Below, piece after piece: positions 1 through 34,297 of a DNA stretch of 34,297 nucleotides. Source of the DNA: a virus. Position 1 is the first letter of the stretch. Each line of letters opens with the position of its first letter. Position numbers and translations under genes: made by a program. Where the stretch lies: the IMG/VR virus record IMGVR_UViG_3300017971_000168, positions 1 through 34,297 of that record; one strand, written 5' to 3'. The notes beneath the pieces are model-generated. The model was not told the origin of the DNA. It worked only from the letters and a program-made list of their open reading frames with translations, and searched no databases.

Positions 1-123
1 AGTTCTATCCCAAATGCTTTCTGTAGCGACTGCATCGTCAACATATTTTTTATTTGGAATATCATTATTATCAGTAACTAAAGTTTCATAATTAGTCGTA
101 TTAGCATGCAGAGTTGATCCGTC
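1..123. repeat. Left copy of 123-bp terminal direct repeat (circular contig overlap)
   Basis: These bases are identical to 34175-34297. The fibre gene on the minus strand reads from here straight into 34174 without losing frame, so the repeat is best read as the assembler overlap of a circular or circularly permuted molecule rather than a physical terminal repeat. Confidence 0.93.
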
Positions 124-363
124 AGCTATTTGAATCTCGCCTTTTGTTGCATCAGAAGTGGAATCCCAAATTAAATTTTCTGATGCTGCAGTACCACCAG
201 TTATAGTTTTACCGCCTGTAACACCAGAATTTACAAATGTTCTTGTTTCTTCAGCTGTTCCCTTATAGTTGATCACTCCCGCATTAGCAATATCAAATAA
301 CCATGTTGCATCAATAATGCCACCCGGCAACGGATTATAATCACTAGTTTTTACATTGGCCAT
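1..363 (-). CDS. Repeat-containing tail fibre protein, N-terminal part (continues at 34174)
   Basis: The first 121 codons of a 388-aa protein whose remainder lies at 34174-33371; the two parts join in frame across the contig ends. The ATG at 363 has AGGAG just upstream and follows the 46-aa gene. The N-terminus reads MANVKTSDYNPLPGG. From about residue 105 begins the first of three tandem modules of about 66 residues, each with a YVD-x(7)-W pattern (KYVDDAVATESIW, KTYVDNHSTNGVW, KTYVDAHTTNGMW) followed by NAGDT and DATGG motifs. Such modular repeats are common in phage fibres. It sits among other tail genes, so a role in the fibre or its attachment is inferred. Confidence 0.82.
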   Translation of the reverse strand, partial: MANVKTSDYNPLPGGIIDATWLFDIANAGVINYKGTAEETRTFVNSGVTGGKTITGGTAASENLIWDSTSDATKGEIQIADGSTLHANTTNYETLVTDNNDIPNKKYVDDAVATESIWDRT

Positions 364-372
364 TTCTATCTC

Positions 373-513
373 CTAATAGTCTGAATTTTCTGTTATTTTG
401 TTATCACCATCTTCAGTTATTTTATTATTGCCATCTTCAGTTTCTTTGAACAAAACTTGTATAACATGTTGGTATAAACGATTTACCAACATAAACTTAT
501 GTGGTGTTTTCAT
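373..513 (-). CDS. Small protein with tandem acidic repeats (46 aa)
   Basis: It begins at an ATG that overlaps the stop of the upstream 97-aa gene (TAATG), which suggests translational coupling, with a GGAAGG segment upstream. The C-terminal half carries two near-copies of an eight-residue unit (TEDGNNKI, TEDGDNKI) and a partial third (TENSDY). No family is recognised. Its position between two tail genes suggests a late product, perhaps a small tail component, but function is unknown. It may instead be non-functional DNA kept by coupling. Confidence 0.55.
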   Translation of the reverse strand: MKTPHKFMLVNRLYQHVIQVLFKETEDGNNKITEDGDNKITENSDY

Positions 514-806
514 TATTGAGGCCTTCCTAAATCGGTACCAGTTGAACCCCAATATAAACCGCCTGCTGTTGTTCCGGCACTTAGAATTTGAGTGAACCCT
601 ATAGGCCAACCTTCACCGGCTTCTAAAATCCAATTTCCAGTTTCATCTGTAAATTTATTATACCAGCGTATCGTTCCAGCAGTTGTACATTTGACCCAAG
701 TTGCTAATTCACCAATATCGGTATCTAAAACAACTTGACCTGATTTAGTTATATATAATCCAATCGAATTGTTAATTACATTTGGATCTAAAGTTTTTGC
801 CGCCAT
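513..806 (-). CDS. Small structural protein of unknown function (97 aa)
   Basis: The ATG at 806 is preceded by TTAGGAG at good spacing. The protein starts MAAKTLDPNVINNSIG and contains segments typical of beta-rich virion proteins (SGQVVLDTDIG, GTIRWYNKF, GNWILEAGEGWPIG). It lies between the collar-type fibre gene and the repeat fibre gene in the same direction, so it is probably a tail or fibre accessory. No signal peptide or membrane segment is visible. The specific role is unknown. Confidence 0.7.
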   Translation of the reverse strand: MAAKTLDPNVINNSIGLYITKSGQVVLDTDIGELATWVKCTTAGTIRWYNKFTDETGNWILEAGEGWPIGFTQILSAGTTAGGLYWGSTGTDLGRPQ

Positions 807-815
807 TTTTTTCTC

Positions 816-2738
816 CTAAGTTTTAATTATTAACATTCTATAAATATTTTTAGATCTAGTTTCCAAGCTAGTTCTTCCGGGTGAATCAACTCCAGTTGAT
901 GGACCAGGAAAATCTCTGAAAGTGTTACCACCTTGAAAAATCAAAGGGGAAGTAGTATCAAAAACTGTTACTGTATGTGTATGTTGTTGTAAAGCATCTT
1001 CTTCAACAGTTCCAACATTATCTCCAGTTGTCCCATCACCTCTATCTCCACGTGTGTCTTTGTCAGGATCTATCCCAGCTCTTCCATTTGACCAGTTTCT
1101 AACAAACCATCCACGAGCATCTTGTAAAGCAAAATATAAAGGATCCATAATAGTTTTAAGTTTTGCTGCAACTTCTACATTTGTTTCAGTGCCGTTTAAA
1201 ATCAATGGCACCCCAACTTTTCCACCTATTGCTGGATCTACTCCAGAATTATTTATGACCATATATACATAAAATTGCTCTACAGAAAGCCCATTATCAA
1301 TTCCTTCAAAATCAAAATAAGAACCAGGAGTAATTGATGTTGCTGGTAAGGTTTGAATTGTAAATATTTCAGGTAATGAAGGTGTTCCTTGTTGTGTTAC
1401 GGTAACTGTAAATCCAGAAGTACCGGCTGTTGCATCTGCAACACTTCCATTTTCTTTAGCCGTAAATGTTACGGTATCCGTTACAACAGTCGCATCTCCA
1501 TATTCATAACCATAATCTTTTCCTATAACAGCAGCCAAATTTAAATATAAAGCAGTTAAATGCGTAGTGCCATGTTCTGGCAGCCATCCATCTGGAGCAG
1601 TATCTGTAGGCCACCATACTTCGGTACCAGCTGGTATAACTTGTTCCCACGTAAGATTACCTAATTCATCAGTACATAAATATTTTTTATTTGCCGTTGA
1701 AACTATAGAAATCGGTAATTCAGGAATTCCTAAACCAACTGATTCTGCATTACTATAACCGGTAGGCAAATAATTGTATTCTAGTTCATCTGGTCCTCTT
1801 AATATTTGAACTCGCGCAATATCCATTTGGCTTGTTACTCCAGGAGGAAATCTAAAACCAACATCTAGATAATTTTCTGTACTAAAATCTATACTTTTAC
1901 CGTTTACAGAATCAATTGTAAAAGTTTCAACATATTTGGTCCAAGAGGATGCTATTGTAATTCCAGACGCTGGAGTTTTAGTATTTGACGGAGACCCTCC
2001 GCTTCCAAAGTTTTGTGTGTAAACAACATCGAGAGGAGTTCCTGAAGAAGTTTGAGCATAAAAGACAAGTGTAATAGTTTCTCCAGAAAAACTTCTTACA
2101 TCATTGATTCTTATAATAAAATCATTTTCATTTTCACCTGCACCACCAGTTGTCGTTTCTTGACTAAAATAATTTATAGGATTTCCTGGTACTGTTGTTT
2201 GGCCAATTCCAAAAGCTACAAATTCTAAAGTTCGAGTTGCATTTGTATTGTTCCTTTTATAATACCAATTTGCCAATGCAACTTTAGTATCTCCAGCTGG
2301 TATTTGTGAGGTTTCAAATTTAGGTTTGATAGGTTGAGCAAAATCTGCAATAACTGCATAATTGGTAAAATCAACTTCGTCTACTACCGGCCCTGGTCCT
2401 TCACTAGGTCCAAAATTATCCCAAGTTCTTAAAATATTCCCTGCATCAGGAGGAAGGGTAGGGTTTTGATCTGCTGTTGTAAGAACTAAATAATATAATT
2501 CATCATCTGCAAAATAAGTCACATAAGGATCTGGAATTGCTCCACTAGAATCTAGCTCAATAGGATTAGTATAAAAATCTGAAGGATCTGTGGGGTCTTC
2601 AATTTTTGAAATATTCTTTTTAGTACTATGGTCAGTAGCTTTATATGAATAAAGATAACCTCCTTGCACTAATTCCCCGGTCATAGGATCTGTTAATTCA
2701 GTTATAAGACTTCCTATTAATGTATAATTTACTGCCAT
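816..2738 (-). CDS. Tail fibre with collar-type C-terminal domain (640 aa)
   Basis: The N-terminal 100 residues have the layout of phage tailspike and fibre head-binding domains: GGYLYSYKA, then NPIELDSSGAIPDPYVTYFADDE and YYLVLTTADQNP. The middle contains a beta-rich carbohydrate-module-like stretch. From about residue 375, GTEVWWPTDTAPDGWLPEHG matches the phage tail collar pattern (PF07484-like), followed by GRAGIDPDKDTRGDRG, QQHTHTV and a C-terminal ETRSKNIYRMLIIK tail. This HTH...ETRxxN ending is characteristic of short tail fibres. The start ATG overlaps the stop of the upstream gene (TAATG) and has AAGGAG. Receptor binding is the likely role. It follows the ejection genes, where P22-like phages place adhesin genes. 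Confidence 0.86.
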   Translation of the reverse strand: MAVNYTLIGSLITELTDPMTGELVQGGYLYSYKATDHSTKKNISKIEDPTDPSDFYTNPIELDSSGAIPDPYVTYFADDELYYLVLTTADQNPTLPPDAGNILRTWDNFGPSEGPGPVVDEVDFTNYAVIADFAQPIKPKFETSQIPAGDTKVALANWYYKRNNTNATRTLEFVAFGIGQTTVPGNPINYFSQETTTGGAGENENDFIIRINDVRSFSGETITLVFYAQTSSGTPLDVVYTQNFGSGGSPSNTKTPASGITIASSWTKYVETFTIDSVNGKSIDFSTENYLDVGFRFPPGVTSQMDIARVQILRGPDELEYNYLPTGYSNAESVGLGIPELPISIVSTANKKYLCTDELGNLTWEQVIPAGTEVWWPTDTAPDGWLPEHGTTHLTALYLNLAAVIGKDYGYEYGDATVVTDTVTFTAKENGSVADATAGTSGFTVTVTQQGTPSLPEIFTIQTLPATSITPGSYFDFEGIDNGLSVEQFYVYMVINNSGVDPAIGGKVGVPLILNGTETNVEVAAKLKTIMDPLYFALQDARGWFVRNWSNGRAGIDPDKDTRGDRGDGTTGDNVGTVEEDALQQHTHTVTVFDTTSPLIFQGGNTFRDFPGPSTGVDSPGRTSLETRSKNIYRMLIIKT

Positions 2739-3937
2739 TAAAGTTCTCCTTCATATCTTGGAATAACATCTCTACCTAGTAAATATGCTATAGTTGGTAA
2801 TGCTGCTTTCCAAGCAAATTGTTTTAAAGCCGGCTTCCCACCTAATGGTCCAGGGTAAAGACCAGTAATTTTTCTAATTCTTGTTGCAGGCCGTAATGTT
2901 GCCTCAGGAATTTCATATCCACTAATAGCCCTTCTGATTCCTTTTACACTTCCTTTTTCTCCTAAAAGATCTCTCAATGCTTTAAACTCTCTAAAAGGAA
3001 CAACGTTTTGTCTGTAATGTTCTGCAGCTTGTTCATATTGATTATATTTTCCTTCAGAAATACGACCTAAATGACTACCAACATCATCACTTAATGAATT
3101 TATAGTATCATCAAGCATATCAATTCTTTTGGCATCGGTTCTATCACCACTACCTAGATCTACTCTAGCTTTAGTTTTTATTTTTAATTTATCTAAATCA
3201 CTCCTAAGATGATGTAAATTTTCAATCGAAGGGTCTTCATTATAAGTATTTAAGGCTCTTTTTATTGGCCTTTCTCCTTTGTATTCATCTAAGAGACTTT
3301 GCAAATTCTGATAACTTTCTGGAGACATTTGTACTGCTTCTTTTTCAGTCCCTTTAAAAACATTTCCGTATAATTTTCTGGCTAACCCCTTTTGCTTTGT
3401 AGCTGCAGATTTTATTAACCTTCCTAAAGCTGCATCAGATAAATATGCAGGTGCATGTCTTAATATTCCTAATAAATAATCTCCGGCTCCTCCAGCAGCA
3501 CCCATTAATGCAGCTTCCGTACGAGGGATTACCCCTCCTTCTGCTGTAACTGCGCCAGCACCTCCATAGGCAAGCATTCTTGGAATCAAAGATGCCTCTT
3601 CTGCAAATCTTCCTACTCCGGCGCCTGGTAAGGTAGTAGTTAAAACATCCCCCGTCATTTCTCCGTATTTAGCTTCTGGCAATTCTTGTAATTTAGGTGT
3701 CATGGCAAACATTGATTCTTGTGGAGATTGCAAATGAGTTCCTAAAATTTTATTTAAGGCATATGTCCCCAATTGGTTAATAGCATGTCCAGCTTTCACG
3801 CCACTTTGCAATACTCCTAGGCCGTAGGCAGCGGCTTTTTCCCCTAAAGTTGGAATTGATCTAGTTTTTATACCAGGATATGGACCAGTATCTTGAACTT
3901 CTCTTGTCGTTATGCCAGGATAAGAATTATTTGCCAT
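2738..3937 (-). CDS. DNA-ejection (gp16-like) internal virion protein (399 aa)
   Basis: This is the third of three genes in the positions of P22 genes 7, 20 and 16. The protein begins MANNSYPGITTREVQDTG, with a repeated YPGI-T-R motif (YPGITTR, YPGIKTR). It then has Ala/Gly-rich helical stretches (about residues 35-70 and 100-170) and long charged helices to the C-terminus. It is shorter than P22 gp16 (609 aa), so the assignment rests on gene order and character rather than close similarity. The ATG overlaps the upstream stop (TAATG) with AGGAG in front. Ejection proteins are packaged in the head and enter the cell with the DNA. Confidence 0.66.
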   Translation of the reverse strand: MANNSYPGITTREVQDTGPYPGIKTRSIPTLGEKAAAYGLGVLQSGVKAGHAINQLGTYALNKILGTHLQSPQESMFAMTPKLQELPEAKYGEMTGDVLTTTLPGAGVGRFAEEASLIPRMLAYGGAGAVTAEGGVIPRTEAALMGAAGGAGDYLLGILRHAPAYLSDAALGRLIKSAATKQKGLARKLYGNVFKGTEKEAVQMSPESYQNLQSLLDEYKGERPIKRALNTYNEDPSIENLHHLRSDLDKLKIKTKARVDLGSGDRTDAKRIDMLDDTINSLSDDVGSHLGRISEGKYNQYEQAAEHYRQNVVPFREFKALRDLLGEKGSVKGIRRAISGYEIPEATLRPATRIRKITGLYPGPLGGKPALKQFAWKAALPTIAYLLGRDVIPRYEGEL

Positions 3938-5277
3938 TATATTCTCCTGAATTTATATTGTTTAATAGCTTTCTGCACATCTGAACTTAAAACCTCAATA
4001 GTCTTACCTTCAGGTGTTTTCATTTTTACAAAAGATGTTACTGTTGTGGGTTGCTGTTTAACTACAGTTGGTTGCGGCGTTGGCTTTTTAGTTTGTTGCT
4101 TTAAATTTTGTAACAAAGGTTGTCTTTGTTGATGATAAAATTTTGCATCATTAGCAGCTCTTAAATCTGTTTTAAATTCTCTATCAAATAAATCTTCTAC
4201 ACCAGCTTGAGAATTCAATACCTGTTGTGGATTACTTAAAAACTTAACCGGACGCAAATTATTTAACCATCTTTTTACATTTACAGGCATTATCGAACCT
4301 TTATAAAAAGTAATTAAATTTGAAGCCAATGCGTCAGTATTAGCCAAGTAATTCTGATACGCTTGGTACGATGGGGTGGTTTGTCCCTTTAAAGCATTTT
4401 TTTTGTCTTCAGCCAACAATATTTGCCCCTTCGGTCCAGAATATTTAGCTATTAATGGTAATTGAGTATTTAATCTTCTGAATATTTGATGTGCTTGAGC
4501 GCCAAAACGTATTCGTTGTCTAAGCCCAGGATCTGTAGTTAGTTTGTTTACATTTTGTGCGGTTTGATTGGCGAGCCTATCATAATCTTCTGGTGGCATC
4601 GGCGGCAGCGCATTAGGAATCGCAGCAGGAGGAGTTGCTTTGGCGATTGGTGATTGTCCTGCTTGTATTTGTTGTGTAGCTTGAACAGGAGGAACTATAT
4701 TCCCAGTTTGACCAGCTGGTTTTACTCCAACAATTGCATGTAAAGCTGTTGGGGATTGATTTAATGCTGGATATCGCATTTGATAATAATCATCAAAAGA
4801 AATTGATTTGTGCCCAGCTTTTTGCAATTGAGAATTATATTGCTGCCAACCTTGCACCATTTGATTTTTTAAAAGAGGTTGCATATATTTTAAGGCAACA
4901 TTTGATTTATAATATTGCCCTTTTCCAGCTTTTTCAGACATCATAGCATCAAAAGCGCGTCTCGCATCCTGATATGTTGGGCTATTTTCTCCTTCATGTA
5001 ATCTCAACATTTCCATGGCTTGTGATATTCCTGCTGGTCCGGGAAGAATTTGCCCTCCATAAGGCAATCCCATTTTATGGGTCTGTGCCTGAGCTAATTG
5101 AGTAGCAGCTTGGGCTCGTGCTAAATTAGCGGCAAGTTCTTGCCTTTTTTGTTGCATTATCTCTTGTTGCTGCTGTATTTGACGTTGCCTTTGTGTTTCT
5201 CTTAACATTGCTCCTAAAGCTCCCCCTGGAGCAATAGGAAGTGATCTTGGATCTAATCCTGCTGGTATAAATGCCAT
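3937..5277 (-). CDS. DNA-ejection (gp20-like) internal virion protein (446 aa)
   Basis: A Gln/Ala-rich, mostly helical protein close to the length of P22 gp20 (471 aa) and in the same place in the gene order. Residues 25-65 form a Gln-rich coiled coil (RQRQIQQQQEIMQQKRQ). A Pro/Gln-rich linker follows at about 185-230, and a second helical part ends in another Gln/Pro/Thr-rich segment (QQTKKPTPQPTVVKQQP). The start has an SD (AGGAGAAG) eight bases upstream. No enzyme motif is seen. It is probably carried in the capsid and ejected with the DNA; the assignment is by synteny. Confidence 0.66.
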   Translation of the reverse strand: MAFIPAGLDPRSLPIAPGGALGAMLRETQRQRQIQQQQEIMQQKRQELAANLARAQAATQLAQAQTHKMGLPYGGQILPGPAGISQAMEMLRLHEGENSPTYQDARRAFDAMMSEKAGKGQYYKSNVALKYMQPLLKNQMVQGWQQYNSQLQKAGHKSISFDDYYQMRYPALNQSPTALHAIVGVKPAGQTGNIVPPVQATQQIQAGQSPIAKATPPAAIPNALPPMPPEDYDRLANQTAQNVNKLTTDPGLRQRIRFGAQAHQIFRRLNTQLPLIAKYSGPKGQILLAEDKKNALKGQTTPSYQAYQNYLANTDALASNLITFYKGSIMPVNVKRWLNNLRPVKFLSNPQQVLNSQAGVEDLFDREFKTDLRAANDAKFYHQQRQPLLQNLKQQTKKPTPQPTVVKQQPTTVTSFVKMKTPEGKTIEVLSSDVQKAIKQYKFRRI

Positions 5278-5286
5278 AATCTTCTC

Positions 5287-5925
5287 CTATAAACCACCTA
5301 ATAACCCACCTAAAGCACCACCTATAGGTCCTCCAAAAAATTTTCCAATATCTGAACCCAATGTTCCTAAGCTGGCTTCTCTTTGGGCTTCCTCCCGAGC
5401 TTTCTCAATTGCTTGCTGTTCTTGGATTCTTGCAATATCTTCTGCACCACCCATTTGTTCTCTACCCATTCCTAAACCTGCTTGCAATCCCATTCCTCCA
5501 AGTCCGCGCATTCCTCCCATATACTGCTGCCCAATTCCTAGCACATTTTGCAAATATTGCTGCATATCTTGGGAAGCTAAACCTTGACTATAACGCGCAA
5601 TATCTTTAGCTTCTTGGCCAGAGCCTGTCAATCCTAGAGCTGCTGCTTTGTTCATTAATGCTTGAGTGCCTTCATGTTCTTGAAATTTGGCTCCTGGAGA
5701 CATTTGATATCCTGACAAAATGCTTTGTAAATATGCCTTAGGATCAGCCATTCCTTGAAGATGCTTGTATAAATCACTTGTGGCTTCTGTCCCAACCTGC
5801 TGGTATGGAGATAAATACCCTAAAGATGCTTGCGTAGCCTGTTGGATTCCTGGAATAATTTGTCCATATCCTTTTTCCATTGTTTGATATGGTGTGGTTC
5901 CTAAAATATTTGCAAAAAATGACAT
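5287..5925 (-). CDS. DNA-ejection (gp7-like) internal virion protein (212 aa)
   Basis: Length is close to P22 gp7 (229 aa) and it heads the three-gene ejection block. The N-terminal two thirds are helical with many Gln and Tyr; around residues 138-158 it is Gly/Met-rich (MGGMRGLGGMG), and the C-terminus is Gly-rich and hydrophobic (FFGGPIGGALGGLLGG), a pattern fitting membrane insertion. The ATG has GAGGTG upstream. This family leaves the virion during DNA entry. Function is inferred from order and composition. Confidence 0.7.
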   Translation of the reverse strand: MSFFANILGTTPYQTMEKGYGQIIPGIQQATQASLGYLSPYQQVGTEATSDLYKHLQGMADPKAYLQSILSGYQMSPGAKFQEHEGTQALMNKAAALGLTGSGQEAKDIARYSQGLASQDMQQYLQNVLGIGQQYMGGMRGLGGMGLQAGLGMGREQMGGAEDIARIQEQQAIEKAREEAQREASLGTLGSDIGKFFGGPIGGALGGLLGGL

Positions 5926-5933
5926 ATATCACC

Positions 5934-6380
5934 TCATGTATTTTTAGACCTACTTACTTCAAGCCATAAATCTTGAGATTTGTTATATCTTAAAGTAAGC
6001 ATATCATTTAACTCTAAATTGAAACTTGCTGCGCCCGCTAATTTCAATCCATTCCCGTCTGTAAGCTCTACATGACCAGTTCCACTGGCACCTTCTAATG
6101 TAATTCGTTGGCCATCAATTCCACCTTGGCTAATTTGGGGATTAGCAGTAATAGTAATTGGAGAACCTGTAGAGCTTTCAATTCTTATTAACAATTCTTT
6201 ATAATCTGATTTTACTTTAACTCCATTTGCTGCAACCACTTTTTGAGCCGCATCTATTGGCGAACCATTTCTTACAAGCTGATGTAAAGAAGTAAGCCAA
6301 TTATCAACGTTAACCCATTGTTCTTTAAGGTTATTATTAACTATTTCATGGATATTTGGTTTAATGCTTTTAGTGGTCAT
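5934..6380 (-). CDS. Virion protein with a C-terminal module shared with the repeat fibre (148 aa)
   Basis: The start at 6380 is chosen because GGAGGTGACC precedes it and it overlaps the stop of the gp10-like gene (ATGA); an upstream ATG at 6401 lacks these. Residues 1-60 are helical. The last 75 residues (from TITANPQISQGG to LEVSRSKN) align with the C-terminus of the 388-aa fibre (TITANPQIPVPS to VEQSRSDN), including the GNGL, LNDM and SRSxN positions. In P22 this slot holds the tail needle gene 26 and gene 14; the needle is not recognisable here. A head-tail or tail-plug role is possible but unproven. Confidence 0.75.
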   Translation of the reverse strand: MTTKSIKPNIHEIVNNNLKEQWVNVDNWLTSLHQLVRNGSPIDAAQKVVAANGVKVKSDYKELLIRIESSTGSPITITANPQISQGGIDGQRITLEGASGTGHVELTDGNGLKLAGAASFNLELNDMLTLRYNKSQDLWLEVSRSKNT

Positions 6381-7798
6381 ATGGTCACCTCCGCAAAACA
6401 ATTCATAATTGCAAAATTAGTTTGATTATAAAATTCTGCTTCTAAAACCATACTTCCATATTCAAAATAGCCAAGCCGATAAAATTCGGTATGAGCATCT
6501 GTTAAACCCAATTGACCAATATAACTTGATAGTTGATTTGCAAAAGTAACGCCACTATCTCTTGAAACCCTTAATAAAAGAGCTGGTTCTTCATCTTTTC
6601 CAGTTTCTAATCCGACACCTTGTTGTATAAAAAACCTAACTTGCTGTACAGAAAAAGGATCGCCATTATTGGGAATAAATATATTGCTAATCCATTTTCT
6701 TTTAATACCAACACCATCATCAGAAAAATATTCATTATTAAAATCATATAAAATTGGTAATTCATAATCACCCACATATTTCTTTCCATTGAAAAACACA
6801 TGAGTTTGTGCGCGATGTCTGTCTTCGTCTTTGTAAGCAAGCCTGCTCCAAGTTCTTGAATTAAAACAATAAAGCCAAGATCTGTTTGCAGTAGTGAAAT
6901 TAATTTGATAAAAGAGATGCCCATTTTCAATATACATGAAACCTCTGGCATCTGTTACGATATCATAAGATTGGAATTCTTTTTCAACGTCTGGGGTACT
7001 AATCCTGCGCGGAGATCCTCCCTCAGAGGCTACAACAGAAGTGATTCCCTGCTTATCATAGCCAATCCAAGTCATGATACCGCCTTCAGATGCAATCACC
7101 CCAGGGTTCACAACTCCATATTCTAAAACGAGACTTTCATCACGAGCAACCGGTGATTCACCACCTTGAAGTACCCAAACTTCAGTTACTCTTCTTCCGA
7201 AAATATATAAGCGCCCTCTAAATACATGTACTGCTACAGCATCATCTGGATATGTTGTAATATCAATTCTATTTAAGGTATTCCAATCTGTTGGATCATC
7301 TATACCAGAATAATAAATCTCATTTGAATCGCCTTTAATAACATAAAACCTATCACCATATGCTGCTACATCTTGAGGTAAACTTGGAAATCCTGCTATA
7401 TTCAATTCTGTATAAATATTTGTAGATTTATTGTATCTATAACCTTTAACACCATCAACAAATACGATATCAGTTTTTGTATCATCTATACCTACGTATC
7501 CTTGAGAAGTCGTAAGTGTGATTCCCGGGATTATATTTAATCCTGGGTCTACTTGAACTATTCTATCTCCCACTACAACTTGAACATTATCAACTAACCT
7601 TGAAATATAAGTGTTTCTTATTCCTCCTGAACGCCCAAAATTTAATCCATTTGAAGAGTCTAGGCCTGGAGTAATAAACAATTTATGTTTACCATCATGA
7701 GTAGAAATATCATACATATTTAAAAGATCGGCAGGGGATGCCTGCATAGGATCAGCTTTTCCATACCCTCCGCCAACTGGTATTTCAATTAAGGCCAT
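6377..7798 (-). CDS. Packaged-DNA stabilisation protein, P22 gp10-like (473 aa)
   Basis: The length equals P22 gp10 (472 aa) and it sits directly after the gp4-like gene as in P22. The N-terminus MALIEIPVGGGYGKADPMQA, the early LNMYDIS and PGLDSSNG segments, and repeated strands with alternating Trp/Tyr (WNTLNRIDITTYPDD, GRLYIFGRRVTEVW) resemble the beta-propeller-like gp10 tail hub. It probably assembles under the portal and gp4 to close the filled head and bind the fibre apparatus. The ATG overlaps the upstream stop (TTAATGG), and its terminal TGA is shared with the next ATG. Confidence 0.82.
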   Translation of the reverse strand: MALIEIPVGGGYGKADPMQASPADLLNMYDISTHDGKHKLFITPGLDSSNGLNFGRSGGIRNTYISRLVDNVQVVVGDRIVQVDPGLNIIPGITLTTSQGYVGIDDTKTDIVFVDGVKGYRYNKSTNIYTELNIAGFPSLPQDVAAYGDRFYVIKGDSNEIYYSGIDDPTDWNTLNRIDITTYPDDAVAVHVFRGRLYIFGRRVTEVWVLQGGESPVARDESLVLEYGVVNPGVIASEGGIMTWIGYDKQGITSVVASEGGSPRRISTPDVEKEFQSYDIVTDARGFMYIENGHLFYQINFTTANRSWLYCFNSRTWSRLAYKDEDRHRAQTHVFFNGKKYVGDYELPILYDFNNEYFSDDGVGIKRKWISNIFIPNNGDPFSVQQVRFFIQQGVGLETGKDEEPALLLRVSRDSGVTFANQLSSYIGQLGLTDAHTEFYRLGYFEYGSMVLEAEFYNQTNFAIMNCFAEVTI

Positions 7799-8514
7799 TA
7801 AGTTTTAACTCCTAGATTGTTATAATACCATTGTCTGCGTCCTATAAGGGCGTCAGATACACGAAGGGATGTATCATAATCGTTCATTACTCTCAGGTGA
7901 TCTTCAAACTTTTTAAGTCGTGTTTCGTGTCTCTCAGTCCAATTACGCGGTAAATATTCTAATGCTAATTCTTTTGCTAATGCATATTTTAAATATTGAA
8001 GAAAATAAGGAGGTACATTTGTAATATCAGTATTAAGCTCAAGATCGCTCAAAATGAATTTTGCTTTTATTTCACAATCATACGCTATGTCAGGTTTAGC
8101 TATGAAAATTAAATTGGTTTGTCCTATTTCATTCTGAATAAAGCAGGAGGCCGGTCGACCCTGAGCTGATTCATAATAAATTACTGAATAATAATCTCTA
8201 TCTGAAATAACTCTAACCGGGTAACGAGTTCCACTTGCTATTAATGCTACTTCTTTTAATGCTGAGATTCGATTGTGATCAACATCGTTACCCGGATTTC
8301 TTCCGATCGTATATTCTCTTTTTCCTGGAGTCATAGCAAATGTCAAAAGCTCATAAAAAGCTACATAAGACATTTCAGAACTGTTTTCATCTAATATATC
8401 ATTAAGCATATCCAATGCTTCTGTGACTTTATACCCTTCAATACTTCTATCTTGAGTATATAAGCCAGCTTTACGAAACGACTGTTCGATCAATCTATTA
8501 ACAGTTCTGGCCAT
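7798..8514 (-). CDS. Head-tail adaptor, P22 gp4-like (238 aa)
   Basis: The N-terminal half matches the gp4 adaptor pattern: MARTVNRLIEQSFRKAGLYT, then a helix with ALDMLNDILDENSSE and a loop with FAMTPGKREYTIG. It is longer than P22 gp4 (166 aa), as in many environmental P22-like phages. The C-terminus is helical and basic (RHETRLKKFEDHLRVM). It lies between coat and gp10-like genes. The SD TTAGGAG is upstream and the 3' end abuts the gp10-like start. It should bind the portal ring once DNA is packaged. Confidence 0.8.
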   Translation of the reverse strand: MARTVNRLIEQSFRKAGLYTQDRSIEGYKVTEALDMLNDILDENSSEMSYVAFYELLTFAMTPGKREYTIGRNPGNDVDHNRISALKEVALIASGTRYPVRVISDRDYYSVIYYESAQGRPASCFIQNEIGQTNLIFIAKPDIAYDCEIKAKFILSDLELNTDITNVPPYFLQYLKYALAKELALEYLPRNWTERHETRLKKFEDHLRVMNDYDTSLRVSDALIGRRQWYYNNLGVKT

Positions 8515-8525
8515 TTTATTCTCCT

Positions 8526-8552
8526 AAAAAGAGGAGGGGACATTTGCCCCCT
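8526..8552 (-). terminator. Weak terminator-like hairpin after the coat gene
   Basis: On the minus strand, GGGG and CCCC arms enclose a short loop (CAAATG) and are followed by CCTCTTTTT just past the coat stop. The stem is short, so partial termination is likely. It would lower transcription of the adaptor and tail genes relative to coat. The T-run also sits next to the SD of the gp4-like gene. Confidence 0.5.
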
Positions 8553-8557
8553 ATAAA

Positions 8558-9790
8558 CTATAGAGACAGTATTCTTACTGCTCTATCATCAAGCCAGGTA
8601 GCGCCCCAAAGAACGTCTAACCTAAATATGTTCTGGTTATCCAGAACTTCGGCTGACTTTGAAAGTCTTAAGCTATAACCACTATCAGGATCTTGTACAG
8701 TTACTGAATAGGGGCTATCTAAAGGTGCCAACTTAGGACATACAACACATAAACCATCTTCTGACCATGCCATGTTTACATGATGCGCTGCTACGAAAGT
8801 TACAACATTAGTTGCAGCAGGAGCAGCTGTTACATTTCTGCGAGCATTATCAGTGTCAAATATGATAGCTGGCTCTACAGAAACTGAAGCATCTCCACCA
8901 GCATCGGCATTTGCATTTGCTGTGACAACCCATTTTCTAGTTACACCAGTATCAGCTAGAGTAATTGGATTAACACTATTTACACCTGCAATTTCAAATA
9001 CATCACCTACTAATACAACATTAGGATCGTTTGGAGTAAAGCCTGTCAATACAATAGTATTTGTACCAGATGTTGTAACAGTAGTTTTTACGGTTACACC
9101 ACTTCTATCACCAGTATAAGTTGTATGATAAGGAATAGATTGATCAACAAACATATCAAAATCTGCTAACCGACCAAGTTTACTTGTATAAGTAATTTCT
9201 CGGTTCAATGGCTCTACAAAACTGTTTTGTAAAGTAGCTGATTGTCTCAAACTTGCTGATTGCCTTACTGAAAGTGAAGCATATCTTTTGATTGCTCTGC
9301 TATTTGCTAACTCATCTAAGCTTGCAGCTGCGTTATCAATGTCTGCATATGAATTGATGTTTGATGTTTCGTCACCCACATAATTAGAAACTTGAGATTC
9401 TGCTTTTAAAGCAATTTTTAGATTCAATTGTGAAACTAAAGATCTCATTGCTGGATACAAAACTCTTTTTTTCCAATTTGCCATACCAACTTTAGTCGTA
9501 AGATCTGTAGTTGTATATGTCAAAGGAACAGAAAGCAAAGGCTCAAGAACGATTGGAGTTACAGCTTCTTTTACATCTTTTGCTGTAACGGAATCACCTT
9601 CTTGAGTTAAATAATTGTTAGGAAGCCTAACATAGATTGTTTCACCGGGATTATAGTATGCATTTGCATCATACATTCGATCATAATCACGGGTTGCTGT
9701 TGCTAGAAAAGTATTGTTATTTTTCCACTCATAAGCCGCGTCACGTCCAATTAGACCCAGACCTTCGGCTGATAAAATTTCATTAGCCAT
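8558..9790 (-). CDS. Major capsid protein, P22 coat-like (410 aa)
   Basis: A P22 coat-type (HK97 fold) protein, near the 430 aa of P22 gp5. YNPGETIYVRLPNN and the helix LKIALKAESQV are typical. At about residues 225-320 lies an inserted beta domain like the P22 I-domain, with GDVFEIAGVNSVNPITLADTG and KWVVTAN. The C-terminus returns to the core fold. The ATG at 9790 has AGAGGT eight bases upstream, inside a perfect hairpin (9797-9824). A promoter before the scaffold gene and a terminator-like hairpin after this gene suggest high-level expression. Confidence 0.9.
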   Translation of the reverse strand: MANEILSAEGLGLIGRDAAYEWKNNNTFLATATRDYDRMYDANAYYNPGETIYVRLPNNYLTQEGDSVTAKDVKEAVTPIVLEPLLSVPLTYTTTDLTTKVGMANWKKRVLYPAMRSLVSQLNLKIALKAESQVSNYVGDETSNINSYADIDNAAASLDELANSRAIKRYASLSVRQSASLRQSATLQNSFVEPLNREITYTSKLGRLADFDMFVDQSIPYHTTYTGDRSGVTVKTTVTTSGTNTIVLTGFTPNDPNVVLVGDVFEIAGVNSVNPITLADTGVTRKWVVTANANADAGGDASVSVEPAIIFDTDNARRNVTAAPAATNVVTFVAAHHVNMAWSEDGLCVVCPKLAPLDSPYSVTVQDPDSGYSLRLSKSAEVLDNQNIFRLDVLWGATWLDDRAVRILSL

Positions 9791-9796
9791 TTTTAA

Positions 9797-9824
9797 TTAC
9801 CTCTAATCATTAACCTAGAGGTAA
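9797..9824 (-). promoter_or_regulatory. Hairpin covering the coat gene ribosome binding site
   Basis: TTACCTCTA (9816-9824 on the minus strand) pairs perfectly with TAGAGGTAA (9797-9805) across a 10-base loop. The SD AGAGGT is in the 3' arm, so the folded mRNA would hide the coat SD. It fills almost the whole gap between scaffold and coat. It could act as a translational switch or an RNA processing site. Confidence 0.6.
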
Positions 9825-9839
9825 CTAAATCAAAGTGAT

Positions 9840-10649
9840 CTATCTTCCTCTAGATCTTTGTTTCTTCCACTCCTCGTAACCGTCTTGATAGTTCATACTA
9901 GAATAATCTCTATTACCGCTATCTCTTGCTACTTCTGGAGCAACCGGTTCATCAGCTTCTGTAGGTTTTTCTTTTGGCATGTTTTGCCTAGCCCACGTCA
10001 ACTTCAGAATTTCATTTGCTTGTAGATGGGAAGGTAATTTTTGCAATTCTACTAATTTAGGTGAGTTCTCTTTGACAAGCCCGTAGAGCATTTCTAAACC
10101 ACCATCTTCTTGGGCCGCACTTAATACCATATTCTGGTTTAAAACGCCGCTCTGTACAGCTGAGGCCATTGTAGGCTGAAAATCCTCAATAGCTTGAGCT
10201 ACTTTAGCAGTTCGCTCTTCCATGGGTCGATAAATCTCTTGCTGTTGCTTTGCTTGCTGCTCATATTGCTGCTTTTCTTGCAACCGCTGTTGATATTCAT
10301 CAACACTCATGTTTCTAGGTCGCCAATCTCCTAACATCTGATCGTAAACACTTTCCTCGTCAGGTGGCGAACTCATCTGCTCTACTTTAGATTGTAACTC
10401 GGCAATTCTGGCTCTTTCTGCAGCAAGATCTTTTTCATACTGCTTAGAGACTTTATGCTTTGTTGACTCTCTAATCTTATCAGCTTCTGCTCTAAATTCC
10501 TTATTGTCATAAAGATTAGAAGCCTTACTCTCGACACTTGATCCATCTTGACTATCTTCGGCTGTTTTAACTTCTGTCTCAACTGCCCCAGATTCCTGAG
10601 ATTCATCAGGAGTCGATACTAAATTGTCAGACTGCATTTCTTCTGCCAT
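9840..10649 (-). CDS. Capsid scaffolding protein (269 aa)
   Basis: It lies immediately before coat and has a typical scaffold composition: highly charged and helical, with Gln-rich coiled coil at about residues 125-145 (LQEKQQYEQQAKQQQ) and an acidic, Ser-rich N-terminus. The C-terminus is basic (YEEWKKQRSRGR), like the P22 scaffold coat-binding helix-turn-helix. Length is close to P22 gp8 (303 aa). The ATG has GAGGT upstream. It directs procapsid assembly and then exits. Similarity is in character and position rather than sequence. Confidence 0.82.
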   Translation of the reverse strand: MAEEMQSDNLVSTPDESQESGAVETEVKTAEDSQDGSSVESKASNLYDNKEFRAEADKIRESTKHKVSKQYEKDLAAERARIAELQSKVEQMSSPPDEESVYDQMLGDWRPRNMSVDEYQQRLQEKQQYEQQAKQQQEIYRPMEERTAKVAQAIEDFQPTMASAVQSGVLNQNMVLSAAQEDGGLEMLYGLVKENSPKLVELQKLPSHLQANEILKLTWARQNMPKEKPTEADEPVAPEVARDSGNRDYSSMNYQDGYEEWKKQRSRGR

Positions 10650-10704
10650 CTTCTTACCTCATCTTTAGTTTATGAGCCATCCTTTTGCTGCGTGGAAGTT
10701 ACGC

Positions 10705-10722
10705 TATGCTTAGAGGTGCATA
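10705..10722 (-). promoter_or_regulatory. Small hairpin in scaffold-coat mRNA leader
   Basis: TATGC and GCATA arms hold an eight-base loop reading ACCTCTAA on the minus strand, a few bases after the predicted transcription start. The loop is fully complementary to TTAGAGGT at the coat SD of the same transcript. Confidence 0.4.
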
Positions 10723-10734
10723 CTACCTTTTTTT

Positions 10735-10763
10735 ATTATAAATCTTACACGTATCATGGTCAA
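10735..10763 (-). promoter_or_regulatory. Sigma70-type promoter for scaffold and coat genes
   Basis: On the minus strand TTGACC (10763-10758) and TATAAT (10740-10735) are separated by 17 bases, in the only sizeable gap (118 bp) inside the head-gene cluster. Transcription would start near 10728 and give a leader of about 80 bases before scaffold. Confidence 0.75.
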
Positions 10764-10767
10764 TCAC

Positions 10768-11142
10768 TTACATGTCTGTATTGCGATAAACCTTCATTTT
10801 ATTAGCTGCTTTTTTACGCTCTTTAGATTTATTCGCTTCTGCTGTTTGTCTACCTTTTGCCAAAGCACCTTTAAACGCATAAATAGCTTCTTTTTTTGCC
10901 AATGGTCCATATTTGCCGGCTAAAGCAGCTGCTTTTTTACCAGGAGGAATAGTCTTATCTTGAGGAACTCCTAACTTTTCGTGAAGAGCGCCTTTTTCAT
11001 GAACTAAAGGCTTTTGACCTTTCTTTCCTTTTATCACAACTGTGCCGCCAACTTTAACAGTTTTGCCTGGGGTCTTTTTTGCTCTTGCTGTTGCTATAAA
11101 AGGGCCCTCTTTTGGTGTTTTTGATTTGTTTTTATATGCCAT
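10768..11142 (-). CDS. Lys-rich small protein between portal and scaffold (124 aa)
   Basis: A very basic protein with many Lys and Ala. The middle (GALHEKLGVPQDKTIPPGK, then AALAGKYGPLAKKEA) resembles a motif of the form H-x2-LG(V/I)P-x4-IP seen in small phage proteins that often lie near head genes. The C-terminus is lysine-rich (KSKERKKAANKMKVYRN). The ATG overlaps the portal stop (TAATGG), with TTAGGAG just inside the portal gene. P22 has no gene here. A DNA-binding virion or packaging accessory is possible; function is unknown. Confidence 0.72.
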   Translation of the reverse strand: MAYKNKSKTPKEGPFIATARAKKTPGKTVKVGGTVVIKGKKGQKPLVHEKGALHEKLGVPQDKTIPPGKKAAALAGKYGPLAKKEAIYAFKGALAKGRQTAEANKSKERKKAANKMKVYRNTDM

Positions 11143-13262
11143 TATCTTTCTCCTAAGTTCATTTCAATTCTCGGCTGCATATCTTCTGCAACCTGCTTAC
11201 CAAGTTCATACTTGGATTTTAAAGCTTCATTCTGCGATTTTTCAATCTCAGCACCAGCTTTTACATTTGCAATTGACTGTTTATGCATAGCTTCATACTT
11301 AGCTACCATTGCTTTCATCATATTTGCCATCGAATCAGTATGAGACGCCATTGCTTTAGTGTGATCGTCCATCATTTTATGGAGCTTTGTAGCAACTTCC
11401 GCCTCAGCATTCTTCATAGCCAACTGCTGCATTTGTTGCTGCTGCATCTGCTGCGCTTGAGCTGCTTGCTGCTGCTGCATCTGCAATTGTTCTGCTTGCT
11501 GAGGATTTTCCTCTTGCATAATAACATCAGGAGGGACAAGTGTTCGTAAGCGTGATGCCATTTTAGATGCTTTGCTAGTATCCAAATTCTCAGCTATAAA
11601 TTCTGCCAACAAAGGATAAGCTCTACCAGATTGATCAGCTCTAATTAGCTCCATAGCTAACCTAGCATTTTCAGATTTTTGCATAGGAAATGATTGACCA
11701 ACATCAACCTCAATGGAAAAAGAATTCTCAGGAAATGTAGGATTGAATTGAGAAGCCATTTCCATTGGGTTAAATTGAGGTTGGTTTATTTTTACATCTT
11801 CATCTTCTTCATTATCGTTTGTGATAGTAATAGTTCGCGTATCATCGTAAACGCGGGGGATAGCATTCAATATAATTCGGCCAGTTTCTGCAATAGCGAA
11901 ATTTCTGTTCTCTCTAAATATTTCTATAGTCGAATTACCTTGGATAGCTTGATTAAATATAGCAATTCCACTTTCCTGAGCATCCTGAGGCTTTCCGATA
12001 TTAGGATCATATCTTCCTAACGCCATTCTTATATCAAGTTCTGCTCGCTGATATTGAACTGGCAAATCTCCCGGCATATTAGGAGGAGATATAGTCTCAG
12101 GTTTATAGCCTGGAGCTCCATCAGGATCATACAATAATGCTGAATCAGCTCTATCAGGATGATTCCATGCTTCTATATATCGTTCAATTTGACGAGCTGG
12201 AACCATAAACTTAGTTTTCTTAGTAATCTTTAACCATTCTGCAATATCAGATCCAATAAAATTTAATTCTCTTTGAGCATCTCTAGCATCATCATGATAG
12301 CTATAAATAGTTTCTATACCATCTATTAATCTTAAATAGCCTCCCACAAATAATACCGGAAGATCCATAAATGGTGTTTCTGACTTTTCTAATAAATGAT
12401 GATCGCTAAATTTATAATGGACAATTCTAGACTTTCTTTCACGCTTCGATGTTAAATTCATTTCTTGTAGTTGAGGATTTTCTTCTAAATCTTCTTGAGA
12501 ATACTCCTTTCCTTGTTCGTCTATAAATTTCTTAATATAATATTTTTCACGTCTATATTCTTCAACAATAGCTATCCTATCTTGTGTTCCCCATTCCATA
12601 TTAAATTCACCAGCAGGAGTAAACTCACTTGTCGCCGGAAAAGGAATATCAGGATAACGCATTTCCCATTCAGCTTTTGAAATAAATGTTATTACACCTG
12701 CATATTCACCGTCAGATTTGCAAGGAGTTCTCGCATTAGGGTCCCAATAACATGACAATGCATTATTAACATTATCAATTCGTAATTCATTATGAATACC
12801 ATCTTTCCATACGATAATTCTCCATGCACCAAATCCTCCCTCAAGAGCATCTTGATAGGCATGGTTATAAATATGCATCGCTCTAGAATGATATGCAATA
12901 TTACGAACCAATCCTCTTAATGTTTCTTCGCTTTTCTGTAATTGCTTTTCTTGAGAATTATTTTCTGAATTATCACCAACATTTCTGAGCTTGATATCTA
13001 CTGAAAACTTACGATCTTCACCTAAAATCTGTCGAATCTGGGGGCGAATCTTATTGAAAGTAAGCATAACTTTGCCAGCATTCGTATAAGAAGCTTTTGC
13101 ATCTTGTTCCCATTGCTGACCATTAGCGAAATTAACTGATTCTTTCCAATAAGTGAGATTATCTTTGTAATAATTTCGCCATTTACCAATATGCTCTTTT
13201 CCCTTTGAAAGAATATCTTTTCGCTTATCCTTCGAAAATCTTTTTTTACTGAATTTAACCAT
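11142..13262 (-). CDS. Portal protein, P22 gp1-like (706 aa)
   Basis: Length (P22 gp1 is 725 aa), position after large terminase, and sequence all fit the P22-type portal: N-terminal KHIGKW and WKESVNFANGQQW, then FNKIRPQIRQILGEDRK, and a core with NALSCYWDPNARTP. The last 110 residues form a long Gln-rich helix (QQAEQLQMQQQQAAQAQQM), like the P22 barrel helix that reaches into the capsid. The start is uncertain: an ATG at 13262 is preferred, but GTG at 13274 overlaps the terminase stop and would add four residues; neither has a well-spaced SD. The portal is the dodecameric DNA channel at one capsid vertex. Confidence 0.87.
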   Translation of the reverse strand: MVKFSKKRFSKDKRKDILSKGKEHIGKWRNYYKDNLTYWKESVNFANGQQWEQDAKASYTNAGKVMLTFNKIRPQIRQILGEDRKFSVDIKLRNVGDNSENNSQEKQLQKSEETLRGLVRNIAYHSRAMHIYNHAYQDALEGGFGAWRIIVWKDGIHNELRIDNVNNALSCYWDPNARTPCKSDGEYAGVITFISKAEWEMRYPDIPFPATSEFTPAGEFNMEWGTQDRIAIVEEYRREKYYIKKFIDEQGKEYSQEDLEENPQLQEMNLTSKRERKSRIVHYKFSDHHLLEKSETPFMDLPVLFVGGYLRLIDGIETIYSYHDDARDAQRELNFIGSDIAEWLKITKKTKFMVPARQIERYIEAWNHPDRADSALLYDPDGAPGYKPETISPPNMPGDLPVQYQRAELDIRMALGRYDPNIGKPQDAQESGIAIFNQAIQGNSTIEIFRENRNFAIAETGRIILNAIPRVYDDTRTITITNDNEEDEDVKINQPQFNPMEMASQFNPTFPENSFSIEVDVGQSFPMQKSENARLAMELIRADQSGRAYPLLAEFIAENLDTSKASKMASRLRTLVPPDVIMQEENPQQAEQLQMQQQQAAQAQQMQQQQMQQLAMKNAEAEVATKLHKMMDDHTKAMASHTDSMANMMKAMVAKYEAMHKQSIANVKAGAEIEKSQNEALKSKYELGKQVAEDMQPRIEMNLGER

Positions 13263-13264
13263 CC

Positions 13265-14845
13265 TTATACCCACATACTTTTTGGTTTAGAGGGCTGTAA
13301 TTTTACAGGTTTTCTGTTAGCGTCGTCAAATTTTACATAATTTAAACATACGTATTGTAAAGCGTCATGAATATCAGAATAAGGATGAGATTTTGTAGGA
13401 GTATCTTTATATTCTTTCGTGGCAATCACCCGACGTTCTTCAAGCTTGTATTCTGAAATAAAACCTTCACGTAAACGAGGACATCCAGATCTTGAAATTA
13501 ATAAAGCTGGTTTAGCTGTTGACGTTAGTCGCCCAAGCATATCATTCACCGCTGACAGCCTGGGCTCTATCTTGTTTGTCCGTGCTGCACGAACATCAAG
13601 CCCTAACGCATGCAGTTGCATTCGCCCTTCATCAGTCTGAGCCACGTCGTCAAAACCTTGAGCGTCATCAATTTGATTAACACCCTCAGATCGTTTAGGA
13701 GCATTTGCTTGCAACCAGGGAATAAGATCTTGATTAGCAAGATCTCTGATATAAATATGATCTCCAACAAATTCTTTTATAACCCGCAGTTGTCCTAAAA
13801 CATATTGGCAACAAATTATTGCTGGACATACTCGGCCATAATCTACTCCATAAACAATCGGCACATTAGGAACCACATCTATGCTTTCTACGCTATGTAG
13901 ATCATCATTATATTTTGCATAAACTGGCTGACCGCTTCTTAATGTGCCGTACTGACCAAGCGCATAAACTTTAACGTAATCCTCACCATTTGCTAGCATC
14001 TTAAAATAATAATCATAGCCGCCAGGAAGATTATCTATATTTTCAGCGATTGGGTTTGGAACATATTGACCATCTTCCAGAAGGAGAGCTGGCGGCTGAT
14101 GATAAACTTGAATATCAATTGATTTCTCGGCTCCTTCCGAATCTTTATATTTAATAGATTTTGCTTCTTCGAGTTCTGGAATCCAGTGTTTAACCGGAGG
14201 GGGATTTGTATCTGCAATCACTCCGTGCCAGAAAGTGGCTCCCTCTGGCAGCATTCGTTGAGCAGGATAACGACCAGTTCTCGAAGAAACAAACTGTAAA
14301 ACCGCTTTAGGAAGCTCTCTAGCCTCATTTAAGTATGCGGCCGTAATATTATAGCTTCCTAATTTTCGTAGCTGTATTTCGCTGTTAAGAGCTAAGAATA
14401 TAACTTCTAATTCTATCAAGCCATCCTTATCTGTAAACTTATGCGACCAAGTAACAGGAGGTTGTCGATTGGTTTTTATTTCTCCCAATTGTTGCGTCCA
14501 TTCTTCCCACATTTGAAGAGAGGTTGACTTGAGTTCGTCGTAAGTGTTTCTAACAATCAACCATCTGGCTCGTCTAATACCATCTAAACATTTAGGCATT
14601 GAACAAGCATGCCTAACAATTTCTAAAGTCAATGCTGAGGATTTACCAGATCCAAAAGGACCTATGATAAATTTAATAGGACAAAGATCTACATGGAACT
14701 TGGCAAGAGTAGGGAAAGGACGATAAGAAGATAACCCAATATCAACATCACAATCGTTAACAAGAACATCGCACTTACGTCTCTTGTAAGCACGAATCTT
14801 TTCAATTTCTTTGCGAGCTTCATAGTTATAACGTGCATATTTCAT
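13265..14845 (-). CDS. terL: Terminase large subunit (526 aa)
   Basis: The packaging motor ATPase and nuclease. The Walker A motif GPFGSGKSS is at residues 62-70. YLNEARELP (171-179) is a Walker B-like end in which Asn stands where Asp is usual, followed by the catalytic Glu. ADTNPP (211-216) is the coupling motif. The nuclease domain shows VYGVDYG (Asp335), an Asp pair near 393-394, and DIHDALQY (about 491-498). The length fits P22 gp2 (499 aa). The start ATG at 14845 is 15 bases after the small-subunit stop and its SD is weak, so coupling is likely. The 3' end overlaps the portal start region. Confidence 0.9.
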   Translation of the reverse strand: MKYARYNYEARKEIEKIRAYKRRKCDVLVNDCDVDIGLSSYRPFPTLAKFHVDLCPIKFIIGPFGSGKSSALTLEIVRHACSMPKCLDGIRRARWLIVRNTYDELKSTSLQMWEEWTQQLGEIKTNRQPPVTWSHKFTDKDGLIELEVIFLALNSEIQLRKLGSYNITAAYLNEARELPKAVLQFVSSRTGRYPAQRMLPEGATFWHGVIADTNPPPVKHWIPELEEAKSIKYKDSEGAEKSIDIQVYHQPPALLLEDGQYVPNPIAENIDNLPGGYDYYFKMLANGEDYVKVYALGQYGTLRSGQPVYAKYNDDLHSVESIDVVPNVPIVYGVDYGRVCPAIICCQYVLGQLRVIKEFVGDHIYIRDLANQDLIPWLQANAPKRSEGVNQIDDAQGFDDVAQTDEGRMQLHALGLDVRAARTNKIEPRLSAVNDMLGRLTSTAKPALLISRSGCPRLREGFISEYKLEERRVIATKEYKDTPTKSHPYSDIHDALQYVCLNYVKFDDANRKPVKLQPSKPKSMWV

Positions 14846-14860
14846 TCTTAGTATATTTTA

Positions 14861-15352
14861 TCACTCACCTTTCTTAACCTCTTTCAACGCCTCCATCGCC
14901 TCTAAGAACTGATCTCCTTTCTCTATTTCATTAATCTTACAGAACGTCTCTACAAGCTCTTTGAATACTGAAGATGATAACTGACCATCCTTCAACAAAG
15001 AGATAAGCTTCTTAATTGGATTTTTACCAAGATCACCTAGCTCTACTTTCTGATCTTTTGCATTCTCAAACCATCCTGCTTTGTTCTTCATCCAAAGTGC
15101 AAAAAGGTTAGTGTTAAACTTGTTATTATAAAAGTTCGCAACACACATTTTTTCGTAACAAGCCTGGAATTTCACGTGTCCCCGTGTAAAAGCATCAAAA
15201 AATTTTGGGTGTTTTTTAGACCAATTCCAAAGAGTTTGAGGCGTTGTGTCCCATGCTGCAGCGATCATAACATGAGTCTCACCGTTAGCTCTTCTTATTA
15301 CAAACTCTTCACAATATTCTTCCTTATATTCTGTCGGTCTTCCAGCTGTCAT
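14861..15352 (-). CDS. terS: Terminase small subunit, P22 gp3-like (163 aa)
   Basis: The N-terminus MTAGRPTEYKEEYCEEF is the classic GRPTEY start of P22 gp3-type and related small terminases. A helix-turn-helix region follows (about residues 28-48, MIAAAWDTTPQTLWNWSKKHP), then a helical core with ALWMKNKAGW. The length equals P22 gp3 (162 aa). The C-terminus is helical and acidic. GGAGAG precedes the ATG. This subunit recognises the pac site; in P22 that site lies inside this gene. Confidence 0.88.
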   Translation of the reverse strand: MTAGRPTEYKEEYCEEFVIRRANGETHVMIAAAWDTTPQTLWNWSKKHPKFFDAFTRGHVKFQACYEKMCVANFYNNKFNTNLFALWMKNKAGWFENAKDQKVELGDLGKNPIKKLISLLKDGQLSSSVFKELVETFCKINEIEKGDQFLEAMEALKEVKKGE

Positions 15353-15368
15353 GATAACTCTCCGTTTA

Positions 15369-15578
15369 TTAAGTCATTTGATTATAACGCTTTTGGTTAT
15401 CTTCATCAAATAACTCATCCCAAACAGCTAACAATCCATCAAAAGAATTATCTGGTTTAAAAATAAAATAAGCATCCTGAAAACGAAGCCAAAGATTACC
15501 ATCTGAATCTATCTTCTTCTCTCCTATATCTTTAGGAAAAGGTTTAATAAACTCCTCAAATCTTTCTAAATCAGTCAT
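15369..15578 (-). CDS. Small paralogous protein, copy 3 (69 aa)
   Basis: It starts MTDLERFEEFIKPF at an ATG overlapping the stop of the previous gene (ATGACTGA), so translation is probably coupled. The N-terminus is nearly the same as copy 2 (MTDLERF), and the later AYFIFKPDNSFDG matches the F-x-F-x3-G-x-F strand of the other members. It has a longer acidic tail (WDELFDEDNQKRY). No known family is recognised. It ends 17 bp before the small terminase gene, so it is probably on the same late transcript. Confidence 0.68.
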   Translation of the reverse strand: MTDLERFEEFIKPFPKDIGEKKIDSDGNLWLRFQDAYFIFKPDNSFDGLLAVWDELFDEDNQKRYNQMT

Positions 15579-15735
15579 CCTTAAAACTCCCATCATAATT
15601 AAATACAAACCAAAAACTAGCCCATTGATCCTCATGATTTCCATATACACAAATAAAATCTTCCTCATGAGATTCAGTAAAATTAATACCATAATCATGG
15701 AGCATGTCGGTAAATCTTTCTAGATCAGTCATCAT
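15571..15735 (-). CDS. Small paralogous protein, copy 2 (54 aa)
   Basis: It starts at ATGATGACTGATC within the end of copy 1; the ATG at 15732 is an equal choice. The protein MMTDLERFTDMLHDYG is followed by an acidic centre and ends WFVFNYDGSFKDD. It lines up with copy 1 over the first 15 residues (F, ML, D, aromatic, G positions) and in the C-terminal aromatic strand. Both ends overlap its neighbours by a few bases, typical of tandem duplication with coupled translation. Function is unknown. Confidence 0.65.
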   Translation of the reverse strand: MMTDLERFTDMLHDYGINFTESHEEDFICVYGNHEDQWASFWFVFNYDGSFKDD

Positions 15736-15928
15736 TAAATCCAAGTTTTTTAGAACAAATAGGATTAATATAGCAATTAGAATATTTAAATTTACCTTTA
15801 TCATTAAAAAAATATAAAGTTGTGAGAACAGTAGTACGTTTACATCTAATAATTGTTTTATCAGTATTATATTGAGGATTTTCCCCAAAATCATTTAACA
15901 TTTTAAAAAACATTTGTCTCTCTTTCAT
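15725..15928 (-). CDS. Small paralogous protein, copy 1 (67 aa)
   Basis: The start at 15928 is chosen because MKERQMFFKMLNDFG aligns without gaps to the first 15 residues of copy 2. This ATG is six bases after a TATAAT box, so the mRNA could be leaderless. An in-frame ATG at 15955 lies within the promoter spacer, and one at 15913 is a shorter alternative. The later TLYFFNDKGKFKYSN matches the family strand; three Cys occur (C29, C52, C58). It heads the row of paralogs that leads into the terminase genes. Function is unknown. Confidence 0.62.
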   Translation of the reverse strand: MKERQMFFKMLNDFGENPQYNTDKTIIRCKRTTVLTTLYFFNDKGKFKYSNCYINPICSKKLGFNDD

Positions 15929-15934
15929 GTTCAA

Positions 15935-15962
15935 ATTATAAACAACTATTGACATTTGTCAA
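15935..15962 (-). promoter_or_regulatory. Probable late-operon promoter with palindromic operator
   Basis: On the minus strand TTGACA (15962-15957) and TATAAT (15940-15935) are 16 bases apart. The -35 box lies in a perfect dyad, TTGACA-TT-TGTCAA on the plus strand (15949-15962), a likely repressor or activator site. It would drive the small paralogs and the terminase genes. Confidence 0.7.
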
Positions 15963-16021
15963 CATTTATATTAAATTATTTCACGCTCTTAATTCGTTTG
16001 AGCGCGTAACTATAGAGTAGA

Positions 16022-16041
16022 ACCCCGGCTTCGGTCGGGGT
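16022..16041. other. Very stable hairpin (UUCG tetraloop if read rightward)
   Basis: ACCCCGGC-TTCG-GTCGGGGT forms an eight-pair stem with one G-U and, on the plus strand, a C(UUCG)G loop. It lies between the tRNA-like gene and the late promoter. On neither strand is it followed directly by a T-run, so it is not a standard terminator; it may be a 3'-end or processing signal for the tRNA transcript. Confidence 0.5.
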
Positions 16042-16099
16042 AATTAAGAAAAAAAAATTTAGCTAACAAAATCTAACTAAAAGAAATCATCATATCTTT

Positions 16100-16176
16100 T
16101 GGTTGCGCGGCTCAGATTTGAACTGAGGATCTCTAGAGTATAGGTCTAGTATGTTGCCAGACTACACCACCGCGCT
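16100..16176 (-). tRNA. Unusual tRNA, candidate tRNA-Ile(UAU)
   Basis: The cloverleaf folds with D-stem GTGT/ACAT, a nine-base D-loop with G18G19 and A21, a perfect anticodon stem CTAGA/TCTAG, a five-base variable loop, a perfect T-stem CTCAG/CTGAG with loop TTCAAAT, and an encoded CCA. The seven-base loop CCTATAC gives anticodon UAU with A37, which would read AUA, a codon common in this genome. Odd points: C instead of the near-universal U at position 33, and an A1-A72 mismatch at the end of the acceptor stem. It may be a specialised or decaying tRNA. It lies between paralog copies 4 and 1. Confidence 0.7.
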
Positions 16177-16185
16177 TTTAATTAT

Positions 16186-16359
16186 CTAAGAAGGAATAAA
16201 TGTATCCCATGAAATGAAGTTTCCATTTTCATCAAAATTAACCTGAAGAAAATTAGCTGCTTTAACAACTACAGCTGGTTTTGTTTCACAACTGCAACAT
16301 TTCCCATAATCAATTTTTGATCCTTGTAAAAAACTTTCAAAATTTTGTAAATTATTCAT
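16186..16359 (-). CDS. Small paralogous protein, copy 4 (57 aa)
   Basis: The start at 16359 has GGAG six bases upstream; an in-frame ATG at 16371 contains that SD and is less likely. MNNLQNFESFLQGS resembles the MTDLERFEEFIKP start of copy 3, and FLQVNFDENGNFISWD matches the family aromatic strand. A CSC pair sits in the middle (GKCCSCETKP). It ends 9 bp before the tRNA. Function is unknown. Confidence 0.62.
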   Translation of the reverse strand: MNNLQNFESFLQGSKIDYGKCCSCETKPAVVVKAANFLQVNFDENGNFISWDTFIPS

Positions 16360-16382
16360 GTTCTTCTCCATAAATTATTATT

Positions 16383-17297
16383 TTAACAATATCCCACTGG
16401 CACTGTCCATCTACGTTCTCTAAGCAGTTTCAAAGCAATATTAAATCCCATCTCAAAATTCATTGCTTTCTGAGTTGTTCTGCAAACGCTCAACGACCCT
16501 TTCGTAATTGCAAATATTATTTCCTTTGCTATACATGTAAACCCTATTCCCATTGTTTCACAAAGAGTTTTGAGTCTCCTGAGTTGCGAACTTGACAATT
16601 TTGGCAATCTTTCTTGGGATTTAAGATAATTAATTTTTGCTTGCGTTTCGGTTGTTTTTTGCAAATAAGCAGCTTCGAGGGCATCAATCTTTCTAATTTC
16701 ATCAAAACTACCTCCTTCAACTCTTATCTTTGTTCCTTCTTCTCTAATTTGAAATGCTATGGCTTGGAAAAATGCAAGAGTCATGTGGAGATACTGCAAC
16801 TCATTTGTATTTTGAGGCAAATTAACAACAGGAGGATCTGCCACATGCTCTTGATTCGGTTTTTTCTCCCTAACTTTGGAAATGGTATCATCGCTTGTTG
16901 TTATATTATATATATTAAATTCATTATTTATATTATGGATGACAACTTTTTTGGGAGGGGTGACAACTTTTTCTGTAAATAATTGATTTCCCGAAGAAGT
17001 AATAGTTATGGTCCTATAATGCTTACCATTAACATCGTATGTGATTTTAATAAAACCTAGATTCTCCACCTTCTTTATATATCTTTGGATAGTTCGACTT
17101 GAAATCCCCACTTTTTCAGCAAATGTATCATTATGAGCAAAGCAAATTCCACTTTTTCTCGAAAACATCCTAATTAGATATAATAAGTGGAGAATTTGGG
17201 TTCTTGTAGTAGAGTTTTTAGATAAAATGTGGAGATCTTGATTTTTTTTGTAAAAAAAGTGTTTACATTTGTTAGTATTTTGATATTCTGTCGACAT
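16383..17297 (-). CDS. Winged-helix DNA-binding protein, probable replication initiator (304 aa)
   Basis: Residues 30-105 form a HTH_36-type winged helix: TRTQILHLLYLIRMFSR, then GICFAHNDTFAEKVGIS and SRTIQRYIKKVENLGFIKI, with a following beta wing. A low-complexity linker (about 115-160) leads to a charged helical segment (about 165-225) and a basic C-terminal domain with LSSSQLRRLKTLCETMG. This fits phage replication proteins of the lambda O or RepA type, but a transcription regulator is also possible. The gene is leftmost of the divergent control region; its SD (GGGAG) is partly inside a hairpin (17299-17321). No helicase or polymerase gene is seen, so it would recruit host machinery. Confidence 0.72.
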   Translation of the reverse strand: MSTEYQNTNKCKHFFYKKNQDLHILSKNSTTRTQILHLLYLIRMFSRKSGICFAHNDTFAEKVGISSRTIQRYIKKVENLGFIKITYDVNGKHYRTITITSSGNQLFTEKVVTPPKKVVIHNINNEFNIYNITTSDDTISKVREKKPNQEHVADPPVVNLPQNTNELQYLHMTLAFFQAIAFQIREEGTKIRVEGGSFDEIRKIDALEAAYLQKTTETQAKINYLKSQERLPKLSSSQLRRLKTLCETMGIGFTCIAKEIIFAITKGSLSVCRTTQKAMNFEMGFNIALKLLRERRWTVPVGYC

Positions 17298-17298
17298 A

Positions 17299-17321
17299 AT
17301 TACTCCCGGTATTCGAGTAAT
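17299..17321 (-). promoter_or_regulatory. Hairpin over the initiator-like gene SD
   Basis: ATTACTC and GAGTAAT arms (seven pairs) enclose a nine-base loop directly before the ATG at 17297. The SD GGGAG spans the loop-stem border. Translation could be controlled by folding or by an RNA-binding protein such as the phage CsrA. Confidence 0.45.
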
Positions 17322-17328
17322 AGGATTT

Positions 17329-17359
17329 GCCAGTTAGTAGCTATCAACTTCTAACTGGC
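17329..17359. promoter_or_regulatory. Perfect 9-bp inverted repeat in the control region
   Basis: GCCAGTTAG (17329-17337) and CTAACTGGC (17351-17359) are separated by 13 bases. It could be a DNA operator, part of a replication origin, or a hairpin in the leader of the initiator-like mRNA. An AT-rich stretch (17400-17460) follows, which would suit an origin. Confidence 0.5.
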
Positions 17360-17422
17360 GCTAGGAAGCAATTCTAACTCTTTTCCCCCCTAAAAGTTAA
17401 GGAATTTTTAAGATTTATTTTT

Positions 17423-17451
17423 TTGATAATAATTTTAACCTTATATATAAT
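17423..17451 (+). promoter_or_regulatory. Rightward sigma70-type promoter ahead of the early region
   Basis: TTGATA (17423-17428) and TATAAT (17446-17451) are 17 bases apart within a strongly AT-rich stretch. Transcription would begin near 17458 and meet the terminator at 17522-17553. Confidence 0.65.
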
Positions 17452-17457
17452 ATATAT

Positions 17458-17553
17458 GTTGATCCTTTTTATGCTTTACGCGATATCAGACTCATGAGTG
17501 GCATATGTGGTTAACTCCTTACCCTCCTGCTGTTGTTTCAGGAGGGTTTTTTT
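17458..17553 (+). ncRNA. Candidate small RNA or attenuated leader (about 95 nt)
   Basis: It lies between the promoter at 17423 and a strong intrinsic terminator. No convincing reading frame with an SD is present; the only short frame is eight codons from 17471. It contains a 10-base palindrome ACTCATGAGT (17490-17499) and two anti-SD-like segments, AACTCCTTA (17513-17521) and CCCTCC. It is either a free-standing regulatory RNA or a leader whose terminator must be passed for early expression. Confidence 0.5.
17522..17553 (+). terminator. Rho-independent terminator
   Basis: CCCTCCTG (17522-17529) and CAGGAGGG (17539-17546) form a perfect eight-pair stem with a nine-base loop, followed by seven T. 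It stands between the first rightward promoter and the first early gene. Confidence 0.9.
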
Positions 17554-17580
17554 GTTATCATTTGTTGACATTTATATAAA
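17552..17580 (+). promoter_or_regulatory. Possible promoter for the AlpA-like gene
   Basis: TTGTTA (17552-17557), 17 bases, TATAAA (17575-17580). A copy of the TTGACATTTAT motif (17565-17575) lies in the spacer and may be an operator. The start would be only a few bases before the gene, so alternatively the gene depends on read-through of the terminator. Confidence 0.4.
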
Positions 17581-17592
17581 AAGAGGAAGCAA

Positions 17593-17832
17593 ATGGAACA
17601 AAATTACGAATTATCGAATTACCAATTAATAAATGTTAGAGAATTTGCTGACATAATTGGCGTTACCAGAATATCTTTATTACAAAATCTTCATAGAAAT
17701 CCTCAGTACTATCCACCAATTTATCGTATCAGTCATAAAAAAAACTCACCTTTGAGGTTTAAAAAACAAGAAGTTATGAACTGGATAGATAAAAATAAAG
17801 AAATAGCAAATAAAAGTGTTGACATTTATTGA
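17593..17832 (+). CDS. AlpA/excisionase-type helix-turn-helix regulator (79 aa)
   Basis: The pattern LINVREFADIIGVTRISLLQ (helix-turn-helix), then YPPIYRIS and RFKKQEVMNWIDKNK, is that of AlpA and MerR-like winged-helix small regulators. AAGAGGAAGC upstream of the ATG is the SD. As first early gene it is a candidate for binding the TTGACATTTRT sites around it; the gene end itself contains such a site (17819-17834), which could give feedback. No integrase was found, so excisionase activity is unlikely. Confidence 0.78.
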   Translation: MEQNYELSNYQLINVREFADIIGVTRISLLQNLHRNPQYYPPIYRISHKKNSPLRFKKQEVMNWIDKNKEIANKSVDIY

Positions 17833-17847
17833 CATATGTTATATTAT
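17819..17847 (+). promoter_or_regulatory. Early promoter with tandem TTGACA boxes
   Basis: TTGACA (17819-17824), 17 bases, TATTAT (17842-17847); an overlapping TATATT is an alternative -10. A second TTGACAT begins exactly 10 bp after the first (17829), one helical turn, suggesting tandem protein binding. It overlaps the end of the AlpA-like gene and drives the early run from 17879. Confidence 0.68.
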
Positions 17848-17878
17848 GTTCTCGAGTTTAACAAATTGGAGAATAAAA

Positions 17879-18106
17879 ATGACTACTCAAGAATTGAACA
17901 TCAAAGTTCGTTTACAAGACCTCATTTCACCCACCGACCAACAATTATCAAACAAACAACAACGCTGGCTAGATCAATGCCAAGGCTGTTTTGAATATCT
18001 TGAAGATATATGCAGCTGGGGCCATAAAATAGGCGTACACATTCCTATAGCCTTATATGAACCTATTTGTGATTTTTACTATAGACATCAAGCAGAATTA
18101 AATTAA
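17879..18106 (+). CDS. Early protein of unknown function (75 aa)
   Basis: The start at 17879 has TTGGAG upstream; longer in-frame starts lie within the promoter. The protein is MTTQELNIKVRLQDL, with SNKQQRWLDQCQGC (residues 24-37) and a helical C-terminus. The NKQ-x2-W-x-D-x-C pattern recurs in the 67-aa protein at 18319. Four Cys could bind metal, but spacing is not a clear Zn finger. First gene after the early promoter; possibly host-directed. Confidence 0.7.
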   Translation: MTTQELNIKVRLQDLISPTDQQLSNKQQRWLDQCQGCFEYLEDICSWGHKIGVHIPIALYEPICDFYYRHQAELN

Positions 18107-18117
18107 GGAGAACTAAA

Positions 18118-18318
18118 ATGTATAATGATACTGTAAAATTTTTCCAACATGCAGAACAAGAATTATTTAATCTTTTGCATAAAATTAGTGTAGCAACTGA
18201 AGATTTAGAAGATATATCTAAAAATGCTTATAAACTTACAAAATATATAGAGCATAGATTGCTTGACGTTCAAGCTTTTAAAGCAAGTGTTACACATGTA
18301 AGTGACGAGGATAATTAA
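18118..18318 (+). CDS. Early helical protein of unknown function (66 aa)
   Basis: TTAAGGAG precedes the ATG at ideal spacing. The protein is almost entirely predicted helix (FFQHAEQELFNLLHKI, NAYKLTKYIEHRLL) and ends in acidic residues. No membrane segment and no Cys. Its stop adjoins the next ATG directly. Confidence 0.68.
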   Translation: MYNDTVKFFQHAEQELFNLLHKISVATEDLEDISKNAYKLTKYIEHRLLDVQAFKASVTHVSDEDN

Positions 18319-18522
18319 ATGAATATCTTACCAGAAGAAGCAAGAAAAATTTCAGAAAAAAATAATATACCGCCAGATTTCTTAGAAGTAGCGATTAAGT
18401 TTGCCACTGTAAGATCAATGATGAATGACAAACAAACACAATGGTTTGATGGTTGTCTTAAACCTGAGGTTTTGGAGTTAGTAAACAAACTAACTAAAAC
18501 CTTTCTATTCAAAGGAAAATAA
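18319..18522 (+). CDS. Early protein of unknown function (67 aa)
   Basis: The ATG follows the previous stop with no gap; the SD GAGGA lies inside the upstream gene. MNDKQTQWFDGCLKP (about residues 35-49) resembles a segment in the 75-aa protein at 17879, so the two may be distant paralogs. The rest is helical with a basic C-terminus (LTKTFLFKGK). Confidence 0.68.
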   Translation: MNILPEEARKISEKNNIPPDFLEVAIKFATVRSMMNDKQTQWFDGCLKPEVLELVNKLTKTFLFKGK

Positions 18523-18524
18523 CA

Positions 18525-18875
18525 ATGCAAACTTATGAAACATATAAAGCAGAATTTGAAGCACGCAATAACTTAGATTTTAACCCTTTCGAGCATACTC
18601 ATGCTGTTGCTAGTGAAATAGTTGCTTATTATTCAAAAGAATATGTGCAACTAAAAAATACAATTAAGGAGTTGACTAAAAAGGCCAACTCCTTAAAAAC
18701 TAAACTTAAAGATTACATGGGAGAAAAAGAGGAAATGGTTGATACTAGCGGGACACATCTTCATTACTATAAGCATGAACAACGCAAATCATTTGATGAA
18801 GAGACATTTAAAAAAGAAATGCCAAGGTTACATGCTAAATATTTAACTATTAAAGAAATTAGGAGGTTTTTATAA
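18525..18875 (+). CDS. Protein resembling the C-terminal tail of YqaJ-type phage nucleases (116 aa)
   Basis: Residues 40-116 follow the pattern seen at the end of YqaJ/lambda-exo-like phage nucleases: a coiled helix (LTKKANSLKTKLKDYMGE), a beta hairpin (MVDTSGTHLHYYKHEQRKSFD), then FKKEMPRLHAKYL and a final RRFL. The nuclease core with its D-E-K catalytic residues is absent, so this is either a detached accessory domain or an unrelated DNA-binding fold. It contains an 11-bp perfect inverted repeat (18664-18696). The neighbouring genes include an annealing ATPase and SSB, with which such nucleases usually act. Confidence 0.62.
   Translation: MQTYETYKAEFEARNNLDFNPFEHTHAVASEIVAYYSKEYVQLKNTIKELTKKANSLKTKLKDYMGEKEEMVDTSGTHLHYYKHEQRKSFDEETFKKEMPRLHAKYLTIKEIRRFL
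18664..18696 (+). repeat. Intragenic 11-bp perfect inverted repeat
   Basis: TTAAGGAGTTG (18664-18674) and CAACTCCTTAA (18686-18696) enclose 11 bases inside the 116-aa gene. The arms contain an SD-like AAGGAG and its complement. The 3' arm shares ACTCCTTA with the candidate small RNA at 17513. Confidence 0.6.
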
Positions 18876-19051
18876 TGGACAACAATACTTTGTTAGAATC
18901 TGTAGAAAAAGGAAAAATACAGCAAGATATTTCAATGCTTTCCATAATTATAGATATGCAAAAACACATAATTATAGATATGGAAAAACAGATAAGCCAA
19001 TTAAATGACCGAGTGCTAATGATTGAACATTATCTAAAGGAGCAACAATAA
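18875..19051 (+). CDS. Small coiled-coil protein (58 aa)
   Basis: The ATG overlaps the preceding TAA (TAATG) and has TTAGGAGG. The sequence holds two near copies of a short unit (IIIDMQKH, IIIDMEKQ) inside one amphipathic helix, and ends LNDRVLMIEHYLKEQQ. A homodimeric coiled coil is likely. Function is unknown. Confidence 0.68.
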   Translation: MDNNTLLESVEKGKIQQDISMLSIIIDMQKHIIIDMEKQISQLNDRVLMIEHYLKEQQ

Positions 19052-19218
19052 TGTATGAATATGAGAAGTTTATAGAAAGCGATCCATATCGCTACGGAGT
19101 TCCTGACAGAAATGATGATCTAGAGTTTATGTTAGGAGACGAGGAGGAAGAAAAAGAAGAGGCGAGCTTATTATCTTCTTATAATGAATGGAGAACAACA
19201 TGGAAAACTACAAATTAA
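19051..19218 (+). CDS. Small acidic protein (55 aa)
   Basis: The ATG overlaps the previous stop (TAATG); AAAGGAG is inside the upstream gene. The centre is strongly acidic (LGDEEEEKEEASL) after MYEYEKFIESDPYRYG. Small acidic early proteins often act as DNA mimics or host inhibitors, but nothing here is diagnostic. The 3' end overlaps the next gene by 19 bp. Confidence 0.62.
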   Translation: MYEYEKFIESDPYRYGVPDRNDDLEFMLGDEEEEKEEASLLSSYNEWRTTWKTTN

Positions 19219-19406
19219 ATCTACACAAAAACCGGCTTTTATCCAAACGCTTATGGCTTAAGGATAGAATACAAACCTGTCGAGAGAGCAATCAACTCTC
19301 TAAGATGAGGTTTTATGAGAAACAACTGATCAAATATGATCAAAATGTATATGCATTAGAAAGAAAGGAGAGGGAAAATGTTAATCTTAACTCGCAGAAT
19401 AGGTGA
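19200..19406 (+). CDS. Small basic helical protein upstream of csrA (68 aa)
   Basis: The ATG at 19200 has GGAG six bases upstream; an in-frame ATG at 19188 contains that SD. The protein is helical and rich in Lys and Arg ([29 protein letters not shown]). It overlaps csrA by 29 bases, so the two are probably translated together. Function is unknown. Confidence 0.65.
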
Positions 19407-19572
19407 GAAAATAATTATCAATGATAATGTTACTGTAGAAATCTTAATGGTAAAAGGAGCTCAAGTAAGATTAGGGGTAAATGCCCCCAAATCTGTCACA
19501 GTTCACAGAGAGGAAATATATAAAAAAATACAGAAAGAAGGAGATAGGAAATTGGAAGTTGTACATGGCTGA
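19378..19572 (+). CDS. csrA: CsrA-family RNA-binding translational regulator (64 aa)
   Basis: A full-length CsrA/Rsm[31 protein letters not shown] and VHREEIY are hallmark segments, with the RNA-binding residues Leu4, Arg6 and Arg44 all kept. CsrA dimers bind GGA in hairpin loops, usually over an SD, and repress or stabilise mRNAs. The ATG has AAGGAGAGGG upstream, itself GGA-rich, so autoregulation is possible. The C-terminal extension ([12 protein letters not shown]) is of ordinary length. In the phage it may retune host carbon or virulence control, or phage mRNAs with buried SDs. Confidence 0.96.
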
Positions 19573-19744
19573 AAATTCAAATGGTTGTGGGTGTGTAACA
19601 GTAATTATAGGAGTTGTTTGCGCTATTTTTTTATGGAAAATAATGCATTCAGGAATAAAAATTAATTTTACACATCCTGCGAAACAAACTAGTACAATTT
19701 ATATTGGAGTTAATAAAGATGTATACAATAAATCTAATAGTTGA
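19565..19744 (+). CDS. Small membrane protein (59 aa)
   Basis: The start at 19565 has GGAAG upstream and overlaps csrA by eight bases. After [10 protein letters not shown] comes one hydrophobic segment ([17 protein letters not shown], about residues 11-27), then a polar tail ([16 protein letters not shown]). The two Cys before the segment are not a clear lipobox. Possibly an inner-membrane early protein, for example in superinfection exclusion; function is unknown. Confidence 0.6.
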
Positions 19745-19937
19745 TTGCATGGCCGCTTTTTCTTTTAGTTGGATAATTATAGATATAATATATAAATTAA
19801 AAAAACCATACAAACCGACGTTACAAGAACAAATATTTTTAGATTTATTATATAAAGTCTCAACGGCTCTTGTAGAATTGGAAACTGCTAGAAAAAAATT
19901 AACTGATTTACAAATTGAATTAAAGGAAAAACAATGA
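19719..19937 (+). CDS. Small membrane protein with coiled coil (72 aa)
   Basis: The ATG at 19719 is chosen with TTGGAG upstream; a TTG further up is less likely. A hydrophobic N-terminal segment ([18 protein letters not shown], about residues 8-25) is followed by KLKKPYKP and a long charged helix (VELETARKKLTDLQIELK). It overlaps the preceding gene by 26 bases. It is predicted to be anchored with a cytoplasmic coiled coil. Confidence 0.62.
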   Translation: MYTINLIVDCMAAFSFSWIIIDIIYKLKKPYKPTLQEQIFLDLLYKVSTALVELETARKKLTDLQIELKEKQ

Positions 19938-20146
19938 ATGATAAATTATCACTAGAAAAAATGCTTGCCGAGTCTGAGCATAACTTTGAACCAAAAAAAT
20001 ACAAAGATATGCCATATGACTATATCGCAATAGATCAACCAAAAGATAACACATATTTTTTACAAATAGCTTTTCATAAAGAAAGCGGAAAATTCTCTCA
20101 TTTTGATATTGAGAATGAGTATGGCCAAGAATGGCAAAGTAGATAG
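19934..20146 (+). CDS. Early protein of unknown function (70 aa)
   Basis: An ATGA overlap with the previous gene and AAAGGAAA upstream. The C-terminal FLQIAFHKESGKFSHFD resembles FLQVNFDENGNFISWD of the small paralog at 16186, so it may be a distant member of that family on the other strand. The rest is acidic and Tyr-rich (MPYDYIAIDQPKDN). Confidence 0.65.
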   Translation: MNDKLSLEKMLAESEHNFEPKKYKDMPYDYIAIDQPKDNTYFLQIAFHKESGKFSHFDIENEYGQEWQSR

Positions 20147-20157
20147 GAGGAAAAGAC

Positions 20158-20346
20158 ATGTTAAAATGTTTTTGCTGCAAAAAAAAACCAAAATCTATTA
20201 TAGAACGACTTAATAAACGCCCGAAATCCAGATTTTTTGGATGCAAAATACCAAAATCAGAAATGGAAACCCAGCAAACAATTTTGCAAGAAGCCTTGGG
20301 AGCAATAAGTTTTCAAGAACATCAACCACAGGAGAAACCACAATGA
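20158..20346 (+). CDS. Small Cys-rich protein (62 aa)
   Basis: AGGAGG lies before the ATG. The N-terminus MLKCFCCKKKPKS has a CFCC cluster followed by a basic region; a further Cys is at residue 29. The C-terminal half is acidic and Gln-rich. The stop overlaps the ATG of the ATPase gene (ATGA), so it is coupled to the recombination module. Metal binding or lipid modification is possible. Confidence 0.65.
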   Translation: MLKCFCCKKKPKSIIERLNKRPKSRFFGCKIPKSEMETQQTILQEALGAISFQEHQPQEKPQ

Positions 20347-21008
20347 GTACAATTATGATAATAGGTGAAAGTGGATCAGGAAAATCTACTTCTATAAGAA
20401 CAATGGATCCAAAGAAAACATTTTTAATACAAGTAATAAATAAACCGCTCCCTTTTCGAGGTGTAAAAAAATCTTTTATACCTGTAAACAAAGAGGGAAA
20501 AGGAAATAAGCTTGTCACTGATGATTATGTAAAAATAAGCCAATCTATAGGGTGGTTAGGAGAAAACCGCAAAGATATCAAGACAGTCATTATCGATGAC
20601 TTTCAATACATCATGAGTCTTGAATTTATGAGAAGAGCAGAAGAAAAAGGATGGGATAAATTTGCAGAAATAGCAGCTCATATATTTAAAGTTATCGATA
20701 CTTCTATTATGGCGCGACCTGATTTAAACGTTGTCTTATTAGCTCATTCAACTACTGACGATATGGGTAAAACGAAGCTTAAAACAATAGGAAAGATGAT
20801 TGACGAAAAAATCACTTTAGAAGGAATGTGTACAGTAGTATTACATTCTAAGATTGTTGACGAAAAATATGTATTCCAAACACAAGGAGATGCAACAACA
20901 ATTGCTAAATCTCCTATAGAAATGTTTGAGGATCGTTATATACCTAATGATCTTAAGTTCGTTATTGATACTATTGAAAAGTATTATGATGAAGATATTA
21001 AAATGTAA
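20343..21008 (+). CDS. RecA-like P-loop ATPase, probable Sak4-type annealing protein (221 aa)
   Basis: Walker A GESGSGKST at residues 8-16, Walker B TVIIDDFQYI at 81-90, and a following strand LNVVLLAHST (128-137) form a compact RecA core. This AAA_24/Sak4 type acts in phage single-strand annealing and is usually paired with a phage SSB, as here. The start at 20343 is chosen by the ATGA overlap and AGGAG; upstream in-frame starts run back through the 62-aa gene. An alternative is a non-recombinase ATPase of the same fold. It probably helps make concatemers for headful packaging. Confidence 0.8.
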   Translation: MSTIMIIGESGSGKSTSIRTMDPKKTFLIQVINKPLPFRGVKKSFIPVNKEGKGNKLVTDDYVKISQSIGWLGENRKDIKTVIIDDFQYIMSLEFMRRAEEKGWDKFAEIAAHIFKVIDTSIMARPDLNVVLLAHSTTDDMGKTKLKTIGKMIDEKITLEGMCTVVLHSKIVDEKYVFQTQGDATTIAKSPIEMFEDRYIPNDLKFVIDTIEKYYDEDIKM

Positions 21009-21020
21009 AGGAGAAAAACA

Positions 21021-21557
21021 ATGATTGATTTTGAATATGAAGTAGACCCAGCTGACGCTAGATCTGAAAGAGCTGATCCAGGTGTTTATAAAATAATGCT
21101 TGAAGAAATAGAACCAAAAACATCTCAAAATGGTAACCAATATTTGGTATTCAAATATAAAGTTATAGAAGGTCTGTTTAAAGGAACAGAAGTAACAGAT
21201 AATGTAAATTTATATCATCCTAAAGAAACTGTTCAACGAATAGCTAAACAACGCTTATACAACATCGCAAAAGCTTTAAACAAACCTGATCATGCAAAAG
21301 TCAAAATGGTAGAGTTTTTAAATAAGCCAATGAAAGCATTAATTGAAAATGAAAACTATACTAGAACACTTCCTGATGAAAATGGCCAAATGGAAGAAAA
21401 AACATTCACAAAAAATATTATCAAAAGGTTTTATAAAGCAACGGAAGAGGTTATATATACCCCTAAACCGGTTAGAGATCCTAATGATAACCCTAATATA
21501 TCAAAGCCTACGAAAAATGCTGAACCATTGCCGCCAGCTGATGATTTACCTTTTTAG
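21021..21557 (+). CDS. Single-strand DNA-binding protein, DUF669-like (178 aa)
   Basis: The N-terminus (DADARSERADPGVYKIM-like, with GVYKIMLEEIEPKTSQNG and GTEVTDNVNLYHP) fits the DUF669 phage family. The C-terminus is Pro-rich and ends in the acidic tip PPADDLPF, the hallmark of SSBs that recruit partners. AAAGGAG precedes the ATG, 12 bases after the ATPase gene. It should coat single strands and work with the Sak4-type ATPase. Confidence 0.82.
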   Translation: MIDFEYEVDPADARSERADPGVYKIMLEEIEPKTSQNGNQYLVFKYKVIEGLFKGTEVTDNVNLYHPKETVQRIAKQRLYNIAKALNKPDHAKVKMVEFLNKPMKALIENENYTRTLPDENGQMEEKTFTKNIIKRFYKATEEVIYTPKPVRDPNDNPNISKPTKNAEPLPPADDLPF

Positions 21558-21565
21558 GAGGATAT

Positions 21566-22387
21566 ATGCTAGCTAATAATATTACTGTAAGCCTTCCAAA
21601 CTTAGGTTGCAATAAAGATTGTCCATATTGTATATCTAAGCTTACCCCCCAAAGCGTAAACAATATTGAATTATTTGGCAAAAATATATTTTTATTAGAA
21701 AATTTAGTAAAAAGATCAAATGCAGCTAGTCTGTTAATTACTGGAAAAGGCGAACCTTTATTGAATCCATATGGATTAAGATTAATATGCCAAGCATTTA
21801 GCAACCAAATTATATTAGAATTGCAAACAAATGGATTGTTAATAGAAAAGGGACAATCAGAAAGCTCTATAATAAAAGAATGCTTGGAGAAGGCAATCAA
21901 TGTAATCGCTTTTTCAATTGATAATATTAAAGACTGGGAATATTTGATACCAACAATGTCTAAATATGCTCAAATGGGGAAAGTTATTAGAATAACTTTG
22001 ATAGTATCTAAATTATTGCCTGAAAATTTTAATTTCACATATGCTATAAAACTGGCACGAGAATCTCAGGCGAATCAAATAACTTTTAGAAAAACTGATT
22101 ACCCTAAGCATTCAATTGGAAATAATGTTGTTACAGAATGGATAAAAGACAACGCAAACGAAGTTTTGTATAATAAGTTAAAAGACGAGTTTTTAGCAAC
22201 TAATTCACCAATCGTTAGAAAATTATGTTGGGGACCATCTATCTATGATTATAATGGGATTGGATTGACGTTTTTCGATAAATGTATTCAAGAAACAAAT
22301 ACAAATGAAAACATAAGAAGTTTAATATACCAGTCAGATGGGCATTTATATACAAGCTGGAACAAAGGAGGATCAATTTTATTTTAA
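21566..22387 (+). CDS. Radical SAM enzyme of unknown substrate (273 aa)
   Basis: A cluster-binding CX3CX2C motif is at residues 15-22 (CNKDCPYC), the GEP motif at 60-64 (GKGEP, in ITGKGEPLLNP), and a later strand ELQTNG (85-90). These define a radical SAM protein that binds [4Fe-4S] and S-adenosylmethionine. The ELQTNG part recalls QueE and NrdG-type enzymes, but no other queuosine or ribonucleotide reductase gene is present. Two C-terminal Cys (RKLCWGPS and FDKCIQ) may bind a second cluster or metal. AGGAGG lies before the ATG. It follows the SSB gene by eight bases, so a role in DNA or RNA modification is plausible but unproven. Confidence 0.88.
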   Translation: MLANNITVSLPNLGCNKDCPYCISKLTPQSVNNIELFGKNIFLLENLVKRSNAASLLITGKGEPLLNPYGLRLICQAFSNQIILELQTNGLLIEKGQSESSIIKECLEKAINVIAFSIDNIKDWEYLIPTMSKYAQMGKVIRITLIVSKLLPENFNFTYAIKLARESQANQITFRKTDYPKHSIGNNVVTEWIKDNANEVLYNKLKDEFLATNSPIVRKLCWGPSIYDYNGIGLTFFDKCIQETNTNENIRSLIYQSDGHLYTSWNKGGSILF

Positions 22388-22402
22388 ATGATATACTAGG
22401 TT

Positions 22403-22461
22403 TCCGCCGAAGTTTCAAAATTAGGTCCAACTTCCTGTTTTGTTAAACTCACTTCGGCGGA
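22403..22461 (+). ncRNA. Structured RNA element after the radical SAM gene
   Basis: TCCGCCGAAGT (22403-22413) and ACTTCGGCGGA (22451-22461) form a perfect 11-pair GC-rich stem. Inside, CAAAA/TTTTG and AGG/CCT continue the helix to an eight-base loop. No T-run follows, so it is not a standard terminator. It fills most of the gap between the radical SAM gene and the 26-aa gene. No known riboswitch was recognised. Confidence 0.6.
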
Positions 22462-22479
22462 TTAATATGGAGAATTAAT

Positions 22480-22560
22480 ATGAATATACATACGTATGTA
22501 ATCATTGGATTTGTAGTTATTGTAGTTGTAACATTTTTAGCAATGTGGTTCGAAAAATGA
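22480..22560 (+). CDS. Tiny single-span membrane peptide (26 aa)
   Basis: MNIHTYVIIGFVVIVVVTFL continues to a short AMWFEK tail: one hydrophobic helix and almost nothing else. TGGAG stands upstream at good spacing and the stop overlaps the next ATG (ATGA), which supports translation. Function is unknown; single-span peptides of this size often modify membrane proteins. Confidence 0.6.
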   Translation: MNIHTYVIIGFVVIVVVTFLAMWFEK

Positions 22561-22919
22561 GAATGACACTACAAGAATATGCAAATTTGCAATCTAAACG
22601 CAAAAATGCAAAACCACAAAAATACCACAATACTCCTAATATAATCGATGATATTTTTTTTAGATCAAAATTAGAAGCAGAATGTTATCAATATTGCAAA
22701 TTATTACAAAATAACGGTGAAATAGAATATTTTATATTACAACCTAGATTTGAATTAGGAGGAGGGGCAAAGCATTATTCTGATTTTTTGTTAGTTCCAA
22801 AAGGTATAACTTTACCAATATTAGACGCAAAAGGTTATGAAACGTCAACATATAGACTTAAAAAAAAATTAGTTGAATCTAAATATCCGATTAAAATAGA
22901 GATGTGGAGAAAAAAATGA
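22557..22919 (+). CDS. DUF1064-family PD-(D/E)xK nuclease (120 aa)
   Basis: FRSKLEAECYQYCKLL, EIEYFILQPRFEL, a strand with HYSDFLLV (Asp76), then ILDAKGYET (Asp90-x-Lys92) and LKKKLVESKYP match the DUF1064 pattern of phage proteins with a restriction-nuclease fold. Glu40/Glu42, Asp76, Asp90 and Lys92 are the likely catalytic set. The start at 22557 uses the ATGA overlap; a start at 22545 would add four residues. It probably processes recombination or replication junctions together with the ATPase and SSB. Confidence 0.83.
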   Translation: MRMTLQEYANLQSKRKNAKPQKYHNTPNIIDDIFFRSKLEAECYQYCKLLQNNGEIEYFILQPRFELGGGAKHYSDFLLVPKGITLPILDAKGYETSTYRLKKKLVESKYPIKIEMWRKK

Positions 22920-23149
22920 ATGATTTAGATAAATTGAAAGATAAATTAATAAAAATTTATGCGTTAGTATCGAGTTTAGAAACTATAGGAACACCAGTTG
23001 CCAATGGTTATTATTATGATAAATCAATTATAGAAAATATAAAAATAGAATTAGATAAATTTAGGCTTGCGCAATTTACATTAGACAAAGATGGAGAATT
23101 CATGAGCAGAGAATATTTGGATTTATACATGAAATATTCTGAGAAATAA
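22916..23149 (+). CDS. Early helical protein of unknown function (77 aa)
   Basis: ATGA overlap with the nuclease gene and GGAG upstream fix the start; a GTG at 22904 is less likely. Charged helices (MNDLDKLKDKLIKIYALVSS, IENIKIELDKFRLAQFTL) flank a GTPVANGYYYD loop. No family recognised. Confidence 0.65.
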   Translation: MNDLDKLKDKLIKIYALVSSLETIGTPVANGYYYDKSIIENIKIELDKFRLAQFTLDKDGEFMSREYLDLYMKYSEK

Positions 23150-23175
23150 TTAAGATACCCAGTTGAGATAAAGTT

Positions 23176-23358
23176 ATGGAAAAAATAAAACCACTTCTAG
23201 AAAAACCCGTTATAATTTTTACACCGACTCCACATGTCTGCGCATTTTTCAGAAAAAAACTTTATCATGATTCGCGAAATCTTGATGATAGAGATATGTA
23301 CTGCATCAATTGCCAAACTCCATTTTATTTGGAAGATGATGAAGAAAATGAGAATTAG
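23176..23358 (+). CDS. Small possible Zn-binding protein (60 aa)
   Basis: PHVCAFFRKKLYHD and MYCINCQTPFYLE give H-x-C and C-x2-C pairs about 20 residues apart, a possible zinc knuckle. The C-terminus is acidic (EDDEENEN). The SD is weak. It lies among small early genes. Confidence 0.55.
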   Translation: MEKIKPLLEKPVIIFTPTPHVCAFFRKKLYHDSRNLDDRDMYCINCQTPFYLEDDEENEN

Positions 23359-23524
23359 TAGTACACAATGTAAAGATCTAGAAGAAATGTGGATGTTTAT
23401 AGATAAATTAGATTTGTGGGATAATTTTGAATTTAGATTTATTATGAAAAAAGAAAACCCGTTTATGGAGATCATTGATCATTATAAAAACAGAATTTAC
23501 ATATTAACATGTGAGGAGTTATAA
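23348..23524 (+). CDS. Early protein of unknown function (58 aa)
   Basis: It overlaps the end of the previous gene by 11 bases; ATGs at 23336 and 23339 are alternative starts. MRISSTQCKDLEEMWMF, then DLWDNFEFRFIM and HYKNRIYILTCEEL: two Cys and many aromatics. It ends right at the next ATG. Confidence 0.55.
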   Translation: MRISSTQCKDLEEMWMFIDKLDLWDNFEFRFIMKKENPFMEIIDHYKNRIYILTCEEL

Positions 23525-23842
23525 ATGGCTAAACGGGTACATAGCAATATGAGAAATTGCTACAAAGATAGAAGAGTCGATACTCGTAATGCTAACAGAT
23601 CAGTACCTATAGAAAAAAAGATATATAAATATCATTTATATTTAGATTTTATGCCTCCTCAACAGCCAGATATAGATCCAGAAATAAAAAAAATGCAAAA
23701 CGATGATGTTTATCGTTGTACAAAACAAAGGGAAAGCTTTAAAGCTTTTAAAGCAAAAAAAGAAGAAACTGAAGAATTTTTATATAACTTAAATAAAAAA
23801 TTTAGGCAAAAATTATTTGGAGAATCACATGCATACTTATGA
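23525..23842 (+). CDS. Basic early protein of unknown function (105 aa)
   Basis: GAGGAG precedes the ATG. The N-terminus is Arg/Asn-rich and basic (KRVHSNMRNCYKDRRVDTR), a PPQQPDIDPE loop follows, and the C-terminal half is a Lys-rich helix (SFKAFKAKKEETEEFLYNL). Nucleic acid binding is possible from charge only. Confidence 0.65.
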   Translation: MAKRVHSNMRNCYKDRRVDTRNANRSVPIEKKIYKYHLYLDFMPPQQPDIDPEIKKMQNDDVYRCTKQRESFKAFKAKKEETEEFLYNLNKKFRQKLFGESHAYL

Positions 23843-23942
23843 ACTAATTGGATTTGGTTTAATTTGGTTGCTATTTTGTTACACTCTTGGGAATAAACTT
23901 TGGAAGAAAAAAAATGGCAAAAAAACATCCTTTTTTAATTGA
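23829..23942 (+). CDS. Tiny single-span membrane protein (37 aa)
   Basis: MHTYELIGFGLIWLLFCYTLG is one hydrophobic helix, followed by a Lys-rich tail (NKLWKKKNGKKTSFFN) that fits the positive-inside rule. GGAGAATC is upstream. It overlaps the preceding gene by 14 and the following by 29 bases. Comparable in design to the 26-aa peptide at 22480. Confidence 0.55.
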   Translation: MHTYELIGFGLIWLLFCYTLGNKLWKKKNGKKTSFFN

Positions 23943-24168
23943 AAAATTTTTTAAATATTGTAGTGAACAAGGAATGGAATTATTACCTGATGATATGTCA
24001 TTTTTAAGGCGTCTCACTAGGTTCACCCCAGAATCTAAAATAAGACCCATATTAAGCAAATATGTTATAATATGGACTGATGAAATGGCTAAAGAATCAA
24101 TAGAGCATAAAAAACAAAATACAGGCCGTTTTGCTGCTAATTCATGGATTAGAGAATATTTAACTTAG
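23914..24168 (+). CDS. Early protein of unknown function (84 aa)
   Basis: The start at 23914 has GGAAG upstream; the longer frame from 23887 lacks an ATG. The protein is compact and helical (HPFLIEKFFKYCSEQGMELL, RPILSKYVIIWTDEMAKES) with a final RFAANSWIREYL. The layout recalls small phage proteins encoded near nucleases, but no family is certain. Confidence 0.65.
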   Translation: MAKKHPFLIEKFFKYCSEQGMELLPDDMSFLRRLTRFTPESKIRPILSKYVIIWTDEMAKESIEHKKQNTGRFAANSWIREYLT

Positions 24169-24177
24169 GAGAATATA

Positions 24178-24387
24178 ATGACTAAATTAATATCTTTACA
24201 ACAATATATAGATGATCATACACAACAAGCCAAAAAAAAACCAGAATGGTCTTTTTCTGGAATAGCTTGCCCAGACTGTGGCAAAGAGCTTGAAATAAGA
24301 AATTTCTACTGTATAAATCCAAATCAAGGATGCGGCAGAAAATTAAGATGTACTTCTTGTTCTTATGAAGGAGGGGTATCAATTTAA
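24178..24387 (+). CDS. Small zinc-ribbon protein (69 aa)
   Basis: ACPDCGKE, then FYCINPNQGCG and LRCTSCSYEGG provide two clear C-x2-C pairs plus further Cys, a zinc-ribbon layout. TTAGGAG precedes the ATG. Such small ribbons often bind DNA, RNA or RNA polymerase. Confidence 0.75.
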   Translation: MTKLISLQQYIDDHTQQAKKKPEWSFSGIACPDCGKELEIRNFYCINPNQGCGRKLRCTSCSYEGGVSI

Positions 24388-24403
24388 CAAAGAGGAGTTA
24401 ATC

Positions 24404-24883
24404 ATGAAAAATAACAAAAAAAGAAATATTATCATAACCTTATCAATATTAGCAATAATATTTTTCCCTATAACATTGGCTTTAGCACCTATATTAATCG
24501 TATCATTGATTATTATTGGCCTTAAAAATACTATACTTGATTGCATAACAATTAAACGTTACAATAAAAACCGTCTTATTCATCAAGAAGAAGATTTCAA
24601 AAGAAATTGTAAATCGATATCACAGGTTATTCAAACATTAAAAAGCAAAGAAAGTTCAAGAGAAAGTAATGTCCAAAAGACTGATAATAGTAATTATCAG
24701 TCTTTTGAAAAACCCAACATTCCAAATTTAAATCATTTAACTGGGCCTAAAAAACAATTAATTACTAGATTTCAAGCATTTAGGTTAACAATGGATGCAA
24801 AATTTAATACTGAAAAACATGAAGTTTATAGACCAAAAAAAGTACATCCAGCCTTGTCAAGAATAAAATCAGCAGGATGGTAA
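24404..24883 (+). CDS. Membrane-anchored protein of unknown function (159 aa)
   Basis: The start at 24404 has AGAGGAG; an in-frame start at 24365 is inside the previous gene. Residues 8-42 form a long hydrophobic region (IIITLSILAIIFFPITLAL then PILIVSLIIIGL), one long span or a hairpin, followed by basic residues and a soluble, Ser/Asn-rich tail ending HPALSRIKSAGW. The gene contains a 15-bp perfect inverted repeat (24674-24707). Function is unknown. Confidence 0.68.
   Translation: MKNNKKRNIIITLSILAIIFFPITLALAPILIVSLIIIGLKNTILDCITIKRYNKNRLIHQEEDFKRNCKSISQVIQTLKSKESSRESNVQKTDNSNYQSFEKPNIPNLNHLTGPKKQLITRFQAFRLTMDAKFNTEKHEVYRPKKVHPALSRIKSAGW
24674..24707. terminator. Intragenic 15-bp perfect hairpin, possible bidirectional terminator
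   Basis: CAAAAGACTGATAAT (24674-24688) and its exact complement (24693-24707) enclose four bases. Read either way the 3' arm ends TCTTTTG, like a short U-tract, with AAAA in the 5' arm. It lies inside the 159-aa gene, about 400 bp before the convergent ends of early and late transcription, where no other terminator is seen. Confidence 0.55.
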
Positions 24884-24931
24884 AAAACTTACAAATACAA
24901 TAGAATATTTCCTACACAAGGAGATCCAAAA

Positions 24932-25132
24932 TTGAGCGATTTAACAATATTAACTATAAAATTACCAAATGAAATAAAGCAAAAAGTTTCTTGCAAATTA
25001 TGTGGAGAGATAATTAAAGATGAAAATGGATTAATTATTTTGAATGATAAAAACGAAATTATTAATGGAATGTGTTTTCAATGCGAGCCTGATTTCCATA
25101 CACCATTATCTAAGAATGAACTTTTTCGATAA
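24932..25132 (+). CDS. Small CxxC/CxxC zinc-binding protein (66 aa), TTG start
   Basis: A TTG start is preferred because AAGGAGATCC precedes it at the right spacing and no ATG fits. VSCKLCGE and GMCFQCEPDFH give two C-x2-C pairs about 30 residues apart, typical of a small treble-clef or ribbon. It is the last rightward gene; its end overlaps the last leftward gene by 23 bp. Confidence 0.7.
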   Translation: MSDLTILTIKLPNEIKQKVSCKLCGEIIKDENGLIILNDKNEIINGMCFQCEPDFHTPLSKNELFR

Positions 25133-25394
25133 TAATAATCCATGTAAGCAAAAAACCACCAATTTTCCACCAATTTTCTTTAATAAAATTGCCAAAACCT
25201 GATTTATCCATTAAAAATTGGATTTCTTTTATTTTATTGTGAATTTCTTTTATTGCTAAATTGTTTTTTGCCAATTGAACATCATGATTATGCCAAATTA
25301 AATTCATATTATCTAAAGAATCAGAAATTGAAGTAATTTGTTCTTTTATATATTTATTCCCTATTTTTAGTTCGGATATTAATTTTTCACTCAT
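25110..25394 (-). CDS. Coiled-coil protein with C-terminal membrane anchor, XhlA-like (94 aa)
   Basis: MSEKLISELKIGNKYIKE starts a long coiled coil to about residue 65, then FIKENWWKIGGFLLTWIIII forms one membrane helix at the C-terminus. This coil plus tail-anchor design matches XhlA-type lysis accessory proteins and fits the place after the holin. The start at 25394 has GGAGGTC; a second in-frame ATG at 25433 with its own AAAGGA would add 13 residues. It would tune holin timing or aid lysis. Confidence 0.68.
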   Translation of the reverse strand: MSEKLISELKIGNKYIKEQITSISDSLDNMNLIWHNHDVQLAKNNLAIKEIHNKIKEIQFLMDKSGFGNFIKENWWKIGGFLLTWIIIIEKVHS

Positions 25395-25461
25395 AATGAC
25401 CTCCACAAGTGAGGAGAAGCCGGCAACTTCCATGTTAATCCTTTGCTTATCCGGCTAAACC

Positions 25462-25851
25462 TCAAATCTTAAACCACCTGGATGAAAACCAAGATGTGCA
25501 GCACATATCCATCATAGCCTTATAACCTTCATCAAAATGCCATCCCATCGCTATTCCAATAATACGTGTAATCATGGCTATATATACGAAATTAGGCCTT
25601 ATAGAAGCTCTTAGATCTATTATCCATTTACTGGGTTCTCCTATTACATCTCGATTGAAATAAGAAGTTTTGGCTTTTAAAAGTTCAGCTAAAGAGGTGA
25701 TATACTCTCCCATTTTTTCTGGCTTCGTGGTTGCCAGCGTTGAAAGAGTAGCTTCTGGTGTATCGGCTTTCGGTTTTAAAAATTTTTTTCTTATAAAATC
25801 GAATGCCGGAGGCACCACTAATCCAATTACAGACGCAATAGCATCTATCAT
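25462..25851 (-). CDS. Holin candidate (129 aa)
   Basis: The start at 25851 follows AAAGGAGGTG; a longer frame from 25902 would run through tRNA-Glu and is rejected. MIDAIASVIGLVVPPAFDF begins with an amphipathic helix; a basic soluble part follows, then ASIRPNFVYIAMITRIIGIA gives a membrane segment. The layout recalls 3-TM GTA-type holins, with R-P before the last spans. The gene lies between endolysin and the XhlA-like gene. Its first 52 bp are part of an 86-bp direct repeat whose second copy lies upstream of the tRNA pair. Confidence 0.66.
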   Translation of the reverse strand: MIDAIASVIGLVVPPAFDFIRKKFLKPKADTPEATLSTLATTKPEKMGEYITSLAELLKAKTSYFNRDVIGEPSKWIIDLRASIRPNFVYIAMITRIIGIAMGWHFDEGYKAMMDMCCTSWFSSRWFKI

Positions 25852-25885
25852 GTAGCACCTCCTTTTATCTGAAACATATTGAAGC
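25800..25885. repeat. 86-bp direct repeat, copy A (holin start)
   Basis: Identical to 26057-26142. It holds the first 52 bp of the holin gene plus its SD and 34 bp upstream. With copy B it brackets the two tRNA genes. Confidence 0.97.
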
Positions 25886-25890
25886 AAATA

Positions 25891-25966
25891 TGGTGTCTCC
25901 AACGGGATTCGAACCCGTGTTGCCGCCGTGAAAGGGCGGTGTCGTAGGCCTCTAGACGATGGAGAC
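25891..25966 (-). tRNA. tRNA-Glu(UUC)
   Basis: All stems pair fully: acceptor GTCTCCA/TGGAGAC, anticodon stem CCGCC/GGCGG with loop CTTTCAC (anticodon TTC), and T-stem ACGGG/CCCGT. The CCA is encoded. The body is very close to gammaproteobacterial tRNA-Glu. It lies six bases after tRNA-Ala in the same direction. Confidence 0.97.
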
Positions 25967-25972
25967 GTATCT

Positions 25973-26048
25973 TGGTGGAGCTACGCGGGATCGAACCGCC
26001 GACCCCTTGCATGCCATGCAAGTGCTCTCCCAGCTGAGCTATAGCCCC
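25973..26048 (-). tRNA. tRNA-Ala(GGC)
   Basis: Acceptor GGGGCTA/TAGCTCC has the G3-U70 pair that marks alanine tRNAs; the anticodon stem CTTGC/GCAAG holds loop ATGGCAT (anticodon GGC); CCA is encoded. It closely resembles gammaproteobacterial tRNA-Ala(GGC). One T-stem pair (49-65) is G-G. The Ala-Glu order is also found in host tRNA operons. Confidence 0.96.
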
Positions 26049-26056
26049 AGACTGAC

Positions 26057-26142
26057 CGAATGCCGGAGGCACCACTAATCCAATTACAGACGCAATAGCA
26101 TCTATCATGTAGCACCTCCTTTTATCTGAAACATATTGAAGC
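26057..26142. repeat. 86-bp direct repeat, copy B (truncated holin start)
   Basis: Identical to 25800-25885. It carries a full SD and the first 17 codons of the holin gene; reading then passes out of the repeat into the tRNA genes, stop-free, and ends at the real holin start in an ATGA overlap. Confidence 0.97.
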
Positions 26143-26183
26143 TTTTTAATTATATGAAAGAAAGCTTAAAAAAGATATAAGAT

Positions 26184-26642
26184 TTATACAATAATTATAG
26201 GGAAATTTTTAACATATTCCTCAACAGTACCTTTGCCTTTTGAGGTATTCCAATATTTTTTCCAATATCTACCAAGAGCAGTTACTTTAGGAAAAGGTAA
26301 TGGTTCAGAAAATCTAGCATAATAAAATCTAGCTAGTTGAATAGCGAGGTTAATATCATATTTTAAAAATTCTGGATTTTCAGGAAAATCTGATTTTTTA
26401 AATCCAGTTTTTTTAGTAAAAGCCGGAACTACATTTTGCAAGACATCAAAATAAGTTTTTGGCTCCATTTGAAATATCCCAATTGCTGGACCATTATCCA
26501 TTTGTTCAAGCCATCTACCACAATGTGATTCTTGAGCTGCCGTTCCTAATAATAAATATTCAGCAGCCAAACTCCACATACCTAAACGCTTGATTTCATA
26601 ACGTATTCTATATTGCAAATCTTTAGGGTTTAATGAGCGCAT
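26184..26642 (-). CDS. Endolysin, lysozyme/transglycosylase-like (152 aa)
   Basis: LLLGTAAQESHCGRWLEQ with the catalytic Glu at residue 38, followed by GPAIGIFQMEPKTYFD, is a well-known phage lysozyme-like family (lytic transglycosylase fold). No signal peptide is seen, so it needs the holin. The SD is weak and the start lies three bases from the stop of the last fibre gene. It cleaves peptidoglycan to release phage. Confidence 0.86.
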   Translation of the reverse strand: MRSLNPKDLQYRIRYEIKRLGMWSLAAEYLLLGTAAQESHCGRWLEQMDNGPAIGIFQMEPKTYFDVLQNVVPAFTKKTGFKKSDFPENPEFLKYDINLAIQLARFYYARFSEPLPFPKVTALGRYWKKYWNTSKGKGTVEEYVKNFPIIIV

Positions 26643-26644
26643 AA

Positions 26645-28021
26645 TTAATTATTACTCAGTTTAATAATACTAAGTTTTGTATCTCCTGTAGTAACCGTAC
26701 TTGCTGCAAATGTTGCATGCCCATTTAACGTTCCTATAACTAAATTAAAAGAAGCTAAACCATAACCGTTAATAGTTATATTAAAAGTACCTGCTGGCGA
26801 TTCTATAACCGCGCCATCATTTTCATTGTAATCACTAAAAATATAGCCACCACTAACTTGGTTATAATCTATAGATAAAAAGAAAGTATTACTACTGTTG
26901 TTAGGGGCTGTAACAGTTATAATATAAACAGAAGCTGGATCAAATGTAAATATGTTTCGCTGAAAAGTGCTCAAATTAGTAAACGTATGCGAATTTCTAG
27001 ATGCACTTGCAGAAGTTATAATTGCATTCACTTTGCAAGTATTATCAGCATAATTTGATGTATTTGTTAATTCCCATTTATTCGTCACTACATCTAAAAT
27101 TGTAGAATTATATAGCTCATAAAGATGACGATTAGGACATAAATATTCTTCTACCCGAAGAGAAATTTTTGCCCCTGAATTAGAATATAAAGAAGGCAAC
27201 CCTGCGCCAGAGGTTGTATCTATAATTTTTCTGGCTCGTATAAATAAGTCACCACCTCCGCTAACAAGAAAAATTATAGGCTCTAATCCTCCTGAATTTA
27301 AAATATCTCCATCTACATTTATCTCTATAGGTCCAGTATTATTACTTACAAGAATTAAAGAATTACAATCTATTCCAGGTGCATCCAATATAATTTCAGA
27401 TCCAGCACTATTACCTCCTACTAATCTTTCAGAGGCGATTATTCTATTTAAAGCTCTTATATAAAAAGGTAATCCCCCCGAATCTTTAGAAAATGCATAA
27501 TTTAATCCTCCTACTTTACCAGTAGCTCCTCCATAAAAGATCAAAGAGCTTCCATTTGAACCAACAACTTCACAATTAATTCTTGTTGATGGGGCATTAA
27601 TAACAGTATATTCAGGAATAATAAAATCAGCAGTTATACTCATTCCACCAATGATTCTTATTTCAAATTGATTAGTTATAGAAGGAGTTTGTAAATTAAC
27701 TTCAGATATTGCTTTAGCTAAAGTAGCAAAAGGGGTTTCATCACTTTTCCCGTCATTTGTATCTGATCCAGCTGAGTTAACATAATAAATTTTATTTTTT
27801 GGAAACCCTATAACATCATGATCATCAACATATCCTTTTGTCACCATTTTATCGTTATCTGCTGTACCTGTGCTAACTGAAGCAAAACCATCTAATAAAT
27901 TTACTTGTGTAGTAGTAGTTGTTGTTTCTACCAAAGTTTCTGCAGAACTGACAATAACTCTATCATTATTTAATGTTGTATCTGATCCTGTGCCGCCTTG
28001 TTTAATCGTTAAAATTGACAT
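26645..28021 (-). CDS. Beta-helix tail fibre, paralog 3 (458 aa)
   Basis: After a fibre-type start (TIKQGGTGSDTTLNNDR) and a KGYVDDHDV link comes IYYVNSAGSDTNDGKSDETP, the entry motif of pectate-lyase-like right-handed beta-helix domains. The C-terminal 100 residues (IITVTAPNNSSNTFFLSIDY to LSIIKLSNN) align with those of the 571-aa fibre. GGAG precedes the ATG. It is likely a trimeric receptor-binding or polysaccharide-binding fibre. Confidence 0.8.
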   Translation of the reverse strand: MSILTIKQGGTGSDTTLNNDRVIVSSAETLVETTTTTTQVNLLDGFASVSTGTADNDKMVTKGYVDDHDVIGFPKNKIYYVNSAGSDTNDGKSDETPFATLAKAISEVNLQTPSITNQFEIRIIGGMSITADFIIPEYTVINAPSTRINCEVVGSNGSSLIFYGGATGKVGGLNYAFSKDSGGLPFYIRALNRIIASERLVGGNSAGSEIILDAPGIDCNSLILVSNNTGPIEINVDGDILNSGGLEPIIFLVSGGGDLFIRARKIIDTTSGAGLPSLYSNSGAKISLRVEEYLCPNRHLYELYNSTILDVVTNKWELTNTSNYADNTCKVNAIITSASASRNSHTFTNLSTFQRNIFTFDPASVYIITVTAPNNSSNTFFLSIDYNQVSGGYIFSDYNENDGAVIESPAGTFNITINGYGLASFNLVIGTLNGHATFAASTVTTGDTKLSIIKLSNN

Positions 28022-28042
28022 CTTTTTCTCCAGTTTAATTTA

Positions 28043-29758
28043 TTATGTTAAATAATTACTTAGTCTTATACAATACAATCGTGTGCTGCCTGTAGTAGCA
28101 GTCGATGCTGCTAATGTTGCATCTCCAATTCCTACACCTGTTGTGGTAACAACTAAATTAAAAGAAGCAGTTGCATATCCATTTATTAAAATATTAAATG
28201 TTCCCGCAGGTCCTTGTGTAACTGCACCATTGTTTTCAATAAACTCATTTAAAACTAATTCAGGTACATTTGAATTATAGTCAACTGACAAAAGAAATGT
28301 GTTTGTATGGTTACCAGGCGATCTTAACGAGATCATGTATATAGTATATCTAGTAATTTCAAAGTTTAAAGCAACCGGGGTCGTTCCCAAATTACTAAAA
28401 AGTTGGAAATTTCCCATTAAATGACTATCGCCTAATCCTAGCTTATTAGCAACCGGTAAATCAACAGAATTTGGTCTTACTGTTAAAGGACTTCCTCCTT
28501 CTACCTCAAAGTCTATTGTATTTCCGCCTCCTTCTGATTTTAACAAAAGACCAAAAGTATCATTACGAAGTAATAATTTATCATTATCGTTTCGTGTAAT
28601 TCTTGAATTAACATTTGCACCAGATACAATAGAAGCACTTCCTTCTTTTAGTGTATTACATTCAAAATCTAAAACTGGACCAGATTGAACCGAATAAATC
28701 TTATCATTTTCGCTATATAAATCGTTAGCTATAATTTTTATAAAACAAGCTCCTTGTAATGAAAATACAGATGTAGGAGCTCCAAAATTAGTATGTCTAA
28801 TTCTATTACCTTTCATATAAAGATTACCAAGATTGTTATAGACAATCACAGAAGGACCAGCGCTAAAAATTTCATCAAAATTTATATACATATTACCTGT
28901 ATTTCCGGCTGGTAAAAGAGGGGCATCACACAAAATTTGTGTTGCACTAAAATATACTGGACCTGTACTTGTATGCTTGATTCCTCCATTATCAGCACAT
29001 TGAAAAAAATTCTTTACAAAAACATTAAATCCATTAGTTGGGCTTGTGATTTGTAAATTTATTCTATCTCCTGTCGTTGGTTTAAACCAATCATTTACTA
29101 TAATTGTGCCCCCATTTTTTCCTATCACATTACTTTTAAGTACTATAGCTGGGGCATCTAGTGTTACCCAATTTGGTAAGGTAAAATCTTCAGTATATTG
29201 ACCTCCTCCGATAATTTTAATTACATATCTATTGGTTTGACTGGGAATATCTCCACCTGTTAATGCATTAATTAATGTAATTGCTTGTCCAATTGTTAGT
29301 AGAGGATCATCATCGCTTTTTCCACCATTAGTATCATTTCCCGCTTTATTTACATAATAAATATTTTGTTTGTCAAATATAGGAATAGCTGGAGAAGAAA
29401 AATTATACCAAGCAATTAATTGATCAGTTGTTTGTAAAGTAATTCCAGCATTATTCCATGTTAAAGCAGTTCCGCTAAAACTATAATCAGTCGGATTTAA
29501 TCGCAATTGTCCATTTAGAAATAATCCGAATGCATCCGTTCCAGAAGGCGTTTGACTTAATGTGAAGGCGGTCTGCCCTGGAGTAGTAACAGGCAATACT
29601 TCTTGATCAGCTGATCCTCCTGCAGCATTATCAACATAACCTTTCGTAGCTAATTCATCATCGAGAGTTAAAGAAGGCGCCCCATCATATTTTAAAGGGG
29701 AAAGCCTATCGAAATCTTTAGTTACTTTTAATAATTTCCCATGCCCTAAATCAGTCAT
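28043..29758 (-). CDS. Beta-helix tail fibre, paralog 2 (571 aa)
   Basis: The N-terminus MTDLGHGKLLKVTKDFD and ATKGYVDNAA resemble those of the 1195-aa fibre. A short beta domain (TTPGQTAFTLSQTPSGTDAF) precedes the beta-helix entry IYYVNKAGNDTNGGKSDDDP. The C-terminus (LRSPGNHTNTFLLSVDY, GPAGTFNILINGYATASFNL) is shared with the 458-aa paralog. TTAGGAG is the SD. Role as in paralog 3. Confidence 0.8.
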   Translation of the reverse strand: MTDLGHGKLLKVTKDFDRLSPLKYDGAPSLTLDDELATKGYVDNAAGGSADQEVLPVTTPGQTAFTLSQTPSGTDAFGLFLNGQLRLNPTDYSFSGTALTWNNAGITLQTTDQLIAWYNFSSPAIPIFDKQNIYYVNKAGNDTNGGKSDDDPLLTIGQAITLINALTGGDIPSQTNRYVIKIIGGGQYTEDFTLPNWVTLDAPAIVLKSNVIGKNGGTIIVNDWFKPTTGDRINLQITSPTNGFNVFVKNFFQCADNGGIKHTSTGPVYFSATQILCDAPLLPAGNTGNMYINFDEIFSAGPSVIVYNNLGNLYMKGNRIRHTNFGAPTSVFSLQGACFIKIIANDLYSENDKIYSVQSGPVLDFECNTLKEGSASIVSGANVNSRITRNDNDKLLLRNDTFGLLLKSEGGGNTIDFEVEGGSPLTVRPNSVDLPVANKLGLGDSHLMGNFQLFSNLGTTPVALNFEITRYTIYMISLRSPGNHTNTFLLSVDYNSNVPELVLNEFIENNGAVTQGPAGTFNILINGYATASFNLVVTTTGVGIGDATLAASTATTGSTRLYCIRLSNYLT

Positions 29759-29768
29759 ATTTTATCTC

Positions 29769-32700
29769 CTAATTAAATGAAGAAATTGTAGTTTGTAATT
29801 CTGTAGTACCAGTTGCAATTCCAATGAATGTTTCCATGGTGGCCACTCCACTTGTTAAATTGATCCTTAAAATATAATCAGGAGAATAGGTTCCCACTGT
29901 AATTTGATATACTCCCGGGGCAGTCACAGCTACGGCACAATTTACTAATCCACTAATTGCAACTTGTAATGCTAAAATTGGCGATGTTCTAACTATTACC
30001 ATATCAAATGCCCCATCATCTCCATTTGGAGCTGTAACAACTACAAAAAACTTACCCGGAGCATCAAATGTAAAAGCAGGTTGGGCAACTGGTCCTAAAT
30101 TTACATAAGACGCATATTCACCAGAAACAACTGTATTAGCAGATGTCCTACCAACCCAAAGCTCTACACCTTCCATATTTAAAACATCAGCATTTGGGTT
30201 TGGAAAGATAGTATCTGTAGGGCCCGGAAGCCGTTGCCATATGCCATTTAATAAATGTTTTTCTACATGTTGCTGAATCGCTAAACTGGTAGCTAATTGT
30301 GTATTTGAAGGAGATGCCATTGTGTCATCTGTACTAATATCATTAACACCTGCACCCGTATTTAGAAAGACTTGGTTTGTAGCAGCATCTAATCTATATA
30401 CAATACTCCACCCTGTAATTGTAGAGCCTTGCGCTGATCCTGTATTTCCAAACATAAAAATACCGGCATTAGTTTTAAAATGTAAATAATTACTATTAAC
30501 ATTGCTTGATTTAAATGCTCCATCAAAATAACAATCCCAAAGAAGGTAATTGTTTGTATGATTAAATGGTAAAACCCCATAAACTGGATATTGGTCTTCA
30601 GTAGTTTGAAAATACATTCCAGTTTCAGCAGGAACAGAGGCAGTTCCTTGAATTCTTACTTTTCCAACACCATTATCTACTGGTTGACCAATTCTTACTT
30701 CACCATCTACATGAAATTTACTTTGTGGAACAATTCCAATTCCTACCTGATCATTTGTAATATCCGTATTTATTAAATTAGTATCTGTAGAACCTTCTGT
30801 TATATAATTTGTAACATTAGTTCCAAAGGTTTTAGTTATCGAAGTCCCAGAAGCAGTAGTTAAACATTCAGAGTCTGTACCATCCCCATGCTGAATAGAT
30901 AAACTACCATTACCAGTACCATTTCCTCTTACTATTAAATTAGTCGATGAATCTGTAGAAGAAGCTTGAAAAGCAGAATTCGCTAACGACGTAAGTATTT
31001 GATTTTCACCAGGTTGAAACCTAAAAGTAAAATTATTAAAATCGTTAGATATAATTACATCACCTTTTGTACTATCTATTGTAGATACTAAAGTTAGATT
31101 TTCACTAGGCTGAGTACCACCATTTAATTTTTGGCCACCGTCACGGCCTGGCAAATATGCAGCATTTATATGATTAGTTGGTAAATCTCTGGCGCCTAAT
31201 TCATCATGGTTTTGAACTGTTGCTAATCCAGTTGTATCTTCAAATGCTGTTTGAAAATCGCCTATCGTAGCACCTGTTTCAAAAGTTACTCTTCCAATAT
31301 ATAAAGCATGACTCGCTATACGTGCAGGAACTTCTGGAGGTCTTCCTTCTCCTTTAGCTAATGCTTCAGCTGTATATTGATCGCGACCATATAATGAAAC
31401 AAGACTGCCATCGCTTTCTATATAAAAAAATTGATTCGCCCATCTATCAGCAGTCATATTTACTAATGTTCCACTTCCATCGTCGTAATTATTATTATCC
31501 CACTGTGTTACATTATTTTGTTTTGTAAAACCTCCTACTCCATCTCTATAATACCTATCAAAATTATCACCTGTGCTTGTATCAATTTCGCTTATTGGAA
31601 GTTTATTTAATTTGACCCAGATAGTTCCGGCTCCTACAAATACATTTCGTGTGCCTGTTCCGCTAATAACAAGACCTGCAGCATAATAAAGTTCACTTAT
31701 GTCATATAACCGTTTTTGAACCAAAGATATAGCGTCATTACTAAAGTGTTTTTGATCAGTAATATGTAATTCTGTACCTTCTCTAAAAACAGAATAAAGT
31801 TCAAAAACTGTATTTTCATTATCAGTAATCAAAGCACCATTTGTAGTTACATTTAATACAGGAAACCCACCAGCATAATCTACATAAATATAATTTTGAC
31901 TATTATCTACCAAAGACATAGAAGGATTGGTAGACCAAGAAAAATATGCTAAAACTGCAGTAGGAGAATTAAGATTTCTAAGATAACCAGCACCTCCAGC
32001 AACACTTACTGTACCATCCAAATTATCTTGAATTGCACCACCTGAAAAATATCCTGCACTTAAAATATTAGTTAAAATTTCATTTGGCGAACCTAATATA
32101 GTTTGATTATTAGTATTAAAATTTAAATTATTAATATCTCCTAAAGTCTTAGGAGTAGTTACATTATCATCCTTATAACCCCCCGATAACATATTCAAAT
32201 TACGACCATCATCTTTTGGTTTTATTTGATTACCTGGGACATCTTCTTCCCATATGCTATTTGATGTATGTTCATCTACATATTGTTTATCAACAAGTTG
32301 TGTATCTAAGGTAAATGTAGGATGAGAAGAGTAAATAATTTCTCTAGCACTTGGAAATACTGTATCTGAATCAATTACCAATCCATTATTAGAACTATAT
32401 CGTCCTTTTAAATCAGCATCATTAAATCCTATAGTAACGGCATAATCTGCATTTACAACAGCTGTAGAAGTAAGTCCTTCCTCAAAATATTCTGTTTGCA
32501 ATGATAATAAATCACTAGCATCTGTTAACTCATAAATCTTGTTACTTGTTGAGATTATTCTGTTTGCTTTTATAAAGAAACTTGCACCATTACTTGCTTT
32601 AAAAATAACCCCATCTTCATTAAGAACAAAATTAGCAGTTAAATTCAATATAGCATGATTTAAATCGAAAGACGTAGTAGTTGTTGTATTTGAACAATCT

Positions 32701-33356
32701 ATCATATTACAAAATAAATTTAATTCTCCTCTGTAAGTTGGTGATACAATAGAATGATTTAATGCGAATATTCTATGTATATATGCATCTGCAAGAGCTC
32801 CTGTACCTGATATTCCAGGTCCATTTTCAACATCTAAACGACTAATAATTCTTAATGAAAATTGAGAAGCTGCTGCCGTATTTAACACTAATGCTGGAGC
32901 ACCTCCGACAGGAGTTGCCAATTCGCCAATAAGCAAACTAGATGGGTTAACCGCATTTGTAGTTACAGTCCCCTCTATTCGTGCCCCTGGTCCAGTTACA
33001 TGTACAAACTCAGGTATTGTAATATTCTCAGAATAAAGACCACCATCAATTATTCTAATATTAAATTGATTTCCAAAAGTAGGTAATTGGGCCGCTGCTT
33101 TTGCAATCGCAGCTCCAATTGTTAATAAACATTCATTTTCACTTTTACCGTTATTTGAATCATTTCCAGCTTTCCCTACACAAAAAAATTGTTCTTGAGA
33201 TAAATCTGCAAAAGGAGCTGAATCTACATATTCTTTTGTAACAACTTGCAATGGATCGGTAAAAACAGTTGAGCTTTCATATTTATAGAATTTGCCAGTT
33301 GCCATTTCGGCATCTTTGACAAATTTATAATCATTATCATGTCCTAAATCTGGCAT
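29769..33356 (-). CDS. Long multi-domain tail fibre, paralog 1 (1195 aa)
   Basis: Largest gene of the genome. MPDLGHDNDYKFVKDAEM and TKEYVDSA begin it; FFCVGKAGNDSNNGKSENE starts a beta-helix domain (about residues 55-330). Next come a YVDEHTSNSIW module, a long beta-rich central region, a TFRFQPGENQIL segment, a tail-needle-like VGIGIVPQSKFHVDGEV motif as in intramolecular-chaperone fibres, a second HVEKHLLNGIW module, and a C-terminal domain like the other two paralogs (TFDAPGKFFVVVTAPNGDDG). It probably forms the main adhesive fibre. GGAG precedes the ATG. Confidence 0.8.
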   Translation of the reverse strand: MPDLGHDNDYKFVKDAEMATGKFYKYESSTVFTDPLQVVTKEYVDSAPFADLSQEQFFCVGKAGNDSNNGKSENECLLTIGAAIAKAAAQLPTFGNQFNIRIIDGGLYSENITIPEFVHVTGPGARIEGTVTTNAVNPSSLLIGELATPVGGAPALVLNTAAASQFSLRIISRLDVENGPGISGTGALADAYIHRIFALNHSIVSPTYRGELNLFCNMIDCSNTTTTTSFDLNHAILNLTANFVLNEDGVIFKASNGASFFIKANRIISTSNKIYELTDASDLLSLQTEYFEEGLTSTAVVNADYAVTIGFNDADLKGRYSSNNGLVIDSDTVFPSAREIIYSSHPTFTLDTQLVDKQYVDEHTSNSIWEEDVPGNQIKPKDDGRNLNMLSGGYKDDNVTTPKTLGDINNLNFNTNNQTILGSPNEILTNILSAGYFSGGAIQDNLDGTVSVAGGAGYLRNLNSPTAVLAYFSWSTNPSMSLVDNSQNYIYVDYAGGFPVLNVTTNGALITDNENTVFELYSVFREGTELHITDQKHFSNDAISLVQKRLYDISELYYAAGLVISGTGTRNVFVGAGTIWVKLNKLPISEIDTSTGDNFDRYYRDGVGGFTKQNNVTQWDNNNYDDGSGTLVNMTADRWANQFFYIESDGSLVSLYGRDQYTAEALAKGEGRPPEVPARIASHALYIGRVTFETGATIGDFQTAFEDTTGLATVQNHDELGARDLPTNHINAAYLPGRDGGQKLNGGTQPSENLTLVSTIDSTKGDVIISNDFNNFTFRFQPGENQILTSLANSAFQASSTDSSTNLIVRGNGTGNGSLSIQHGDGTDSECLTTASGTSITKTFGTNVTNYITEGSTDTNLINTDITNDQVGIGIVPQSKFHVDGEVRIGQPVDNGVGKVRIQGTASVPAETGMYFQTTEDQYPVYGVLPFNHTNNYLLWDCYFDGAFKSSNVNSNYLHFKTNAGIFMFGNTGSAQGSTITGWSIVYRLDAATNQVFLNTGAGVNDISTDDTMASPSNTQLATSLAIQQHVEKHLLNGIWQRLPGPTDTIFPNPNADVLNMEGVELWVGRTSANTVVSGEYASYVNLGPVAQPAFTFDAPGKFFVVVTAPNGDDGAFDMVIVRTSPILALQVAISGLVNCAVAVTAPGVYQITVGTYSPDYILRINLTSGVATMETFIGIATGTTELQTTISSFN

Positions 33357-33370
33357 TTCTATATCTCCAA

Positions 33371-34297
33371 TTAACTATTATCTGATCTTGATTGCTCTAC
33401 CCAAATGCTATTAACTGTGGAATAAACAAAAACAATCATATCATTCAATCCTAATGTAAAAGGTTGGCCACCCGCTGTTGCAAGTCCATTCCCATTTACA
33501 AAAGTTACGGTTTTCGTATTATCAGTTCCTATAAAAATAACTTTTTTTGATGCGCTATCAGAAGGAACTGGAATTTGAGGATTAGCTGTTATAGTAGTTT
33601 CACCAGCTGTTGAAGATCGGATATATATTACATCAAAATCAACATTTGGAATTCCTGTTGCAGCCACTACATCTACAATTGAAGATTCAGATAAATATAT
33701 TCCTTTGGCGGTTCCTAAATCTAAGGTATCACCTGCTGTAGAAACACTTATAAGAGTTCCAGTCTCAGTCCACATTCCATTTGTTGTATGAGCATCAACA
33801 TATGTCTTTACAGCTTGCTCAGTGGGGAGAGCCGTATCAGAATTATCTACTAAAGTTCCATCGGTAGAAAATTCAACTATATTTTGACCACCTGCACCAA
33901 ATTGAATTCCACCTGTTGCATCAAATTGAACTGTATCGCCAGCATTTGTTAGCGTTACATCTGTTCCTGTTCTTGTCCATACACCGTTTGTGCTATGATT
34001 ATCTACATAGGTTTTGATAGCTAATTGTGTGACAACAGCTGTATCAACAGCCCCTGTAAAAGTCCCATCAATAGAAATAGCTGTTACATTTTGACCACCA
34101 CCTGAAAATTGAAGTCCACCAGTTGCGTCAAGCTCTGTAGTATCGCCAGCATTTTGTAATGTAACTGTAGTTCTAGTTCTATCCCAAATGCTTTCTGTAG
34201 CGACTGCATCGTCAACATATTTTTTATTTGGAATATCATTATTATCAGTAACTAAAGTTTCATAATTAGTCGTATTAGCATGCAGAGTTGATCCGTC
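33371..34297 (-). CDS. Repeat-containing tail fibre protein, C-terminal part
   Basis: The continuation of the gene that starts at 363. Unique sequence is 33371-34174 (267 codons plus stop); 34175-34297 repeats the first 123 bases of the window in the same frame. It contains modules two and three (VDNHSTNGVW, VDAHTTNGMW) with NAGDTVQFDATGG, then a C-terminal domain (TTITANPQIPVPS to VEQSRSDN) shared with the 148-aa virion protein. Full length is 388 aa. It ends 14 bp before the 1195-aa fibre gene. Confidence 0.85.
   Translation of the reverse strand, partial: DGSTLHANTTNYETLVTDNNDIPNKKYVDDAVATESIWDRTRTTVTLQNAGDTTELDATGGLQFSGGGQNVTAISIDGTFTGAVDTAVVTQLAIKTYVDNHSTNGVWTRTGTDVTLTNAGDTVQFDATGGIQFGAGGQNIVEFSTDGTLVDNSDTALPTEQAVKTYVDAHTTNGMWTETGTLISVSTAGDTLDLGTAKGIYLSESSIVDVVAATGIPNVDFDVIYIRSSTAGETTITANPQIPVPSDSASKKVIFIGTDNTKTVTFVNGNGLATAGGQPFTLGLNDMIVFVYSTVNSIWVEQSRSDNS
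34175..34297. repeat. Right copy of 123-bp terminal direct repeat
   Basis: Exact copy of 1-123. It should be counted once; the unique genome is 34,174 bp. Confidence 0.93.

Follow-up and report, generated by a model that had tools for sequence, protein, structure and literature searches.

A bacterial-type tRNA pair lies between two identical copies of a putative holin gene start in a phage genome

Results

The lysis operon of the phage contains two tRNA genes between long direct repeats

The window, which is the whole 34,297-bp virus sequence of the record (G+C content 34%), carries a lysis operon on the minus strand. Read along that strand, it comprises an endolysin-like gene (26184..26642; phrog_3108, with weak similarity to the phage tail lysozyme PF18013), 41 nt, copy B of an 86-bp repeat (26057..26142), 8 nt, a tRNA-Ala(GGC) gene, 6 nt, a tRNA-Glu(UUC) gene, 5 nt, copy A of the repeat (25800..25885), a holin-like gene encoding 129 aa (25462..25851) and, last, a small membrane-type ORF without a family match (25110..25394). 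The two repeats are direct, 86 nt long, 100% identical and 257 nt apart from start to start. Each holds a 34-nt leader with a Shine-Dalgarno sequence (SD, AGGAGG), the ATG and 17 codons of the putative holin, and one extra base. Only copy A reads on into the whole 129-aa ORF, while copy B leads into a 171-bp tRNA cassette (25886..26056, minus strand) that has no ORF of its own. An earlier sequence-only reading had described this arrangement, and its repeats, intact tRNAs and single complete holin gene proved exact to the base. It had missed that the copy-B start opens an 86-aa frame (25848..26108, minus strand) which crosses both tRNAs and whose TGA overlaps the copy-A ATG as ATGA; this frame is probably a by-product.

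The putative holin has no significant Pfam or PHROG match, and PF11351 was not found in it. We name it from its synteny with an endolysin gene, both in the window and in L002, a distant relative in which a 46% identical holin-like protein is encoded nine bases behind the endolysin gene, with no tRNA. The tRNAs are oriented with the late and lysis genes, as had been noted; the further claim that they are transcribed with the lysis genes is plausible from this co-orientation. Promoter and terminator scans gave results no better than those on shuffled sequences.

The repeats are not due to chance and are probably not an assembly error

Setting aside the overlap of the contig ends, the 86-bp pair is the sole exact repeat of at least 20 bp in the window. 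By chance, the longest repeat should be ~15 bp, and ~4e-40 pairs of 86 bp would be expected, so a chance origin is excluded.

Direct repeats are common sites of misassembly, and the sequence is a metagenome contig. The second repeat could thus be an artefact, or the contig could fuse two variants of a population, but we consider this quite improbable given how the contig closes. Its two ends share 123 bp (1-123 and 34175-34297), and joining them restores an unbroken tail-fibre frame, within which the terminal repeat lies; the record very probably represents an entire phage genome that closes into a circle. The 123-bp terminal repeat is probably an assembler overlap (k = 123) rather than the physical ends of the genome. 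One JGI MEGAHIT protocol runs k values from 23 to 123 (PMC6243002). Since the end overlap equals the last k of that protocol, single 123-mers would cover each 86-bp repeat together with its flanks. Supposing that this protocol made the contig, the repeats were probably spanned in the assembly, and it is unlikely, if the last k was indeed 123, that a repeat was collapsed or falsely created. Both junctions between tRNA and repeat must occur in reads regardless. The fact that the contig is unbroken is also a weak hint that any tRNA-minus form was not abundant.

Both tRNAs are probably functional

ARAGORN finds tRNA-Glu(UUC) at 25891-25966 and tRNA-Ala(GGC) at 25973-26048, both on the minus strand and with an encoded CCA, and Infernal agrees with scores of 58.1 and 52.2 bits against a threshold of 29. 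Both have a cloverleaf, a correct anticodon loop and a CCA end, with one mismatched stem pair each (U13.C22 in the D stem of tRNA-Glu, G49.G65 in the T stem of tRNA-Ala). The alanine identity pair G3.U70 is intact in tRNA-Ala. Judged by these features, both tRNAs are probably functional.

Codon compensation is ruled out as the main reason for carrying tRNA-Ala(GGC), as GCC makes up only 11-12% of Ala codons in the phage. Elsewhere in the genome, a separate tRNA-Ile(UAU) (16100-16176, minus strand) without flanking repeats of at least 16 bp would read AUA directly. Among Ile codons, AUA has a share of 35% in the late genes and 55% in the early ones, a usage that this tRNA fits better than tRNA-Ala(GGC) fits Ala codon use.

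The pair resembles a chromosomal arrangement with no near-identical source found

The sequence-only reading had called the tRNAs host-like, which holds for their type and gene order. The order tRNA-Ala(GGC)-tRNA-Glu(UUC) also occurs on proteobacterial chromosomes or large replicons, with a spacer of 24 nt in Legionella adelaidensis and 11 nt in Piscirickettsia, compared with 6 nt in the phage. Such pairs are also present at several prophage-edge contigs. One of them, L136, carries an ORF that we take to be glutamyl-tRNA-synthetase-like (gltX-like) from reading its translation, then tRNA-Ala, 5 nt, tRNA-Glu and a terminator-like hairpin. The phage pair thus appears chromosomal in type, order and spacing (spacers of at least 5 nt). 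The resemblance does not extend to a near-identical source. Neither the exact tRNA-Ala with the 5' end of tRNA-Glu, nor the whole tRNA-Glu with three free positions, had a match in 84,980 genomes, a set outside which the host may lie. Both L136 tRNAs match those of the phage at 65/76 positions, and the nearest copies on viral contigs match at 71/76 (tRNA-Ala) and 70/76 (tRNA-Glu).

The lack of a matching source, together with the mismatched stem pairs, means that the tRNAs may have lived in phages before this insertion. The pair could then have been phage-borne already, entering through a homologous exchange with a related phage, or with a small circle, that carried the repeat and the tRNAs. 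A single crossover with such a circle would yield exactly the structure seen here, the tRNAs differ from all the chromosomal copies seen and show drift in their stem pairs, and some phage clusters place tRNA-Glu beside tRNA-Ala(UGC). We nonetheless regard this origin as rather unlikely: no such phage or circle was found in viral_contigs or in the phage collection, and it merely shifts the origin of the joint between repeat and tRNA one step back.

Distant relatives of the holin lack the cassette

The phage collection contains no near-identical phage, the exact 86-bp repeat occurs nowhere else in viral_contigs, and no close relative of the lysis region was found in the collections, searches with the lysis genes returning distant relatives only. 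A 73% DNA relative, L077, was found by major capsid protein and terminase searches and covers the structural half of the genome only. None of the 53 holin-relative loci examined has a tRNA, and the adjacent endolysin and holin-like genes of L002 provide an example, if a distant one, of the tRNA-free junction that had been proposed.

We further compared the locus with other tRNA loci on viral contigs fetched by tRNA patterns, a sample biased towards tRNA-Glu carriers. Among 121 tRNA blocks, with clusters merged, no other is flanked on its two sides, within 400 bp, by an exact repeat of at least 16 bp. With looser criteria, applied to 161 blocks, a few diverged or tRNA-containing repeats came up. 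L080 and L158 were rejected as similar cases, having several tRNA-Glu copies in duplicated regions instead, as was L176, whose AT-rich repeats are dispersed and diverged. In L176, the tRNAs of a viral cluster (189-3404) are surrounded by an AT-rich 70-bp repeat in four diverged, dispersed copies.

The insert does not resemble a standard mobile element

Target duplication is a hallmark of transposition, and the insert is bracketed by the repeats, as would be expected of a site-specific or transposing tRNA element mobilized by an enzyme acting in trans. The repeat itself seems unlike what an integrase or a transposase normally leaves behind: it consists of 86 bp of coding sequence and leader, not an attachment-site core, and is far longer than the usual transposon target duplications (about 2-15 bp). 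The insert has neither terminal repeats nor a mobility gene, and the cassette is known from this locus only. As the sequence-only reading had stated for integrases, we found no integrase, and also no transposase or homing endonuclease, among the proteins scanned, which took in neighbours of the tRNAs but not every small ORF. We therefore consider such an element highly improbable. The long duplication, the absence of terminal repeats and of a separate ORF from the insert, and the lack of mobility genes among the scanned proteins favor break repair or template switching over transposition or site-specific integration.

The phage does encode proteins that could act on the repeats, namely a Sak4-like single-stranded DNA annealing protein (20241..21008, plus strand), a candidate for recombination between them, a Holliday-junction-resolvase-like protein and a protein similar to part of the RecE-like exonuclease family. 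With these, it is plausible that the repeats allow the cassette to be deleted or to grow in tandem. The locus might even work as a reversible accordion, in which recombination aided by the Sak4-like protein would delete the pair or multiply it as (repeat-tRNA)n with the holin always intact; we find this reading attractive but give it a low probability. If it were true, tRNA dosage would be tunable against tRNA-cutting defenses without a dedicated enzyme. Adjoining the recombination genes is a weak radical-SAM-like protein (21566-22387, plus strand; PF04055 below cut-off; phrog_1802).

Translational control of the holin does not readily explain the duplication

Another possibility is that selection keeps the duplication as a control device, in which the copy-B leader and the 86-aa frame would set the translation or timing of the holin. 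An 11-bp hairpin that hides the SD is predicted in each repeat, and the copy-B frame ends in ATGA at the holin start. Yet the hairpin is not conserved in relatives (SD pairing is 0.30 in L002), which rules it out as a conserved control element, and several other genes of the phage have SDs paired as strongly. An open frame through the GC-rich tRNAs, in one of three frame offsets, is not improbable, and tRNA processing would cut it; if RNase P cuts at tRNA-Ala, what remains of copy B would be a short transcript lacking a stop codon. The odds of a control device are therefore poor in our view, and the SD hairpin and the ATGA overlap may both be by-products.

In both repeats, the holin SD sits in an A-N-GGA motif, and the early region holds a gene for a CsrA-like regulator (19378-19572, plus strand; PF02599, E 1.6e-23; phrog_9500). 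From this motif, CsrA control of lysis is conceivable. A strong hairpin is also predicted at 9795-9825 (minus strand), directly upstream of the major capsid gene and over its SD region, with the lowest folding energy of 27 gene starts.

Discussion

We favor, with modest confidence, a single recent illegitimate insertion of a bacterial-type tRNA pair that duplicated its target and thereby rebuilt the holin. Short bacterial DNA with tRNA-Ala(GGC)-tRNA-Glu(UUC) would have entered once, recently, at codon 17 of the putative holin, through illegitimate recombination of a template-switch or break-repair type that also copied the 86 bp lying upstream of this site. The duplicate would have restored a complete holin start downstream of the tRNAs, preserving lysis and making the insertion survivable. 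From the layout of the operon, we infer late transcription of the tRNAs along with the lysis genes, followed by their release through host tRNA-processing enzymes, a release that would give the holin message a clean leader.

Several observations support insertion. The cassette has a G+C content of 58% against 34% for the genome, the repeats are unique and identical, and the endolysin-holin junction of L002 is uninterrupted. Joining the flanks over one repeat leaves the endolysin-like gene, 41 nt, the repeat and an intact holin, in agreement with the earlier proposal of a target-duplicating insertion that is removable in principle. An insertion without duplication would break the holin, so an event of this kind is probably the kind that selection leaves visible. 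As no close relative offers an empty lysis site, the case for insertion draws on the 46% identical relative and on this logic. Repeat identity had also been taken to suggest a recent or actively maintained insertion; the identity is real, but over 86 bp it only bounds divergence at ~3.4%. Against the favored reading stand the differences between these tRNAs and all sources found, and the low use of GCC, which gives no need for tRNA-Ala(GGC).

Phage-borne tRNAs are common, as in T4, T5 and the mycobacteriophage clusters. The tRNAs described here resemble them in being complete, separated by short spacers and oriented with their neighbors. What sets them apart is their place within a gene start that has been duplicated, with a long perfect direct repeat on either side; none of the other viral tRNA blocks sampled has such repeats. 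The pair also shares its tRNAs, order and orientation with the proteobacterial Ala(GGC)-Glu(UUC) pair, for instance beside gltX, with a spacer of 6 nt against the 5 nt of L136, while differing from the latter in tRNA sequence and in the absence of gltX and of a terminator.

Two described phage loci are comparable. At the tRNA-Tyr locus of T6, tandem amplification is driven by the endonuclease SegB (PMC13096335). Both loci have a tRNA-bearing unit with the potential to become a tandem array by recombination, and here a (repeat-tRNA)n-repeat array would keep the holin intact; however, no SegB or other homing endonuclease was found in our phage, the unit is in single copy, and T6 used microhomology rather than 86-bp repeats. 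In Serratia T4-like phages, tRNA regions were deleted between short direct repeats (PMC5449768). That case likewise has tRNA-bearing DNA between direct repeats, from which it was lost, but the Serratia repeats are 5-10 bp long and mostly frequent in the genome, whereas the repeat described here is 86 bp, unique and tied to an insertion. Word searches of the open-access literature returned no description of tRNAs held between copies of a duplicated gene start.

Altogether, the evidence points to a recent capture of tRNAs more than to a novel mobile-element class. It is an unusually clear and real case of tRNA gain by a phage, of interest for its mechanism and ordinary in kind. The uptake of host tRNA genes by phages is mostly inferred from old, eroded clusters, while in this phage the two joints can still be seen, as can the duplicated target. 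The locus predicts that tRNA-minus and multi-copy forms occur in the population, and it suggests how an essential and compact operon can tolerate an insertion, with the duplication of the target rebuilding the interrupted gene.
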